From positions 647,688-711,687 of the forward strand of contig NZ_LMQI01000001.1 in the NCBI RefSeq assembly GCF_001424125.1: 64,000 nt of DNA, in the 5' to 3' direction. The notes beneath the pieces were generated by a model. The model did not search any database and was not told where the DNA came from. It saw only the letters and a list, made by a program, of their open reading frames with translations. A program made the position numbers and the translations under genes. Numbering within the stretch: position 1 is the stretch's first letter; each line of letters starts with the position of its first letter. Below are positions 1 to 64,000 of the stretch, piece after piece. This stretch comes from Cellulomonas sp. Leaf395 (GTDB lineage Bacteria > Actinomycetota > Actinomycetes > Actinomycetales > Cellulomonadaceae).

Positions 1-1
1 C

Positions 2-745
2 CCCTCCGGGAACAACCTCGGTCTGTCGCTCGCGGTGGGCGTCCCGTCCGTGCTCGCGCTGCGCGGTGCCTGGCGGGTCGTGGCCGGCTCGCTCGTGCTC
101 GTCGCCGTCGTCTGGTCCTACTCGCGGGGCGCCTGGCTCGCCGTGGTCCTGGTGCTCGCGGCAGCCGCCGTGCTGGCGGTCGTGCCCGCCCGCCACCGGG
201 CGCTTGCGGCCGGGGTCGGGATGGGCGCGGTCGCGCTGCTCGCGGTGGCGCTCCCGCTGGCGGTGTCCTCCGCCACCGCGGTGGCCAACCGCGGCGGCTA
301 CTGGATCGCCGGCCGAGAGGGATGGGCCCAGGCGCCCGTGCTCGGGCAGGGCTGGGACTACTACGACCGCCTCGCCGGCTCGGGAGACAACCTCGGCGGC
401 TACGCGTACCACGCGCACAACCAGTTCGTGCAGCTGCTGGTCACCGGTGGGCTGGTGCTCGTCGTGGTGGTCGGGGCGCTGCTCGTCGTCGGTGCGGTCC
501 GTGCGGCCCGCTCCGCGGAAGTGGGCGACGTCTGGCCGACGCTCAGCGTCGTGGCAATCCTGGCCGTGGGGATCGTCGAGGTGCCCTTCGGCGTGGTCGA
601 CCGCACGATGTTCTGGCCGTACGTCCTCGTGCCGCTGTGCGTGGTCCTGCTCGGGCCGCGCCGCCCGGTCGGCGGCGAACGGGTGGACGCGGACACCAGG
701 CCACCCGCCACGACTGCCGTAGGGCAGGGTGGTCCCCGTGCGTGA
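2..745 (+). CDS. O-antigen ligase/polymerase-like membrane protein (5' truncated by window edge)
   Basis: This is the C-terminal part of a hydrophobic polytopic protein whose start lies before the window; the reading frame is open from base 2. The visible part starts with PSGNNLGLSLAV, then a helix followed by the signature WSYSRGAWLA, a second helix, a soluble loop containing GREGWAQAPVLGQGWDYY and HAHNQFVQLLVTGG, then more helices. The RGAWLA motif after a helix and the late H-N-x-F/Y-x-Q-x-L motif are typical of the Wzy/O-antigen ligase (WzyC) family. These enzymes polymerise or ligate lipid-linked repeat units on the outer face of the membrane. It overlaps the next gene by 17 bases, so the two are probably cotranscribed. 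Family is fairly sure; polymerase versus ligase cannot be told. Confidence 0.8.
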   Translation, partial: PSGNNLGLSLAVGVPSVLALRGAWRVVAGSLVLVAVVWSYSRGAWLAVVLVLAAAAVLAVVPARHRALAAGVGMGAVALLAVALPLAVSSATAVANRGGYWIAGREGWAQAPVLGQGWDYYDRLAGSGDNLGGYAYHAHNQFVQLLVTGGLVLVVVVGALLVVGAVRAARSAEVGDVWPTLSVVAILAVGIVEVPFGVVDRTMFWPYVLVPLCVVLLGPRRPVGGERVDADTRPPATTAVGQGGPRA

Positions 746-1799
746 CGTCCTCGTCTCCGCCCGCGGGCAGACCGACAACCTGGGTGACTCCGTCCTGCGT
801 CGAGGGCTGCTGGACGCGCTGCGCCCGCTGGGACGCCTCGTCGTGAACGTGGACGGGCTGCCCGACGGGTACGTCGGGGCGCTGGGCCTGCAAGCGCAGG
901 ACGTTCTGGTCCGCGACCGTCGCGACTGGGCCCGGCGGTCCCTGTCCGGTGCGTGGGCCGGAGCGGTCTACGGCTTCAACGCGGGGGAGACGTACGCGAC
1001 CGCCGGCTATGCCGGCCACCTGCTCAAGACCGCGCCGCTGGTCGCGACCAGTCGGCTGCGCGGTGGGGCCGGGCTGCATGTCGGGCTCGGGCTGCGCGCA
1101 CCGCACCGGCTCTGGGGGCTTGCGCTGAACGTCGCACTGCTGTCGTGCGACGTCGTCGCGTGGCGCGACGCGGACAGCCGGTCGTGGGTGGGCCGTGGCG
1201 CGGTTGCGCCGGACTGGGGCTACGCCTTCGGCGCACCGGACCTCACCGCGGCCCGCGACGGCAGCGACAGGCCGGTGCTCGCGCTCTCCCTGCGCGGCGA
1301 CCGGCCCGCTCCGTCCGCCGTCTGGGTCGAGACGGTCCGTGCGCTGGCGTCGGACAGGTCGCTCGACGTCGTCGTCGTCCCGCAGGTGGGGCGCGACCTC
1401 CCGCGGGCGCGCGAGCTGGCCACGGACCTGGGGGGCGAGCTCGTCCCCTGGGACGGCGTCGACCACGCGGCTGCCGAGAAGGTGGTGCGCGACGTGTACC
1501 GGCGCGCGTCGTTCGTGGTGAGCGACCGGTTGCACGCGCTCGTGCTCGGGCACACCGAGGGCGCGTTGCCCGTCGGGCTCACGTCCGGGTCGGCCGGCAA
1601 GCTCACGCGGAGCCTGGCGACCGTCGGCGCCACCGGGACGGCGTTCAGCACGGAGGGCATCGGCGTCGACAACGCGCTGGCCCGGATCGACGAGCTCGCC
1701 ACGCGCCGGCCCGAGCTGGTGGACACCGTGGCCCGGGCGCGCACGCGGCTGGACGGGCTGCGGGCGCAGATGCGCCGCAGCGTGCGAGGCACCGGATGA
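729..1799 (+). CDS. Polysaccharide pyruvyl transferase family protein
   Basis: The product is a soluble protein of 356 residues. The N-terminus (VSARGQTDNLGDSVLRRGLLDAL) and the C-terminal block VSDRLHALVLGHTEGALPVG with the following GSAGK are the conserved ends of the polysaccharide pyruvyl transferase family (CsaB/WcaK type). That family adds ketal pyruvate from phosphoenolpyruvate to sugars of exported polymers or wall glycans. The chosen GTG start overlaps the end of the upstream membrane-protein gene; a second GTG three codons later is equally possible. Its stop overlaps the ATG of the flippase gene, which supports one operon. The role in decorating the polymer made by this locus is inferred from context. 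Confidence 0.82.
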   Translation: MVPVRDVLVSARGQTDNLGDSVLRRGLLDALRPLGRLVVNVDGLPDGYVGALGLQAQDVLVRDRRDWARRSLSGAWAGAVYGFNAGETYATAGYAGHLLKTAPLVATSRLRGGAGLHVGLGLRAPHRLWGLALNVALLSCDVVAWRDADSRSWVGRGAVAPDWGYAFGAPDLTAARDGSDRPVLALSLRGDRPAPSAVWVETVRALASDRSLDVVVVPQVGRDLPRARELATDLGGELVPWDGVDHAAAEKVVRDVYRRASFVVSDRLHALVLGHTEGALPVGLTSGSAGKLTRSLATVGATGTAFSTEGIGVDNALARIDELATRRPELVDTVARARTRLDGLRAQMRRSVRGTG

Positions 1800-3262
1800 C
1801 CCTGGGCAGGACGGCTGTGCGCGGCTCGGCCGTGTCCATCGGCGGCCAGGGCTTCCGGATCGTGCTCCAGCTGGTCGGCCTCGCCGTGCTCGCGCGGCTG
1901 CTCGACCCGGCGGACTTCGGGGTCGTGGCGATGGTGACCGCGGCGATCGGCTTCGCGGACATCCTGCGTGACTTCGGGCTGTCGTCCGCCGCAGTGCAGG
2001 CCCCCACCGTCAGCCGCGGGGAGCGCGTCAACCTCTTCTGGGCCAACACCGGCCTCGGGCTGCTGTGCACCCTGGTCGTCGCGGCGTCGACCCCGCTGCT
2101 GACGGCGCTCTACGACGAGCCGACGCTCGCGCACATCGTGCCGGCGCTGTCGCTCGTGCTGGTCATCTCGGGCATCAACACCCAGTACCGGGCAGACCTC
2201 GCACGTGGTTTGCGGTTCGTGGCCCTGGCCGGCTCCGACGTGACCGCGCAGCTGGTGGGCACGATCGTCGCGATCGTCGTCGCGCTGATGGGCGGCGGCT
2301 ACTGGGCGATCGTCGCGCAGCAGCTCACGGTGGCGCTGGTGGCGCTCGTGGTCAACGTCATCAGCACGCGCTGGCGGCCCGGGCTCCCGCAGCGGCACAC
2401 CTCGATCCGCCGGTTCTTCCGGTTCGGGCTGTCCGTGTTCGGGACGCAGGTCCTCGGCTACGCCTCCAAGAACGCGGACACGGTCGCCCTCGGTGTCTTC
2501 TGGGGTCCGGCCGTGCTGGGTGTGTACAACCGGGCGCAGCAGATCGCCGTGGTGCCGCTCAACCAGATCAACGGGCCGCTGACCCGGGTCGCGCTCCCGG
2601 TGCTGTCCAAGGCGCACCTCGACCCCGACCGCTTCTCCCGCGCGACCTTGCGGGCACAGCTTGCCGGCGCGTACGGCACAGGCACCGTGCTGGCGTTCGT
2701 CGCCGGTCTGGCAGTCCCCGTGGTCGACGTGCTCCTAGGGCCCGGGTGGTCCGCGGTCGCGCCGATCCTGGCGCTGCTGGCGATCGCCGGCGTGTTCCGG
2801 TCGCTGTCCCAGCTGGCGTACTGGGTCTTCCTGGCCAGCGGCCGGCCCGGTGTGCAATTCAGGCTCGACCTGTGGGCGCAGCCGGTGCTCGTGGTGCTCA
2901 TCGTGCTCGGCGCGAGCCAGGGTGCGCTCGGCGCCGCGTGGGCCGCCGTGATCGTCTGGCCGGTGTACTGGATCGTCGGGCTCCTCATCGCCAGCCGGTC
3001 CGCGGGGCTGGCCGCCGGTCCGCTCGTCGCGCGCGCGGTGCGTGCGTTGCTGGGCGTCGCGCTCCCGGCCGCGCTGGGCAGCTGGTACGTCAGCCGCTGG
3101 ATCTCCGAACCTCTGCTCGCGATCGCAGCAGGTGTCCTCGCCGGGGTCATCCTGGTGGCCGTGATCGCGGTGCTCGTGCGGCCGGTGCGCCAGGACGTCG
3201 CCGAGGTCGTCGGACTGGTCCGGCACGCAGCCCAGCGGAGCGAGAAGGCCATGCAGCGCTGA
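1796..3262 (+). CDS. Lipopolysaccharide/exopolysaccharide flippase (Wzx-type, MOP superfamily)
   Basis: The product of 488 residues is hydrophobic along its length, with the pattern of about 12-14 helices seen in oligosaccharide flippases. The opening (GRTAVRGSAVSIGGQGFRIV then LVGLAVLARLLDPADFGVVA) matches the polysaccharide biosynthesis protein family of the MOP superfamily. Such proteins move undecaprenyl-linked repeat units across the membrane. The ATG at 1796 overlaps the TGA of the pyruvyl transferase (ATGA), and an in-frame extension further upstream would only run through that gene. A second, different flippase lies at 7489, so the locus may export more than one repeat unit. Confidence 0.88.
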   Translation: MTLGRTAVRGSAVSIGGQGFRIVLQLVGLAVLARLLDPADFGVVAMVTAAIGFADILRDFGLSSAAVQAPTVSRGERVNLFWANTGLGLLCTLVVAASTPLLTALYDEPTLAHIVPALSLVLVISGINTQYRADLARGLRFVALAGSDVTAQLVGTIVAIVVALMGGGYWAIVAQQLTVALVALVVNVISTRWRPGLPQRHTSIRRFFRFGLSVFGTQVLGYASKNADTVALGVFWGPAVLGVYNRAQQIAVVPLNQINGPLTRVALPVLSKAHLDPDRFSRATLRAQLAGAYGTGTVLAFVAGLAVPVVDVLLGPGWSAVAPILALLAIAGVFRSLSQLAYWVFLASGRPGVQFRLDLWAQPVLVVLIVLGASQGALGAAWAAVIVWPVYWIVGLLIASRSAGLAAGPLVARAVRALLGVALPAALGSWYVSRWISEPLLAIAAGVLAGVILVAVIAVLVRPVRQDVAEVVGLVRHAAQRSEKAMQR

Positions 3263-3288
3263 TCGGGACCGTCCGGCCGTCCGTGCTC

Positions 3289-4893
3289 CTACTGGACGAT
3301 CTCGCTGACGGGTTCCGGGGCCGTGGTCACCGGCGCCTCCCGCCGCCTGGTCGGCGCAGTGCCCGTCGTCCCACGGGTCCCAGGTCCCGCACCCGAGGCG
3401 GCAGCGACCTCGTCGGGTGTCGCGTGGTGGGGCGGCGACGGCACGGGCACGTCCTCGGGTCCGGGCGCTGCGGCCGTCGCGGACTCGGCGGACTGACCTC
3501 GCGAGGCCCGACGCTCGGCGGCGGTCGGGTCGAACGTTCCGTGCCCGACGTCGGCACGGTAGGTGTAGGTGGCCAGACCGGAGGCCACGCGCTTGGTGCG
3601 GTTGAGCACGATCCCCAGGATGTTCGCATCCACCGCGTCGAGCATCGAGATCGACCGCTTGAGCTGCTCACGGGTCACCATGCCGCTTCCGGCCACGACG
3701 AGCACGCCGTCCACGGACGTGCTGATGATCGCTGCGTCGGTGACCGGGAGCAGGGGTGCGGTGTCCACCAGCACCATGTCGAACTTCTGCTTGAGCTGGG
3801 CCAGGAGCGCCACCATGGCGTCCGACCCGAGCAGCTCGCTCGGGTTGGGCGGGATCTGACCCGAGGCCAGGACCTGCAGGTTCTCATCCCCGTACGGCTG
3901 CAGCGCGTCGTCCAGCGACACCCGCCCGATGAGGATCGTCGTCAGTCCGACCGCACCCTCGAGCCCCAGGTGCTTGGCGACCGACGGCCGTCGCAGGTCG
4001 GCGTCGACCAGGCAGACGCGCGTTCCGGCGCTGGCCAGGGTGGCCGCCAGGTTGGCGACCGTCACCGACTTGCCCTCCCCGCTGCGGGAGGATGTCACGA
4101 CGATCGACCGGGGCCGGTTGGCCACGTTCACAAACTGCAGGTTGGTGCGCAGCCTCCGGTACTCCTCCGAACGGGCACTGGCGCTCGGGGCGATGATCAC
4201 CGGCGCACGCGCGGACGCCTGCGCGTCGATCGCGACAGTGGCGAGCACCGGCACCGGGACGAGCGCAGCAACGTCGGTGTCGGTGCGGACCTTGACATCG
4301 AGCGCGGTACGCAGGGCGGCCCAGCCCAGGCCCAGGACCAGGCCGAGCACCGCGCCGAGCGCGATGTTCTTCTTGGTGTGCGGCACCGAGGCGCGGCCGG
4401 GGGGCGTGGCCGGGTCGATCGAGTTCACGAGGACCGTGGGGGAGCCGTCGACGGCCGTGGGTGACAGGTCCTGCACGGTGAGGGCGAGGTTCGTGGCCAC
4501 CGAGTTCGCGATCGCGGCGGCAGTCTCCGATTCACCCCAGGTCGCGGTGATCGTGATGATGGGCGCCGACGCGTCCGTGCTCACGGCGACGGCGCCACGC
4601 AGCGTCCGTCCCGAGCCCGGGAGCCCGAGCTCCTCGACCACGGGGTCGAGCACGACGGGAGACCGGGCGACCTTGGAGTACGTCGCTACGACCCGCTCCG
4701 CGTAGGACGTTCCCTGGTTGAGGTCACCGATGGAGTCGCCCGACTGCACGGTGATCAGAACCTGGTTCTGCGCGCTGTACTCCTTGGGCGTGGCCAGCGA
4801 CAGACCCAGCCCTGCTGCTGCTCCGAGGATCGTCATGATGACGACGCTGAGCCAGTGGCGGCGCATGAGCGCGATCAGCTGACGAAGTTCCAC
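3289..4893 (-). CDS. Polysaccharide co-polymerase/tyrosine autokinase (Wzz-BY-kinase fusion)
   Basis: The product of 534 residues joins a chain-length determinant (Wzz) domain to a bacterial tyrosine kinase (CpsD/CapB type). Residues about 1-40 hold the first membrane helix (LMRRHWLSVVIMTILGAA). A periplasmic-type domain follows, and a second helix lies near residue 185. The kinase domain shows Walker A (SSRSGEGKS, about residue 267), Walker A' (LVDADLRRP, about 294) and Walker B (LVDTAPLLPVTDAA, about 376). The C-terminal tail is Pro/Ala-rich with only a few tyrosines (TYTYRAD) rather than a long Tyr cluster. The GTG at 4893 is chosen because GAGGG precedes it by about five bases; upstream in-frame sequence lacks domain character. 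These proteins set polymer length and control export. Confidence 0.9.
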   Translation of the reverse strand: MELRQLIALMRRHWLSVVIMTILGAAAGLGLSLATPKEYSAQNQVLITVQSGDSIGDLNQGTSYAERVVATYSKVARSPVVLDPVVEELGLPGSGRTLRGAVAVSTDASAPIITITATWGESETAAAIANSVATNLALTVQDLSPTAVDGSPTVLVNSIDPATPPGRASVPHTKKNIALGAVLGLVLGLGWAALRTALDVKVRTDTDVAALVPVPVLATVAIDAQASARAPVIIAPSASARSEEYRRLRTNLQFVNVANRPRSIVVTSSRSGEGKSVTVANLAATLASAGTRVCLVDADLRRPSVAKHLGLEGAVGLTTILIGRVSLDDALQPYGDENLQVLASGQIPPNPSELLGSDAMVALLAQLKQKFDMVLVDTAPLLPVTDAAIISTSVDGVLVVAGSGMVTREQLKRSISMLDAVDANILGIVLNRTKRVASGLATYTYRADVGHGTFDPTAAERRASRGQSAESATAAAPGPEDVPVPSPPHHATPDEVAAASGAGPGTRGTTGTAPTRRREAPVTTAPEPVSEIVQ

Positions 4894-4969
4894 AGTGGCC
4901 CTCGGATTCCTCGACGTAGTCTGCGGGTGCGACCGCGCCGCGGAGATCCCCCCGTGACGTCCACTTACT

Positions 4970-6016
4970 CTACCGAGCGATCTGGGCGGGCTCCGGGTGA
5001 TTCGTTGAGGGCCGGGCGAGGGCGGACGAGCGGGTCGCGGCGGCGAACGCGCGGGCGTACGACGCTCCGATGACGTCCCAGGCGCGGGCGTCCAGCAGGG
5101 GGCGCCCGGTCGGGGGTGCGGCGCGCAGCGCGTCGACCGCACGGTGCACGTCGGCGGTGTCGAGCGTCCCCTCGAAGAAGTGCACCCAGCCGGGACCGAC
5201 CTCCTCGGCGATCGCTCGGGTCACGGGGGTTGAGGGGATGAGGACCGGGGTGTCGAGCGAGAGCGCCACGAGCACGACCGACGAGTTGTGCAGGTCGCGG
5301 TACGGCAGGACGGCCAGCTCCGCCGCCGTGACCTCGGCGACGAGGGTGTCGTCCGCGACAAACTCCAGGACGTACCCGATCCGCGGGTCGGCGCGGGCGG
5401 CATCCTCGACGAGCGAGCGCCACTGCGGCGTCTGCGGGTTGCCGACCACGCGCAGGGACAGGTCGGCCCGAGCTGCGGCGAACGCCTCCAGCAGGAGGTC
5501 CACGCCCTTGTAGTCGCGAATCTTGCCGAAGTAGACGAGCAGGCCGGGGACGCGCGTCGACACCGGGTGGACGCCGAACTGCTCGCGGTAGTGGCCCAGC
5601 GGGATGACCACGTCGCTCGGTCCCTCGCCGCCGGGCAGCGCGTTGAGGTGGACGCGCAGGGACGTGCGGCGGTCGAGCCACCGGAGCAGGGCGCGCTCGG
5701 TCCTGCCCCCGGGCTCGTGCGGCTCAGGGTTGTGCTCGGTGCGCACGATCGCCGTGCGCGTCACCCGAAGGCGCAGCATCAGCGCCACGAACGCCGCCCG
5801 GGTGGCCAGCCGGCGGGGCAGCGTCGACGGTCTGGTCCGCACCAGCCACTCCGGCCAGTGCACGTGCAGCACGTCGTACCGGCAGGTGAGCGCCCGCCGC
5901 CACGTGAACCACACGATGTCGACGCTCTCGGGCAGGTGCTCGACCAGCTGGTCGGCGTAGCGGGTGGTGCCGTCAGGCGGCTCCATCACCTCCAGGACGC
6001 GCACGCGGGGGGTCAT
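4970..6016 (-). CDS. Glycosyltransferase (GT4-like)
   Basis: The product of 348 residues has a two-domain GT-B layout. The first half opens with VRVLEVMEPPDGTTRYADQL and contains YDVLHVHWPEWL. The second half carries LLVYFGKIRDYKGVDLLLEAF and the donor-binding region VLPYRDLHNSSVVLVALSLDTPVL. These are features of retaining glycosyltransferases of family 4. Its ATG overlaps the stop of the upstream polymerase-like gene by four bases (ATGA), so the two are translationally coupled. The sugar it transfers cannot be read from the sequence. It ends 76 bases before the start of the co-polymerase gene and is likely transcribed with it. Confidence 0.85.
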   Translation of the reverse strand: MTPRVRVLEVMEPPDGTTRYADQLVEHLPESVDIVWFTWRRALTCRYDVLHVHWPEWLVRTRPSTLPRRLATRAAFVALMLRLRVTRTAIVRTEHNPEPHEPGGRTERALLRWLDRRTSLRVHLNALPGGEGPSDVVIPLGHYREQFGVHPVSTRVPGLLVYFGKIRDYKGVDLLLEAFAAARADLSLRVVGNPQTPQWRSLVEDAARADPRIGYVLEFVADDTLVAEVTAAELAVLPYRDLHNSSVVLVALSLDTPVLIPSTPVTRAIAEEVGPGWVHFFEGTLDTADVHRAVDALRAAPPTGRPLLDARAWDVIGASYARAFAAATRSSALARPSTNHPEPAQIAR

Positions 6017-7368
6017 CGGAGCACCTTCTGGCGCAGCGGCTCGCTCGCCGGCTGCAGGCTCGGTTGGGGTGTCTCTCGTGCGATCCGCCAGCATGCCGAC
6101 AGAACGTACACGGTGGTCATGAAAGCGACTGTGTACAGGATGGTGTTGGCGGCCAGGCAGTTGACCGCGGTGCCGGCCAGGACAGACAGGGCCAGCGCGC
6201 AGACAGCGCGAGGGGCCCCGGCCAGCAGGCGGCGGATCATGGCGACCGCGTACCAGACGGCCAGCAGGATCGTGGCGGCGAGCCCGATGACGCCAACCTC
6301 CGCCAGAAGCCGAACGTACTCGTTGTGCGGGATCGACTGCAGGATGATGCCGCTGGTAGTCGCACCCAGGCCGTTGCCGAACACCGGACGCTCCCGCCAG
6401 ACCGCGAGAACCTTCTCCCAGGCCTGGAGCCGCCAACCCAACGAGGTGTCCTGCACGCCGCCGGTGTACTCGGTGAGGCGCTCGGCCCCCACCTTGGAGT
6501 TCAGCGCCATCACGACGGCCAGCGCGAGCGCCATGAGCCCGAGCACGATCCGGTGCATCCGCCGGCCGGCTTCCACCAGCAGGTAGACGAGCATCATCGC
6601 GATCGCCGTCGCGAACCCGCCGATGCTCGCGGTGGCCAGCTGCGCCCCGAGGAACAGCACCATGAGGCCACCGTTGAGCCAGCGGCGTCCGGTGCCCGAC
6701 AGGAGCCGTGCGAACGTGGCGATGTTGCAGAGCGCGAACAGCACGGCGGCCGAGTTGGCCTGAGCGAGGGTGCCCGACGCGCGCAGGGCACCATCGATGT
6801 AGGTTCCCGTGCCTGTCGCGAGCTGGACCAGCGCGTACAGCGCCGGCACCAACCCGACCCACTGCACCAGCCCGGTCACGCTCCCGAACGTCACCCGGCC
6901 GGGCGCGTTGATCGTGATGACGGCGACCGCCACAAGCGACAGGACGCGGACGGCCTCCCCGTAGGTCTCGGCCGCCCCGAAAGTTGCCGCGCCCGCCGCG
7001 GCGGAGGCGAACAGCGCCGCCGCGATCGCGATCACCCGGGCGGGCCAGCTGGGAGACCGGACGAGGACGAGGACCGACAGGCCGATGACCGCGGCGGCGA
7101 TCCCGGCCGTGGCCGTGGCGCCGCCCAGGTCGTCGATGAGGGCGCGGCCCACCAGCAGGACACCGAGCCCGACCAGCGACAGGCGGAAGCCGAAGACGAT
7201 GACCAGGGGGATGGTGGCGAAGGCGACCAGGACGATCGGCGGAAGCCCACCCACCCAACCCGCCAGGACAAGCGCGGCCGTGAGGCCGACGACGACGGTG
7301 GGCACCAGCCGGTCGGCCATCGCGGCGCGCACGGAGACGACCGTGCTGCTCACGCCCAGGCTGGTCAC
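6013..7368 (-). CDS. O-antigen ligase/polymerase-like membrane protein
   Basis: The product of about 451 residues is a polytopic membrane protein. A large loop in the C-terminal third carries SLGWRLQAWEKVLAVWRERP, FGNGLG and the SIPHNEYVRLLAEVGVIGL motif. A W-x-x-R-P-x-x-G-x-G segment followed by a short H-N-x-Y motif is the hallmark of the Wzy/WaaL (O-antigen ligase) family. The start is uncertain: GTG at 7368 is chosen, an ATG at 7320 would still keep the helices, and an ATG at 7437 would add a polar tail and leave little room for a promoter. It is the second protein of this type in the window and is coupled to the glycosyltransferase downstream. Confidence 0.82.
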   Translation of the reverse strand: MTSLGVSSTVVSVRAAMADRLVPTVVVGLTAALVLAGWVGGLPPIVLVAFATIPLVIVFGFRLSLVGLGVLLVGRALIDDLGGATATAGIAAAVIGLSVLVLVRSPSWPARVIAIAAALFASAAAGAATFGAAETYGEAVRVLSLVAVAVITINAPGRVTFGSVTGLVQWVGLVPALYALVQLATGTGTYIDGALRASGTLAQANSAAVLFALCNIATFARLLSGTGRRWLNGGLMVLFLGAQLATASIGGFATAIAMMLVYLLVEAGRRMHRIVLGLMALALAVVMALNSKVGAERLTEYTGGVQDTSLGWRLQAWEKVLAVWRERPVFGNGLGATTSGIILQSIPHNEYVRLLAEVGVIGLAATILLAVWYAVAMIRRLLAGAPRAVCALALSVLAGTAVNCLAANTILYTVAFMTTVYVLSACWRIARETPQPSLQPASEPLRQKVLR

Positions 7369-7436
7369 GCGGTCGAGGCTACGTGCCCGGGGTGGGCGGG
7401 TCGATGGTGAAAAAGTAGGTGCTACGTTCGCGGCCA

Positions 7437-7492
7437 TGTCGCGCCCCGGGCCCCTCACGGTGCCGTCCCCTCGTCGGGGTGCTCCGTCGTGA
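7437..7492 (+). other. Possible 18-codon leader ORF upstream of flippase gene
   Basis: An ATG-initiated frame of 18 codons (MSRPGPLTVPSPRRGAPS) ends in a TGA that overlaps the GTG start of the flippase gene (GTGA). Such an arrangement could couple translation of the flippase, whose own start has no strong ribosome binding site. It could equally be chance, because the peptide has no family resemblance and the region is high in GC. Confidence 0.25.
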
Positions 7493-8658
7493 AGGGTCAG
7501 TTCCTCGGCATCCTCGTCTCGCGCGGGCTGGGCAGCGGCCTGCAGGCGCTCGCCCTGATCGTCCTGGCGCGGTCCGTGCCGGCCGCCGCGTTCGGCGCGG
7601 TGGCGTCCGTGATCGCGCTCGTCGGCTTCCTGCTCGTCGTCACCGGGTTCGGGATGGTGGCCTTCGTTCCGCGGGCGCGGGCACTGGGCCAGGACGACGA
7701 CGTGCAGGCGGGGCTGCGACTCAACGCGGTGAGCACCGCCCTGACCACGCCCGTGCTGCTCGTGGCGACCGGCTGGTGGGTATCGGTGCACGACGGGCCG
7801 CTCGCAGTCGTACTGATCTGCCTCTCGCTCGGCCTCGAGCGCAACGTCGACACGGTGCTCGGTGTACCGATCGCCGACGGCGACACACGGACCGCCGCGA
7901 CCTCGATGATGCTGCGACGCTCCGTGAGCCTCGTCGCCCTGCTCGCAGGGCTCGCTGCCGGCGTCGACCCCGTGGTGTCGTACACGGTCGGGCTCCTGCT
8001 CGGCGCCGCCGCCGCCCAGGTGCACGTCCGGCTTCGCGTGCGCGACCTGCCCGGCCGGGCGTCCGCGGTGCCCACCCGTGCGATCGCCCGACGTGGGTGG
8101 CCGTTCCTCGTCGCGCACGTGGCGGGGCAGGCACGCACGCTCGACGTCCCGATCGTGGCGGCGGTCCTCACGCCCACCGCAGCTGGTCTGTACGCGGCGG
8201 CGGTCAGGCTGGTCCAGCCGCTGCTGCTGATCCCGCAGTCGCTGGCCGCGGTGGTGACACCTCGGTCGGCGCGGCTCGACGCCACGGCGGCCCGTCGGCT
8301 CGCACTCCGGCTCGTCGGGGCCATGCTGGCATGCGGGCTGCTCCTGGTGCCGTTCATGGTGTTCGGCGAACAGATCGTCACGTTCCTCATGGGTCCCACG
8401 TACGCGGGGAGTGGCCCCGTCCTCGCGTGGACTCTTGCGGGCATACCGTTCGCTGCCGTGTCGACGGTCCTGGCCGCGCTGCTGCAGGGCCAGTCACGGG
8501 AGCACCTCGTCGCGGTGATCGGCGTCGTGTCGGCCGTGGCCACGGTGGCGGCGGTGCCGGTCGGCGCGGTCATGGGCGGTATCACGGGTGCGGCCATCGC
8601 GTTGACCTGCGTGTCTGCAGTGCGCTCGGGGGTCCTGACGGTGTGCGCGCTGCGCTGA
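7489..8658 (+). CDS. Polysaccharide flippase-like membrane protein (MOP superfamily)
   Basis: The product of 389 residues is strongly hydrophobic with roughly 12 predicted helices. The opening GILVSRGLGSGLQALALIVLARSVPAAAFGAVAS (here given only as family pattern) and the second-half opening RGWPFLVAHVAGQARTLDVP match polysaccharide export proteins. It is shorter than the first flippase at 1796 and not closely similar, so it is not a recent duplicate. The gene is divergent from the polymerase-like gene, with about 120 bases between the chosen starts, so both promoters should lie there. GTG at 7489 is taken because the membrane segment begins immediately after it. Confidence 0.8.
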   Translation: MKGQFLGILVSRGLGSGLQALALIVLARSVPAAAFGAVASVIALVGFLLVVTGFGMVAFVPRARALGQDDDVQAGLRLNAVSTALTTPVLLVATGWWVSVHDGPLAVVLICLSLGLERNVDTVLGVPIADGDTRTAATSMMLRRSVSLVALLAGLAAGVDPVVSYTVGLLLGAAAAQVHVRLRVRDLPGRASAVPTRAIARRGWPFLVAHVAGQARTLDVPIVAAVLTPTAAGLYAAAVRLVQPLLLIPQSLAAVVTPRSARLDATAARRLALRLVGAMLACGLLLVPFMVFGEQIVTFLMGPTYAGSGPVLAWTLAGIPFAAVSTVLAALLQGQSREHLVAVIGVVSAVATVAAVPVGAVMGGITGAAIALTCVSAVRSGVLTVCALR

Positions 8659-8663
8659 GGACG

Positions 8664-8684
8664 TCACCCGTCCGCGTCGGGTGA
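8664..8684. promoter_or_regulatory. Inverted repeat TCACCCG-N7-CGGGTGA
   Basis: A seven-base perfect dyad with a seven-base spacer lies six bases after the flippase stop and about 100 bases before the next start. It could be an operator, since the same CGGGTGA word recurs in two other intergenic regions, or a short terminator; no run of T follows it. Confidence 0.4.
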
Positions 8685-8706
8685 ACTGTTCAAGAATATG
8701 GTGTTC

Positions 8707-8718
8707 TGTCCGGTTTTG
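8707..8718 (-). promoter_or_regulatory. 12-bp motif shared with the 22.5 kb promoter region
   Basis: The minus strand reads CAAAACCGGACA, which is identical to 22524-22535 on the plus strand. Here it lies just upstream of a TATTCT (8724-8729) that could serve as a -10 element for the gene at 8786. Runs of four A or T are very rare in this sequence, so the repeat is unlikely to be chance. Confidence 0.5.
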
Positions 8719-8785
8719 GCTCGTATTCTCGCCGCATGAGCCCCCGGTCCCAAGGGGGTCCTTCCTTTGCGGATCGGGTGAGCAC

Positions 8786-9490
8786 ATGCAGCGGCGAACG
8801 CTCCAGTGGGTGGCGGGCTCGGCGGTCGCCGTCGTCCTGCTCGGTGGCGTCGCCGTCGGCATCGCGAACCGGCCCGACAGCTCCGACCCCGCCGCGTCGC
8901 AGGACACGCCGAGCGCGTCGGCCTCCGCGGACCCGGCCACGACCGCCCCGGCGGTCGTCGAGCAGGCGCCGCCGGCCACCGAGCCCGAGGCTGCCACCGA
9001 GCCCGGGGCCGCCACCGAGCCCGAGGCGGGCACCGAGCCCGAGGCGGGCACCGACCCGGCCGACGCGACGGTCGTGCGCGTCGAGGACTTCTCCGAGGCG
9101 CCGCCCGTGGCGCTCGACCAGCCGGCAGACCCAGGCGACAAGGCCGTGGTCAGCCTCACCGGGATCACCCGGATCGACGGCGTCGGCCGCTCGATCGGTG
9201 AGCGGTCCGGCCCGGCGCTCGCGATCGCGATGACGGTCCGCAACGACACCGGGGCGCCGCTCGACCTGAACTTCGTCGTCGTCAACGTCTACTCCGCGTC
9301 GGGTGTTCCGAGCGTGGAGCTCGCCAGCGACCCGAACGTCAAGGGCTACTCGGGCGTCCTGGCTCCGGGCGAGTCCGCTGACGCGACCTATGTCTTCCGT
9401 GCACCGACCGAGGGGGGCTCGGTCAAGGTCACGGTCAGCCACGATGCCGCGGTGCCCGCAGCAGCGTTCGAGGGCGAGATCGCCCCGTGA
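8786..9490 (+). CDS. Secreted or membrane-anchored DUF4352-like protein
   Basis: The product of 234 residues starts with a short basic stretch and one hydrophobic helix (WVAGSAVAVVLLGGVAVGIA), which is either a signal anchor or an uncleaved signal. A low-complexity linker of about 90 residues follows, including five hexapeptide repeats of type ATEPEA. The C-terminal 110 residues form a beta-rich domain (ALAIAMTVRNDTG, NVYSASGVPS, VLAPGESADATYVF) that resembles DUF4352-type immunoglobulin-like folds of extracytoplasmic actinobacterial proteins. The ATG at 8786 is chosen because the helix starts directly after it. Its stop is 11 bases before the start of the giant secreted phosphatase protein, so the two likely form a unit. 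Function is unknown. Confidence 0.7.
   Translation: MQRRTLQWVAGSAVAVVLLGGVAVGIANRPDSSDPAASQDTPSASASADPATTAPAVVEQAPPATEPEAATEPGAATEPEAGTEPEAGTDPADATVVRVEDFSEAPPVALDQPADPGDKAVVSLTGITRIDGVGRSIGERSGPALAIAMTVRNDTGAPLDLNFVVVNVYSASGVPSVELASDPNVKGYSGVLAPGESADATYVFRAPTEGGSVKVTVSHDAAVPAAAFEGEIAP
8975..9064 (+). repeat. Five 18-bp coding tandem repeats
   Basis: Five consecutive 18-base units encode hexapeptides of the form (A/G)TEPEA, with small changes in the second unit and a diverged last unit. They make up part of the disordered linker of the DUF4352-like protein and are probably free to vary in number between strains. Confidence 0.85.
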
Positions 9491-9501
9491 GGAGCCCCTT
9501 G

Positions 9502-12500
9502 ATGTCTTCGTCTGTCGCGCGGTCGTGCCGTGCTCTCGTCGCCGCCGCAGTCTGCAGCGCGCTCGTGCTGTTCGGCCTCGGGACGCCGGCCTGGGCCGAC
9601 GAACCGTTGCCGTCGAGCTCGGGATCCATCGACCCGACGGTGACGACCGACGCCCTTCCGACCGTGCAGATCGACGGCGTCGCGTGGGCGCAGCTCGTCG
9701 TCGGCACGACGGTCTACGTGGCCGGCGACTTCGCCACGGCGCGGCCGGCAGGTGCTGCGGCGGGCGTCGATACGACGGCCCGCGCCAACCTGCTCGCGTA
9801 CGACGTGACCACCGGTGAGCTGATCAGCACCTGGGCGCCCGTGCTCGACGGGCCGGCGTACTCGATCGCCGCGTCGCCGGACGGCACTCGCGTCTACGTC
9901 GGGGGCGACTTCACCCGGGTCAACAACGTGGCCCGCAACCGGTTCGCCGTGCTCAACGCCACCACGGGTGCACTGGTGACCGCGTTCACGGGCGGCGCGA
10001 ACGCGGCGGTGCGCTCCATCGTGGCGACGGCGACGACGGTGTACATCGCGGGCAACTTCAACACGGTGGCCGGCCAGTCACGCCCCCGTGTCGCGGCGTT
10101 CGACGCGACGAGCGGAGCGCTGCGCACGTGGCGCGTGTCCGTGCAGCCCCGCCAGGTCGACGCGATCCTGCTCAGCCCCGACGCGTCCACGCTGTACATC
10201 GGTGGCCGGTTCGACATGATCAACGGCGTCGCGCGGCAGGGCATCGGTGCGGTGTCCACCACGAGCGCGGCCATCAGTTCCTGGACCGTCAACCCGGAGA
10301 TCTTCGCCTACGGCTTCGCGGCGGGGATCACAGCCCTGGCCACCGACGGCGACCTCGTCTACGGCACCGGCTTCGGGTTCCTCCTGGAGGACGACAGCGA
10401 CACCAACCTCGAGGGCACGTTCGCCGCGGACCCGGTCACAGCCGACCTGGCCTGGGTCAGCGACTGCCACGGAGACAGCTACTCGGTGTACGCCAACCCG
10501 GGCAAGGACCACGTGTATGTCGCTGGGCACCCCCACGTGTGCGCCAACTTCGGTGGCTTCCCTGAGGTCAACCCGCGCCGGAGCATGTACGCCCTCGCCT
10601 TCTCCAAGGCCGCCGTGGGTCAGGTCCAGCCGAACTCGCAGGGCGGCTACTACGACCTGCAGGGCTTCGGTGCCCCGGCGCCGCGGACGTTCTGGCCGGT
10701 GTTCACGCCCGGCACCTACACCGGACTGAACCAGGCGGCGTGGAACGTCACCGGCGGTGGCGAGTACGTCGTCTACGGTGGCGAGTTCCTGCGGGTCAAC
10801 GGCACTGGACAGCAGGGGCTCGTCCGCTTCGCGACGCCGGACCTTGCGCCGAACGACCAGGGGCCGGTGCTCGCGGGCTCGGCGACGCAGCCGACCGCCG
10901 CCTCGCGCGCCACCGGCACCATGCAGGTCTCGTGGCCCGCCAACTGGGACAGGGACAACGGCGAGCTGACCTACCAGGTGTTCCGCAACAACGGCTCGAC
11001 GCCCGTCTACACGACCACGCGCCCGTCGCGGTTCTGGGACCTGTCGCGGATGTCGTTCACGGACTCCGGCCTGTCCAACAGCACGTCGTACACGTACAAG
11101 GTCGTGGCGGTCGACGACGCCGGCAACTCAGTGACCTCACCGAACGTCACTGCGACCACCTCCGGCTCGCTGGCGGGCGCCATGGGCGCGTACACGGCTG
11201 CCGTCCTCGCCGACAACCCGTCAGGCTTCTGGCGGCTCGGTGAGCCCAACGGTTCCACCCTCGACTGGTCGGCGTACAGCAACGCGACGGTCGGCAGCGG
11301 GGTGAGCCGGTCCGAGGCCGGTGCGATCTTCGGTGACTCCAACCGCGCGATGAGCTTCTCGGGAGCGTCGAGCTCTCGCGCGTTCAGCACCGTGCGGGTG
11401 CCCGCGCCGCTGCACTTCACGGTCGAGGCGTGGTTCAAGACGACGTCCACGGCGGGCGGCAAGATCGTCGGCTTCGGCACCACTTCGGGGACCGGCGACA
11501 GCGGCAGCTATGACCGGCACGTCTACCTCGGGCCGGACGGGCGTGTGAACTTCGGCGTCTACCCCAACGCAACGCGCCTGATCACGTCACCCGCCGCCTA
11601 CAACGACGGCGCGTGGCACCAGGTCATGGCGAGCACCGGCTACCGCGGCATGGAGCTGTACCTCGACGGCGCACTCGTGGCCAGCGACCCGAACGTCACC
11701 TTCGCGCAGGCCTACGACGGCTACTGGCGGATCGGTGGCGACAATCTGGGGGGTTGGCCCAACGTCGGCGCCTCGTCGTTCAACGGCTCCATCGACGACG
11801 TCTCGGTCTACGGCCGCCAGCTCGACCTCGTGGACGTCGTGCGGCACCGCGGGCTCGGCGCGACCGGCTCAGTGCCCAACCTGCCGCCCGTGGTCAAGTT
11901 CGCCGTCGACGGCGGCGAGCTGTCCGCGACCGTGGACGCGTCCGCCACCACGGACCTCGACGGCACGATCGCGTCGTACGCGTGGAGCTGGGGCGACGGC
12001 GGCACGTCGACCGGCGTCACCTCGTCGCACACCTACGCGACCGGGGGGACCTACGACGTCACGCTGACCGCGACGGACAACGCGGGCGGCTCCACGTCGC
12101 TCACGCACCAGGTGATCGTCGCCAACCCGAACGTGGGACCGACCCCGGTGATCACGTCGAGCTCGACCGGGCTGACGGGCTTGCTCGACGGGACCGCGTC
12201 GTCGGACCCGGACGGCACGATCGTGGCCTACGACTGGAACTTCGGTGACGGCGCCACCGCGAGCGGTGCCACGGTCTCGCACGCCTACGGCGGAAGCGGC
12301 ATCTACACCGTCGCGCTGACCGTGACCGACGACGACGGCGTCGCCACCACGACGACCGCGCCGGTGACGATCATCGCCCCGGTGGTCGACGTGCTCATCG
12401 CCACCGACACGTTCACCAGGACGGTGTCGCCCGGGTGGGGCTCTGCCGACCAGGGCGGCGCGTGGACGACCACGGCCGGTGCGGGTTCGGTGTCCGGCAC

Positions 12501-15039
12501 ACAGGGCGTCGCAACGATCGCGGCGGTCAGCGGACTGTTCAGTGCCCGGCTCTCGGGCGTGAGCGGCACCGACCTGGTCACGCGGCTCTCGACGACGGTC
12601 GACAAGCGTCCGTCGGGTTCGGGTGGCTGGATCCTGTCCCGTGGCCGCATCACGCCGGGCGGGGAGTACCGCCTGAAGGTGAACCTGAAGTCCAACGGCA
12701 CCGCGACGACCAGCTTCGTGCGCACCACCGCGGCAGGTGCCGAGGTCGTACTGACTCCGGCGACCACGCTCGCCGGGCTCACGTACTCGGCCGGGTCCGT
12801 CATCAAGACCGCGCTGAAGGTCAGCGGCGGCACACCCACCACGCTGAGCGCCAAGGTCTGGATCGGCACCGAGCCGGCCGACTGGCAGGTCACGACGACC
12901 GACTCGACGAGCGGGCTCCAGGAGGCCGGGCACACCGGCCTGGCGTACCTGCTGTCCAGCTCGGCGAGCAACGTGCCGGTCACGTTCCGGGCCGACGACT
13001 ACTCGGTCCTGTCCGTGGGGACGGCAGCCCCGCCCCAGACTCAGATCCCGCCGGACGACCCGACACCGACGCTGCCCGCCGCCCAGCAGGGCACCCCGAA
13101 GAACATCATCACGCTCATCGGCGACGGCATGGGCTACAACACCGTCGACCTGGGCAGCGCGTTCCAGTCCGGCAAGACGTTGTACCAGCAGAAGATCACC
13201 AACGGCCCGAACCTCACCAAGATCGGCGGGCAGGGCGCCACGCAGCCGTACCAGTACTTCGCGGTCCAGGCGGGGATGTCGAACTTCGCCGCGGGCGGCT
13301 CCTACAGCCCGTCCGGCGCCTGGTCGTCGTTCACGCAACCGCTGAGCTTCCCGACGGACTCGTCGGCCTCCGCCACGGCGCTGTCGTCCGGGCTCAAGAC
13401 CACGAACACGGTCGTCGGCAAGGACACCACCGGCAAGGACATCCGCAGCATCGCCGAGCTCGCGCAGGACGTGAACAAGGCCACAGGTGTGGTGACCACC
13501 AAGTTCCTGTCCGACGCGACCCCGGGCAGCTACCTGGCGCACGACGACGACCGCGACAACTACACGCAGATCGCCGACGACATGGTGGCGTCGAACGCCA
13601 ACGTGCTCTTCGGGGCGGGCAACCCGCTGTACGACGACAACGCCGCGCTGCGCGCCACGCCGGACCACACGTACATCAGCCAGCCGACCTGGGACAAGCT
13701 CACCACCGGGCAGACGCCGTACACCGTCGTCGACACCGTGGAGCAGTTCGAGGCGCTGGCCGCCGGTCCCACGCCGGAGCGCGTGTTCGGTGCCCCGCAC
13801 GCGTTCTCGACGCTGCAGGCCGCGCGCTCGGCCCTGGTGCCGACGAGCGTGCCGTTCAGCACCACCCGTAACGCCGACGTGCCGAACCTCGCCCAGATGA
13901 GCAAGGCCGCGCTGAACGTGCTGGACGAGGACCCCGACGGCTTCTTCGTGATGATCGAGGGCGGCGCGATCGACACCGCGGCGCACGCGAGCAACACCGC
14001 GGGCGTCGTCGAGGAGCAGGTCGACTTCAACGACGCGGTCCAGGCCGTCGTCGACTGGGTCGAGGCGGAGTCCAGCTGGGACGAGACCCTGGTGATCGTC
14101 ACCGCCGACCACGAGACCGGCTACCTGTGGGGCCCTGGCTCGAACCCGGTCCGGAACCCGATCGTGGGCGCCGCGGGCACCCTGCCGGCGGTCCAGTGGA
14201 ACACCGACAGCCACTCCAACCAGCTGGTGCCGTTCTACGCCATGGGTGTCGGTTCCGCGGCGCTCGGCGGTCGGGCGACGGGCACCGACCCGGTGCGGGG
14301 CAGCTACCTGGACAACACCGACGTGGGGGCTGCGTCTCTCGCGTTCTGGGGCGGTGCCCCCGGCGACGCCCCGACGGTCCACGAGCCCCCGGCACCGCCG
14401 CCGCTCGCGACGGACACGTTCGAGCGCACCGTTGCCAGCGGCTTCGGCACGGCGGACAAGGGTGGCGACTGGGTCGCGACCGCATCGGCGACGAGTGTCG
14501 GTGGAGGCATGGGCACCATGGTGCTGGCTGCCGCCGGAGGCTCGGCGGGTGCCCGGCTCCCCGGGGTCGCCAGCGCGTCCCACCGCCAGACGGTCACGTT
14601 CTCGCTCGACAAGCGCCCGGCCGGCTCCGGCGGGTGGATGCTGCTGCGCGGCCGGATCATCGACGGCGTGGGCGACTACCGCGCGAAGGTCGCCCTGTCC
14701 TCCGGTGGCGGCGTCTCGGTGCGGTTGTTCCGCACCAACGCCACCGGCGCCGAGACGGCGATCGGGAGCGCGGTGACGGCTACGGGGGTCACCTACACGG
14801 CCGGGACGCAGCTCACGGTCGCACTCGAGGTCGTCGGCACCTCGCCGACGACGGTCCGGGCGAAGATCTGGCCGGCCACGGGGACGGAGCCCGCGAGCTG
14901 GCTGACCAGCGTGACCGACACGACGGCGGCCCTCCAGGTCCCGGGCCACACCGGGCTCTTCGCACTCCTGTCCAGCACCGCGACGAACGCCCCGGTGACC
15001 GTGCGGTTCGACGGGTACGGCGTCACGACCGTCCCGTGA
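9502..15039 (+). CDS. Giant secreted protein: propeller-FnIII-LamG-PKD2 plus alkaline phosphatase domain
   Basis: The product has 1845 residues. The order is: signal peptide (about 1-32, ending PAWA), beta-propeller-like repeats (about 45-455, e.g. VYVGGDFTRVNNVARN and VYIAGNFNTVAGQSRP), fibronectin III (about 465-555), LamG/jellyroll (about 560-785), two PKD domains (about 790-960), an end module (about 966-1175), a PhoA-type alkaline phosphatase domain (about 1198-1620) and a second copy of the end module (about 1635-1845). The phosphatase looks active: metal ligands in IGDGMG (D1208), E1486, D1536-H1537 in ADHETG and H1571, and nucleophile S1287 in TDSSASATA. The ATG at 9502 has AGGAG seven bases upstream; a GTG at 9487 overlapping the previous stop is less likely. 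It should hydrolyse phosphomonoesters outside the cell. No wall-sorting motif is seen. Confidence 0.88.
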   Translation: MSSSVARSCRALVAAAVCSALVLFGLGTPAWADEPLPSSSGSIDPTVTTDALPTVQIDGVAWAQLVVGTTVYVAGDFATARPAGAAAGVDTTARANLLAYDVTTGELISTWAPVLDGPAYSIAASPDGTRVYVGGDFTRVNNVARNRFAVLNATTGALVTAFTGGANAAVRSIVATATTVYIAGNFNTVAGQSRPRVAAFDATSGALRTWRVSVQPRQVDAILLSPDASTLYIGGRFDMINGVARQGIGAVSTTSAAISSWTVNPEIFAYGFAAGITALATDGDLVYGTGFGFLLEDDSDTNLEGTFAADPVTADLAWVSDCHGDSYSVYANPGKDHVYVAGHPHVCANFGGFPEVNPRRSMYALAFSKAAVGQVQPNSQGGYYDLQGFGAPAPRTFWPVFTPGTYTGLNQAAWNVTGGGEYVVYGGEFLRVNGTGQQGLVRFATPDLAPNDQGPVLAGSATQPTAASRATGTMQVSWPANWDRDNGELTYQVFRNNGSTPVYTTTRPSRFWDLSRMSFTDSGLSNSTSYTYKVVAVDDAGNSVTSPNVTATTSGSLAGAMGAYTAAVLADNPSGFWRLGEPNGSTLDWSAYSNATVGSGVSRSEAGAIFGDSNRAMSFSGASSSRAFSTVRVPAPLHFTVEAWFKTTSTAGGKIVGFGTTSGTGDSGSYDRHVYLGPDGRVNFGVYPNATRLITSPAAYNDGAWHQVMASTGYRGMELYLDGALVASDPNVTFAQAYDGYWRIGGDNLGGWPNVGASSFNGSIDDVSVYGRQLDLVDVVRHRGLGATGSVPNLPPVVKFAVDGGELSATVDASATTDLDGTIASYAWSWGDGGTSTGVTSSHTYATGGTYDVTLTATDNAGGSTSLTHQVIVANPNVGPTPVITSSSTGLTGLLDGTASSDPDGTIVAYDWNFGDGATASGATVSHAYGGSGIYTVALTVTDDDGVATTTTAPVTIIAPVVDVLIATDTFTRTVSPGWGSADQGGAWTTTAGAGSVSGTQGVATIAAVSGLFSARLSGVSGTDLVTRLSTTVDKRPSGSGGWILSRGRITPGGEYRLKVNLKSNGTATTSFVRTTAAGAEVVLTPATTLAGLTYSAGSVIKTALKVSGGTPTTLSAKVWIGTEPADWQVTTTDSTSGLQEAGHTGLAYLLSSSASNVPVTFRADDYSVLSVGTAAPPQTQIPPDDPTPTLPAAQQGTPKNIITLIGDGMGYNTVDLGSAFQSGKTLYQQKITNGPNLTKIGGQGATQPYQYFAVQAGMSNFAAGGSYSPSGAWSSFTQPLSFPTDSSASATALSSGLKTTNTVVGKDTTGKDIRSIAELAQDVNKATGVVTTKFLSDATPGSYLAHDDDRDNYTQIADDMVASNANVLFGAGNPLYDDNAALRATPDHTYISQPTWDKLTTGQTPYTVVDTVEQFEALAAGPTPERVFGAPHAFSTLQAARSALVPTSVPFSTTRNADVPNLAQMSKAALNVLDEDPDGFFVMIEGGAIDTAAHASNTAGVVEEQVDFNDAVQAVVDWVEAESSWDETLVIVTADHETGYLWGPGSNPVRNPIVGAAGTLPAVQWNTDSHSNQLVPFYAMGVGSAALGGRATGTDPVRGSYLDNTDVGAASLAFWGGAPGDAPTVHEPPAPPPLATDTFERTVASGFGTADKGGDWVATASATSVGGGMGTMVLAAAGGSAGARLPGVASASHRQTVTFSLDKRPAGSGGWMLLRGRIIDGVGDYRAKVALSSGGGVSVRLFRTNATGAETAIGSAVTATGVTYTAGTQLTVALEVVGTSPTTVRAKIWPATGTEPASWLTSVTDTTAALQVPGHTGLFALLSSTATNAPVTVRFDGYGVTTVP

Positions 15040-15080
15040 CACGGCGGGCACGCCAGCCCGCTCCAGCTAAGGAGATCATC

Positions 15081-18000
15081 ATGCGATCAGCGCAGGGGGC
15101 CTGGTGGCGTCGGGCTGCGGCCGTCGCTGCAACCGTGACGATCGTCGCCGTCGGGCTCGTGGCTGCGCCCGGCGTCGCCACGGCCGCCGAACCCGTCTTC
15201 GCCGATCCGACGGTGACGGCCGACCCGCTCCCCACCGTCCAGATCGATGGTGTCGCGTGGGCCCAGGTCGTGGTCGGCAACACCGTATTCGTGGCCGGTG
15301 AGTTCACGACCGCCCGGCCGGCAGGAGCGGCGGCCGGCGTCTCGACGACGCCCCGGAGCAACCTCCTCGCGTACAACCTCACGACCGGTGCGCTCATCAC
15401 CACGTGGGCTCCGACCCTCGACGCGCCTGCGTACTCGATCGCGGCGTCGCCCGACGGCACGCGCATCTACGTCGGCGGCGACTTCACCCGCGTCAACAAC
15501 GTCGCCCGCAACCGGTTCGCGGTGCTCAACGCGAGCACCGGAGCGCTGGTGACCGCGTTCAGCGGCGGCGCGAACGCGGCCGTGCGGTCGATCGTCGCGA
15601 CCGCCTCCGTCGTGTACATCGCAGGAAACTTCAACACCGTCGCGGGACAGTCGCGGCCGCGCGTGGCGGCGTTCAACGCGTCGACCGGGGCGATCACCTC
15701 CTGGCGGGTCTCGGTCCAGCCTCGGCAGGTGGACGCGATCGCGCTCAGTCCGAACGGGTCCGCCCTCTACATCGGCGGCAGGTTCGACTTCATCAACGGA
15801 GTCGCCCGGCAAGGCATCGGCGCGGCGGCGACGTCGAACGGCGCGACGACGTCGTGGACCGTGAACCCGGAGATCTTCGCCTACGGGTACGCGGCGGGGA
15901 TCACGAGCCTGAGCACGGACGGCAACCTCGTCTACGGCTCGTCGTTCGGGTTCCTGCTCGAGGAGGACAGCGACACCAACCTCGAGGGGGTGTTCGCCGC
16001 CGACGCGGTGACCGCCGACGTCGCGTGGGTCGAGGACTGCCACGGCGACACCTACTCGGTCTTCGCGAACCCGGGCAGGGACCACGTGTACGTCGCCGGC
16101 CACCCGCACCAGTGCGCGAACTTCGGGGGCTACCCGGAGGTCAGTCCCCGCCGGTTCCAGTGGGCCCTCGCCTTCTCGAAGTCCGCGGTCGGCAAGGTCC
16201 AGCCGAACTCCCAGTCCGGCTACTACTCGCTCGAGGGCCAGGGCGCGTCCGAGCTGCGCAGCTTCTTCCCGACCTTCACGCGCGGGACCTTCACTGGGCT
16301 CGAGCAGTCGGCTTTCAGCGTCACCGGCAACGGGCGCTACATCGTGTACGGCGGTGAGTTCCTGGCGATCAACGGTCGCGCGCAGCAAGGGCTGGTCCGG
16401 TTCGCCACCCCGGACACCGCACCCCGGGACGTCGGTCCGTCGCTCTCGGGAAGCGCTCTGCAGCCGACCGCCGCGTCGTACGCCAGGGGCACCGTCCAGG
16501 TCTCGTGGCCGGCCAACTGGGACCGCGACGACGACACGCTCACCTACCGCGTCCTGCGCGGCAGCTCGAGCACGCCCGTCTACCAGGTGACGCGCCAGTC
16601 CCGGTTCTGGGACCTGCCCCGGCTGTCGTTCACGGACTCGGGGCTGGCGAACGGCACGTCGTACACGTACCGGGTCGAGGCCGTGGACTCCGGCGGCAAC
16701 TCGGTGGTCTCCCCGGCGGTGACCGTGACGACCACGGGCTCGGGCACCGCCCAGCTGGGCGCCTACGCGACGGCCGTCCTGGGGGACAACCCGTCCGCCT
16801 ACTGGCGGCTCGGCGAGACCAGCGGCAGCGCTCCGGACTGGACGTCCTACGGCACCGCGACCGTCGCCGACGGCGTCACGCGCGGGCAGCAGGGCGCCCT
16901 GGTCGGTGACGCGAACGCGGCGATGGCGTTCACCGGGTCCAGCACCTCGCGGATCTACAGCACCCGTCGGATCGCCGGGCCGTTGCGGTTCTCCGTCGAG
17001 GCGTGGTTCCGGACCGGATCGAGTGCCGGGGGCAAGATCGTCGGCCTCGGCTCGACGTCGGGCACGACCAACAGCAGCACCTACGACCGCCACATCTACA
17101 TGGGGGCGAACGGGCGCCTGAACTTCGGGGTCTACCCGAACGCCGTGCGCGCCATCACCTCTCCCGCCGCGTACAACGACGACAGGTGGCACCACGTGGT
17201 GGCCAGCGTCGGCATGAGGGGCATGGAGATGTACGTCGACGGCACGCTCGTCGCGTCCAACCCGGACGTGACCTTCGCGCAGCTGGCCAGCGGGTACTGG
17301 CGGATCGGTGGCGACAACCTGGCCACCTGGCCGAACGCCGCGGGGGAGAACTTCGTCGGCCGGATCGACGAGGTCGCGACCTACTCGCGCCAGCTCGACC
17401 AGGTGGAGATCCAGCGGCACCTGAGCATCGGCACCACCGGCACGGCCACCAACCTGCTGCCGCTAGCTGCGGTCACGGTGACCGGCGGTGAGCTCTCGGC
17501 CGCGGCCGACGCCTCGGACTCGGTCGACCTCGACGGCACGATCGCCGAGTACCGGTGGAGCTGGGGTGACGGTCAGACGTCGACGACGACCACGCCGACG
17601 ACGACGCACCCCTACGTCGCGGCCGGTACGTACGCCGTGACCGTCACGGTCGTCGACGACGACGGCGGCACCGATCAGGCGTCGGGCAGCGCGGTGGTCT
17701 CGGCGCCGAACAAGCTCCCGACGGCAGCGATCGCGGTCTCCGGTCCGCCCGCCCTCGCCGTCTCGGTCAACGGAAGCGGGTCGAGCGACCCCGACGGCAC
17801 GATCAGCACGTACCAGTGGACCTTCGGCGACGGGGGCACGGCCACGGGGCCGACCGCCACCCATCAGTACCTGGCCACGGGCACGTACCCGATCACGCTC
17901 ACGGTTACCGACAACCGCGGCGGCGTGGACACCGAGACGGTGTCCGTCAGCGTCGTGGCGCCCCCGGGGCCGGTGATCCTCGCGGCGGACGCGTTCGAGC

Positions 18001-18614
18001 GGACGGTCGCGGACGGCTTCGGCACCGCGGACGTCGGCGGTGCGTGGACGACGACCGCGGGCGCCACGAGCGTCGGCTCCGGCACCGGCGCCATGCGCAT
18101 GGGGGCGGCGGGCAGCGTGGTCAGCGCGCGGCTCCCGGGCGTCACGAGCACCTCGCTGCGCGAGCAGGTCACCGTCACGCTGGACAAGCGGCCGGCGGGA
18201 TCGGGCGGCTGGGTGCTCGTGCGCGGTCGGATCGTCGACGGCGCGGGGGAGTACCGGCTGAAGATCGCCCTGTCCTCCGGCGGGGGCGTCTCCGCCCGGC
18301 TCTTCCGGACCAACACCGCCGGCGCCGAGACAGCTGTCTCTGACTCGGTCACGGCCACAGGTGTCAGCTACAACGCCGGCACCGTCCTGGCGGCGGCGTT
18401 CGAGGTGGTGGGCACCTCGCCGACCACCCTGCGCGCCAAGGTCTGGAACGCCGCCCAGGCCGAGCCGTCGGCATGGTTGGTGCAGGCCACCGACGCGACG
18501 GCCGAGCTGCAGGGTGCCGGGCACACCGGCCTGGCGGCACTTCTGTCGTCGTCGGCGTCGAACGCGCCGGTGGTGGCACGGTTCGACTCGTACCGCATCA
18601 CGGCGGTCCCGTGA
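15081..18614 (+). CDS. Giant secreted protein: propeller-FnIII-LamG-PKD2 (paralogue without phosphatase)
   Basis: The product of 1177 residues is a close paralogue of the upstream protein. It keeps the signal peptide (about 1-33), propeller repeats, FnIII, LamG, two PKD domains and one end module (about 968-1177), in the same order, but has no phosphatase domain. Long stretches of the propeller are nearly identical (DGTRIYVGGDFTRVNNVARN and NTVAGQSRPRVAAFNAS). An AAGGAG six bases before ATG 15081 fixes the start. The 41-base gap suggests cotranscription with the phosphatase protein. The delta-60/WD-like propeller, LamG and PKD domains suggest a surface adhesive or polysaccharide-binding role, but this is inference; no catalytic motif is evident. 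Confidence 0.85.
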   Translation: MRSAQGAWWRRAAAVAATVTIVAVGLVAAPGVATAAEPVFADPTVTADPLPTVQIDGVAWAQVVVGNTVFVAGEFTTARPAGAAAGVSTTPRSNLLAYNLTTGALITTWAPTLDAPAYSIAASPDGTRIYVGGDFTRVNNVARNRFAVLNASTGALVTAFSGGANAAVRSIVATASVVYIAGNFNTVAGQSRPRVAAFNASTGAITSWRVSVQPRQVDAIALSPNGSALYIGGRFDFINGVARQGIGAAATSNGATTSWTVNPEIFAYGYAAGITSLSTDGNLVYGSSFGFLLEEDSDTNLEGVFAADAVTADVAWVEDCHGDTYSVFANPGRDHVYVAGHPHQCANFGGYPEVSPRRFQWALAFSKSAVGKVQPNSQSGYYSLEGQGASELRSFFPTFTRGTFTGLEQSAFSVTGNGRYIVYGGEFLAINGRAQQGLVRFATPDTAPRDVGPSLSGSALQPTAASYARGTVQVSWPANWDRDDDTLTYRVLRGSSSTPVYQVTRQSRFWDLPRLSFTDSGLANGTSYTYRVEAVDSGGNSVVSPAVTVTTTGSGTAQLGAYATAVLGDNPSAYWRLGETSGSAPDWTSYGTATVADGVTRGQQGALVGDANAAMAFTGSSTSRIYSTRRIAGPLRFSVEAWFRTGSSAGGKIVGLGSTSGTTNSSTYDRHIYMGANGRLNFGVYPNAVRAITSPAAYNDDRWHHVVASVGMRGMEMYVDGTLVASNPDVTFAQLASGYWRIGGDNLATWPNAAGENFVGRIDEVATYSRQLDQVEIQRHLSIGTTGTATNLLPLAAVTVTGGELSAAADASDSVDLDGTIAEYRWSWGDGQTSTTTTPTTTHPYVAAGTYAVTVTVVDDDGGTDQASGSAVVSAPNKLPTAAIAVSGPPALAVSVNGSGSSDPDGTISTYQWTFGDGGTATGPTATHQYLATGTYPITLTVTDNRGGVDTETVSVSVVAPPGPVILAADAFERTVADGFGTADVGGAWTTTAGATSVGSGTGAMRMGAAGSVVSARLPGVTSTSLREQVTVTLDKRPAGSGGWVLVRGRIVDGAGEYRLKIALSSGGGVSARLFRTNTAGAETAVSDSVTATGVSYNAGTVLAAAFEVVGTSPTTLRAKVWNAAQAEPSAWLVQATDATAELQGAGHTGLAALLSSSASNAPVVARFDSYRITAVP

Positions 18615-18623
18615 CCCCCGGGG

Positions 18624-18645
18624 GCACCGGCCCCAGGACCGGTGC
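18624..18645 (+). terminator. Probable terminator after the secreted-protein pair
   Basis: A seven-base stem GCACCGG/CCGGTGC with an eight-base loop, extended by G/C pairs on both sides, lies ten bases after the stop. There is no T tract, which is common for actinobacterial terminators. Confidence 0.5.
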
Positions 18646-18698
18646 GCCCGAGCGGGCGAAGTTCCGCCGCCGAGCGGCTGAAGTCTGGTGGAGTGCGC

Positions 18699-18726
18699 CT
18701 GACGTGCTGACGGCTCCGGCTAGGGT
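18699..18726 (+). promoter_or_regulatory. Candidate promoter for the DUF1972-type glycosyltransferase gene
   Basis: CTGACG (18699-18704) and TAGGGT (18721-18726) with a 16-base spacer form a plausible -35/-10 pair about 80 bases before the start at 18809. Confidence 0.35.
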
Positions 18727-18808
18727 GTCCGAATCGTCGCAAATGCGCCCCTGCGGGGCCGCTGGCGGGGGCGCGGACCATGGACGACACGACGGACGGC
18801 GGTGAAGG

Positions 18809-19954
18809 TTGCGCATCGCGATGGTAGGGACGCGGGGTGTTCCCGCGCGGTACGGGGGTTTCGAGACCTGCATCGAAGAGGTGGGCTCGCGGCTCGTCGA
18901 GCGCGGCCACGAGATCGTCGTCTACTGCCGGTCCACCACGCCGCAGACCGAGCGCCCTGCCACGTACCTGGGGATGGACCTGGTCCACCTGCCCGCCCTG
19001 CACCACCGCGCCCTGGAGACCGTGTCCCACACGGCTCTCTCGGTCGGGCACCTGCTCGCTCGTACGGTCGACGTGGCGTTCGTCTACAACGCCGCCAACG
19101 CACCGTTCCTCCCGCTGCTGCGGGCCCGCGGCCTGCCGGTCGCCACGCACGTCGACGGGCTCGAGTGGAAGCGCGCGAAGTGGTCGGCCTCGGGCAGGCG
19201 CTACTACCGCGCCGCCGAGGCGGCCGCGGTCCGGTGGTCCGACGCGCTGATCGCCGACGCGGAGGGCATCGCGACGTACTACCGCGACGAGTTCGACGCG
19301 CCGACCGTGCAGATCGCCTACGGCACCCGGACCCCCGGCCCGGGGGCCCTCGCACGGATCGCCGAGCTGGGCCTCGAGCCCCGCGGCTATCACCTGGTCG
19401 TCGCACGGTTCGAGCCAGAGAACCACGTGGAGATGATCGTCGACGGGTACCGCCGCTCGCGGGCGCGCCTGCCGCTCGTCGTCGTCGGCTCGGCGCCCTA
19501 CGGCAAGGCGTACACCGAGCGGATCCACGCGCTGGCGGACTCTCGGGTCCGGCTGCTCGGCGGGGTCTGGGACAGCGAGCTGCTGGACGGCCTCTACGCC
19601 GGCAGCCTGTCCTACCTGCACGGCCACTCCGTCGGCGGGACCAACCCGTCGCTGCTGCGGGCGATGGGGGCGGGCACGTCGGTGCTCGCCTACGACGTCA
19701 ACTTCAACCGCGAGGTGCTCGCGGGCAGCGGCCTGTTCTTCTCCAGGGCGGCCGACGTGACGCGACTGGTCGAGCTCAGCGAGGACGACGTACCGGGAGC
19801 CCTCGACCGGGCCGAGCTGGCTCGGCATGAGGTCAAGCGCTACGAGTGGGACGACGTCGCTCGGCGCTACGAGGAGCTGGCGGCCGAGCTCCCCGCGCGA
19901 CGGGCCGCCGGTGGCCGCCCGTCGGGCCGTCGTGCCCGGGGCGGCCGACCATGA
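18809..19954 (+). CDS. Glycosyltransferase, DUF1972/rhamnosyltransferase-like
   Basis: The product of 381 residues opens with MRIAMVGTRGVPARYGGFET, the characteristic start of DUF1972-containing glycosyltransferases. It continues with THVDGLEWKRAKWS and a C-terminal GT4-like donor domain (HGHSVGGTNPSLLRAMGAGT). Family members add the first or second sugars, often rhamnose or glucose-type residues, to lipid-linked precursors of surface polysaccharides. The TTG at 18809 is chosen because the family begins exactly there; no strong ribosome binding site precedes it. An ATG at 18821 would remove the conserved first strand. It is followed after 49 bases by another glycosyltransferase gene on the same strand. 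Confidence 0.87.
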   Translation: MRIAMVGTRGVPARYGGFETCIEEVGSRLVERGHEIVVYCRSTTPQTERPATYLGMDLVHLPALHHRALETVSHTALSVGHLLARTVDVAFVYNAANAPFLPLLRARGLPVATHVDGLEWKRAKWSASGRRYYRAAEAAAVRWSDALIADAEGIATYYRDEFDAPTVQIAYGTRTPGPGALARIAELGLEPRGYHLVVARFEPENHVEMIVDGYRRSRARLPLVVVGSAPYGKAYTERIHALADSRVRLLGGVWDSELLDGLYAGSLSYLHGHSVGGTNPSLLRAMGAGTSVLAYDVNFNREVLAGSGLFFSRAADVTRLVELSEDDVPGALDRAELARHEVKRYEWDDVARRYEELAAELPARRAAGGRPSGRRARGGRP

Positions 19955-20003
19955 CGGCCGGCGCAGCGACGTCCGTCCGGCTCACGTGAGCCGAGGCACC
20001 CCG

Positions 20004-21158
20004 ATGCGCATCGTCGTCGTGCACCCGTCCGACGAGCTCTACGGCGCGGACCGCGTCCTGCTCGAGGTGACGGAGATCCTGGAGCGGCGCGGGCAGGTCC
20101 GCGTCCTGCTGCCCAGGGACGTGGACTACCCCGAGCACCTCCTGACGGGGGCGCTCGCCGCACGGGGGACCCGCTCCGACGCCGTCGACCTGCCGATCCT
20201 GCGGCGGGACTACCTGCGCGCACGTGCGCTGCCCGGCCTGGCGCGCCGCACCTGGCGGACGTGGCGGCTGCTGCGTCGGGTCCGGCCCGACGTCGTGTAC
20301 CTGAGCACCTCGGCGTCGCTGCTCGTCGCCCCTCTCGCGCGGTCGGTGGGTGCCCGGGTTGTCCTGCACGTGCACGAGACGTGGACGGGCTCGGAGCGCC
20401 GGCTGCTCGGCGCGTTCCTGCGAGCGTGCGGCACGGTGATCGCCGTCAGCGACGCCGTCGCCGCCCAGCTGCCGAGGCCCGCCGACCGCGTCGCCGTCGT
20501 GCACAACGGCTTCACCGTCCCCGCCGCCTCCGCCGCCGACGCGGCGACCCTGCGCACGGGCCTGGGCGTCGGGCCGCACGACGTGGTCGCCCTCGTGGCC
20601 AGCCGCTGGAACGCCTGGAAGGGCCACGACGTGCTGTTGCGTGCCTGGGCGGGTCTGGACCGGCCGGACCTGCACCTCGTCGTGCTCGGCGCCCCGCCCC
20701 CCTCAGGCTCCGCGGTCGACGTCGACGCCCTCGTCGCCGCACTGCCGGACCCATCCCGGGTGCACGTGCTGGGCTCGCGCGACGACGTCCCCGCCTGGAT
20801 CTGCGCGAGCGACGTGGTTCTGGTCCCGAGCGTCCGCCCCGACCCCCTGCCCACCATCGCGATCGAGGCGGCGGCGCTCGGGCGCGCCGTGCTCGCGTCC
20901 GACTCGGGCGGGCTGCCCGACATCGTCGAGGACGGGCGCACCGGGGCCCTGGTGCCCACCGGGGACGTCGCCGCCTGGCGTTCCGCGCTCGATGCGCTCG
21001 ACGCCTCCGTCCTGCACGCGCAGGGTGGCCGGGCGGTCGACCGGTTCGACACCATGTTCACCAAGGCGGCGTTCGCACGCCGGTTCGCTCGCGTCTTCGA
21101 CGCCGGGGTCGGCCTCGGGACGCGAGCGCCGCAGCACGAGAACGAGGGAGTCCGGTGA
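20004..21158 (+). CDS. Glycosyltransferase family 4 protein
   Basis: The product of 384 residues has the GT-B fold signs of family 4: an N-terminal strand (MRIVVVHPSDELYGADRVLL), VVLHVHETWTG, SRWNAWKGHDVLLRAW at the domain junction, and the E-x7-E-type region PDPLPTIAIEAAALGRAVLA. The ATG at 20004 has GAGG seven bases upstream and begins at the conserved first beta strand, so the longer upstream extension is rejected. The stop overlaps the GTG of the CDP-alcohol phosphotransferase gene (GTGA). It probably extends the repeat unit of the local polymer; acceptor and donor are unknown. Confidence 0.88.
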   Translation: MRIVVVHPSDELYGADRVLLEVTEILERRGQVRVLLPRDVDYPEHLLTGALAARGTRSDAVDLPILRRDYLRARALPGLARRTWRTWRLLRRVRPDVVYLSTSASLLVAPLARSVGARVVLHVHETWTGSERRLLGAFLRACGTVIAVSDAVAAQLPRPADRVAVVHNGFTVPAASAADAATLRTGLGVGPHDVVALVASRWNAWKGHDVLLRAWAGLDRPDLHLVVLGAPPPSGSAVDVDALVAALPDPSRVHVLGSRDDVPAWICASDVVLVPSVRPDPLPTIAIEAAALGRAVLASDSGGLPDIVEDGRTGALVPTGDVAAWRSALDALDASVLHAQGGRAVDRFDTMFTKAAFARRFARVFDAGVGLGTRAPQHENEGVR

Positions 21159-21904
21159 CGACCGTGAACGAGCGGGAGACCGCGCTGCAGCGCTACCGGC
21201 GCAACGTGGAGACGCTGGCCTCGCGACAGAAGACGTCCAAGGGGGCGCCCGGGTATTCGCGGTGGGTCAACCGGTGGCTCGGTCGTCGGCTGGCCGCCGG
21301 CGCGGAGGTCGTCGGGCTCAGCCCGAACGGGGTCACCGCGCTCTCGGCCGTCTGCACGTTCGCGGCGATCGGTGCGCTCGCGACGCTGCGACCCACGGTC
21401 GTCGTGGGGCTGCTGGTCGGCCTGGGACTGGTCCTCGGGTACGCGCTGGACGCCGCCGACGGTCAGCTGGCGCGCCTGCAAGGGAGCGGTTCGCGTGCGG
21501 GCGAGTGGCTCGATCACGTCATCGACGCGATCAAGACGGCGTCGCTGCACCTGGCCGTCCTGGTCTGCGCGTACCGCTACCTCGACGTCCCGGACGCCTG
21601 GCTGCTGGTGCCGCTGGGCTTCTCGGTGGTCTCGTGCGTCTTCTTCTTCGCGATGACGCTCACCGACCAGCTGCGCCGGGCGGCGCGGGGACAGGAGGGG
21701 ATGTTCCTCGCGGCGGACGGGAGCTCCTCGACGGCCTACTCGCTCGCCGTGCTGCCCACCGACTACGGGGTGCTGTGCCTCGCGCTCGGGCTGGTCGGCT
21801 GGCCGGTCGTGTTCGTCCCGGTGTACTCGCTGCTGTTCCTCGCGACCGCGGGCTTCCTGGTGCTGGCCTTGCCGAAGTGGTTCCGCGAGATGCGTCGCGG
21901 CTGA
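21155..21904 (+). CDS. CDP-alcohol phosphatidyltransferase family protein
   Basis: The product of 249 residues is a membrane protein with about six helices. It has the complete CDP-alcohol phosphotransferase motif D-G-x2-A-R-x8-G-x3-D-x3-D, seen in ADGQLARLQGSGSRAG followed by EWLDHVID (about residues 99-122). Enzymes of this family swap the alcohol on a CDP-activated substrate, usually in phospholipid synthesis. This one lies inside a polysaccharide locus, overlaps a glycosyltransferase gene, and faces a cytidylyltransferase gene only 11 bases away. It is therefore more likely to transfer a phospho-alcohol to a glycan or lipid carrier than to be a housekeeping lipid synthase. That last point is inference. 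Confidence 0.85.
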   Translation: MTTVNERETALQRYRRNVETLASRQKTSKGAPGYSRWVNRWLGRRLAAGAEVVGLSPNGVTALSAVCTFAAIGALATLRPTVVVGLLVGLGLVLGYALDAADGQLARLQGSGSRAGEWLDHVIDAIKTASLHLAVLVCAYRYLDVPDAWLLVPLGFSVVSCVFFFAMTLTDQLRRAARGQEGMFLAADGSSSTAYSLAVLPTDYGVLCLALGLVGWPVVFVPVYSLLFLATAGFLVLALPKWFREMRRG

Positions 21905-21915
21905 GGCCTGGTCGC

Positions 21916-22356
21916 TCAGTCGGCGACGGCGAACGGCTGGGTGCCGTCGAGGGTCGACAGCGCGCGGCGCAGGATCGTGCTCGACGTCGACACGGTGTAC
22001 GGGAAGTACACGACCTCGACGCCCACCTCGGCGAACCGGCGCTCGAGCTCGCGGCCCTTCGAGGTGCCGCGCCAGTCGTCGCCCTTGAAGAAGACGTCGA
22101 ACGGGCACTCCTTCCACGTGACGAGCTTGTCGGGCTGGTGCTCGATGTAGACCTCGTCGACGTACCGCACGTGCTGCACGATCTCGGCCCGCTCGTGCGT
22201 GGGCACCACGGGGCGCCGGCCGCGGGCCAGCTCGAGCATGTCGTCGTCGACGACGCCCGCGATCAGGTAGTCGCAGTGCGCGCGGGCATGCCGCAAAACG
22301 TTGAGGTGCCCGATGTGGAACAGATCCCAGGCGCCGGGGGCGTACCCGATCGTCAT
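21916..22356 (-). CDS. Glycerol-3-phosphate cytidylyltransferase-like nucleotidyltransferase (TagD family)
   Basis: The product of 146 residues has the cytidylyltransferase signatures: HIGH at residues 14-17 within WDLFHIGHLNVLR, KGDDWRGT in the middle, and the C-terminal STSSTILRR, which matches the RTxGISTT loop of the TagD family. These enzymes activate glycerol phosphate or a related alcohol phosphate as a CDP derivative. The size is normal for the family. It is convergent with the CDP-alcohol phosphotransferase gene. The pair would supply and use a CDP-activated alcohol. The exact alcohol cannot be known from sequence; adenylyltransferase activity (FAD synthetase-like relatives) is a less likely alternative. 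Confidence 0.85.
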   Translation of the reverse strand: MTIGYAPGAWDLFHIGHLNVLRHARAHCDYLIAGVVDDDMLELARGRRPVVPTHERAEIVQHVRYVDEVYIEHQPDKLVTWKECPFDVFFKGDDWRGTSKGRELERRFAEVGVEVVYFPYTVSTSSTILRRALSTLDGTQPFAVAD

Positions 22357-22509
22357 CGCTGTCCTCTCGGGCGGGCGTCGGACGTCGGCAGGCGCTCGTG
22401 CGGGCCCGCCGTGGATGATGCGACCCTAGCCGTTCACAACCACCACGAACACGCGGAATCGGGGTGAAATCGGGCATCCGGAGCCTCGCCGTCCGGCCCG
22501 CCCGGTCGC

Positions 22510-22535
22510 CGGGTGAAGAGTGACAAAACCGGACA
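22510..22535 (+). promoter_or_regulatory. Regulatory region: CGGGTGAA plus 12-bp shared motif
   Basis: CGGGTGAA (22510-22517) is followed six bases later by CAAAACCGGACA (22524-22535). Both words also occur upstream of the gene at 8786. The second motif overlaps GGACAA, which with TATGCT (22555-22560) would make a weak promoter for the GT2-GtrA gene. Confidence 0.45.
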
Positions 22536-22606
22536 ATTGACGCGCGATCGTGATTATGCTCCGAGGAACGTCGGCTCGTCTGGTCCCGAGGGGGAGGTGT
22601 CCGCGC

Positions 22607-23749
22607 ATGACGCTGACCGATCCCGTCCTGAGCATCATCATCCCGACGTTCAACGAGGCTCCGAATGTCCTCGAGCTGGTGCGTCAGGTGAGCGAGGCGG
22701 TCGACGGCCTCGACGCCGAGATCGTGTTCGTGGACGACTCCACCGACAACACGCCCGAGATCATCACCGCGGTCAGCGTCGGTGCCTCGTTGCCGGTCCG
22801 GATGATCCACCGCGACGACCCGGTCGGTGGGCTGTCCGGCGCCGTGCAGGACGGCATCCGGTCCAGCACCGCGACGTGGTGCCTCGTCATGGACGGCGAC
22901 CTCCAGCACCCGCCGAGCATGGTCCCCGTGCTCCTGGAGACCGCGCAGGCGTCGGGTGCCGACGTCGTCGTCGCGTCCCGGTACACGCGGGGCGGCGCGA
23001 GCAGCGGGCTGTCGAACGTGGTCCGGCAGGCGGTGTCCTCGGTCTCCACCACGGTCACCCGAGCGATGTTCCCGGTCCGTCTCGCGGACTGCACGGACCC
23101 GATGACGGGGTTCTTCGTAGTCCGGCGTGACGCTGTCGACCTGTCCCGGCTGCGGCCGCGCGGCTTCAAGATCCTGCTGGAGATCCTCGCGCGGCACCGG
23201 CTGTCCGTGGTCGAGGTGCCGTTCGTGTTCGGTCGCCGGTTCGCGGGGCGGTCCAAGGCGTCGCTCACCCAGGGGGTGCGGTTCTTCGCCCAACTGGCCT
23301 CGCTGCGCTTCGGGCGGATGTCGCGCTTCGCGGTCATCGGCGGCATCGGCGCAGCCGTGAACATCGCGATCGTCGCGGGGCTGACCCGCGCGGGTGTCGG
23401 CTACATGTGGGCGGCCATCGTCGCCGCCGAGCTGACGATCGTCATGAATTTCCTGCTCCAGGAGCGGTTCGTGTTCCGCGACCTGCGGCACGAGGGCCGT
23501 GGGACGTGGCACCGGTTCGCGCAGTCGTTCGGGTTCAACAACGTGGAGACCGCGATCCGCCTGCCGTTCCTGGCGCTCCTGGTGAGCACGGGCCACCTCG
23601 CGGCCGCGCCCGCGACGGCGGTCACCTTGCTCGTCGCCTTCGTGGTCCGGTTCACGTTCCATGCCCGGGTCGTCTACCGGCCGCGGGCGTCGCGACGGTC
23701 GCGGCGTGCACAGGCCGACGTGCTGCCCGCCCTGGAGGAGCGTCGGTGA
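22607..23749 (+). CDS. GT2 glycosyltransferase fused to GtrA-like membrane domain
   Basis: The product of 380 residues has an N-terminal dolichol-phosphate-mannose-synthase-like GT2 domain (LSIIIPTFNEAPNVLEL, VFVDDSTDNTPE, and the metal-binding MDGDLQHPP around residue 96). A GtrA-like four-helix domain follows from about residue 245 (RFAVIGGIGAAVNIAIVAGL). Such fusions make polyprenyl-phosphate-linked sugars and help flip them so that membrane-embedded GT-C enzymes can use them outside. The next gene is exactly such a GT-C enzyme and overlaps by four bases. The ATG at 22607 has GGGGGAGG upstream; the start further upstream is rejected because it adds only a basic tail. Confidence 0.9.
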   Translation: MTLTDPVLSIIIPTFNEAPNVLELVRQVSEAVDGLDAEIVFVDDSTDNTPEIITAVSVGASLPVRMIHRDDPVGGLSGAVQDGIRSSTATWCLVMDGDLQHPPSMVPVLLETAQASGADVVVASRYTRGGASSGLSNVVRQAVSSVSTTVTRAMFPVRLADCTDPMTGFFVVRRDAVDLSRLRPRGFKILLEILARHRLSVVEVPFVFGRRFAGRSKASLTQGVRFFAQLASLRFGRMSRFAVIGGIGAAVNIAIVAGLTRAGVGYMWAAIVAAELTIVMNFLLQERFVFRDLRHEGRGTWHRFAQSFGFNNVETAIRLPFLALLVSTGHLAAAPATAVTLLVAFVVRFTFHARVVYRPRASRRSRRAQADVLPALEERR

Positions 23750-25242
23750 GCACCACCGCGGCGGGCACCTCGACCCCGCCGAGCACGGCCGCGGCGGACA
23801 CCGACCGCCGGTGGGTCCTTCGGGACGCGCTCGTGCTCGCCTCGGTGGTCGTCGTGCTCGGTGTGGCTGGCGCGTGGATCCCGTCGCTGTGGCTCGACGA
23901 GGTCGCGACTGTCAGCGCCGTCGGCCGCTCCTGGTCCGAGATGGCGGCGCTCCTCGGCCACGTCGACGCGGTCCACGGGACGTACTACACGGTGCTGCAC
24001 CTGTGGGCCGACGTGTTCGGCACGTCCCCGCTGAGCCTGCGTGTCCCGAGCGCGCTGGCGATGGGCGTGGTGGCCGCCGGGGTCGTGGTGCTCGGCAACG
24101 ACCTGGGCACCCGCGCCACGGGGATCCTCTCCGGCTGCGTGCTCGCGGTGCTCCCGGCGACCACGTGGATGGGCGCGGAGGCGCGCAGCTACGCGTTCGT
24201 CACCGCCGCGACCACGTGGGCCTCGGTGGTCCTGCTCCGGGCGCTGCACGGGCGGGCTCCGTGGTGGGCGTACGCGGTCCTGATCGGGGTCTCCGGCCTG
24301 CTGTTCGTGCAGTCGCTCGTGCTCGTTCTCGCGCACGGCATCACCCTCGTGTGGGCGCGCGTCGAGCGGACGGTCCTGCGCCCGTGGCTGTTCGCCTCGG
24401 CCGGCGCGCTCGTCATTATGGCTCCCGCGGTGCTCGTCGGCGCCCGTCAGCGGTACCAGGTCGAGTGGATCGACCGGCCAGGGCTCGACTCCGTGCCCGC
24501 GGTGCTGACCCGGCAGTGGTTCGACGGGTCCTGGTGGCTCACCGGGGCGGTCGTGCTCCTGGTCGCCGCGGTGCTCGTGGCGCCGCGCTGGGCTGCCAGT
24601 GCGTGGGCCTCACGCCCCGTCTCGCTGGTGCAGGCCACGCTGCCCTGGGCCGTGGTGCCGACCCTGGTCGTGCTGGCGGTGTCCGTCGTCGCCACCCCCC
24701 TGTGGATCCCGCGCTACCTGCGGTACTGCGTCCCGGCGATCGCCCTGCTGGTCGGTGCGGGCCTGGAGGCGCTGCGTCGGCGCTGGGCGCAGGTTGCCGC
24801 GGTCGTGGCGCTCACGGCGCTGGCCGCGCCGCTGTACGCGGCCCAGCGCTCCGAGTTCGGCAAGGACGGCGCTGACTGGTCGGCCGCCGCACGGTTCGTC
24901 GCGGCGGACCACGAGGCAGGCGACGCCGTGGTGTTCGTCCCCGAGGACGAATCGCGGTCGCCGCGCCGGGCGTCGGACGGCTACCCGCAGGAGTTCGCCG
25001 GGCTCGACGACATCGGGCACGGGGCCGACGTCACGACCACCGACAGCCTCTGGGAACGAGGGCGCCCGGTGACCGAGCTCGGCGACGAGCTCGGTGCGGC
25101 GACGCGGGTCTGGGTGCTGTCGACGGACGGCGAGCCGTCGCAGGAGGCCCTGCGCTGGCTGGAGTCGGAGGGGTTCACCGGCGAGGTCGTCTGGTCCGGG
25201 CCCACCACGCAGGTGCGGCTGCTCACACCGCCCGCCTCCTGA
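23746..25242 (+). CDS. GT39/ArnT-like membrane glycosyltransferase
   Basis: The product of 498 residues is a polytopic membrane protein with a short N-terminal tail. The first outer loop carries WLDEVAT, the acidic motif of the GT-C fold, followed by HVDAVHGTYYTVLHLW. This is the pattern of mannosyltransferases and other polyprenyl-phosphate-sugar-dependent transferases (PMT/ArnT group). The C-terminal 130 residues form a soluble outer domain. The GTG start overlaps the stop of the GT2-GtrA gene and is preceded by GGAGGAG. The two proteins probably act in series: the first makes and flips the lipid-linked sugar, and this one transfers it on the outer face to a glycan or protein. Confidence 0.85.
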   Translation: MSTTAAGTSTPPSTAAADTDRRWVLRDALVLASVVVVLGVAGAWIPSLWLDEVATVSAVGRSWSEMAALLGHVDAVHGTYYTVLHLWADVFGTSPLSLRVPSALAMGVVAAGVVVLGNDLGTRATGILSGCVLAVLPATTWMGAEARSYAFVTAATTWASVVLLRALHGRAPWWAYAVLIGVSGLLFVQSLVLVLAHGITLVWARVERTVLRPWLFASAGALVIMAPAVLVGARQRYQVEWIDRPGLDSVPAVLTRQWFDGSWWLTGAVVLLVAAVLVAPRWAASAWASRPVSLVQATLPWAVVPTLVVLAVSVVATPLWIPRYLRYCVPAIALLVGAGLEALRRRWAQVAAVVALTALAAPLYAAQRSEFGKDGADWSAAARFVAADHEAGDAVVFVPEDESRSPRRASDGYPQEFAGLDDIGHGADVTTTDSLWERGRPVTELGDELGAATRVWVLSTDGEPSQEALRWLESEGFTGEVVWSGPTTQVRLLTPPAS

Positions 25243-25351
25243 GACCACCGGCCCGACGCGTTGTCGGACCCCGGACGTAGACTTCCCGTGCACCCCGGCT
25301 CCAGCGGATCCGGGGCGTTCGCGCTGCGCACGTCGATCCACGAAGGACCTC

Positions 25352-28300
25352 ATGGACCTCACCGGCCTCCTGCCCGCCATGCTCGCCGACCCGGCCGCCG
25401 CTGCCGCCCTCGAGTCCGTCCGCGCTCGCGGTGAGCTCGACGTCGTCGGCCCTGCGGGCGTGCGCCCGCCGCTGCTCGCCGCCTTGGCGTCGGGCCGCCC
25501 GCTCGTCGTGGTCACCGCCACCGGCCGGGACGCGGACGAGCTGGCTGCCGCGATCCGGTGCTACGTACCGGCGGACGACGTCGCGGTGCTGCCGTCCTGG
25601 GAGACGCTGCCGCACGAGAGGCTGTCGCCGCGCAGCGACACGGTGGCCCGTCGTCTGGCGGTGTTCCGCCGCCTCGCGCACCCGGAGACCGAGGGGCACG
25701 CCGGTCCGGTGCGGGTGCTCGTCATGCCGGTGCGGGCGCTGCTGCAGCCGGTGGTCGAGGGCCTCGGGGAGCTGGCGCCCGTCGCGATCAGCACGGGGGA
25801 CCGTGTGGACCTGGCGGACCTCGCGGAGAAGCTGGTCGCCGCGGCGTACACGCGGGTCGACATGGTGGAGAAGCGAGGCGAGTTCGCGGTGCGCGGCGGG
25901 ATCATCGACGTGTTCCCGCCGACGGAGGACCACCCGCTGCGCGTCGAGCTGTGGGGCGAGGACGTCGAGGAGATCCGCTGGTTCTCCATCGCGGACCAGC
26001 GCAGCCTCGAGGTGGCCGACCACGGCGTGTGGGCGCCGCCGTGCCGGGAGATCCTGCTCACGGACGCCGTCCGGGCGCGCGCCACGGAGCTGATCCCGCA
26101 GCTGCCGGGTGCGGTCGACATGCTGGACAAGCTGGCCAACGGCATCGCGGTCGAGGGGATGGAGTCGCTGGCGCCCGCGCTGGTGGAGTCGATGGTCCCG
26201 GTGCTCGACCTGGTGGCCGACGACAGCCTGCTCGTGCTGGTGGACCCGGAGCGGGTGCGTCGGCGCGCGCACGACCTGGTGGCCACCACCCAGGAGTTCC
26301 TCGAGGCCGCGTGGACGTCCGCGGCGGCCGGTGCGGCGACACCGCTGGACCTGTCCGCGGCGAGCTTCGCGTCGTTCGCGGAGATCCGCGCGCTCGCAGC
26401 CGTGCGCGGGCTGGGCTGGTGGACGCTGTCGCCGTTCTCCTTGGACGTCGACGCCGCGGAGGCGGCGAAGCCGGACGACTTCTACGAGGGCGCCACGGGC
26501 ACCGGTCACACCGCGGCACGGAACCTGGCGCCGCACGAGAGTCGCATGGCCGACGACCTGGCCGCGACCGCGCAGACGCTCGTGATCGCGGCGCGGGACG
26601 TCGAGCGCTACCGCGGGGAGGTCGCGCGCGCCGTCGCCGACGTGCGGGTGCTCCAGCAGGCGGGCTGGCGCCTGGTGCTCGCCACCGAGGGGCACGGCCC
26701 TGCGCAGCGCATGGTCGAACAGCTGCGGGCCGCGGAGGTTCCCGCGCGGCTGGTGGGCACGATCACCGACGAGCCCGAGGGCGGCGTGGTGCTCGTCGTG
26801 CCCGCCCCCGTCGGTCCCGGCTTCGTCGCCGAGCCGCTGCACCTCGCCGTGTTCTCCGAGTCGGACCTGACCGGTCGAGCGGGGACGTCGACGCGGGACA
26901 TGCGCAAGATGCCGAGCCGGCGCCGCAACGTCGTCGACCCGCTCCAGCTGCGCCCCCACGACTACGTGGTGCACGAGCAGCACGGGGTCGGGCGGTTCGT
27001 GGAGCTGGTGCAGCGGACCATCGGCGCCGGCGCGACCGCGGCGACGCGCGAGTACCTGGTGATCGAGTACGCGTCGAGCAAGCGGGGGCAGCCGGGGGAC
27101 CGGTTGTACGTGCCCAGCGACCAGCTGGACCAGGTCACCAAGTACGTGGGCGGCGAGGCGCCGTCGCTGTCCAAGATGGGCGGCGGCGACTGGGCCAAGA
27201 CGAAGGGCCGCGCCAAGAAGGCCGTCAAGGAGATCGCCGCGGAGCTCATCCGGCTCTACTCGGCGCGAATGGCGACCGCAGGGCACGCGTTCGGCCCGGA
27301 CACCCCGTGGCAGCGCGAGCTCGAGGACGCGTTCGCGTACGTCGAGACACCCGACCAGGCGGCGACGATCGACGAGGTCAAGGCGGACATGGAGAAGCCG
27401 ATCCCGATGGACCGGCTGGTCTGCGGGGACGTCGGCTACGGAAAGACCGAGATCGCGGTGCGTGCCGCGTTCAAGGCGGTCCAGGACGGCAAGCAGGTGG
27501 CGATCCTGGTGCCGACGACGCTCCTCGTCCAGCAGCACCTGGACACGTTCAGCGAGCGGTACAGCGCGTTCCCGGTGACGGTGAAGGCGCTGAGCCGGTT
27601 CCAGTCGCCGAAGGAGTCGAAGGAGGTCGTCGCCGGGCTGTCCGACGGCACGGTCGACGTCGTCATCGGCACCCACCGGCTCATCACGGGCGAGGTGCGG
27701 TTCAAGGACCTCGGCCTGGTGGTGATCGACGAGGAGCAGCGGTTCGGCGTCGAGCACAAGGAGACGCTCAAGGCGCTGCGCACCAACGTCGACGTGCTGG
27801 CGATGAGCGCGACCCCGATCCCGCGCACGCTGGAGATGGCCGTGACCGGCATCCGCGAGATGTCGACTCTCGCCACCCCGCCCGAGGAGCGGCACCCCGT
27901 CCTGACGTTCGTCGGCGCGTACGACGAGAAGCAGATCAGCGCGGCCATCCGGCGCGAGCTGCTGCGCGAGGGCCAGGTGTTCTACGTCCACAACAAGGTC
28001 GACTCGATCGAGCGGACCGCGTCGCGGCTCATGGAGCTGGTGCCCGAGGCCCGGGTCGCGGTGGCGCACGGGAAGATGAACGAGCACCAGCTCGAGCAGG
28101 TCATCGTCGACTTCTGGGAGAAGCGGTTCGACGTCCTGGTGTGCACGACGATCGTCGAGACCGGCCTGGACATCTCCAACGCCAACACGCTCATCCTCGA
28201 GCGCGCGGACCTGCTCGGCCTCTCGCAGCTGCACCAGCTGCGCGGGCGCGTCGGTCGGGGGCGCGAGCGCGCGTACTCCTACTTCCTGTACCCGCCGGAG

Positions 28301-29017
28301 AAGCCGCTCACGGAGACCGCGCACGACCGGCTGCAGACGATCGCCGCCAACACCGACCTCGGGGCCGGCATGGCCGTCGCGATGAAGGACCTGGAGATCC
28401 GCGGCGCGGGCAACCTGCTGGGCGGCGAGCAGTCGGGGCACATCGAGGGCGTCGGCTTCGACCTCTACATCCGCATGGTCGGCGAGGCGGTGGCCAACTT
28501 CCGCGGCGACGTCGAGGAGGAGCTGCCCGACGTCACCATCGAGCTGCCAGTCGACGCGCACATCCCGCACGACTACATCGCGCACGAGCGCCTGCGGCTC
28601 GAGGCTTACCGCAAGATCGCGGCGTCGGTCGACTCGGCGGCGCTCGGGGAGGTCCGGTCCGAGCTCGTGGACCGGTACGGCGCGGTGCCTGCGGCGGTCG
28701 ACAACCTGTTCGAGGTGGCCGAGTTCCGTCAGCACGTGCGCACGTCCGGGCTGTCCGACGTCACGGCGCAGGGCAAGTTCGTCCGGTTCGCACCCGTCGA
28801 CCTGCCCGAGTCCGCGCAGCTGCGGCTCAAGCGACTGTACCCGGGCGCCGTGCTCAAGCCGACCACGCGGACCGTCCTCGTGCCGTGGCCGATGACGGCG
28901 CGGTTGGGTGGCAAGCCCGTGCAGGGTCGCGAGGTCATGCTCTGGGCGCGGCAGTTCATCGACGCGGTCGTGCGCGGGGACGTGGGGGCCGCTGCGACTG
29001 TGGGGACCGGCCGGTAG
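25352..29017 (+). CDS. mfd: Transcription-repair coupling factor Mfd
   Basis: The product of 1221 residues is a full-length Mfd. It has the UvrB-homology region at the N-terminus, the RNA-polymerase-interacting domain (DYVVHEQHGVGRFVELVQ near residue 536), the translocase motor with Walker A (GDVGYGKTE near 691) and DEEQ box (VVIDEEQRFGVEH near 792), and the C-terminal TRCF domain. It removes stalled RNA polymerase from lesions and recruits UvrA. The ATG at 25352 follows GAAGGA and begins the conserved N-terminus. The mfd-mazG-eno order is common in actinobacteria, though here two extra genes intervene before mazG. Confidence 0.97.
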   Translation: MDLTGLLPAMLADPAAAAALESVRARGELDVVGPAGVRPPLLAALASGRPLVVVTATGRDADELAAAIRCYVPADDVAVLPSWETLPHERLSPRSDTVARRLAVFRRLAHPETEGHAGPVRVLVMPVRALLQPVVEGLGELAPVAISTGDRVDLADLAEKLVAAAYTRVDMVEKRGEFAVRGGIIDVFPPTEDHPLRVELWGEDVEEIRWFSIADQRSLEVADHGVWAPPCREILLTDAVRARATELIPQLPGAVDMLDKLANGIAVEGMESLAPALVESMVPVLDLVADDSLLVLVDPERVRRRAHDLVATTQEFLEAAWTSAAAGAATPLDLSAASFASFAEIRALAAVRGLGWWTLSPFSLDVDAAEAAKPDDFYEGATGTGHTAARNLAPHESRMADDLAATAQTLVIAARDVERYRGEVARAVADVRVLQQAGWRLVLATEGHGPAQRMVEQLRAAEVPARLVGTITDEPEGGVVLVVPAPVGPGFVAEPLHLAVFSESDLTGRAGTSTRDMRKMPSRRRNVVDPLQLRPHDYVVHEQHGVGRFVELVQRTIGAGATAATREYLVIEYASSKRGQPGDRLYVPSDQLDQVTKYVGGEAPSLSKMGGGDWAKTKGRAKKAVKEIAAELIRLYSARMATAGHAFGPDTPWQRELEDAFAYVETPDQAATIDEVKADMEKPIPMDRLVCGDVGYGKTEIAVRAAFKAVQDGKQVAILVPTTLLVQQHLDTFSERYSAFPVTVKALSRFQSPKESKEVVAGLSDGTVDVVIGTHRLITGEVRFKDLGLVVIDEEQRFGVEHKETLKALRTNVDVLAMSATPIPRTLEMAVTGIREMSTLATPPEERHPVLTFVGAYDEKQISAAIRRELLREGQVFYVHNKVDSIERTASRLMELVPEARVAVAHGKMNEHQLEQVIVDFWEKRFDVLVCTTIVETGLDISNANTLILERADLLGLSQLHQLRGRVGRGRERAYSYFLYPPEKPLTETAHDRLQTIAANTDLGAGMAVAMKDLEIRGAGNLLGGEQSGHIEGVGFDLYIRMVGEAVANFRGDVEEELPDVTIELPVDAHIPHDYIAHERLRLEAYRKIAASVDSAALGEVRSELVDRYGAVPAAVDNLFEVAEFRQHVRTSGLSDVTAQGKFVRFAPVDLPESAQLRLKRLYPGAVLKPTTRTVLVPWPMTARLGGKPVQGREVMLWARQFIDAVVRGDVGAAATVGTGR

Positions 29018-29020
29018 GCC

Positions 29021-30184
29021 TCAGGGGGCGGCAGGGATGGCGGGTTCGGCCGGTGCCGTGATCCGTGCGGCTCGCCGGCGCTTCATGAGCGCGGCCTTGA
29101 ACGCCTCGACCGGCCGCTCCACGACGTGCCAGATCGCGATGCCGAGCGCGACACCGACGGTGGCGGTCACCAGGAAGCGCGCCGTGAACGGCAAGTCCGC
29201 CGTCAGCGGGCGCAGCGCGTGCCCGGCGACGAGGTGGACGAGGTAGATGCTGTAGCTGGCCAGCCCGATCACCTGCACGGGCCGCGCCCCGGCGAACGCA
29301 CCGAACACCTGCCGGAACCGCCCGTCCTGGCGCTCCAGCCCGTAGAGGATGACCATCGCGGTCGCGCCAGCCTGGATCGTGTAACGGAACGTCTCGCGGA
29401 ACCACGGCTCCCGGATGGCGAGCGAGGCGAGGTACAGGCCGCCGGCGAGCACGGGCACCCAGGTGCTGCCGACCGCGGCCCGGAGGCGCGCGTCGATGCG
29501 ATGGCTGCGCAGGAGCGCGAAGACGACCGCGGCGAGGATGCCGCACGCGATCCCGTCTGCGCGGGTGTCGGTGCCGTAGTAGATGCGGCGGTGCGCGAGC
29601 TCCGGTGTGCTGCCGGCGACCAGGGCGATCCGCAGGACGAGCGCCCCGACGACCGTGGCCGACGCCAGGAGGGCGAGGAACGCCAGCCGCCGGCGCAGCA
29701 GGGCCGCGCCGAGCCAGATCAGCGCGAAGGCGATGTAGAACTGCTCCTCGATCGCGAGGCTCCACACCACCGTGGAGCCCGGCAGCACCTCGGGCACGCC
29801 ATGGATATAGACCCAGTTGAACGCAAAGAAGATCTGCGACGCGAACGCGGCCCAGTCGATCGGACGCCACACCGCGTACACCAGTGTGGGGATCGCGATG
29901 ATCAGGAGGAACGGCGGAGCGAGCTTGAAGAGGCGCCGGAGGTAGAAGTCCGACAGAGAGAACCGGCCGGTCCGCTCGCGCTCCACCAGCAGGACGTGCG
30001 TGATGATGAAGCCGGAGATGGCGAAGAAGATGGTCACACCGCTGCCGCCGGGCACCACGCCGCCGAGCCCGGCGTGCGCGACGACCACCAGCATGACCGC
30101 GAGCGCCCGCAGCGCGTCGATGTGCTCGTAGCGGCCGTGCGACGAGACACCCAGGCTCGAGGCCGTAGACGGTGCGCTCGTCAC
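29021..30184 (-). CDS. Acyltransferase 3 family membrane protein (OafA/YrhL type)
   Basis: The product of 387 residues is a polytopic membrane protein of about ten helices. It begins with YEHIDALRALAVMLVVVAHAG, containing the catalytic-site histidine of acyltransferase 3 proteins, and has FFAISGFIITHVLL and FYLRRLFKLAPPFLL, the R-R motif of this family. Such enzymes O-acetylate or O-acylate sugars of exported polymers, peptidoglycan or antibiotics. The gene is on the opposite strand to the core genes around it, three bases after mfd, and may serve the polysaccharide locus upstream. The substrate is unknown. Confidence 0.88.
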   Translation of the reverse strand: MTSAPSTASSLGVSSHGRYEHIDALRALAVMLVVVAHAGLGGVVPGGSGVTIFFAISGFIITHVLLVERERTGRFSLSDFYLRRLFKLAPPFLLIIAIPTLVYAVWRPIDWAAFASQIFFAFNWVYIHGVPEVLPGSTVVWSLAIEEQFYIAFALIWLGAALLRRRLAFLALLASATVVGALVLRIALVAGSTPELAHRRIYYGTDTRADGIACGILAAVVFALLRSHRIDARLRAAVGSTWVPVLAGGLYLASLAIREPWFRETFRYTIQAGATAMVILYGLERQDGRFRQVFGAFAGARPVQVIGLASYSIYLVHLVAGHALRPLTADLPFTARFLVTATVGVALGIAIWHVVERPVEAFKAALMKRRRAARITAPAEPAIPAAP

Positions 30185-30294
30185 GCCTGGCCTCCTCGGG
30201 ATTGCCGCGACCCCCGGTGCAAACGCCGCGAATGGGACGGATCGTACCGGCGGGCCGCCCGTCCGATCGAGGCCCGGGGGCGGGGAGCGGGAGA

Positions 30295-30318
30295 TTCACC
30301 CGTTCACCCGTTCACCCG
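30295..30318. repeat. Three tandem 8-bp repeats TTCACCCG
   Basis: Three exact copies of TTCACCCG lie end to end in the divergent region between the acyltransferase and lipoprotein genes, followed by GTGCGCAC. The reverse complement, CGGGTGAA, is also found at 8678 and 22510, so the repeats may be binding sites for one regulator. Confidence 0.6.
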
Positions 30319-30382
30319 TGCGCACGGCCAAGGGCCCTACGATGACCCACGATCGACGAGCGACGACGCAGGAGGTCCGGCG

Positions 30383-30997
30383 GTGGCGGTGCAGTGGCGT
30401 AGGGCTGTGCGGGGCAAGGCGGTGCGGACCGCAGGTCTGCTGGTCGCACTGACGACGACGGCCGGTCTGGCGGGGTGCACCGGAGAGCCCGGGGCGGCGG
30501 CGGTGGTCGACGGCGCGGCGGTCCCCACCTCCGACGTCGAGGCGGCCCTGACCGAGCTCATGCCGTGGTTCGAGGGCGTGACGACGACGAACGTGCTCTC
30601 CGTGCTGGTACAGGAGCCGACGGTCGTCGAGCTGGCCGAGGAGCAGGGTGTCGGGGTCTCCGACGAGGAGGCCGAGGCGCTGCTGGACCAGGTCGTCCAG
30701 CAGAAGGTCGCGGGCGCCACTGCCACGTTCACGGAGCCCTCGCTCGCAGTGGCCCGGTACTCGATCGCCTACAGCAAGCTGCAGGACCTCCCCGACGCGG
30801 CGGGCATCGGCGACGAGATCGACGCCCGGCTGCGCGGCCTGGACGTCGAGGTGAACCCGCGGTTCGGCTCGCTGGAGGACGGCAACCAGATCGCCGCGCC
30901 CACCCCGGCTCCGTGGATCGTCGTCCCCCAGGCCGGCTCGCCCGCTGACGACGGCAGCACGGAGCCGGCCCCAGCGCCGACGCCCTCGGCGTCGTGA
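30383..30997 (+). CDS. SurA N-terminal-like lipoprotein
   Basis: The product of 204 residues has a lipoprotein signal (LLVALTTTAGLAGC, lipobox LAGC), then a domain of about 120 residues with the helical pattern of SurA/trigger-factor N-terminal chaperones (AAVVDGAAVPTSDVEAAL, EEQGVGVSDEEAEALL). It ends in a Pro/Ala-rich tail. No peptidyl-prolyl isomerase domain is present. It is probably a lipid-anchored chaperone-like protein on the outer face of the membrane. GTG at 30383 is chosen because GGAGG lies seven bases upstream; GTG at 30389 is the alternative. Its stop overlaps the mazG start by four bases, a neighbour order seen in related actinobacteria. Confidence 0.8.
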   Translation: MAVQWRRAVRGKAVRTAGLLVALTTTAGLAGCTGEPGAAAVVDGAAVPTSDVEAALTELMPWFEGVTTTNVLSVLVQEPTVVELAEEQGVGVSDEEAEALLDQVVQQKVAGATATFTEPSLAVARYSIAYSKLQDLPDAAGIGDEIDARLRGLDVEVNPRFGSLEDGNQIAAPTPAPWIVVPQAGSPADDGSTEPAPAPTPSAS

Positions 30998-31626
30998 CGG
31001 ACTCGCAGCCGGACTCGCTGCGCGCGCTCGTGCGCGTGATGGACCGGTTGCGCTCGCCGGGCGGCTGCCCGTGGGACGCCCAGCAGACGCACGAGTCGCT
31101 GGTGCCGTACGCCCTCGAGGAGGCGCACGAGCTGGCGGAGGCGATCGAGGCGGGGGACCGGGACGGCCTGCGCGAGGAGCTGGGGGACCTGCTGCTCCAG
31201 GTGGTGTTCCACGCGCGGATCGCCACCGAGCATCCGACCGACCCGTTCGATGTCGACGACGTGGCCGCCGACCTCGTCGCCAAGCTGGTACGACGGCATC
31301 CTCATGTGTTCAAGGACGAGGCGCCCGAGGGTGACGTGCACGTGCAGTGGGACCGGCTGAAGAACGCGGAGAAGCAGCGCGCGTCGGCGCTCGACGGCGT
31401 GCCGCTCGCGCTGGGCGCGCTCGCGCGGGCGCAGAAGGTCGCCGGACGCGCGGGACGGGCCGGGCTCGCGACGCAGGCTCCTGCCGGGGACGGCCTGGGG
31501 GAGCGGCTGCTCGCGCTGGTCCTGGAGGCGGACGCAGCCGGCGTCGACGCCGAGGGCGCGCTGCGGCGGACGGCGGCCGCCTGGGAGCAGGACCTGCGGG
31601 CGACGGAGAGCGCGGCCGGTACATGA
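30994..31626 (+). CDS. mazG: Nucleoside triphosphate pyrophosphohydrolase MazG
   Basis: The product of 210 residues shows the MazG signature: RLRSPGGCPWDAQQTHESL at the N-terminus, the E-E-x-x-E metal site in ALEEAHELAEAIE (about residue 40) and EELGDLLLQVVFHA. It has one full MazG domain and a shorter helical C-terminal region instead of the second domain found in the E. coli enzyme; this single-domain form is common in actinobacteria. It hydrolyses non-canonical or excess NTPs to NMP and pyrophosphate in the cytoplasm. The GTG start overlaps the lipoprotein stop. Confidence 0.94.
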   Translation: MTDSQPDSLRALVRVMDRLRSPGGCPWDAQQTHESLVPYALEEAHELAEAIEAGDRDGLREELGDLLLQVVFHARIATEHPTDPFDVDDVAADLVAKLVRRHPHVFKDEAPEGDVHVQWDRLKNAEKQRASALDGVPLALGALARAQKVAGRAGRAGLATQAPAGDGLGERLLALVLEADAAGVDAEGALRRTAAAWEQDLRATESAAGT

Positions 31627-31664
31627 GAGATTGGCGAATCCTCCGGGCCGCGGAAGGAAAGCGC

Positions 31665-31694
31665 TTGCCGGGGACCCGTCCGAGCCCGTAGCCT
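31665..31694 (+). promoter_or_regulatory. Candidate promoter for pntAB
   Basis: TTGCCG (31665-31670) and TAGCCT (31689-31694) are separated by 18 bases and lie about 70 bases before the pntA start. Confidence 0.45.
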
Positions 31695-31765
31695 GCGCGT
31701 GCCCGCCATGATGAGCCCACCCACGACCACCACCTCGACCACCTTGAGCACGGAGGAACGCAGCG

Positions 31766-33319
31766 ATGCGCATCGGCATCCCCATCGAGAGCCGCCCCGG
31801 CGAACGGCTCGTCGCCGCGACGCCGAAGACGGTCGGCCAGCTGGTCGGCCTCGGCTACGAGGTGGTCGTCGAGCGCGGCGCAGGTGATGCCGCGACGTTC
31901 CGCACCGAGGCGTACGAGGCGGCGGGCGCTGCGGTCGGGGACGCTGCCGACGTCTGGCTGAGCGACGTCGTCGCCAAGGTGAACCCGCCGACGGATGCCG
32001 AGGTCGCCTCGCTGCGCCCGGGCGCCACGCTCGTCGCGATGCTCTCGCCCGCCTCCAGCCCCGAGCTCGTCGAGGACCTGCACGCCCGCGGCGTGACCGC
32101 GCTCGCGCTCGACGCGGTGCCGCGCATCTCCCGGGCGCAGGCCCTCGACGTGCTGAGCACCATGTCGAACGTCGCCGGCTACCGCGCGGTCGTCGAGGCC
32201 GCCGAGGTCTACGGCGGCATGTTCACCGGACAGGTCACCGCGGCGGGCAAGACCCCGCCGGCCCGCGTGTTCGTCATCGGCGCCGGGGTGGCCGGTCTCG
32301 CCGCGATCGGGGCGGCCGGCAGCATGGGCGCCCGCGTCCGTGCGTTCGACGTCCGGCCCGAGGTCGGCGAGCAGATCGAGTCGATGGGTGCGACGTTCGT
32401 CCAGGCAGAAGCCGCTCAGCAGGCGGTCAGCTCCGACGGATATGCCAGCGCGCTGACGCAGGAGCAGGAGCTGCTGACCCAGCAGATGTACGCCGCCGAG
32501 TCGGCCGACGCGGACATCGTCATCACGACCGCGCTCGTGCGAGGGCTCGCGCCGACGACGATCACCGCGGCGATGGTCGCCGGGATGCGGCCCGGCAGCG
32601 TGATCATCGACCTCGCTGCCTCGGGTGGCGGCAACTGCGAGCTGACCGTGCCGGGTGCCTCCGTGGTGACGGACAACGGCGTGACGGTCGTCGGCTACAC
32701 CGACCTGACCAGCCGGATGCCGCAGCACACGTCCCAGCTGTTCGGCACCAACATCGTGCACCTGCTCCAGCTGCTCACCCCCGGCAAGGACGGGCAGCTG
32801 GTGCTCGACCTCGACGACCCCGTGCAGCGCGGGATGGCGGTGACGCACGACGGCGAGGTGCTGTGGCCGCCACCGCCGGTGCAGGTCTCCGCCGCGCCGG
32901 TCGCGGCCGCCGGACCGTCCGCGGAGGAGCGCGCGGCCTCCGAGGCGGCAGCGCTCGCGGACAAGGCCCGTCGACGGCAGCGACGGTCGGTGGTCCTCGC
33001 CCTGCTGGCCGTCGCCGTGCTGTTCGCGATCTCGTTCGCGCCGGCCGCCTTCCTCGGGCACTTCACGGTGTTCGTGCTGGCCGTGATCGTCGGCTACTAC
33101 GTGATCTCCAACGTCAGCCACTCCCTGCACACGCCTCTGATGGCCCAGACCAACGCCATCTCGGGGATCATCCTGGTCGGCGCGCTGCTGCAGATCGGCG
33201 ACGACAGCTGGCTGGTGACCGTGCTCGCGGTCATCGCCGCGTCGGTGGCCAGCATCAACGTGTTCGGGGGATTCCTCGTCGCGAACCGCATGATCCGCAT
33301 GTTCCGGAAGGACGCCTGA
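31766..33319 (+). CDS. pntA: NAD(P) transhydrogenase subunit alpha
   Basis: The product of 517 residues holds both alpha parts in one chain. Residues 1 to about 380 form the NAD-binding alanine dehydrogenase/PNT domain ([20 protein letters not shown]; dinucleotide site [17 protein letters not shown] near residue 171; [19 protein letters not shown]). A charged linker follows, and about four membrane helices make up the last 110 residues. In many actinobacteria these parts are split into two genes. With PntB it makes a membrane complex that couples proton movement to hydride transfer from NADH to NADP. GGAGG precedes the ATG. pntB starts four bases after the stop. Confidence 0.95.
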
Positions 33320-33323
33320 CCCC

Positions 33324-34706
33324 GTGCTGACCTCCGTGGCCCAGGCTGTCTACCTCGCCGCCGCCGTCCTGTTCATCCTCAGCCTCGCCGGGCTCTCCAA
33401 GCAGGAGACCGCCCGCCGCGGCAACGTCGCGGGCATGGTGGGCATGGCGCTCGCCCTCGTCGCGACCGTCGCGCTCGCCCTGGAGGGCTCCGAGCGGCCG
33501 GTCGAGGTCACCGCGACTCTGATCCTCGTCGTGTTCCTGGTCGGCTCGACCGTCGGGACCTGGCAGGCCCGTCGCGTCGAGATGACGCAGATGCCCGAGC
33601 TCATCGCCATCCTGCACTCGTTCGTCGGGCTCGCGGCGGTGCTCGTCGGCTACAACTCGTTCCTCACCGAGCCGTCCGACCCGGCGCACCTGGTCGAGGT
33701 GTTCCTCGGGGTGCTCATCGGCGCCGTGACGTTCACCGGCTCGATCGTCGCGTACCTGAAGCTGGCCACGAAGATCAGCTCCGCGCCCCTGATGCTGCCC
33801 GGCCGCAACTGGCTGAACCTCGCGATGGTCGTTGTCTCCGGGGCGCTTCTGGTCTGGTTCCTCGGAACCGGCGGGGTGCTGCCGCTGCTGCTCATGACCG
33901 TCGTCGCGTTGCTGCTCGGCTGGCACCTGGTGGCCTCCATCGGCGGGGGCGACATGCCTGTCGTCGTCTCGATGCTCAACTCCTACTCCGGGTGGGCGGC
34001 CGCCGCGGCGGGCTTCATGCTCAGCAACGACCTGCTCATCGTCACAGGCGCGCTGGTCGGCTCCTCCGGTGCGATCCTCAGCTACCTCATGTGCACGGCC
34101 ATGAACCGCTCCTTCATCAGCGTCATCCTCGGCGGGTACGGCGCTGCGGGCGGGACCGTGGTGGCCTCCGACGTCGAGCTCGGCGAGTACCACGAGATCA
34201 AGCCGCCGGAGGCCGCGGAGCTGCTGCTGGACGCCCGGCGAGTCGTCATCACGCCCGGGTACGGGATGGCCGTCGCCAAGGCGCAGTACCCCGTCGCGGA
34301 GCTCGTGGCCAAGCTGCGCGCCCGCGGCGTCGAGGTCCGGTTCGGGGTCCACCCCGTCGCGGGCCGCCTGCCGGGGCACATGAACGTGTTGCTCGCCGAG
34401 GCCAAGGTGCCGTACGACATCGTGCTCGAGATGGACGAGATCAACGGCGACCTCTCGGACACCGACGTCGTGCTCGTCATCGGCGCCAACGACACCGTCA
34501 ACCCGGCCGCGCTCGACGACCCGTCCTCCCCGATCGCCGGCATGCCGGTCCTCGAGGTGTGGAAGGCCGCGCGCGTGATCGTGTTCAAGCGGTCGATGGC
34601 CACCGGCTACGCGGGGGTGCAGAACCCGCTGTTCTTCCGCGACAACACCTCGATGCTGTTCGGGGACGCGAAGGACCAGGTCGAGCACATCATGCTGGCG
34701 CTCTGA
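33324..34706 (+). CDS. pntB: NAD(P) transhydrogenase subunit beta
   Basis: The product of 460 residues starts with about nine membrane helices ([20 protein letters not shown] at the N-terminus) and ends with the NADP-binding domain ([20 protein letters not shown] near residue 311, then [20 protein letters not shown] and [18 protein letters not shown]). This is the full-length membrane and NADP subunit of the proton-translocating transhydrogenase. GTG at 33324 is the start nearest the conserved first helix. It is cotranscribed with pntA. Confidence 0.95.
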
Positions 34707-34726
34707 GTCCACGGGTCGAAGGGCCC

Positions 34727-36073
<1,347 letters not shown>

Positions 36074-36087
36074 CGCACGACCCTCGG

Positions 36088-36120
36088 AGGCCGGTCACCC
36101 CGATTCGGGTTGGCCGGCCT
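36088..36120 (+). terminator. Terminator after eno
   Basis: AGGCCGG (36088-36094) pairs with CCGGCCT (36114-36120), with an inner CCCG/CGGG stem. It lies 15 bases after the eno stop and is followed by TTC. Confidence 0.7.
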
Positions 36121-36213
36121 TCGGCGTGCCCAGAACCTGTGAGTGTCGTCTCCGGCGCGCCACGGCACGCGACATCCGGGCTGGTCGGGGCGCTACGGGG
36201 CAGAATCGACGCC

Positions 36214-36948
36214 ATGTCTGCCCCCCGACGCCCGGCGTCCCCGAGCGCCCCGGGTCGGCGCGCGGCGGCCCCGCGGTCCGGGACGCCCACCCCGGCGGCA
36301 GGCGTGCCGCGCGGGAGCGCAGGCAGTCGGCCGTCGCCACCACGCTCCGGGGCGATCCCCCGCGTCGGTCCCACCCCCTCGTCGTCGCCCAGGCCGTCCT
36401 CGTCGCGACCCTCCGCCACCCGGCCCGCCACCCGCGGCACGCCGACCCCACCGCGGGGGACCCCGCGCGCGGAGCGGGTGCAGCTGCGGGTGCCGCGGCT
36501 CTTCACCGTCCGCGCGATGGTGTTCTCCTGCGTCGTCCTGCTGGCCTTCGTGCTGGTGTACCCGACGCTGCACTCGTACCTGGAGCAGAAGGTCGAGGTG
36601 GACCAGCTGCGCGCCCAGGTCGCGGCCGCACAGGAGCGCAACGACGACCTGCGAGCGGACCTGCGGCGCTGGGACGACCCGGCGTACGTGACGGCACAGG
36701 CGCGGGAGCGGCTCTCGTTCGTGCTGCCGGGGGAGAAGGCGTTCCGCGTCGTGGACCCCGAGACCGTTCCCGACACGGCGCCCGTCGCCGACGGCCCGGC
36801 GACCGTGCTGGACTCCGGGTCGACGCTGCCCTGGTACGCGACCGTGTGGGAGTCCATCGAGGTGGCGGGCACCACCCCCGCGCCGGGTGCGGAGGATGCG
36901 GTGGCGCCGGGCGACAATGGGACGCCCGCTCCGCCCGCCGGCGGCTGA
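36214..36948 (+). CDS. FtsB/DivIC-like septum formation initiator
   Basis: The product of 244 residues has a long Pro/Ser/Arg-rich, probably disordered cytoplasmic tail (residues 1 to about 90), one membrane helix (AMVFSCVVLLAFVLVYP), a coiled coil (YLEQKVEVDQLRAQVAAAQE), and the family motif WDDPAYVTAQARERLSFVLPG. The C-terminal 70 residues are low complexity. FtsB/DivIC proteins bridge FtsL and FtsQ in the divisome. Position between eno and the DUF501 gene is the usual one in actinobacteria. The ATG at 36214 is preferred because the upstream extension has no conserved character. Confidence 0.9.
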   Translation: MSAPRRPASPSAPGRRAAAPRSGTPTPAAGVPRGSAGSRPSPPRSGAIPRVGPTPSSSPRPSSSRPSATRPATRGTPTPPRGTPRAERVQLRVPRLFTVRAMVFSCVVLLAFVLVYPTLHSYLEQKVEVDQLRAQVAAAQERNDDLRADLRRWDDPAYVTAQARERLSFVLPGEKAFRVVDPETVPDTAPVADGPATVLDSGSTLPWYATVWESIEVAGTTPAPGAEDAVAPGDNGTPAPPAGG

Positions 36949-36977
36949 CCGGACCTCCTGCACGAACGGATCGACCT

Positions 36978-37478
36978 GTGGCTCCCTCCTTCGACGACGT
37001 GACCGACCAGGACATCGCGGTGCTCGCCGAGCAGCTCGGCCGCCCTCCGCGCGGCGTCGTCGGCATCGCGGCCCGGTGCGTCTGCGGCCGTCCGCTCGTG
37101 GTCCGGACCGCCCCGCGGCTGGACGACGGCACCCCGTTCCCGACGACCTACTACCTCACCTGCCCCCCGGCGGTCGCGGCGGTGAGCACGCTCGAGGCGG
37201 GCGGGCTGATGAAGGAGCTCACGGCCCGGCTCACCGACGACGAGGAGCTGGCCGCCGCGTACCGCCGCGCGCACGACGCCTACCTGGTGGACCGTGAGGC
37301 GCTCGGGCACGTGGAGGAGATCGCGGGCATCTCGGCCGGCGGCATGCCGACCCGCGTGAAGTGCCTGCACGTGCTGGTCGGGCACGCCCTGGCGGCGGGC
37401 CCCGGCGTGAACCCGATCGGCGACGAGGCCCTGACCCTGATCCGCGACGACTGGCGCCCGGACCGCTGCACCTGCTGA
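36978..37478 (+). CDS. DUF501 family protein
   Basis: The product of 166 residues matches the DUF501 family: IAVLAEQLGRPPRGVVGIAA, RCVCGRPLVV, the FPTTYYLTCPP block, the central GGLMKELTARL, and the C-terminal RVKCLHVLVGHALAAGPGVN followed by a Cys-rich end (DRCTC). The conserved CxCG, C-P and C-L-H residues suggest metal binding. The function is unknown, but the gene stands between the divisome gene and ppx in most actinobacteria. GTG at 36978 begins the conserved part. Some relatives are annotated as septum formation proteins only through their neighbours. Confidence 0.88.
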   Translation: MAPSFDDVTDQDIAVLAEQLGRPPRGVVGIAARCVCGRPLVVRTAPRLDDGTPFPTTYYLTCPPAVAAVSTLEAGGLMKELTARLTDDEELAAAYRRAHDAYLVDREALGHVEEIAGISAGGMPTRVKCLHVLVGHALAAGPGVNPIGDEALTLIRDDWRPDRCTC

Positions 37479-37498
37479 GCCACCCGCTCGCGAGCACC

Positions 37499-37546
37499 GG
37501 ACGTCCGCACGATTCCGCGCCCCGACGACCGATCCTGCGGACGTCC
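37499..37546. repeat. Hairpin repeat, unit 1 (upstream of ppx)
   Basis: GGACGTCCGCA (37499-37509) is perfectly complementary to TGCGGACGTCC (37536-37546), an 11-bp stem around a 26-base inner part that holds CCCGACGACCGAT. It begins 21 bases after the DUF501 stop and is the first of six related units flanking ppx. Confidence 0.85.
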
Positions 37547-37562
37547 CCGCGTCCTCGACCTC

Positions 37563-37607
37563 GACGCCCGCACCTTCGCGTCCTGTCGACCTGATCTGCG
37601 GACGTCC
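37563..37607. repeat. Hairpin repeat, unit 2 (upstream of ppx)
   Basis: GACGCCCGCA pairs with TGCGGACGTC with one mismatch. The inner part shares CGCGTCCTG and CTGATCTGCGG with the other units, so it is a slightly decayed copy. Confidence 0.75.
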
Positions 37608-37623
37608 CCCCGTTGTCGACAGC

Positions 37624-37670
37624 AACGTCCGCATGATCGCGCGTCCTGACGGCACGATCTGCGGACGTCC
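37624..37670. repeat. Hairpin repeat, unit 3 (upstream of ppx)
   Basis: ACGTCCGCA (37625-37633) pairs with TGCGGACGT (37660-37668). After one bulged base an inner GATCG/CGATC stem continues the helix to 14 bp. The loop region contains GCGTCCTGACG. Confidence 0.85.
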
Positions 37671-37697
37671 GACCGGCTGCCGGCGGTGAACCCGTTG

Positions 37698-37739
37698 CGT
37701 CCGAGCATCTCCGCGCTGGAGCGGCCACGTCCTCGGACG
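37698..37739. repeat. Unrelated or diverged hairpin before ppx
   Basis: CGTCCGAG (37698-37705) and CTCGGACG (37732-37739) form a perfect eight-base stem about 40 bases before the ppx start. It resembles the six flanking units in layout but not in arm sequence. Confidence 0.5.
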
Positions 37740-37779
37740 GGGCGGGTGGGGGTGGTGGTCCGGTGCGAGGATGGGCCGC

Positions 37780-38733
37780 GTGACTCGTGTGGCTGCCATC
37801 GACTGCGGGACCAACTCGATCCGACTGCTCGTCGCTGACGTCGATCCGGACGCCGGGACGTTGGTGGACCTCGATCGGCGGATGGAGGTCGTGCGGCTGG
37901 GCCAAGGGGTGGACCAGACCGGCCGGATCGCCCCCGAGGCGCTCGCGCGGACACTCGACGCCGCCCGCCGGTACAACGACATCTGCACCGAGCTCGGGGT
38001 GGAGGCCATCCGGTTCGTCGCCACGTCGGCGTCGCGCGACGCGGAGAACCGCGCGGACTTCGTCGACGGGGTGCGTGCCGCGCTGGGCGTCGAGCCGGAG
38101 GTCGTCGCGGGCCAGGAGGAGGCCGAGCTGTCGTTCCGCGGGGCCACCGGGGTGCTCGGCGCGCAGCACCCGGGACCGTTCCTCGTGGTCGACCTCGGTG
38201 GCGGTTCGACGGAGCTGGTGCTGGGCACCACGACCCCCGAGGCGGCGTTCTCGATGGATGTCGGCTGCGTGCGGATGACCGAGCGGCACCTGCGCAGCGA
38301 CCCCCCGACCGCCGCCGAGATCGCCGCAGCGCACGCCGACGTCGCCGCGGCGCTGGACACGGCGTCGGCCCTCGTCCCCCTCGGCAAGACCGTCACGCTC
38401 GTCGGGCTCGCCGGCACCGTCACCACGGTGGCCGCCCACGGCCTCGGGCTGCCCGCGTACGACCCCGAGGTCATCGACGGGTCGGTCCTGCCGGTCGAGG
38501 TCGTCCTCGCCGCGTGCGACGACCTCCTGAAGCGGTCCCGCGAGGACCGCGCGGCGCTCGGCTTCATGCACCCCGGCCGGGTCGACGTCATCGGCGCCGG
38601 TGCGCTGGTGTGGGCGGACGTCATCCGTCGGGTGCGCGACGAGGTCGCCGCCGCGGGCGGGCAGCTGACCGAGGTGGTCACCTCCGAGCACGACATCCTC
38701 GACGGCATCGCCTGGAGCGTCGCCACCCGCTGA
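37780..38733 (+). CDS. ppx: Exopolyphosphatase (Ppx/GppA family)
   Basis: The product of 317 residues is the short actinobacterial form of the Ppx/GppA phosphatases. The ASKHA nucleotide-binding motifs are clear: VAAIDCGTNSIRLLVAD at the N-terminus, VVDLGGGSTELVLG in the middle, VGLAGTVTTVAA, and the C-terminal IGAGALVWADV. It cleaves polyphosphate or the terminal phosphate of pppGpp. GTG at 37780 is chosen because GAGG lies nine bases upstream; an in-frame ATG at 37771 would sit directly on that site. The gene is isolated on both sides by the hairpin repeat family described here. Confidence 0.92.
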   Translation: MTRVAAIDCGTNSIRLLVADVDPDAGTLVDLDRRMEVVRLGQGVDQTGRIAPEALARTLDAARRYNDICTELGVEAIRFVATSASRDAENRADFVDGVRAALGVEPEVVAGQEEAELSFRGATGVLGAQHPGPFLVVDLGGGSTELVLGTTTPEAAFSMDVGCVRMTERHLRSDPPTAAEIAAAHADVAAALDTASALVPLGKTVTLVGLAGTVTTVAAHGLGLPAYDPEVIDGSVLPVEVVLAACDDLLKRSREDRAALGFMHPGRVDVIGAGALVWADVIRRVRDEVAAAGGQLTEVVTSEHDILDGIAWSVATR

Positions 38734-38747
38734 CCTTCCCACCAGCT

Positions 38748-38795
38748 GGAACGTCCGCACTCCGACGGGTTCGAGCCCGACGAGCGCGGACGCAA
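38748..38795. repeat. Hairpin repeat, unit 4 (downstream of ppx)
   Basis: CGTCCGC (38752-38758) pairs with GCGGACG (38786-38792), with an inner CGGG/CCCG stem. It starts 14 bases after the ppx stop and is the most diverged of the downstream units. It may also end ppx transcription. Confidence 0.75.
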
Positions 38796-38805
38796 CACCA
38801 GCCGC

Positions 38806-38852
38806 AACGTCCGCACTTCGACGCGTTCCCGCCGGCACGAGTGCGGACGTCC
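38806..38852. repeat. Hairpin repeat, unit 5 (downstream of ppx)
   Basis: ACGTCCGCAC (38807-38816) is perfectly complementary to GTGCGGACGT (38841-38850). The inner part holds GACGCGTTCC. Its last GGACGTCC is also the start of unit 6. Confidence 0.85.
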
Positions 38853-38892
38853 GCGGATTCGAGCGTCCCGACGACCGAATCTGCGGACGTCT
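38845..38892. repeat. Hairpin repeat, unit 6 (downstream of ppx)
   Basis: GACGTCCGC (38846-38854) pairs with GCGGACGTC (38883-38891), one G-T wobble follows, and GATTCG (38856-38861) pairs with CGAATC (38876-38881). This gives a nearly continuous 16-bp stem with a 14-base loop AGCGTCCCGACGAC. It is the best preserved unit and shares GGACGTCC with unit 5. Confidence 0.88.
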
Positions 38893-38966
38893 GACGTTGT
38901 GAGGGCTGGGTCCTGGAGGCGGCGGGGATCGGGGTCGCGACACGCCCTGGCGCGCTCTGGACGGTA

Positions 38967-38992
38967 GTGCGCAATGTGTAATAGCGTCGCAC
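38967..38992. promoter_or_regulatory. Putative padR promoter/operator
   Basis: GTGCG (38967-38971) and CGCAC (38988-38992) form an inverted repeat around an AT-rich core that contains TAATAG (38979-38984), a good -10 candidate. PadR proteins usually repress their own promoters by binding dyads that overlap the core, so this is the likely site. Confidence 0.45.
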
Positions 38993-38994
38993 CT

Positions 38995-39018
38995 GCGGGA
39001 GCCGGAGGGGGCTCCCGC
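38995..39018 (+). promoter_or_regulatory. Hairpin at the presumed 5' end of the padR mRNA
   Basis: GCGGGAGCC (38995-39003) is perfectly complementary to GGCTCCCGC (39010-39018), a nine-base stem with a GGAGGG loop. If transcription starts near 38991 the hairpin would form the very 5' end of the transcript and may stabilise it or pause transcription. The translation start is 83 bases further on. Confidence 0.45.
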
Positions 39019-39101
39019 ACCACTCGCCGGCCCCGCCGTCGGCCGCCCCACCGGGCGGTCGGCGGCCGGGACGCGGACGCGCACCCAGACCCGGAGGACG
39101 C

Positions 39102-39431
39102 ATGGACACCACGCAGCTGCTCAAGGGCGTGCTCGACCTGGCGGTGCTCGCGGTCGTCTCCGACGAGGACGGGTACGGCTACGACGTCGTCCGCCGGCTG
39201 CGCGCCGCGGGCATCGAGGAGGTCGGGGACGCGTCGGTCTACGGGACGCTGCGGCGCCTGTACTCGTCGGGAGCGCTGACGTCCTACGTGGTGCCGAGCG
39301 ACGAGGGGCCGCACCGCAAGTACTACGGGATCAACGCGCAGGGCCGGGCGATGCTCGAGGCGCAGCGCAAGGACTGGCAGGAGTTCGCAGGCACGATGGG
39401 CCGCCTGCTCAAGACGGAGGTCGTGCGATGA
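39102..39431 (+). CDS. PadR family transcriptional regulator
   Basis: The product of 109 residues is a typical PadR winged-helix repressor: LLKGVLDLAVLAVVSDEDGYGYDVV (family pattern at the N-terminus), DASVYGTLRRLYSSGAL as the recognition helix region, and RKYYGINAQGRAML in the wing. GGAGG lies ten bases before the ATG. The stop overlaps the ATG of the downstream HAAS-domain gene. Pairs of a PadR regulator with a HAAS/DUF1700 membrane protein are common in Gram-positive bacteria, and the regulator probably controls its own operon in response to a ligand or to the membrane partner. Confidence 0.93.
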   Translation: MDTTQLLKGVLDLAVLAVVSDEDGYGYDVVRRLRAAGIEEVGDASVYGTLRRLYSSGALTSYVVPSDEGPHRKYYGINAQGRAMLEAQRKDWQEFAGTMGRLLKTEVVR

Positions 39432-40543
39432 GCGTGCTGGACACCACGGACGCGCTGGACGTGGCCGGGTACGCCGCGGCCGTGCGTCGCAGCCTCGCCG
39501 ACCTGGGCCCGGAGCAGGTCGAGGACCTCAGCGACGACCTCGAGGCCGACCTGGCGGAGGCGCTGGACGACGAGCGGCACGTGGCCCATGGGCGCGGGCT
39601 CCTGGAGCAGTTCGGGCCGCCCGAGGACTACGCCGCGGAGCTGCGGGCGGCGGCGGGGCTGGCACCGGCGACGGCGCACGCGCGGCGGGGGCAGCTGCTC
39701 AGCGACCCGGTCGACGACACCCGCCGGTTCGGCCGCTGGGCGCTGCGACGGCTGCGCGCGCTGGCGTGGTGGCCTCCCGTCGAGGCGTTCCTGATCGCGC
39801 TGCGGCCCGTCTGGTGGCTGCTGCGCGGGTGGGTCGTCTACCAGCTGGTCGCGATCTTGGCCGGGGCGTCGGGGTGGCTCCCACGGAACCTTGCGGCGTT
39901 CCTGGTGCTCGTCGGCGCGGTGATCCTCAGCGTGCAGTACGGGCGCGGTGCGTGGTTCCAGCAGCGTCGGCTGGCGTGGCTGCCGGTGACCGCGAACGTG
40001 GTCGCCGTCGTCGCCGTCCTGCCCCTGCTGGCGGGAGCGCACGACCGTCTGGTCGCGAGCGAGTCCGTCTACGCGGACTACACCGCGGGCCGGCTCGGCG
40101 GTGGCGGGACGCAGACGATCATCCAGGACAAGGCGGTCGACGGGGTCGTCGTCGACGGCGTCCAGGTGAGCAACCTGTTCGTGTACGACGCGGACGGCAG
40201 CCCGCTGACGGACGTCCAGGTCTACGACGACCGTGGCCGCCCGGTGCGCACGACGTTCGACGACGGACTCGGCCAGTACTGGTTCCCCGAGGCCACGGAG
40301 CCGTGGTCGTTCGTCAGCCGGGTGGACTCGGACGGTCGCGCACGCTGGAACGTCTACCCGCTGCAGGGGGCGCCGGCGTCCGAGTTCACGTACGACGACG
40401 ACGGTCTCCAGGTTCTCCCGGCGGAGTCCAGCGCGACGACGCCGCCGTGGCCGTTCGCGAAGGCGCCGGCACTCGACGATGCCCCGGAGGCGGCCGTCGG
40501 AGCGGAGGGCGCTCCGTCGTCGTCGCCGACCAGCACGCCGTGA
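39428..40543 (+). CDS. HAAS/DUF1700-type membrane protein paired with PadR
   Basis: The product of 371 residues has an N-terminal HAAS-like helical domain (YAAAVRRSLADLGPEQVEDLSDDLEADLAEAL and FGPPEDYAAELR patterns). Four membrane helices follow between about residues 115 and 210 (AFLIALRPVWWLLRGWVVYQ is the first). A soluble C-terminal domain of about 150 residues has a beta-rich look (LTDVQVYDDRGRPVRTTFDD). It overlaps padR by four bases (ATGA). HAAS proteins are thought to link PadR regulators to the membrane. The ligand is unknown. Confidence 0.82.
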   Translation: MSVLDTTDALDVAGYAAAVRRSLADLGPEQVEDLSDDLEADLAEALDDERHVAHGRGLLEQFGPPEDYAAELRAAAGLAPATAHARRGQLLSDPVDDTRRFGRWALRRLRALAWWPPVEAFLIALRPVWWLLRGWVVYQLVAILAGASGWLPRNLAAFLVLVGAVILSVQYGRGAWFQQRRLAWLPVTANVVAVVAVLPLLAGAHDRLVASESVYADYTAGRLGGGGTQTIIQDKAVDGVVVDGVQVSNLFVYDADGSPLTDVQVYDDRGRPVRTTFDDGLGQYWFPEATEPWSFVSRVDSDGRARWNVYPLQGAPASEFTYDDDGLQVLPAESSATTPPWPFAKAPALDDAPEAAVGAEGAPSSSPTSTP

Positions 40544-40547
40544 TCCC

Positions 40548-40715
40548 CGTCGGCACTACGCGTGGTCGCTGCTGGACAACGTCCGAGTGGCCGAGGGGAT
40601 GAGCCAGCGCTGGGGTCTGGTGCACGTCGACTTCGAGACGCAGGAACGGACCCCGAAGGCGAGCATGGAGTGGTACTCGACGGTGGTCCGCGCGAACGCG
40701 GTGGCGCGCTCCTGA
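40548..40715 (+). pseudogene. C-terminal remnant of a GH1 beta-glucosidase gene
   Basis: The frame after the HAAS gene encodes HYAWSLLDNVRVAEGMSQRW, GLVHVDFETQERTPKAS and MEWYSTVVRANAV before a TGA. This is the last 54 residues or so of a family 1 beta-glucosidase, whose standard end reads ...WSLLDNFEWAEGY...GLVHVDY.TQ.RTPK.S..WY. No start codon, ribosome binding site or upstream part of the enzyme remains; the sequence just before it belongs to the HAAS gene. The fragment is therefore a deletion scar. The reading frame of the remnant itself is still open, which suggests a fairly recent loss. Confidence 0.85.
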
Positions 40716-40785
40716 GTTCCCGGTGTGCGCATCATCACCGCGATCCTGGGGCGCGGGGGTATGCGGGCGCCGCTACCGTTGAGGC

Positions 40786-42273
40786 ATGCCTATCCCCGCC
40801 TCCGATGTCGCCAGCACGGCTGCAACGCCCCGTCCGGGCAAGCCGCGCAAGGTGCCCCGCGTCGTCATCCTCGGTGGCGGCACCGTGGGGCTGTACACGG
40901 CGCGTCGGCTGCGCAAGCGGCTCGGCAAGCGGGAGGCGGCCATCGTCGTCGTCGACCCCCGCGCGTACATGACGTACGCACCGTTCCTGCCCGAGGCCGC
41001 GGCCGGCTCGATCGACGCCCGCAACATCGTCGCCCCCCACCGCCGTGCCCTCAAGGGCGTGGACGTGCTCCAGGGCAAGGTCAGCGAGATCAACCACGCC
41101 GGCCGCACGGTCCAGATCACCCCCGAGGAGGGTGACCCGTACTGGGTCACCTACGACCACCTGGTGGTCGGCCTCGGCTCGGTCGCCCGCACGCTGCCCA
41201 TCCCCGGGCTCGCGGAGCAGGGCATCGGCTTCAAGAACGTCGAAGAGGCCATCGCGGTCCGCAACCACGTGCTCAACCGGATCGACATCGCGGCGAGCAC
41301 CTGGGACCCGGAGCTGCGCAAGCGCATGCTCACGTTCGTCTTCGTGGGAGGCGGGTTCGCCGGCGTCGAGGCGCTCGGCGAGGTCGAGGACATGGCGCGC
41401 GCCGCGGTCAAGTACTACAAGGCGATCGAGCAGGACGAGCTGCGCTTCGTCCTGGTCGAGGGCTCGCCGCGCATCCTGCCCGAGGTCAGCGAGGAGCTCG
41501 GTGGGTACACCCTCGAGCAGCTGCGCAAGCGGCAGATCGAGATCCACCTGTCGACGTTCCTGAACAGCTGCGTCGACGGTCACGTCGTGCTGTCGAACGG
41601 GCTGGAGTTCGACGCCGAGACCCTGGTCTGGACCGCCGGCGTCAAGGCCAACCCGGTGCTGAAGAACTCGGACCTGCCGCTGGACAAGATGGGCCGCGTC
41701 ACGTGCAACGCGTCGCTCCAGGTGATCGACGCCGAGGGCGCGGTCGTGGCCGACGCGTACGCCGCCGGTGACTGCGCCGCCGTCCCGGACCTGTTCAACC
41801 CCGGTCAGATGTGCCCGCCGAACGCCCAGCACGCGCTGCGCGAGGGGAACCACCTGGGCGACAACCTGGCGCGGGTCCTACGCTCGGCGGAGGTGACCGA
41901 GTACAAGCACAAGAACATCGGCGCCGTCGCGTCGCTCGGCATGTACAAGGGTGTCGCGCAGATGTTCGGCCGCATCAAGGTGCGCGGCTTCCTCGCGTGG
42001 GTGCTGCACCGCTCGTACCACGTGGCCGCCATGCCCACCTGGAACCGCAAGATCCGCATCGCGGCCGGCTGGACCGGTGCGCTGCTGCTGCGGCGGGAGG
42101 TCGTCGCGCTGGGCACGCTGCACGACCCGCGCGCGGAGTTCCGTGCCGCGTCGGTGCCCGCCAAGCCGCGTGCGGTCGAGCCGGGCGAGGGCGACCGGGC
42201 GCTGCCGCCGCAGAAGGCGGAGCCGGGATCGCCGGCCGAGAAGCAGGCGACCAAGGGCGCCAAGAGCGCCTGA
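40786..42273 (+). CDS. ndh: Type II NADH dehydrogenase (FAD-dependent NAD(P)/FAD oxidoreductase)
   Basis: The product of 495 residues has two Rossmann motifs: VVILGGGTVGLYTARRL near residue 25 for FAD, and VFVGGGFAGVEALGEVE near residue 188 for NADH. The family motif VWTAGVKANP and the FAD-end motif AYAAGDCAAVPD follow. A C-terminal membrane-associating region reads RGFLAWVLHRSYHVAAMPTW. It oxidises NADH and reduces quinone without pumping protons. A TACCGT (40774-40779) lies six bases before the ATG and only GAGG at one-base distance precedes it, so the mRNA may be leaderless. The last 40 residues are a variable polar tail. It is followed by a terminator. Confidence 0.93.
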   Translation: MPIPASDVASTAATPRPGKPRKVPRVVILGGGTVGLYTARRLRKRLGKREAAIVVVDPRAYMTYAPFLPEAAAGSIDARNIVAPHRRALKGVDVLQGKVSEINHAGRTVQITPEEGDPYWVTYDHLVVGLGSVARTLPIPGLAEQGIGFKNVEEAIAVRNHVLNRIDIAASTWDPELRKRMLTFVFVGGGFAGVEALGEVEDMARAAVKYYKAIEQDELRFVLVEGSPRILPEVSEELGGYTLEQLRKRQIEIHLSTFLNSCVDGHVVLSNGLEFDAETLVWTAGVKANPVLKNSDLPLDKMGRVTCNASLQVIDAEGAVVADAYAAGDCAAVPDLFNPGQMCPPNAQHALREGNHLGDNLARVLRSAEVTEYKHKNIGAVASLGMYKGVAQMFGRIKVRGFLAWVLHRSYHVAAMPTWNRKIRIAAGWTGALLLRREVVALGTLHDPRAEFRAASVPAKPRAVEPGEGDRALPPQKAEPGSPAEKQATKGAKSA

Positions 42274-42287
42274 CCCTGCACGTCACG

Positions 42288-42316
42288 GTGCCCCCGACCC
42301 TCGCGGTAGGGGGCAC
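42288..42316 (+). terminator. Terminator after ndh
   Basis: GTGCCCCC (42288-42295) pairs with GGGGGCAC (42309-42316), eight perfect base pairs around a 13-base loop, 14 bases after the ndh stop. Confidence 0.75.
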
Positions 42317-42348
42317 TCGTCGTCTGCCAGGATGAGCCGACGACGACA

Positions 42349-42422
42349 GCCCCCGTAGCCCAACTGGCAGAGGCAGCCGGCTTAAACCCGGCACAGTCCG
42401 GGTTCGAACCCCGGCGGGGGCA
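42349..42422 (+). tRNA. tRNA with anticodon UAA (nominal tRNA-Leu) and short variable loop
   Basis: A full cloverleaf of 74 bases is present. The acceptor arms GCCCCCG/CGGGGGC are perfectly paired. A three-base D stem (GCC/GGC) follows, then an anticodon arm GCCGG-CTTAAAC-CCGGC with anticodon TAA, a five-base variable loop ACAGT, and a T arm CCGGG-TTCGAAC-CCCGG. The discriminator base is A and CCA is not encoded. Anticodon UAA reads the leucine codon UUA, but bacterial leucine tRNAs normally have a long class II variable arm, which is missing here. The T and acceptor arms are perfect, so it is unlikely to be a pseudogene. Amino-acid identity is therefore open. Confidence 0.88.
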
Positions 42423-42460
42423 CCCAGCCGGCGCCTCTGGGACCCGCGACCTGCGCCGCG

Positions 42461-42478
42461 ACCGAAAACACCGAAAAC
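42461..42478 (+). promoter_or_regulatory. Tandem 9-bp direct repeat ACCGAAAAC x2
   Basis: Two exact copies of ACCGAAAAC stand directly next to each other about 80 bases before the start of the giant glycosidase gene. Runs of four A are rare in this sequence, so the pair is a likely activator or repressor site for the two-gene glycosidase unit. A weak TTGCGG follows at 42481. Confidence 0.45.
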
Positions 42479-42554
42479 CATTGCGGTCCTTCGACCCCAT
42501 ATGCGACGCTCCTGGCATTCCCTCGCATTCTCAATGGAGAGAGGCGTTCCGGAC

Positions 42555-45500
42555 GTGAAGATTACGCTCCTCGCATCTGGCCGTGCCCGGATGCTCGCAA
42601 CCTCGTTTGTCGCCGTTTCGGTGGTCGCCGTGTCAATGGTCCCGGTCGCTGCGTCGGCGGTCCCCGGAGCGGAGGTCCCCCAGAGCAGTCTCGGGATGCC
42701 GGTCTTCGAGGGATCGGACAACCCGGTCCCCGACACCGGCGTGGAGTACGGCCCGTCGCCCTACCTGCAGCGCGTCTTCGACACGGACGTCGCCGCCGGC
42801 GCGGGCAGCGCGCCCGGCACCGACTTCTGGGTGGACCGGATGCTCGCGCGCACCGGGCCCGGCTTCGACGCCGACGAGAGCCGCGTGGCGTTCACGCGCG
42901 GGCGTGCCGTGTTCATGAAGAGCCACCAGCCCACCGCCCTGGGCTGGGACGGGGACGTCGCGTACTGGGAGTCGCTGGGCCGCGGGGGAGCGTTCACGTT
43001 CACCGTGCAGGCCGACGGCGCGCCCGTGACGCTCACCGAGCAGGCCTCGCAGCGCCGACAGACGCCGTCGTACTTCTCGAGCGTGTTCACCGGCGGCGGG
43101 CTGACGCTGCGGCAGACGAAGTTCATCACCGACGACGACGTCCTCGTGGCCGACGTCGACGTCACCGACACGTCCGGCGCCGCGCGCACGGTCACGCTGA
43201 GCGCCACGTCGCCCCTGACCACGCACGCCGAGGGCGACGAGCTGGTGGGCGCGGTCCGCGCGTTCAACTCGATCACGACGGTCTACCCGCGGCTGTCCGG
43301 CGACGGGTTCACCGCGACCACCGGCGGCCTGACCAGGGAACTGACCGTCCCGGCGAACGGCACGGCCGGCACCAAGCTCCAGCTCGGCATGCTCGTCGAC
43401 GAGCTGCCGGGGTCGGCATCGGGCTACGCCGCGTACCGGGCCGCGAGCCCGGCGGAGGCGTTCAGCACGCACGTCACCGCGTACAACCGGTGGTGGGCCG
43501 AGAACATCCCGTACCTCGACACCCCCGAGGACAACATCGACAAGACGCTCTTCTACCGCTGGTGGCTGATGCGTTACAACTACCTCGACGCCGACGTCCC
43601 GGGCAACGACTACCAGTTCCCGACGTCGATGGAGGGCGTGCTCGGCTACAACAACGCGATCGTGCTGACGGTCGGCATGTTCGTCGACGACCTCAAGTAC
43701 TTCCGCGACCCGACGTACGCGTACGGCCCCGCCGTGGCGGTGGGCGAGGTGTCGAAGCGCGGGAAGTTCGTCGACAACCCGGGCGACCCGGCCAACTGGT
43801 CCAACTCGTACACGCAGTACATCACCGAGGCCGCGTGGCGGGCGTACGAGCTGCACGGCGGACCGGGCGCCATCGGCGGCACCCTCGGCCAGCACTCGAT
43901 GGACGACGTCGAAGGGCTGCTGGACGCGTACGACGGCAACGGCAACGACCTCATCGAGTACAGCTGGGGCGCGATGACGGGCAACGACGCCGACGCGGTC
44001 TCGTTCCACTGGCCCGGGCACGGCGCCAACATGGACCGCACCGAGAGCGCGTACCTGTACTCCAACTCCAAGGCGGCGGCCGAGTTCTTCCGCGTCGCGG
44101 GTGAGGACGAGAAGGCGCAGCACATGGAGGACCTGGCCGCCCGCGTGCGGTCGGCAGTCCTGGAGCACCTGTGGGAGCCGGCCCAGACGACGCCGGACCA
44201 GGTGGGCCTGTACGGGAACCTGCTCAAGCACCAGATGACGCAGGACGGGACGCTCAACCCGTACAAGGAGATCAACAACTACTACCCGTTCACGGTCGGG
44301 CTCATGCCGAAGCAGAGCGACCCGGACTACGAGGCGTCCTACGTCGAGGCGCTGCGCCTGTTCGCCGACGCCGACCAGTACCCGGTGTTCCCGTTCTTCA
44401 CCGCCAACCAGGTGGACAAGAACGACTCCCCGGAGGCGGGCTCGAACAACTTCTCCGTCATCAACTCCACGGTGCTGTTCCGGATGTTCGCCTCGGTGCT
44501 GCGGGACTACCCGTCGGACTACGTGACGCCGGACATGTACAAGCAGCTCCTCTACTGGAACGCGTTCGCGCACTACCAGGGCGGTGACAACCGGCTGCCC
44601 AACCAGAACGAGTTCTGGGCCGACGGCTCGGCGGCGGACGGCGGGTCCATCGGATACCGCTCGTGGATCCACCACACGATCCTGGGCGCGACCAACTTCA
44701 CCGTCATCGAGGACGCGATGGGTCTGCGCAGCCGCGCGGACGGGAAGATCGAGCTGGACCCGGTCGACATCGACTGGCCGTACTTCACCGCCAACAACAT
44801 CCGGTACCACGACCGCGACCTCACGGTGACGTGGGACGAGACCGGCGACCACTACGGCGCCGACGTGCCCGCCGGGTACTCCGTGTTCCTCGACGGTGAG
44901 CTCGCGTTCACGGTCGACGACCTGGCGCACGTGGTCTACGACCCGGCGACCGGCACCGTCGAGGTGCCCGAGGGCGGCGCGCAGGTGGTCACGGCGTCGG
45001 CGTCGACCCTCGCCGCCGCGGACGAGGTCCGGTTCGCCGACGACGACCGCGTGGTCGACATCTTCGCCAAGGCGGGCACCGACATCGCGACCGCGTCGAC
45101 CGGCTCGGCCAACCTGGCCGCCGGCCGTCCGGTGACGTCGACGTTCGAGGCGACGGGCCGCGGTGCCGCAGGCGCCGTCGACGGGACGACCGTCAACGAG
45201 CCCTTCTGGGGGACGGCCGGCTCACCGAACGCGACCGACTCGCTCGAGGTCGAGCTCGACGGCACGCAGACCGTCGACGACGTGCGGCTGTACTTCTACC
45301 GCTCGTCGTCCACCGCGACCGTGCAGGGCTACGCGGCGCCCGAGCTGTACACGCTCGAGTACCACGACGCCGCGGGCTGGCACCCGGTGGCCGGACAGGC
45401 ACGGACGCCGGTCTACTCGACTGCCAACCTCAACCACGTGCAGCTTCCCGCCGTCCAGGCGGACCGGCTGCGCGTCACGGTCAAGCACGCCGCGGGCTTC

Positions 45501-48500
45501 CGCACGGGTCTCAAGGAGATCCAGGCGTTCGCGACGGGCGTCGAGGCACCGCCGTCGACCAACGCCGCACCGAAGGTCACCGCGTACCAGGACCCGGCGT
45601 TCGACCAGCCGGGCCAGGTGCGCCTCATCGGGTCCGTCACGGACGACGCCCAGCCGGTCGGCACGCTGACCAGCGCCTGGACCGTCGTCAGCGCCCCGGA
45701 CGGCGCCGAGGCCGTCATCGCGAGCCCCGCGTCGGCGACAACCGTCGTGCGGTTCGACACCACCGGGCGGTACGTCCTGCGCCTCACGGCGTCGGACGGG
45801 GAGCTGAGCACCGGCACCGACGTCGTGGTCGACGCCGTGGTGAGCGGCGACGCGAAGACCAATGTCGCGCCGGACGCGACCGCGAGCGCGTCGGCCGTCA
45901 CCGGCTGGAACAGCGTCGCTGCCATCAACGACGGCAACACGAACTATCCGGCGGCGGCCGAGTCGGACGCGTGGGGCACGTGGGGGACCGCCGCCGGTGC
46001 GGGCAACACGTACTGGGCGCGGCTGACCTGGCCGGAGCCGGTGCGCGTCGACGAGTCGCGCATCCTGTTCCACTCCAACCAGGACCCGGGCGGCGTGCTG
46101 CCCCCGTCGTCGTGGTCGCTGGAGTACCTGGCAACCGACGGCACGTGGCTGCCGGTGCCGGGGGCGAGCGACTACCCGACGGTGGACGGTGAGCTCAACT
46201 CGGTCACGCACGGGGCGGTCACGACGACGTCGCTGCGCGCCACGCTGGTCCGCAACGGCGCCAGCTACCCGGGCATCATCGAGTGGCAGGCGCTCGCGGA
46301 CGAACCCGTGTCGATCGAGCCGGTCGCCGTGCGCACGCTCATCGGTGTCGCACCGGTGCTGCCGACCGAGGTCGAGGTCGTGTTCGCCGACGGCACCCGC
46401 GTGCCGCGAGCGGTCACCTGGCAGGACGTCCCGCCCGAGGCCTACGCCGCGCAGGGTGACTTCACGGTGCCGGGCTTCGTGCAGGGCACCTCCCGGCTGG
46501 CCCGGGCGACGGTCTGGGTGCGCCCGACCGATGCCGTGCAGGTCAACACGTTCGAGCCGCTCGCGGTGAGCACGGTCGCGGGCACCGCACCGGTGCTCCC
46601 CGCCCGGGCGATCGCGGTCTACAACGACGGGTCGCAGGCGTCCCTGCCGGTGACCTGGGACGCGGTCGACCCGGCGTCGTACGCCCAGGCGGGCGAGTTC
46701 ACGGTCGAGGGGACCGTCGCCGGCACCGACAAGCGGCCGCAGGTCGTCGTCGCCGTGACCGAGGGAGCTCCGGCGGCACCGGTCGTCACCGTGGCCACCG
46801 AGCCGGCGGTCCCGGCGAGCGGCTGGTTCACCGGCCCGGTCGCCGTGACCGTGACGGCGACCGACGAGGACGACTCGTCCCCGCTGGTCGAGGCACAGAT
46901 CGACGGCGGTGCGTGGACCGAGGTCACCGGTCCGGTGACCGTCAGCGGGGACGGGCGGCACACCGTGCGCGCCCGGGCCACTGACGCCGGCGGGCTGGTC
47001 TCACCGGTGCAGTCGGTCGCGGTCGACATCGACGGCACGGCACCGGTGGTGGCGGCGAGCTTCGACGAGTCGCGGCGACGCCTCACGCTGACGACCACGG
47101 AGACGGGGTCGGGCGTGGCCTCGGTCGAGTACCGGGTCGACGGCGGCGCGTGGACCGCCTACGGCTCCGGCGCGACGATCGCGCAGGCCGCGACCGTCGA
47201 GTACCGGGCGACGGACCGGGCGGGGAACGTCTCGACGGTCGGCAGCATCACCGTCCCGGCACCCGACCCGAACGCACCGGTCAACATCGCCCCGAACGCG
47301 ACGGTCACCGTCTCGGCGACGACCACGTGGAACCGGGCCGCCGGGATCACCGACGGCGTCGCCGACTACCCGGTCACGTCGCAGGCCTCGGCCTGGGGTA
47401 CGTGGAACATCGCAGGCGCCACCCAGTGGGCACGCCTCGACTGGCCCGCTCCCATCACGACGACGACGAGCAGGGTGCTGTTCTTCGACGACGGCGGAGG
47501 CGTCCGGCTGCCGGCGTCGTGGACGCTCGAGTACCTGCTCGAGGACGGCACCACGTGGGCACCCGTGCCCGAGCCGTCGGGGTTCACGACGACGCTCGGC
47601 CAGTTCGACACGGTCACGCACGCCCCGGTCACCACGACGGCGCTGCGAGCAACGCTGACCAAGCCGGCGAACGGCTGGGTCGGGATCGTCGAGTGGGAGG
47701 TCGACAGCGTGCCCGTCGCGCCGCTCGCCCTCACCGTCCCCACGGGGCCGGTGACCGCGGGCGACGCGTTCGACGCGACGCTCACGGGCGGCACGGCCGA
47801 CGCCGACTACGCGGTGACGCTCGAGCCGGGCGGGATCTCGCTCGGCACGCTCGCCACCGACGGTGACGGCGCGGGCTCGCTCCGCACGGCGCCACTGCCG
47901 CGTGACCTCGCCGCAGGCTCGTACACCGTGCGGGCCACGAGCGGGGAGTCGGTCGCGGAAGCACCGCTCGAGGTGGCGGCCGGACCCGGCGAGGCCGTGG
48001 TCACGGCGGGCACCGTCGAGGTGGTCGGGCTCCCGACGGTCGGGCAGGTGCTGCTCGCGCAGACCGCCGGCTGGGGCCCCGACGGCGTCGAGCTCGCCTA
48101 CCGGTGGTCCGTCGGCGGGAAGGTGGTCAAGGACGCCACCGGCCCCGAGTACACACCGACCAGCAAGGACGTCGGGAAGAGCGTGACCGTCGAGGTCACC
48201 GGGTACCTGGACGGCTGGGAGAGCGTCTCGGTGACGTCGGCGGAGACCGCTGCGGTGGTCAGGCCGACCGTCCAGGCGGGCACGGTGGCGCTCGGCGCGG
48301 CCGTCGTCGGCGAGCGGGTCACCGCGCAGACGACCGGCTGGCCGGCGGAGGCGCGGCTCGAGTACCGCTGGACGCTCGACGGCACGACGATCCGCGGGGC
48401 GACGAGCAGCAGCTACGGCCCGCGTCCCGCCGACGTCGGGAAGGCGCTCGCGGTCGAGGTCCGGGGCACCGCCTCCGGTCACGAGCCGTCGGCGTGGGTC

Positions 48501-48797
48501 TCGTCGCCACCGACCACGGTCCAACGAGGGCAGCTCGGCGCGCACGACGTGCGCATCGCAGGCATCGCCGCACCCCTGCTGCCCGTCGTCGCCCTGACGG
48601 TCCCGTGGTCACCGTTCCCGGTGTCGACGAGCTACCAGTGGTTCCGCGACGGGGAGGCGATCACGGGCGCGACGCACCCGGTGTACGTCGTGCGCACCGC
48701 CGACCGGGGAGCCGTGCTCACGGTGACGGTGACCGGCTCCAAGGACGGCTACACCGCAACCAGCCGCACCTCCGACGGCACGAAGGTGGGACGTTGA
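42555..48797 (+). CDS. Giant secreted glycosidase-like protein with (alpha/alpha)6 domain and discoidin/Ig modules
   Basis: The product has about 2080 residues. A signal peptide (about 1-33, ending in AASA) precedes a catalytic-type region of about 770 residues with N-terminal beta-sandwich and six-hairpin sequences (FYRWWLMRYNYLDAD, YQFPTSMEGVLGYNNAIV, YSWGAMTGNDADAVSFHWPG, RSWIHHTILGATNF). These resemble MGH1-like/GH63-group glycosidases. Then come a discoidin (F5/8C) domain (about 851-1000), a PKD-like part, a second discoidin domain (about 1105-1250), two Big_4 domains with the VAPVLPTEVEVVFADGT pattern, OmpL47-like Ig domains, a third discoidin-like domain and terminal Ig-like repeats. 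No dockerin, SLH or sortase signal is seen. GTG at 42555 is chosen for the best signal peptide; ATG 42534 and 42501 are alternatives. The glycan target is unknown. Confidence 0.8.
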   Translation: MKITLLASGRARMLATSFVAVSVVAVSMVPVAASAVPGAEVPQSSLGMPVFEGSDNPVPDTGVEYGPSPYLQRVFDTDVAAGAGSAPGTDFWVDRMLARTGPGFDADESRVAFTRGRAVFMKSHQPTALGWDGDVAYWESLGRGGAFTFTVQADGAPVTLTEQASQRRQTPSYFSSVFTGGGLTLRQTKFITDDDVLVADVDVTDTSGAARTVTLSATSPLTTHAEGDELVGAVRAFNSITTVYPRLSGDGFTATTGGLTRELTVPANGTAGTKLQLGMLVDELPGSASGYAAYRAASPAEAFSTHVTAYNRWWAENIPYLDTPEDNIDKTLFYRWWLMRYNYLDADVPGNDYQFPTSMEGVLGYNNAIVLTVGMFVDDLKYFRDPTYAYGPAVAVGEVSKRGKFVDNPGDPANWSNSYTQYITEAAWRAYELHGGPGAIGGTLGQHSMDDVEGLLDAYDGNGNDLIEYSWGAMTGNDADAVSFHWPGHGANMDRTESAYLYSNSKAAAEFFRVAGEDEKAQHMEDLAARVRSAVLEHLWEPAQTTPDQVGLYGNLLKHQMTQDGTLNPYKEINNYYPFTVGLMPKQSDPDYEASYVEALRLFADADQYPVFPFFTANQVDKNDSPEAGSNNFSVINSTVLFRMFASVLRDYPSDYVTPDMYKQLLYWNAFAHYQGGDNRLPNQNEFWADGSAADGGSIGYRSWIHHTILGATNFTVIEDAMGLRSRADGKIELDPVDIDWPYFTANNIRYHDRDLTVTWDETGDHYGADVPAGYSVFLDGELAFTVDDLAHVVYDPATGTVEVPEGGAQVVTASASTLAAADEVRFADDDRVVDIFAKAGTDIATASTGSANLAAGRPVTSTFEATGRGAAGAVDGTTVNEPFWGTAGSPNATDSLEVELDGTQTVDDVRLYFYRSSSTATVQGYAAPELYTLEYHDAAGWHPVAGQARTPVYSTANLNHVQLPAVQADRLRVTVKHAAGFRTGLKEIQAFATGVEAPPSTNAAPKVTAYQDPAFDQPGQVRLIGSVTDDAQPVGTLTSAWTVVSAPDGAEAVIASPASATTVVRFDTTGRYVLRLTASDGELSTGTDVVVDAVVSGDAKTNVAPDATASASAVTGWNSVAAINDGNTNYPAAAESDAWGTWGTAAGAGNTYWARLTWPEPVRVDESRILFHSNQDPGGVLPPSSWSLEYLATDGTWLPVPGASDYPTVDGELNSVTHGAVTTTSLRATLVRNGASYPGIIEWQALADEPVSIEPVAVRTLIGVAPVLPTEVEVVFADGTRVPRAVTWQDVPPEAYAAQGDFTVPGFVQGTSRLARATVWVRPTDAVQVNTFEPLAVSTVAGTAPVLPARAIAVYNDGSQASLPVTWDAVDPASYAQAGEFTVEGTVAGTDKRPQVVVAVTEGAPAAPVVTVATEPAVPASGWFTGPVAVTVTATDEDDSSPLVEAQIDGGAWTEVTGPVTVSGDGRHTVRARATDAGGLVSPVQSVAVDIDGTAPVVAASFDESRRRLTLTTTETGSGVASVEYRVDGGAWTAYGSGATIAQAATVEYRATDRAGNVSTVGSITVPAPDPNAPVNIAPNATVTVSATTTWNRAAGITDGVADYPVTSQASAWGTWNIAGATQWARLDWPAPITTTTSRVLFFDDGGGVRLPASWTLEYLLEDGTTWAPVPEPSGFTTTLGQFDTVTHAPVTTTALRATLTKPANGWVGIVEWEVDSVPVAPLALTVPTGPVTAGDAFDATLTGGTADADYAVTLEPGGISLGTLATDGDGAGSLRTAPLPRDLAAGSYTVRATSGESVAEAPLEVAAGPGEAVVTAGTVEVVGLPTVGQVLLAQTAGWGPDGVELAYRWSVGGKVVKDATGPEYTPTSKDVGKSVTVEVTGYLDGWESVSVTSAETAAVVRPTVQAGTVALGAAVVGERVTAQTTGWPAEARLEYRWTLDGTTIRGATSSSYGPRPADVGKALAVEVRGTASGHEPSAWVSSPPTTVQRGQLGAHDVRIAGIAAPLLPVVALTVPWSPFPVSTSYQWFRDGEAITGATHPVYVVRTADRGAVLTVTVTGSKDGYTATSRTSDGTKVGR

Positions 48798-48799
48798 TC

Positions 48800-51700
48800 A
48801 TGAGGACTCGCAGAATTGTGACCAGCGTGCTCACCGGCGCCCTCGTCGCGACGACGCTGGCGGCGTGGCCGTCGGCGGCCGTCGCGGCGGACCCGCCCGC
48901 CACCCGGTCGTTCCACACCGAGGGCAACCCGATCCTCGGGGACGGGACGTACTACTCGGCCGACGCGGCACCCCTGTCGGTGGACGGGACGCTCTACGTA
49001 TACGGCGGTCACGACGAGGCGGCCGAGCAGCAGGGCGGCTTCGAGATGCACGACTACGGGGTGCTCACGACGACCGACCCCACGTCCGGCGACTGGAACC
49101 TGTACGCCGACAACCTGGACCCGGACGAGGTCTTCGCCTGGGCCACCGGGGACGGGGCGGCGTACGCGGGTCAGGTCACTCGCGGCGCCGACGGGAAGTT
49201 CTACTGGTACGCGCCGGTGGAGTGGGACGACACCACGGTGCCCAACCGGATGGCCATCGGCGTCGCGGTCTCCGACGGCCCGCTGGGGCCGTGGACCGAC
49301 GCGGTCGGGGAGCCGCTGCTCACCTGGACCGACGTGTTCGGCACGTCCACGAACGGCCAGGAGGTCATCGACCCGCACGTCTTCACCGACACCGACGGCC
49401 GCGTCTACCTGTACTGGGGCTCGTGGGGCGTCGCGCGGATGGTCGAGCTCGAGCCGACGATGACCGCCACGACGGGAGCCATCTCCACGATCCCCGGGCT
49501 CACCGGCTTCTTCGAGGCGCCCTGGGTGTTCGAGCGCGAGGGCACGTACTACCTGGCGTACGACTGGAAGCAGGGCGGCTCGGAGTGCACGCCGTCGAAC
49601 TACCAGGCGTGCATCGCGTACGCGACGGCTCCGTCGGCGTCGGGGCCGTGGACGTACCAGGGGATCATCCTCGGCGGCACGTCGGCGACGACCGTGCACC
49701 CGTCGATCGTCGAGCACGAGGGCCGCTGGTGGATCACGTACCACACCAAGGACGCGGTGAACGGAGGCCACTTCCGGCGCTCGATCGCGATCGACGAGGT
49801 GCAGTGGGACGGTGACCGCATCCTTCCGGTGGTCCCCACCCGCGCGGACGACCCGGCGTTCCGGCTGACCGACAACGTGGCGCTCGCGGCGACCGCGGCC
49901 GCCTCGTTCACCGAGCAGCCGCCGATGACGCTGCGGTCGATCAACGACGGCTTCCGCGCGACGACAGCGCTGCTGCCGCCCGACCAGTGGGGCAACTACC
50001 GCGGGACCACCAGCTCGAACGCGACCGACTGGCTGCAGTACACGTGGGACGCACCCGTGCGGACCGGAAGCGTCGGCATCGAGTTCCACCGCGACGGCAA
50101 CTGGATCCGGCTGCCCGCGTCGTGGGTGGTCGAGTACCGCGACGAGGCCGGCGACTGGCAGCCCGTGCAGGGCGCGACGTACCCGACGGCCACGGACGCG
50201 TGGCACACGGTGACGTTCACTCCGGTCACGACCACCGCGCTGCGGGCGACGTTCCGCGGGCAGGACGAGGGTGCGTACGTGCACTCCGTCGCGGTCTCCG
50301 AGTGGGAGGTCTACGCGGTCCAGGCCGAGTCGCTGCCGGACGTGGACGTCGCGACGCCCGTCGGCACCGCCCCCGTGCTTCCCGAGGCAGTCCGCGTGGG
50401 CGGGCTCTGGACGCCCGTCAACTGGCGTCCGGTGGACCCGGCGCAGTATGCGGCCGAGGGCACGTTCACCGTCGAGGGACGGGCCCTCGGGCAGTCCGCG
50501 GCCTACCTGGTCGCGACCGTCCACGTGGGCGGCACGGTCGATCCGGGCGGGGACGACACGACGGCCCCCATGGTGACGGTCGCCGCGTCCGGTACCTCGG
50601 GCGAGGACGGCTGGTTCTCCTCACCGGTCACCGTCCGCGTGGCGGCCGACGACGACACGTCGTACCTGACGACGATCGAGACGCGTGTCGGTGCCGGCGC
50701 GTGGACCGCCACGCCGGACGCCCGGTTCGTCGACGTCCCGGTCTCCGCGCAGGGCGAGACCGTCGTCACCGGACGTGCCACCGATGCGGCGGGCAACCAG
50801 TCCACCGAGGTCAGCCGCACGGTCAAGGTGGACACCGGCGCACCCACGGTCACCGCCGCGCTCGACGCCGCGACCCGGGCGGTCACCGTCGGCGGGTCGG
50901 ACGCCCTGTCCGGTCTGGCGGCACTGGAGTACCGGTTCGACGGCATGGGTGACTGGGTCGCCGTCGAGCCCGGTGCGGTCGTCCAGGCGCCGGACATGCT
51001 GCCGCACGAGCTCGTGGTCCGGGCCCGCGACCACGCGGGGAACACGGCGACGACGACGGTGTCCGTGCCGCTCGGCGACGGCGCCCAGCTCCAGGGCAAC
51101 GTCGCTCCGTACGCGACGCCGACCACCTCGTTCACCTCCGGCTGGGAGGCGGTCGGTGGACTCATCGACGGCACCAACGCCTGGGGCGAGGACGACGCGA
51201 GCAAGTACGGCGCCAGCTGGGGCACGTGGGACCGCGTCGGCGAGCAGTGGGCACAGCTGACGTGGGACTTCGACGTGACGGTCGACCGCGCCAACGTGTG
51301 GTGGTACCAGAACGTGCCGGACGCCCAGAACGAGGGACTGATCGCACCGCGCTCCTGGGTGCTCCAGTACCTCGACGCGGACGGGACCACCTGGCACGAC
51401 GTCGCACTGACGTCGGGCGAGTACGGGCGGAACAGCGAGGGCTTCGAGCCTGTCGGGTTCGCACCGGTGACCACCCGGGCGCTACGGATCGTCGCGCAGT
51501 CGTGGGGTGAGGCGGCCGGGCAGGGCTCTGTGGGAATCCGCGAGTGGCAGGTCGGGGCGGTCCAGGCCGACGGGGTCGTCACGCCGGTGGCGCCGACCTT
51601 CCAGCCGGCGCCGGTGTGCACCGGGACCGCGACCGTCACGATCCCGGACGTCGAGGGCGTGCTCTACGCGATCGACGGTCAGGACGTCACCGGCACGGTG

Positions 51701-52381
51701 GAGGTCGCCGCCGACGCCCACGTCGTCGTCACGGCTCGCGCGGCGGACGGCTTCCAGCTGGCCGACGGCGCCGTGACCGAGTGGGAGCACACGTTCACCG
51801 CTCCTGAGTGCGAGGACGTCGTCGTGACCCCACAGGTGCCCGTCTTCACGGCGCCGGTCTGCACCGACGGCGAGGCCGGCGACGGGTCGCTCACGGCGCC
51901 GACGGTCGAGGGTGTCGCGTACACCGTCGCCGGCGCGGCCGCCGAGGGCACCGTCGTCGTCCCGCTCGGCGGCACCGTCACCGTGACGGCGCGCCCGCTC
52001 GACGGGTTCGCGTTCCCGGCCGGTCCGCAGGCGAGCTCGTGGGCCTTCCGGGCCGACGCACCCGACTGCGCACCGGCGCAGGCGGTCGTCCCCGGGACGG
52101 TGCGCATCACGGGCGAGGCCCAGGTCGGCGAGACCGTGCGGGCCAAGACCACCGACTGGCAGCCCGACGGCGTGCGCCTCGCGTACGCCTGGTTCGCGGA
52201 CGGTGTGCGGCTCGACGGGGTGACGGGGGACCGGCTCACCGTGACCCCGGCGCTGGAGGGCGCGACGCTCACGGTGCGGGCGACCGGGTTCGGGGCGGGA
52301 CTCGTCACGGCATCCGCGACGTCGGAGCCGGTCGGTCCCGTGACACCTGCGGACACCGGGTGGCGCTTGCCCTGGGACTGA
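48800..52381 (+). CDS. Secreted family 43 glycoside hydrolase with discoidin and Ig-like modules
   Basis: The product of 1193 residues starts with a signal peptide (ends AVAA, about residue 31) and a GH43 five-blade propeller of about 320 residues. The catalytic triad of GH43 is visible: D55 in YYSADAAP, D191 in EVIDPHVF and E239 in FFEAPWVF. A discoidin domain, a Big_4 domain (TAPVLPEAVRVGG), an Ig/OmpL47-like part, a second discoidin domain and two or three Ig-like repeats follow. GH43 members attack arabinan, xylan side chains or related beta-linked glycans; the subfamily cannot be fixed by eye. The gene starts two bases after the giant glycosidase gene and shares its accessory modules, so they probably work on one polymer. 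Confidence 0.88.
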   Translation: MRTRRIVTSVLTGALVATTLAAWPSAAVAADPPATRSFHTEGNPILGDGTYYSADAAPLSVDGTLYVYGGHDEAAEQQGGFEMHDYGVLTTTDPTSGDWNLYADNLDPDEVFAWATGDGAAYAGQVTRGADGKFYWYAPVEWDDTTVPNRMAIGVAVSDGPLGPWTDAVGEPLLTWTDVFGTSTNGQEVIDPHVFTDTDGRVYLYWGSWGVARMVELEPTMTATTGAISTIPGLTGFFEAPWVFEREGTYYLAYDWKQGGSECTPSNYQACIAYATAPSASGPWTYQGIILGGTSATTVHPSIVEHEGRWWITYHTKDAVNGGHFRRSIAIDEVQWDGDRILPVVPTRADDPAFRLTDNVALAATAAASFTEQPPMTLRSINDGFRATTALLPPDQWGNYRGTTSSNATDWLQYTWDAPVRTGSVGIEFHRDGNWIRLPASWVVEYRDEAGDWQPVQGATYPTATDAWHTVTFTPVTTTALRATFRGQDEGAYVHSVAVSEWEVYAVQAESLPDVDVATPVGTAPVLPEAVRVGGLWTPVNWRPVDPAQYAAEGTFTVEGRALGQSAAYLVATVHVGGTVDPGGDDTTAPMVTVAASGTSGEDGWFSSPVTVRVAADDDTSYLTTIETRVGAGAWTATPDARFVDVPVSAQGETVVTGRATDAAGNQSTEVSRTVKVDTGAPTVTAALDAATRAVTVGGSDALSGLAALEYRFDGMGDWVAVEPGAVVQAPDMLPHELVVRARDHAGNTATTTVSVPLGDGAQLQGNVAPYATPTTSFTSGWEAVGGLIDGTNAWGEDDASKYGASWGTWDRVGEQWAQLTWDFDVTVDRANVWWYQNVPDAQNEGLIAPRSWVLQYLDADGTTWHDVALTSGEYGRNSEGFEPVGFAPVTTRALRIVAQSWGEAAGQGSVGIREWQVGAVQADGVVTPVAPTFQPAPVCTGTATVTIPDVEGVLYAIDGQDVTGTVEVAADAHVVVTARAADGFQLADGAVTEWEHTFTAPECEDVVVTPQVPVFTAPVCTDGEAGDGSLTAPTVEGVAYTVAGAAAEGTVVVPLGGTVTVTARPLDGFAFPAGPQASSWAFRADAPDCAPAQAVVPGTVRITGEAQVGETVRAKTTDWQPDGVRLAYAWFADGVRLDGVTGDRLTVTPALEGATLTVRATGFGAGLVTASATSEPVGPVTPADTGWRLPWD

Positions 52382-52386
52382 GAACG

Positions 52387-52419
52387 CAGGAGGCCCCGGT
52401 CGACGACCGGGGCCTCCTG
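52387..52419 (+). terminator. Strong terminator after the GH43 gene
   Basis: CAGGAGGCCCCGGT (52387-52400) is perfectly complementary to ACCGGGGCCTCCTG (52406-52419), a 14-bp stem with a five-base loop, six bases after the stop. Confidence 0.9.
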
Positions 52420-52423
52420 ACCC

Positions 52424-52536
52424 TCAGCTGACGTACGGCCAGCCGGACGCGTCCCAGCTCAGCCGGTTGATGCCCAGCCGCGCATCCCCTGCGTCGGTGT
52501 CGTAGTGGTAGAAGAGGATCGTCCACCACTGGCAAG
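52424..52536 (-). pseudogene. C-terminal remnant of a GH43 arabinanase-like gene
   Basis: The minus strand encodes about 37 residues: QWWTILFYHYDTDAGDARLG, then INRLSWDASGWPYVS and a TGA. The pattern ...YHYYD...G...L.I..L.W...GWP is the usual end of GH43 arabinan endo-1,5-alpha-L-arabinosidases. Upstream (52537 onward) the frame turns into unrelated sequence, so only the tail is left. It stands on the opposite strand to the intact GH43 gene and is not a piece of it. Confidence 0.7.
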
Positions 52537-52539
52537 GAG

Positions 52540-52709
52540 TGAATCGGTGAGCCCTCGCCCACGACCTGGGCGGCCGCGACCCGTTCCGGCGCGCGCGCCC
52601 GGCGCAGCAGCGCGATCGTCAGCAACGCGAGCGGCACGTTGACCAGCCCAGGGGCGCCGACCCAGAAGGATCCGGTGGCGACGGCGTACGCACCCCAGAG
52701 TGCCTGGGG
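52540..52709 (-). pseudogene. Possible membrane-protein gene fragment
   Basis: The minus strand, directly after the VOC stop, encodes ALWGAYAVATGSFWVGAPGL and VNVPLALLTIALLRRARAPER, which looks like two membrane helices with a basic exit, similar to transporter segments (the WxNVPLALLTLALL type of MFS proteins). There is no start, no ribosome binding site and no rest of a transporter. The family guess is weak; the stretch may simply be old debris. Together with the GH43 tail it fills the 328 bases between the GH43 and VOC genes. Confidence 0.35.
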
Positions 52710-52710
52710 T
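52692..52710 (-). terminator. Short hairpin at the end of the VOC gene
   Basis: ACCCCAG (52692-52698) and CTGGGGT (52704-52710) form a seven-base stem with a five-base loop, touching the VOC stop codon. Confidence 0.4.
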
Positions 52711-53137
52711 CAGACCACGCAGAACTCGTTGCCCTCAGGGTCCGCCAGGACCACGTGGTCGAGCTCGCCGCGCTCGCGGTCTCGGCGAGGACGGTGGCAC
52801 CCGCGGCCGTCAGCCGGTCCACCGCGTCACGGATCAGGGTCTCGCGGTCCTCCTGCGGCGCCGCCCGCCCTCCGGAGACCTGCAGGTCGAGATGCACGCG
52901 GTTCTTGGCCACCTTGTCCTCGGGGACCTTGAGGAACGAGAGCGACGGCAGCACCCCGTCGGGGTCCGCCAGGTAGGCGCCGTCGCCCAGCTCGTCGTCA
53001 GGCACCTCGTGGTGCCGGGCCCAGGCCTCCCAGGTCTCGAACCCGTCGGGTGGGGGCGGCACGACGTACCCGAGCGCCGGACCCCAGAACCTGGCCATCA
53101 CGGCGGGGCTCGCGCAGTCGAACGTCACGCTCCACAT
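52710..53137 (-). pseudogene. VOC (glyoxalase-like) protein gene with a frameshift near its 3' end
   Basis: The first 115 codons encode a typical actinobacterial VOC protein (MWSVTFDCASPAVMARFWGP, ALGYVV, LSFLKVPEDKVAKNRVHLDL, DAVDRLTAAGATVLAET). After ATVLAET the expected ending, ERGELDHVVLADPEGNEFCVV and stop, is found only in another frame. One base seems to be missing in the GC-rich run around 52772-52786. In the present frame translation would continue to 52619 with unrelated residues. It is either a real inactivating deletion or a sequencing error. Intact relatives bind a metal and catalyse small-molecule rearrangements or give resistance. It is three bases from the siderophore-interacting protein gene. 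Confidence 0.8.
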
Positions 53138-53140
53138 GGG

Positions 53141-54001
53141 TCAGGCGAGCCCTTCCGCCGACTCGGACTCCTCGATCGTGGCGAGCCAGTCGCGCTTGGT
53201 CGCGCGCCAGCCCTCGTCGTCGGCGCCCAGGCGCCAGTACCCGGACACCGACAGCTGCTCGCGAGTGACACCGCGGTCCACGCGGACGTGCCGGCGCAGC
53301 TCCCGCACCACGCCCGCCTCGCCGTGCACGAACGCGCTGACGGGCGCGGGCAGGTCGGGCAGGGTGGTCACCGTGTCGACGAGAGCGAGACCCGCGACCG
53401 AGAAGCCCTGGTGCACCCACAGCACCTGCACGCCGGCGGGGGAGGTCAACGGGATCTCGTCCTCGGGACCGTGCACCTCGATGACCGCGTGCCCGACGGC
53501 GTCGGCGGGGAGCCGCTCGAGGGCGATCGCGATGGCGGGCAGCGCGCTGGCGTCCCCGGCGAACAGGTACGACGCGGCGTCGGGATCGGGCGACCACGCG
53601 CCGCCGGGGCCGACCAGCAGCACCTCGTCGCCGGGCTGTGCGGACGCCGACCAGGGCCCCGCGATGCCCTCGTCGCCGTGCACCACGAAGTCGAGCGTGA
53701 GCTCGCGCGCGACCGGGTCCCACGAGCGGACGGTGTAGGAGCGCTGGCGGGGCTGCTGGTCGGGCGGGAGGCTCGCGCGCACCGCGTCGAGGTCGAGGCG
53801 TCCGTCCTCGCGCAGCGGACGGTCGGTGCCGGCGGGGAGGAACACGACCTTGACGTAGGAGTCGGCGTGCGGCGACGGCTGGAACGCGTCCAGGCCGGGT
53901 CCGCCGACGACGACGCGGACCATCGTCTCGGCGATCCGTTCGGTCCGGACGACCTCCGCCACGAGCGGTGCGGGTCGGGGTCGGGCCGGTGCGTCGGTCA
54001 T
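53141..54001 (-). CDS. Siderophore-interacting protein (flavin-type ferric-siderophore reductase)
   Basis: The product of 286 residues matches the siderophore-interacting family: APLVAEVVRTERIAETMVRV, HADSYVKVVFLP, the FAD-binding RQRSYTVRSWDP (R-x-Y-T/S), FVVHGDEGIAGPWSASAQPG, GDASALPAIAIALERLP, and the C-terminal VSGYWRLGADDEGWRATKRDW. It probably releases iron from ferric siderophores with NAD(P)H in the cytoplasm. AAGGA lies about six bases before the ATG at 54001. No siderophore transporter is visible in the window, and the gene is divergent from the RND permease. Confidence 0.93.
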   Translation of the reverse strand: MTDAPARPRPAPLVAEVVRTERIAETMVRVVVGGPGLDAFQPSPHADSYVKVVFLPAGTDRPLREDGRLDLDAVRASLPPDQQPRQRSYTVRSWDPVARELTLDFVVHGDEGIAGPWSASAQPGDEVLLVGPGGAWSPDPDAASYLFAGDASALPAIAIALERLPADAVGHAVIEVHGPEDEIPLTSPAGVQVLWVHQGFSVAGLALVDTVTTLPDLPAPVSAFVHGEAGVVRELRRHVRVDRGVTREQLSVSGYWRLGADDEGWRATKRDWLATIEESESAEGLA

Positions 54002-54166
54002 CGAGATCCTTCGTCGGTGGGAGGGGCTGCGGCGGCCCACGCTAGCCGCCCGCTGTGACCGACGACGCACACGGCACGGGGAACCCCCGCCGGTCCGGGT
54101 GCGTTCTCGCAGGTGGACGCGGTTCCGCGTCATCTGTTGCACACAGCGGACCCCGTCGGAGGATCC

Positions 54167-57100
54167 ATGTCTCGCCTCGCCCGCCTGTCGCTGGCCAACC
54201 GTTCGGTGGTCGCCCTGCTGACGATCGCCATCGCCGTGTTCGGCTGGATCAGCCTGGGATCGCTCAAGCAGGAGCTGATCCCGTCGCTGCAGATCCCGAC
54301 GGCCGTCGTCGTCGCGGTGGACCCGGGCTCGTCGCCGCAGCTGGTCGAGCAGCAGGTCACGGTGCCGGTCGAGCAGGCTGTGCGAGCCGTGGACGGGGTG
54401 GAGGAGGTCACCTCCACGTCGTCCACCGGCCTGTCCACGACGACGGTCGAGCTGACGTACGGCGGCGACCTCGACGCGTCCGCGCAGGCCCTGCAGCAGG
54501 CGGTCGACCGGGTCCGCACCTCGCTGCCCACCGGCGTCGAGCCGACCGTCTTCACCGGCTCGCTCGACGACTTCCCCGTGGTGCAGCTGGCGATCTCGGG
54601 CGGGGAGGGCATGGACGACGCCGAGCTGGCCACGCTCGTGCAGGACACCGTGGTGCCGCGCTTCGAGCAGATCGACGGTGTCCGGGAGGTGACCGTGACC
54701 GGCGTCTCCGACGACGCCGTGACCGTCACGCTGGACCTGCCCGCGCTCGCCGGGACCGGCTTGTCGCCTGCGAGCGTCGCGACGATCCTGCAGGACAACG
54801 GCGTCGTGCTCCCCACGGGGACGGTCGACGAGGGCGACACCACGCTGTCGGTCCAGGTGGGCAGCGAGCTGTCCTCGGTCGAGGACCTCGAGTCCCTCCC
54901 GCTCGTCGGCGCGAACCCGCCGGTGACGCTCGACGACGTCGCGGAGGTCACGGTCGCGCCGGTGACAGCCACGTCGTTCTCGCGCCTCGACGGGGAGCCG
55001 GCGCTCGCCGTCTCGCTGACCAAGACGCCCGACGGCAACACCGTGGAGGTCTCGCACGGGGCGCGGGACGCGGTCGAGGAGCTCGAGGCCCAGCTGGGCG
55101 ACGACGTGCAGGTCGCGGTCGTGTTCGACCAGGCGCCGTTCATCGAGGAGTCCATCGAGGGCCTCGCCACCGAGGGTGCGCTCGGCCTGCTGTTCGCGGT
55201 GCTCGTGATCCTGCTGTTCCTGGGCTCGGTCCGCTCGACCCTCGTCTCCGCCATCTCGATCCCGTTGTCGCTCCTGGTCACGTTCGCGGGACTTCAGCTG
55301 GGCGGCTACTCGCTGAACATCCTCACGCTCGGCGCGCTGACCATCGCGATCGGCCGGGTGGTCGACGACTCGATCGTCGTGATCGAGAACATCAAGCGGC
55401 ACCGGTCCTACGGCGAGGCCAAGACGACCGCCATCCTCACCGCGGTCCGGGAGGTCGCCGGTGCGATCACCGCGTCCACGGTCACCACGGTCGCCGTGTT
55501 TCTCCCGATCGCGCTGGTCGGCGGCATGGTCGGGGAGCTGTTCCGACCGTTCGCCATCACCGTCGCGATCGCCATGACCGCGTCCCTGTTCGTCGCGCTG
55601 ACGATCGTGCCGGTGCTCGCGTACTGGTTCATCAAGGACGCGCCCCGGGCGCTGAGCGCGCAGGCCGAGCCCGACGCCGTCGCGCGCGACGACGCCGAGG
55701 AGCGCGAGCGCCACGGCTTCCTGCAGCGCAGCTACCTCGCCACCCTGCGCCCGGCGCTGCGGCACCCCGTCATCACTCTCGGGGCAGCGTTCCTCATCTT
55801 CGTCGGCACGATCGCTCTGGTGCCGCGCCTCGAGACCAACTTCCTGGGCGACTCCGGCCAGGACACGCTCACCGTGACGGAGGCGTTCGCACCCGGCACC
55901 TCGCTCGCCGCCCAGGACGCGTCGGCGCAGGAGGTCGAGCAGGCTCTCATGGCCGTCGACGGCGTGACCACGGTGCAGACCACCGTCGGGTCCTCCGGTG
56001 GTCCCGAGGCCGCCTTCACCGGCGGCTCCGGCACGCCGCGCGCCACGTTCGCGCTCACCCTCGACGCCGACGCCGACCCGGAGGTGGTCCAGGAGGACGT
56101 CCGTGCCGCCACGTCCGAGCTGGGCGACGTCACGGTCGCCGGCGGTGGGGCGGCGTTCGGCAGCTCCACGGTCGACGTCGTGGTGCGCTCGGACGACCCG
56201 GACCAGCTCGCCGAGCTCGCGCAGGAGGTGCAGACCCTGGTCGAGGGCGTCGACGGCACCTCCGACGTGACCAACAACCTCGCGGCTGCCCAGCCGACCG
56301 TGCAGGTGGTCGTCGACCGCGCGGCCGCGGCTGAGGTCGGGCTCACCGAGACGCAGGTGGCCGGCACGGTCGCCGCGGTGATGAGCCCGCGCCCGGTCGG
56401 CACGGTCGACCTGGGGGACGGTCCGCTCGACGTGACGATCGAGGCGACCGCGGGTCCGGCGACGCTCGACGAGCTGCGGGCGGTCGTCCTGCCGACGGCG
56501 ACCGGTCTGGTGCCGCTGGCGCAGGTGGCCAGCATCGACGAGGTCGACGTGCCCACGTCGGTCACGCGGGTCGACGGGGAGCGGTCGGCGACCGTCTCCG
56601 CGACGCCGACCGGCCAGGACCTCGGTGCGCTGACCACCGATCTGCAGGCACAGCTCGACGACCTCGACGTCCCGGCCGGCGCCAGCGTCGCGATCGGCGG
56701 GGTCGCCACCGACCAGCAGGACGCGTTCGCCGACCTGGGCGTGGCTCTGCTGGTCGCCATCGCGATCGTCTACCTGGTGATGGTCGCCACGTTCCGGTCG
56801 CTGCTGCAGCCGGTGATCCTGCTGGTGTCGGTGCCGTTCGCCGCGACGGGTGCGATCCTCGCGCTCCTGCTCACGGGCACCCCGCTGGGCGTCCCGGCGC
56901 TGATCGGTGTGCTCATGCTCGTCGGCATCGTGGTCACCAACGCGATCGTCCTCATCGACCTGGTCAACCAGTACCGCCGGGCAGGCAGCCCGCTCGCCGA
57001 GGCCGTGACCGAGGGTGCGCGCAAGCGACTTCGGCCGATCCTCATGACGGCGTTGGCGACGATCTTCGCGCTCACACCGATGGCGTTCGGAATCACCGGT

Positions 57101-57274
57101 GGTGGGGTGTTCATCTCCAAGCCGCTCGCGATCGTCGTCATCGGCGGCCTCGTCACGTCCACCCTGCTGACGCTCCTGCTCGTCCCGGTGCTCTACACGC
57201 TGGCCGAGAAGGCGCGGGGACGTGGGGAGCAGCGGCGGGCGCACAAGGCGACGGTCCGGACCGCGGAGGCCTGA
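54167..57274 (+). CDS. RND efflux permease (AcrB/SwrC family)
   Basis: The product of 1035 residues is a full AcrB-fold permease. It has an N-terminal helix (LSLANRSVVALLTIAIAVFGW), the first large outer loop, the central helices with the proton-relay aspartates in GRVVDDSIVVIENIKRHR, a cytoplasmic linker, a second outer loop and the C-terminal helices (IGVLMLVGIVVTNAIVLIDL, RLRPILMTALATIFALTPMA). In Gram-positive bacteria such single-component RND proteins (SwrC type) export surfactants, lipids or drugs. GGAGGA precedes the ATG at 54167. No membrane-fusion partner gene is nearby. Confidence 0.93.
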   Translation: MSRLARLSLANRSVVALLTIAIAVFGWISLGSLKQELIPSLQIPTAVVVAVDPGSSPQLVEQQVTVPVEQAVRAVDGVEEVTSTSSTGLSTTTVELTYGGDLDASAQALQQAVDRVRTSLPTGVEPTVFTGSLDDFPVVQLAISGGEGMDDAELATLVQDTVVPRFEQIDGVREVTVTGVSDDAVTVTLDLPALAGTGLSPASVATILQDNGVVLPTGTVDEGDTTLSVQVGSELSSVEDLESLPLVGANPPVTLDDVAEVTVAPVTATSFSRLDGEPALAVSLTKTPDGNTVEVSHGARDAVEELEAQLGDDVQVAVVFDQAPFIEESIEGLATEGALGLLFAVLVILLFLGSVRSTLVSAISIPLSLLVTFAGLQLGGYSLNILTLGALTIAIGRVVDDSIVVIENIKRHRSYGEAKTTAILTAVREVAGAITASTVTTVAVFLPIALVGGMVGELFRPFAITVAIAMTASLFVALTIVPVLAYWFIKDAPRALSAQAEPDAVARDDAEERERHGFLQRSYLATLRPALRHPVITLGAAFLIFVGTIALVPRLETNFLGDSGQDTLTVTEAFAPGTSLAAQDASAQEVEQALMAVDGVTTVQTTVGSSGGPEAAFTGGSGTPRATFALTLDADADPEVVQEDVRAATSELGDVTVAGGGAAFGSSTVDVVVRSDDPDQLAELAQEVQTLVEGVDGTSDVTNNLAAAQPTVQVVVDRAAAAEVGLTETQVAGTVAAVMSPRPVGTVDLGDGPLDVTIEATAGPATLDELRAVVLPTATGLVPLAQVASIDEVDVPTSVTRVDGERSATVSATPTGQDLGALTTDLQAQLDDLDVPAGASVAIGGVATDQQDAFADLGVALLVAIAIVYLVMVATFRSLLQPVILLVSVPFAATGAILALLLTGTPLGVPALIGVLMLVGIVVTNAIVLIDLVNQYRRAGSPLAEAVTEGARKRLRPILMTALATIFALTPMAFGITGGGVFISKPLAIVVIGGLVTSTLLTLLLVPVLYTLAEKARGRGEQRRAHKATVRTAEA

Positions 57275-57280
57275 CGCACG

Positions 57281-57317
57281 ACGACGGGGGCGGTCCGCAG
57301 CGGACCGCCCCCGTCGT
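57281..57317. terminator. Bidirectional terminator between RND and ABC genes
   Basis: A perfect 17-bp stem (57281-57297 with 57301-57317) with a three-base CAG loop lies between the convergent RND permease and ABC permease genes and can end transcripts from both sides. Confidence 0.9.
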
Positions 57318-57333
57318 CATGCCGTGCCTACGG

Positions 57334-58203
57334 TCAGGCGTCGCGCCTCTTGAGCAGGACAGCCGCGGTGCCGAGGATCAGCACCACCCAGACCACCAGG
57401 ACGCCGTAGCCCTGCCACGCGGTCAGGTCGACGCCGATGTCGGAGAAGCCGGCGGACTGCTCCAGCGCCGCGTCGGTGTACGTCACCTGCTGCCCCGCGA
57501 GTCCCGGGAGGAACGGGGACGTGACGGTCAGCGGCTTCCACGGGATGGCGGTGAAGATGATCGGAGCCACCAGCAGGAGCCCGAGCACCGTCGCGACGGC
57601 CGCGGCCGAGTGACGCAGGAGCGCGCCGAGGGCGTACGCGAGGAGAGCGATCGTCGCCAGGTACAGGGCGGTCCCGACGAGCGGCCGGACGAGCTCGGGA
57701 TCGGTGACGTCGATCGAGAAGTCCTGGCTGTCGAAGAAGAGCCACTGCAGCGCCGCGGCGAGCGCGATCGCGACCAGGGCGACGACGAACACCGAGACGA
57801 CGAGCACGATCGCCTTGGACCAGAGCACCGGGAGCCGCTTGGGTGCTGCCGTGAGGCTGGACCGGATCATGCCGGTGGTGTACTCGCCGGTGATCGTCAG
57901 GCAGCCCAGCACGGCGACGGCGAGCTGGGCCAGCGTGACCGCCACGGCGAACGGGTCGAGCGGCGTGCCCTCCTGACCGGGCGGCGGCCCGCCGTTCTCG
58001 GGGCTCGGGGCGTTGAGGATGGCCAGGCTGATCAGCGAGACCAGGCCGACGGTGGCGATCAGGAAGATCGACAGGGTCCAGGTGGTGGAGCGCACCGACC
58101 AGAACTTGATCCACTCGCCGCGCAGCAGGTGGCCGAAGCTCAGCTTGTACGGCTTCGTGGCGGTGGCGTGGCGATGGGGCTCGGTGGCGACGGCGGTGGT
58201 CAT
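57334..58203 (-). CDS. ABC-2 type transporter permease
   Basis: The product of 289 residues has about six membrane helices in the ABC-2 layout. A cytoplasmic start contains LLRGEWIKFWSVRSTTWTLS, the usual coupling-helix region, followed by LTITGEYTTGMIRSSLTAAP, the T-G-E-Y-x-T-G-x-I-R motif of this permease group. The ATG overlaps the stop of the upstream ATPase gene by four bases. The pair is an exporter of unknown substrate; close relatives serve in antimicrobial peptide resistance or are uncharacterised. Confidence 0.9.
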   Translation of the reverse strand: MTTAVATEPHRHATATKPYKLSFGHLLRGEWIKFWSVRSTTWTLSIFLIATVGLVSLISLAILNAPSPENGGPPPGQEGTPLDPFAVAVTLAQLAVAVLGCLTITGEYTTGMIRSSLTAAPKRLPVLWSKAIVLVVSVFVVALVAIALAAALQWLFFDSQDFSIDVTDPELVRPLVGTALYLATIALLAYALGALLRHSAAAVATVLGLLLVAPIIFTAIPWKPLTVTSPFLPGLAGQQVTYTDAALEQSAGFSDIGVDLTAWQGYGVLVVWVVLILGTAAVLLKRRDA

Positions 58204-59195
58204 CGGGCGTCCTCTCCGGTGGTCGGGCCAGTCGTCGGGGCAGGGGGCGCGGCGTGGGCTCCGTGCGGCACGGATTCCTGTCCGGGCAGCGCCGCCGAGT
58301 GGTACTCGACGGACTCCGACGTCAGCGACATGTACGCGTCCTCGAGGGAGCCCGAGAGCGGGGTGAGCTCGTGCAGGACGAACCCGGCCTTGGCAGCGAT
58401 CTCACCGATCTCGACCGCGGTCGCGCCGTGGATCTCCATGAGCCCGTCCTCGGACGGCGTCACAGTCACCGCCGGACCGGCGAGGCGGGCTGCCAGGTCC
58501 GTCGCCTGAGGGGACCGCACCCGGACCGTGGCCCGCGTGGCCTGCGAGATCACCGAGTCGACCGGGCCGTCGGCGATGATCTTGCCGCGGCCGATGACGA
58601 TCAGGTGGTCCGCCGTCACCGCCATCTCGCTCATCAGGTGCGAGGACAGGAAGACCGTGCGGCCCTCCGAGGCGGCCAGGTACTTGACCAGGTTGCGCAC
58701 CCAGAGGACGCCCTCGGGGTCGAGCCCGTTGACCGGCTCGTCGAGGATCAACGTCTGCGGGTCGCCCACGAGGGCGGCCGCGATGCCGAGGCGCTGCCCC
58801 ATGCCGAGCGAGAAGCCTCCGACCCGCCGCTTGGCGACGGTGTCGAGGCCGGTCATCGAGATGACCTCGTTGACCCGCTTGTCGCCGATGCCGTGCGTCG
58901 CGGCGATGGCACGCAGGTGGTTGCGGGCGCTGCGCCCGGTGTGGACCGCCTTGGCCTCGAGCAGCGCGCCGACCTGCGTCAGCGGGGAGCGGTGCTCGGC
59001 GTACGGGCGGCCGTTGACGGTGACGGTGCCGCGGGTCGGCCGGTCGAGGCCGACGACCATGCGCATCGTGGTGGACTTGCCGGCACCGTTGGGGCCCAGG
59101 AAGCCGGTGACCCGGCCGGGCTGCACCGTGAACGAGATGCCGTCCACCGCCGTCTTGGTGCCGTATCTCTTCGTGAGGTCGTGGGCCTCGATCAT
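58200..59195 (-). CDS. ABC transporter ATP-binding protein
   Basis: The product of 331 residues has all ABC motifs: Walker A GFLGPNGAGKSTT, signature FSLGMGQRLGIAAAL, Walker B LILDEPVNGLDPEG, and the H-loop SSHLMSEM. A C-terminal extension of about 100 residues follows, as in drug-resistance-type ATPases. It works with the permease that it overlaps. The ATG at 59195 (or the GTG one codon earlier) begins the conserved IEAHDLTKRYG, so a longer upstream extension is rejected. Confidence 0.94.
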   Translation of the reverse strand: MIEAHDLTKRYGTKTAVDGISFTVQPGRVTGFLGPNGAGKSTTMRMVVGLDRPTRGTVTVNGRPYAEHRSPLTQVGALLEAKAVHTGRSARNHLRAIAATHGIGDKRVNEVISMTGLDTVAKRRVGGFSLGMGQRLGIAAALVGDPQTLILDEPVNGLDPEGVLWVRNLVKYLAASEGRTVFLSSHLMSEMAVTADHLIVIGRGKIIADGPVDSVISQATRATVRVRSPQATDLAARLAGPAVTVTPSEDGLMEIHGATAVEIGEIAAKAGFVLHELTPLSGSLEDAYMSLTSESVEYHSAALPGQESVPHGAHAAPPAPTTGPTTGEDAR

Positions 59196-59392
59196 CACTG
59201 TTCCTCGTCGTCGGGAGTGTGGAGCCGTGTCGAGACTAGAGAGGGGTCGAATTGCCACACATCGGACCAAGGGGGGATGTCTCCCCACCGAATGGCCGAG
59301 GCGCGTCAGACCCGGGAACGAACGCGAGCCTGTCGACGTTCGCTACGGTGACAGCCTCGTCTGACAGCGCCCGATCCGTCCAGGAGGACGCC

Positions 59393-60217
59393 ATGGCCAA
59401 TCCCGTGTTCAACAACAGTCCCGTCTTCCAGGATCCCGTGCAGCGCCGGGGTCAGAAGTCGCCCACGTCGGCGGTCTCCTACGGGACCCCCAGCCCCCAG
59501 GTGGTCGACGCCGCCACGCTCGACCAGATGTACGACGCCCCCGCCGCGACCACGCGCGAGACGGGCCGGCTGACGTACGACGACGTCATCATGAAGACCG
59601 CCGGCCTGCTGGCCGTGCTGGTCGTCACCGGTGCAGCCACCTGGGTGCTCGCGCCCGGTCTGTGGATCTTCGGCGCGATCGTCGGGCTCGTCCTCGGTCT
59701 GGTCAACGCGTTCAAGAAGGAGCCGAGCCCGCCGCTGATCCTGCTCTACGCCGCGGCGGAGGGGGTGTTCCTCGGCGGCCTCAGCAGGTTCTACGAGGCG
59801 CAGTTCCAGGGCATCGTCGGCCAGGCGGTCCTCGCCACGCTCTCGGTGTTCGCGGTCTCGCTCGTCCTGTTCAAGTCCGGCAAGGTCCGGGTGACGCCGA
59901 AGTTCCAGCGGACCCTGCTCATCGCGATGGTCGGCTACCTGGTGTTCTCCCTCATCAACGTCGTGTTCATGCTGTTCGGGAACACCGGTGACGGGTACGG
60001 ACCGCTGCGGGCCGGGTGGATCGGCGTCGCCGTCGGTCTGATCGCGGTCGTGCTCGCGGCCGCGATGCTGATCGTGGACTTCGACTCCATCAAGCGCGGC
60101 GTGGAGGCCGGTGTCCCGGCCAAGCTCGCGTGGACGGCCGCGTTCGGCCTCGTCGTGACGCTGGTCTGGCTGTACCTGGAGCTGCTGCGGCTCTTCGCCA
60201 TCCTGCGTGGTGAGTGA
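59393..60217 (+). CDS. Bax inhibitor-1/YccA family membrane protein
   Basis: The product of 274 residues has a polar N-terminal tail of about 75 residues (NPVFNNSPVFQDPVQ) and then seven membrane helices. The family features are YDDVIMKTAGLLAVL before helix 1, GVFLGGLSRFYE, and the acidic motif IVDFDSIKRGVEAGVP before the last helices. Actinobacterial members are much like this one in size. They may be proton-sensitive calcium leak channels by analogy with BsYetJ. AGGAGG lies six to seven bases before the ATG. It is divergent from the ABC operon. Confidence 0.93.
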   Translation: MANPVFNNSPVFQDPVQRRGQKSPTSAVSYGTPSPQVVDAATLDQMYDAPAATTRETGRLTYDDVIMKTAGLLAVLVVTGAATWVLAPGLWIFGAIVGLVLGLVNAFKKEPSPPLILLYAAAEGVFLGGLSRFYEAQFQGIVGQAVLATLSVFAVSLVLFKSGKVRVTPKFQRTLLIAMVGYLVFSLINVVFMLFGNTGDGYGPLRAGWIGVAVGLIAVVLAAAMLIVDFDSIKRGVEAGVPAKLAWTAAFGLVVTLVWLYLELLRLFAILRGE

Positions 60218-60234
60218 CCGCCTGACCTGAAGCT

Positions 60235-60275
60235 CGTCGGCCCGGGTGCGATGATCGATCGCACCCGGGCCGACG
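60235..60275 (+). terminator. Strong terminator after the Bax inhibitor-1 gene
   Basis: A perfect 18-bp stem (60235-60252 with 60258-60275) closes a five-base loop, 18 bases after the stop. It ends 50 bases before the cystathionine beta-synthase start. Confidence 0.88.
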
Positions 60276-60325
60276 TGCGTCTGCCCGCTCGGGCTCGACC
60301 CAACACCCATGGGAGCAGCAGCACG

Positions 60326-61711
60326 ATGAAGTACGCGAAGCACATCTCGGAGCTCGTCGGCGGCACCCCGCTCGTCCAGCTCACGTCCGTGACGGCTGGC
60401 CTGACGGCGACGATCCTCGCCAAAGTCGAGTACATGAACCCCGGCGGCTCCGTGAAGGACCGCATCGCCCTGAAGATGATCGAGGCCGCGGAGGCGAGCG
60501 GCGAGCTCATGCCCGGCGGCACCATCGTGGAGCCGACCAGCGGGAACACCGGCGTCGGGCTCGCTCTCGTCGCCCAGCGCAAGGGCTACCGCTGCGTGTT
60601 CGTCTGCCCCGACAAGGTCAGCCAGGACAAGCGCGACGTCCTGCGCGCCTACGGTGCCGAGGTCGTCGTGACCCCGACCGCGGTCGCGCCGGACCACCCC
60701 AGCTCGTACTACTCGGTGTCCGACCGCCTGGCCAAGGAGATCCCGGGCGCGTGGAAGCCGAACCAGTACGCCAACGTGAACGGTCCGGCGAGCCACTACG
60801 AGACGACCGGCCCGGAGATCTGGGCCGACACCGACGGGCGCGTGACGCACATGGTCGCGGGCGTCGGCACGGGCGGCACGATCACCGGCACCGGGCGCTA
60901 CCTGCACGACGTCTCCGAGGGGCGGGTGGTCGTCATCGGCGCCGACCCCGCGGGCTCGGTCTACTCGGGCGGCGACGGTCGGCCGTACCTGGTCGAGGGC
61001 GTCGGCGAGGACTTCTGGCCGACCGCCTACGACCCGACCGTGCCCGACGAGATCATCGCGGTCTCCGACGCGGACTCCTTCGCGATGACGCGGCGGCTCG
61101 CCCGCGAGGAGGGGCTGCTGGTCGGCGGCTCGTGCGGCATGGCCGTCGAGGCGACCCTGCGCTACGCCCGCCGGCTGCAGGAGGACGACCCCGCTGCCGC
61201 GGAGCGCGCGGTGATCGTGGTGATCCTGCCCGACAGCGGGCGCGGCTACCTGTCCAAGATCTTCAACGACAAGTGGATGCGGTCGTACGGGTTCCTGGCC
61301 GCCGACGAGGGCGCCACGGTGGCGGACGTGCTGCGCACGAAGACCGGCACGCTGCCCGACCTGGTGCACACCCACCCGAACGAGACCGTCCGCGACGCCA
61401 TCGAGATCCTGCACGAGTACGGCGTCTCGCAGATGCCCGTCGTCGGTGCGGAGCCGCCCGTGAAGATCGGGGAGGTGGCCGGCTCCGTGAGCGAGCGCGA
61501 ACTTCTCGACGCGGTGTTCTCCGGCGACGCCGAGCTGTCCGACCGCGTGGACCGGCACATGTCCGCGCCGCTGCCGCTGATCGGCTCGGGGGAGAGCGTG
61601 GAGTCCGCACGGTCCGCGCTGCAGAAGGCGGACGCGCTCATGGTGGTCGACGACGGGTCGCCCGTGGGCGTCCTGACCCGGCACGACCTGCTGGGGTTCC
61701 TCGCACGGTAG
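60326..61711 (+). CDS. cbs: Cystathionine beta-synthase
   Basis: The product of 461 residues has a PLP-dependent N-terminal domain (ISELVGGTPLVQL; the lysine in NPGGSVKDRIAL near residue 44; PTSGNTGVGLALVA; GVGTGGTITGTGRYL) and a C-terminal pair of CBS domains (about 335-461; LPDLVHTHPNETVRDAIEIL and PLPLIGSGESVESARSAL). The CBS pair marks it as cystathionine beta-synthase rather than plain cysteine synthase. It joins serine and homocysteine in the transsulfuration path to cysteine. No cystathionine gamma-lyase gene is seen nearby in the window. Confidence 0.94.
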   Translation: MKYAKHISELVGGTPLVQLTSVTAGLTATILAKVEYMNPGGSVKDRIALKMIEAAEASGELMPGGTIVEPTSGNTGVGLALVAQRKGYRCVFVCPDKVSQDKRDVLRAYGAEVVVTPTAVAPDHPSSYYSVSDRLAKEIPGAWKPNQYANVNGPASHYETTGPEIWADTDGRVTHMVAGVGTGGTITGTGRYLHDVSEGRVVVIGADPAGSVYSGGDGRPYLVEGVGEDFWPTAYDPTVPDEIIAVSDADSFAMTRRLAREEGLLVGGSCGMAVEATLRYARRLQEDDPAAAERAVIVVILPDSGRGYLSKIFNDKWMRSYGFLAADEGATVADVLRTKTGTLPDLVHTHPNETVRDAIEILHEYGVSQMPVVGAEPPVKIGEVAGSVSERELLDAVFSGDAELSDRVDRHMSAPLPLIGSGESVESARSALQKADALMVVDDGSPVGVLTRHDLLGFLAR

Positions 61712-61753
61712 TTTTCTCGTCGTCGGGAAACGCTGTCCGTCCGAAGGAGCACG

Positions 61754-62764
61754 ATGGCCCTGTTCGACCTGTCCCTGCCCGAGCTCGAGCGCTACCTGCC
61801 CGTGCTGGACGAGCCGGAGGACTTCGACGAGTTCTGGTCCGGCACGCTGGCCGAGGCGCGCACGTTCGACCTCGGCCTGACCGTGAAGCCGGTCGACTCC
61901 GGGCTCACGGTCATCGACGCGTTCGACGTGACGTTCGCGGGGTTCGGCGGGCACCCGATCAAGGCGTGGGTGACGCGCCCCGCGGGAGCGACGGAGGACC
62001 TGCCCGCGGTCGTCGAGCTCATCGGGTACGGCGGCGGGCGCGGGTTCGCGCACGAGCGGCTCGCCTGGGCGGCCGCAGGGTACGTGCACCTGGTGATGGA
62101 CACGCGCGGGCAGGGGTCCACGTGGGGCAACGGCGGCCACACGCCTGACCCGGCGGGCTCCGGTCCGGCGTCGCCCGGGGTGATGACGCGCGGGATCCTC
62201 GACCCGCACGACCACTACTACCGGCGGCTCATCACCGACGCGGTCCGTGCCGTCGACGCCGTGCGGGCGCTGCCCGGGGTCGACCCTGCACGCGTGACCG
62301 TCGCGGGGATCAGCCAGGGCGGCGGGCTCGCGCTCGCGGTCGCCGGGCTGGCCGATGGGCTCGCCGCGGTGCTGCCCGACGTGCCGTTCCTGTGCCACTA
62401 CCCGCGCGCGCTGGCCATCACGGACGCGTTCCCGTACGGCGAGCTCGTGCAGTACCTCGCCGTGCACCGTGGCCAGGAGGCGACCGTCCTGCGCACGATG
62501 TCCTACCTGGACGGCGTGCACTTCGCGCGGCGGGCCTCTGCTCCGGCCCTGTTCTCCGTCGCGTTGCGGGACCAGACGTGCCCGCCGTCCACGGTGTTCG
62601 CGGCCTACAACCACTACGCCGGGCTGTCGGCGGCAAGGCCCACCACCCAGATCGAGGTCTACGCGTACAACCAGCACGAGGGCGGGCAGGCCCACCAGCT
62701 CGACCGGCAGCTGCACTGGCTGCGGTCGCTGCTGGCCTCGGGGTCGCGGGTCGCCCGGGTCTGA
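61754..62764 (+). CDS. Acetylxylan esterase / cephalosporin-C deacetylase (CE7 family)
   Basis: The product of 336 residues is an alpha/beta hydrolase of carbohydrate esterase family 7. The catalytic triad is visible: S187 in GISQGGG, D273 in ALRDQTCPPST and H308 in YNQHEGG. The family motif RGQGSTWG is also present (VMDTRGQGSTW). It removes acetyl groups from xylo-oligosaccharides and similar small esters. There is no signal peptide, so it acts inside the cell on imported oligosaccharides. AAGGAG precedes the ATG. It fits the plant-polymer-degrading lifestyle suggested by the glycosidases. Confidence 0.93.
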   Translation: MALFDLSLPELERYLPVLDEPEDFDEFWSGTLAEARTFDLGLTVKPVDSGLTVIDAFDVTFAGFGGHPIKAWVTRPAGATEDLPAVVELIGYGGGRGFAHERLAWAAAGYVHLVMDTRGQGSTWGNGGHTPDPAGSGPASPGVMTRGILDPHDHYYRRLITDAVRAVDAVRALPGVDPARVTVAGISQGGGLALAVAGLADGLAAVLPDVPFLCHYPRALAITDAFPYGELVQYLAVHRGQEATVLRTMSYLDGVHFARRASAPALFSVALRDQTCPPSTVFAAYNHYAGLSAARPTTQIEVYAYNQHEGGQAHQLDRQLHWLRSLLASGSRVARV

Positions 62765-62771
62765 CGCGACG

Positions 62772-63377
62772 TCAGGAAGCGAGCCCGAAGCGGAACCACT
62801 GCGGCGCCGTCCTCGACATCGGCCACCCGAGCCCGGCGGTGCTCGCCGGCTCGGCCGAGAGCAGGCGCCAGCCCGGGAAGGCCGACTGGATGTCCGCCCT
62901 CGTCACACCCCCGACGAAGGAGCGCAGGCGGGTCGCCCCGAACTCGAGCATCAGCAGCGTCGCGCCCGGGTTCGCGAGCGCGGTGACCCCGCGGCCCATC
63001 GCCGTCCGCTCGGCGAGGTCCAGGTGCTGGAAGCAGCCGACGTCCAGGAAGAAGTCGAACCTGCCCAGGTCCGCGGGGAGCGCCGTCACGTCTCCCACCA
63101 CGAAGCGCGCGCCGGACGGAGCATCTCGGCCCGACTCCTCGATGGCGTGGACCGCCGTGTCGATGCCGACGGCGTCCCACCCCCTGCGGGCGAGCTCGTG
63201 CGTCTTCTGACCGCGGCCGCAGCCGAGGTCGAGTGCGCGGCCCGGCGGGTGCGGCCGGCCGGCCTCCTCGCGGTCCAGCAGGGCGCCGATGGTCGACGCC
63301 GCGATCCGTCCGTAGTGCTCCCAAGGTGTGAACCCGACCCGGTATGCCAGGCCGTAGCCCGTGCGGACACCTCTCAT
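62772..63377 (-). CDS. Class I SAM-dependent methyltransferase
   Basis: The product of 201 residues has the SAM-binding motif I ALDLGCGRGQKTHEL, the acidic end of strand 2 (VGIDTAVHAIE), and the DFFLDVGCFQHL motif that corresponds to motif post-II. The family resembles thiopurine or tellurite-resistance-type methyltransferases, but the substrate is unknown. GGGAGG lies six bases before the ATG at 63377. It is convergent with the CE7 esterase gene with seven bases between them. Confidence 0.87.
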   Translation of the reverse strand: MRGVRTGYGLAYRVGFTPWEHYGRIAASTIGALLDREEAGRPHPPGRALDLGCGRGQKTHELARRGWDAVGIDTAVHAIEESGRDAPSGARFVVGDVTALPADLGRFDFFLDVGCFQHLDLAERTAMGRGVTALANPGATLLMLEFGATRLRSFVGGVTRADIQSAFPGWRLLSAEPASTAGLGWPMSRTAPQWFRFGLAS

Positions 63378-63427
63378 CGCCGGCACCTCCCCCCGAACCC
63401 ATCCCAGCACGGGTCGCGGCTGACGCA

Positions 63428-64000
63428 CTAGGGGACGCTCAGGCGTTCCAGACCGCCGACCAGCCCGGCGACGAGGAAGTCGAAGCTGGCATCGACGTCG
63501 TCGGGCATGCCGAAGCCACCGTCGAGCTCGAGCACGACGAACCCGTGCACCGAGGCGCGGACCGCGCGGACCGCATCGATGCGCCGATCGTCGGGGACAC
63601 CGAGCGCTGCCACGGCCTCGGAGAGCTCGGCGACGACCCGCGCGCCCGCGTCCCGGAGCGCGACCGCGTCCGGGTCGTGGACCCATGCCGCGCTCTGGAC
63701 CGCCTGGTAGCGGCCGGGGACGCGTCGAGCGAGGTGGCGGATCGCCTGGGCCGAGGCCGGGAGGAGGTCGGCACCGGAGCGCGTCTGGCGGACGGCACGG
63801 AGGGCGTCCCCGAACTGCTCGATGCAGACGAGCGCGACCTCGCGACGTAGCGCGGGCAGGCCCGCGACGTGCTTGTAGAGGCTGGGCACCGCAACACCGG
63901 CCCGGGCCGCGACGGCGGAGAGCGTCAGGTCGGCGAAGCCCGTGCGCCCGCCGTCGTCGACGACCGCGAGGGCCAGGTCGACGACGGCGGCGCGGTCGAG
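63428..64000 (-). CDS. TetR family transcriptional regulator (5' truncated by window edge)
   Basis: The frame is open through the last base of the window, so the start lies beyond 64000. The visible part begins with LDRAAVVDLALAVVDDGGRT and then the helix-turn-helix LTLSAVAARAGVAVPSLYKH, which is a TetR DNA-binding domain. The C-terminal part (RVPGRYQAVQSAAWVHDPDA, ASVHGFVVLELDGGFGMPDD and LVAGLVGGLERL) matches the WHG-type TetR C-terminal domain. It represses an unknown target, perhaps its neighbours. Confidence 0.9.
   Translation of the reverse strand, partial: LDRAAVVDLALAVVDDGGRTGFADLTLSAVAARAGVAVPSLYKHVAGLPALRREVALVCIEQFGDALRAVRQTRSGADLLPASAQAIRHLARRVPGRYQAVQSAAWVHDPDAVALRDAGARVVAELSEAVAALGVPDDRRIDAVRAVRASVHGFVVLELDGGFGMPDDVDASFDFLVAGLVGGLERLSVP

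Follow-up and report, generated by a model that had tools for sequence, protein, structure and literature searches.

The spread of REPs is commonly attributed to RAYTs. Vsr acts at T-G mismatches, and for many actinobacterial DUF559 proteins no role is known to have been assigned. RAYT genes have been described as always flanked by two inverted REPs (Nunvar 2010, PMC2817692). CGTC REPs are reported from five phyla, Actinobacteria not being one of them, and for these REPs the origin of palindromes without a transposase is stated as an open question (Di Nocera 2013, PMC3733652). A further point of reference is AbiEi of Streptococcus agalactiae, which binds two 23-bp inverted repeats placed 3 bp apart (PMC7319586). 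It is against these systems that we set a family of palindromic units in Cellulomonas and a gene that the units frame.

Palindromic units around ppx

The window, by which we mean the whole stretch of 64,000 nucleotides analysed from Cellulomonas sp. Leaf395, holds a cluster of palindromes on each side of the ppx/gppA phosphatase gene. A sequence-only reading of this DNA had described six units of about 47 bp here. All six are present where it placed them, and the last two units after ppx do have a sequence in common, ACGT; the count was one short, a seventh unit with another arm (37697-37740) having been overlooked, and the core measures 44 bp (9+26+9). The unit consensus is the 44-bp palindrome ACGTCCGCA-N26-TGCGGACGT, with a sister arm ACGTCCGAG. 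The features of the locus are:

36978..37478, + strand: DUF501 gene, context upstream of the array (gene call; Pfam DUF501 5.2e-42)
37501..37544, + strand: unit 1, type A, both arms exact
37564..37605, + strand: unit 2, type A-like, 42 bp, one imperfect arm (5' arm ACGCCCGCA)
37625..37668, + strand: unit 3, both arms exact
37697..37740, + strand: unit 4, arm type D (GCGTCCGAG..CTCGGACGG), 72 bp from unit 3; a D-type family occurs in relatives
37771..38733, + strand: ppx/gppA phosphatase gene, context (Pfam Ppx-GppA 1.8e-56)
38751..38793, + strand: unit 5, type B-like, 43 bp, one imperfect arm (3' arm CGCGGACGC)
38807..38850, + strand: unit 6, type B-like, both arms exact
38847..38890, + strand: unit 7, type A, overlapping unit 6 by ACGT in a 40-bp junction between types
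39102..39431, + strand: PadR-like regulator gene, context downstream (Pfam PadR 2.4e-16)

Start-to-start distances are 63, 61 and 72 bp upstream of ppx and 56 and 40 bp downstream. The gapped arm pattern gives seven strand-wise matches in the window, belonging to four units, where shuffles predict 0.01. DNA uptake sequences were dropped as an identification, few isolated arms being present in the window.

The clusters stand on both sides of ppx as the sequence-only reading had it, but the link to this gene looks incidental, because units sit at many gene ends and the arrays differ between species. Since ppx was detected in all 60 sampled genomes of the genus, it is also out as the partner gene of the units. 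Ppx is 93-97% identical between species, yet the arrays turn over: the Leaf395 genome has four units before the gene and three after, G022 a remnant before and four after, G030 two after, G074 type D only and G078 none, with roughly twelve bases between the DUF501 stop and the start of ppx in G078. By eye, the comparison of the ppx loci of G078 and Leaf395 revealed no target-site duplication.

Copies and types of the unit

The further copies that the sequence-only reading had proposed to look for, in this genome and in relatives, were found. The 4.17 Mb genome of Leaf395 (G000) holds 13 copies with exact arms (control 0), and a fixed-length pattern allowing up to three mismatches gives 40 matches (control 2), some 30 of them unit-like by eye. 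Exact copies occur in 9 of the 58 genomes searched, Leaf395 included, and in none of the other 49; four genomes of the same genus have 14 to 38 each, and with up to two mismatches the numbers rise to 62 units in G018 and 68 in G022 (controls 0). A scan of public genomes returned at least 115 stretches, mostly from Cellulomonas by title among the matches listed. In some Cellulomonas, then, the palindromes are scattered 3' of genes. Viral contigs contained no exact unit pattern, and a phage link was dropped on this ground.

Sorting of the 223 distinct units with CA-type arms gave 126 of type B, 64 of type A, 18 of type C and 15 others, the constancy of the arms in these sets being partly built in, since units were selected on their arms. 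Type D, built on the sister arm, reaches at least six matches in 10 of the 60 sampled genus genomes, with 33 in G002 and 37 in G074; the other 50 have 0 to 5 (controls 0 or 1). The unit counts omit 30 loci set aside by eye as non-Cellulomonas, and further loci were omitted for the spacing analysis.

Among the omitted loci, three hold near-perfect palindromes with exact arms and other inner words, and these too stand outside the unit counts: L142:1207-1250 (Knoellia locipacati) and L157:5445-5488 (an Actinomycetales MAG), both outside Cellulomonas, and L153:6757-6800, which is actually Cellulomonas (sp. URHD0024). Other palindromes were met as well. A different repeat, GGAGCGCGGACGCCC-ACGTCCGCA..TGCGGACGT-GGGCGTCCGCGCTCC, is found on MAG contigs of Verrucomicrobia type, some of which bear the title Akkermansia or Klebsiella; its 26-base core varies from each site to the next among the matches listed (L066, L074, L077, L081, L084, L086, L104, L113, L118, L120, L124, L126 and others). 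Yet another palindrome is present twice, almost unchanged and with matching flanks, in a Lachnospiraceae MAG (L059:199-242, L117:2891-2934).

Placement and spacing

Using a gene caller written for this analysis, we could place 208 of the 223 units between two genes, 113 in co-directional gaps, 95 in convergent gaps and none in a divergent gap. Of the gaps in these loci that are 44 bp or longer, 235 are co-directional, 90 convergent and 108 divergent. Of the remaining units, 13 lie at locus edges and 2 within a called gene. The units thus sit at the 3' ends of genes, the nearest often 9-17 bases past the stop; one flanking unit in G269, in a divergent gap, is an exception.

Most adjacent units keep a register. 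Among the loci used, the spacing is 63 bp in 56 pairs, 62 bp in 38, 61 bp in three, 64 bp in two and 65 bp in one, so that 94 of the 100 pairs spaced at 61-65 bp fall at 62-63 bp; the other adjacent pairs comprise 18 that overlap at 40 bp, two at 45 bp and eight with single other values. In these 100 pairs the spacer matches the neighbouring flank with an identity of 0.38-0.39; random spacers give 0.33. Since the spacings are fixed and spacer identity is near random, it is the length of the spacer that is kept, its sequence being mostly free. Tandem duplication alone was dropped as the cause of the register, because spacer identity reaches 0.65 in only 17 of the 100 pairs, mostly in recently duplicated arrays. 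The 40-bp junctions listed join differently labelled units in nine of nine cases, eight of them A with B and one an unclassified unit with B. Units that share ACGT at 40 bp are seen at 38807-38890 of the window and at L089, L098, L146, L149 and others.

DNA words and RNA fold

If pairing were selected, the left and right halves of a unit should covary. The sequence-only reading had argued for a selected fold from inner mutations that keep pairing and had suggested a covariation test. Such mutations are real in single units but not general: at the variable positions, Watson-Crick pairs are as frequent in the 64 type-A and 124 distinct type-B units as after shuffling of the halves, with one type-B position reaching z 2.6, and the 18 type-C units, too few to judge, have two positions near z 3. 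Among type-D units the 28 distinct ones of G002 do covary, at positions 10-14 (z 2.1-4.1), and the 29 of G074 have positions of either sign, the positive ones with z up to 2.9. Since the halves of types A and B vary independently, it is the DNA words that are kept in these two types, and selection for a fold is not supported for them; the lineage of G002 does covary.

G002 (loci L424-L438) carries many type-D units, often near-perfect palindromes, without a detected cognate gene. The 436 symmetrised outside flanks of units contain no T-run of the kind expected of an intrinsic terminator; in most of them the left arm is adjoined by A or G and the right arm by T or C. A search of Rfam with positions 36000-40500 of the window gave no match at E<=1.

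A gene framed by the units in Cellulomonas

A list of the genes flanked by units on each side showed one recurrent family besides ppx and other conserved neighbours. Its product is a protein of about 315 aa with an AbiEi-like (winged-helix) and a DUF559/Vsr-like part. The gene is present (E<=1e-15) in 9 of the 60 sampled genus genomes (G018, G022, G024, G030, G062, G074, G076, G077 and G078), all of which carry units, and in nine of nine, units stand on either side of the intact gene, as a rule a pair 61-63 bp apart per side, G074 having a single unit on one side. Two carriers, Leaf395 and G002, have no detected gene, and it is also absent from the other 49 genomes.

The gene has ppa (inorganic pyrophosphatase) on one side and an NlpC/P60 gene on the other, identities that were checked with Pfam in G022. 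In the Leaf395 genome this interval measures 146 bp and contains one decayed type-A pair resembling the left pair of G018. Because the locus keeps only this decayed pair, the simplest reading is that the genome has lost the gene along with the right pair, which would make the copies at ppx orphans. None of 20 ppa-NlpC/P60 loci of non-carriers holds a unit; the gap is 53-213 bp in 19 of them and 1,014 bp in one (L290, in G067), likewise without units.

The type of gene and the type of palindrome go together. Setting G062 and G076 aside, the proteins of G018 and G074 are 65-72% identical to the others, compared with 92-97% for ppx, and their genes are flanked by units of type A (G018) and type D (G074) instead of B. 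The mix of dispersed copies follows the gene type: type B makes up 9 of the 35 exact units of G018 and Leaf395 together versus 48 of 69 in G022, G024 and G030 (p 3e-5). Here Leaf395 is grouped with G018 by its remnant pair, and types A and C were told apart by a rough rule.

AbiEi profiles of PADLOC match the first ~190 residues in ten of ten proteins (best E from 1e-18 to about 1e-4), and Pfam AbiEi_4 is above its cut-off in one of ten. At the C-terminus the match to DUF559 is weak: it is above the Pfam cut-off in one of ten proteins, with eight listed at E<=1 in all, and NCBIfam gives a weak DUF559 match in two of eight proteins and nothing relevant in the others. An LD..W..ExD-type motif, searched as a strict expression, is found in 24 of 34 framed homologues. 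The structure model was poor (mean pLDDT 55), and with it the fold search of the PDB gave no match at E<=0.001, the best being AbiEi at E 0.28; fold-based identification was dropped, the model being too weak. A profile run against PDB sequences returned nothing useful.

Homologues across the order

A profile built from the nine proteins finds homologues (E<=1e-25) at 71 loci, in 38 of the 297 genomes of the order and 20 of its 94 genera. Of these loci 67 were tested, three being cut by contig ends and one not in the set. We counted a locus as framed if hairpins within 500 bp on either side had an exact 8-bp arm in common, which is the case at 34 of the 67 loci (40 with 7-bp and 29 with 9-bp arms); outside Cellulomonas it is 33 of 66 (39 and 28). 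The 34 framed loci are spread over 25 genomes and 16 genera, though the genomes are related and the counts are therefore not independent. As a control we took every called gene in four 400-kb stretches, including 40 bp inside each gene end, and found 5 of 1,441 genes framed (18 with 7-bp and 3 with 9-bp arms), three of the five being homologues themselves. At 27 of the 67 loci there is no shared flanking palindrome, even with 7-bp arms. In G269 the gene stop overlaps a flanking unit by 4 bp.

The palindromes differ between loci, for example TTGCGTCATACG in G149, GTCAGCAC in G131, and TTCGAGGTATTC and TTTGGGTGCCCAG in G301, which has two homologues (C7:60253-61134 and C10:381380-382276), each between copies of its own palindrome. 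The more alike two proteins are, the more alike are their palindromes: the Mantel r is 0.47 for the 48 framed loci (permutation maximum 0.15, 0/2,000) and 0.35 for the 39 of them outside Cellulomonas (maximum 0.19, 0/2,000). Outside Cellulomonas, palindromes have a mean similarity of 0.49 where the proteins are less than 55% identical, 0.73 where they are 65-80% identical (9 pairs) and 0.97 where identity exceeds 80% (2 pairs), and the most similar cross-genome pairs of palindromes are mostly within one genus. The palindromes of 13 same-genome pairs of paralogues are unlike (0.40-0.60), so genome composition is not the cause of the correspondence.

Outside Cellulomonas the searched words show little dispersal: in 400-kb samples they had no extra copies in G269 or G124 and three in G246, and in G301, where the search used the word of the other paralogue only, all further matches were inside genes.

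Sixteen same-side spacings from other genera, a set that leaves out one value of 286 bp, are 62 (four), 63, 64 (two), 74 (four), 85 (three), 93 and 99 bp. The degree of phase clustering they show at 10.3-10.8 bp was reached in 0 of 20,000 uniform draws (0.0002 of draws after removal of homologous cases), the fit being broad, with R 0.75 at 10.5 bp and 0.81 at 11.25-11.5 bp. From these clusters, spacings of 63, 74 and 85 bp would correspond to 6, 7 and 8 helical turns, which points to proteins sitting on the same face of double-stranded DNA.

What the palindromes may be

The explanation that we favour, with a probability of roughly 0.7 for the whole, is that the palindromes are cognate sites of the AbiEi-DUF559 protein, that gene and framing palindromes form a cassette, that the copies elsewhere were spread in trans, and that the units at ppx are orphans. 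Each unit would be a double-stranded DNA target made of two inverted half-sites of about 22 bp, and its reader would be the protein, through the winged-helix part, with the DUF559/Vsr-like part as a putative nuclease of PD-(D/E)XK type. The palindromes away from the gene would be non-autonomous copies, spread and arrayed with the help of the protein, probably by nicking or cutting at the site followed by repair-based copying, and tolerated mainly behind stop codons. What the sequences show is the sites with their placement, register and turnover, and the specific association of gene and palindrome; gene loss, binding, cleavage and mobilisation are inferred. Binding of the palindromes by the protein is highly probable given the association and its specificity, and since the 23-bp repeats of AbiEi are close to two 22-bp half-sites, the size of the half-site counts for it as well. 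That the protein also spreads them is a matter of even odds. As counterpoints, the orphan carriers Leaf395 and G002 show that units can persist without a detected gene, and Cellulomonas genomes hold units of types A, C and D though their one gene is framed by a single type. The 27 of 67 homologue loci that lack a shared palindrome, the small amount of dispersal in the other sampled genomes, the weak DUF559 match and the poor fold model also count against it.

Among the options raised by the sequence-only reading, two survive, REP-like dispersed palindromes and sites for a dimeric DNA-binding protein. The likeliest alternative to our explanation is that the units are operators or decoys, the AbiEi-like protein repressing its own gene through the flanking units while dispersed copies, spread by ordinary duplication and recombination, titrate the protein or mark self DNA for a defence nuclease. 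AbiEi is reported to regulate its own expression through the 23-bp inverted repeats (PMC7319586), the PADLOC models match every scanned protein, and two other sampled genomes lack the searched word beyond the flanks; yet framing on both sides, also past the stop codon, exceeds what an operator needs, and dozens of copies with fast turnover behind unrelated genes fit it poorly, so that we regard it as unlikely. Structured RNA, in the form of hairpins that work in both directions to terminate transcripts or to shield mRNA 3' ends, would agree with the placement (95 convergent, 113 co-directional and 0 divergent of 208), with long, GC-rich arms and with the covariation at five positions in G002. 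It is an improbable reading for the family, since types A and B do not covary, the symmetrised flanks lack a T-run outside the arms and Rfam gives no match; it also leaves the fixed spacing and the gene-specific words unexplained, and the units break up a DUF501-ppx pair that is closely spaced in G078.

A REP or MITE family of the ordinary kind, mobilised by a RAYT or some other transposase and with the nuclease-like gene as a passenger, would account for copy number, extragenic position and arrays, which are REP-like by the published description (PMC3733652). We consider it very improbable, given that there is no GTAG tag and that the AbiEi-DUF559 gene association recurs with different palindromes in many genera. 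Of 58 genomes searched for Y1_Tnp (PF01797), three have it, and the six carriers among the 58 (Leaf395, G002, G018, G022, G024 and G030) do not; RAYT as the mover was dropped for this reason. Chance words in GC-rich spacers, named by the sequence-only reading as what would undo its claim, have high GC in their favour and nothing more; with seven matches in the window against 0.01 expected, and reversed-pattern controls at 0, this reading is ruled out for practical purposes.

Returning to the protein with its proposed cognate sites, the recurrent framing of its homologues suggests an undescribed mobile or defence module. A wider formulation, to which we give an evens chance, is a selfish or defence module of Actinobacteria in which an AbiEi-type DNA reader is fused to a Vsr-like nuclease and has a private framing palindrome; reader and palindrome would switch together, the protein would assemble on helical-turn arrays, and the palindrome would at times escape to gene ends, giving rise to REP-like families without a transposase. 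No description of the gene-palindrome association was found in searches of an open-access library, and its novelty is provisional, most subscription journals being outside that scope. With a named protein family tied to a named DNA word, both become testable. If the protein moves or arrays the palindromes, genome-wide repeats could arise via a nuclease and not a transposase; if it only binds, the loci form a large ready-made set of protein-DNA specificity pairs.

Comparison with known systems

The weak C-terminal DUF559 match and the LD..W..ExD-type motif liken the protein to Vsr/DUF559 endonuclease-like proteins, for which the searches made gave no association with palindromes, in contrast to the present family. 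With the AbiEi antitoxin/repressor of type IV AbiE it shares a winged-helix part by profile match, and AbiEi likewise has inverted-repeat operators, of 23 bp (PMC7319586). Unlike that AbiEi, the Cellulomonas protein is fused to a nuclease-like domain, and its gene has ppa and NlpC/P60 as neighbours, with no adjacent AbiEii (DUF1814) toxin gene. Like the CGTC REPs, the units are REP-like repeats without an assigned transposase and lie mostly downstream of genes; the CGTC REPs are described with stems of 8-9 bp, loops of 4-5 bases and a tag that is unpaired, which sets them apart (PMC3733652). The resemblance to REP/BIME elements and RAYTs (GTAG REPs) extends to short extragenic palindromes at gene 3' ends, clustered and in many copies, and to a cognate gene framed by palindromes, in all nine genus genomes that have the gene and at 34 of the 67 loci of the order. 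The present units differ in being near-symmetric with paired ends and, by eye, in having no unpaired GTAG or CGTC tag, in their longer form with two half-sites and a 62-63 bp register, and in that an AbiEi-DUF559 protein stands in place of the Y1 transposase, of which there is none in the six carriers searched.
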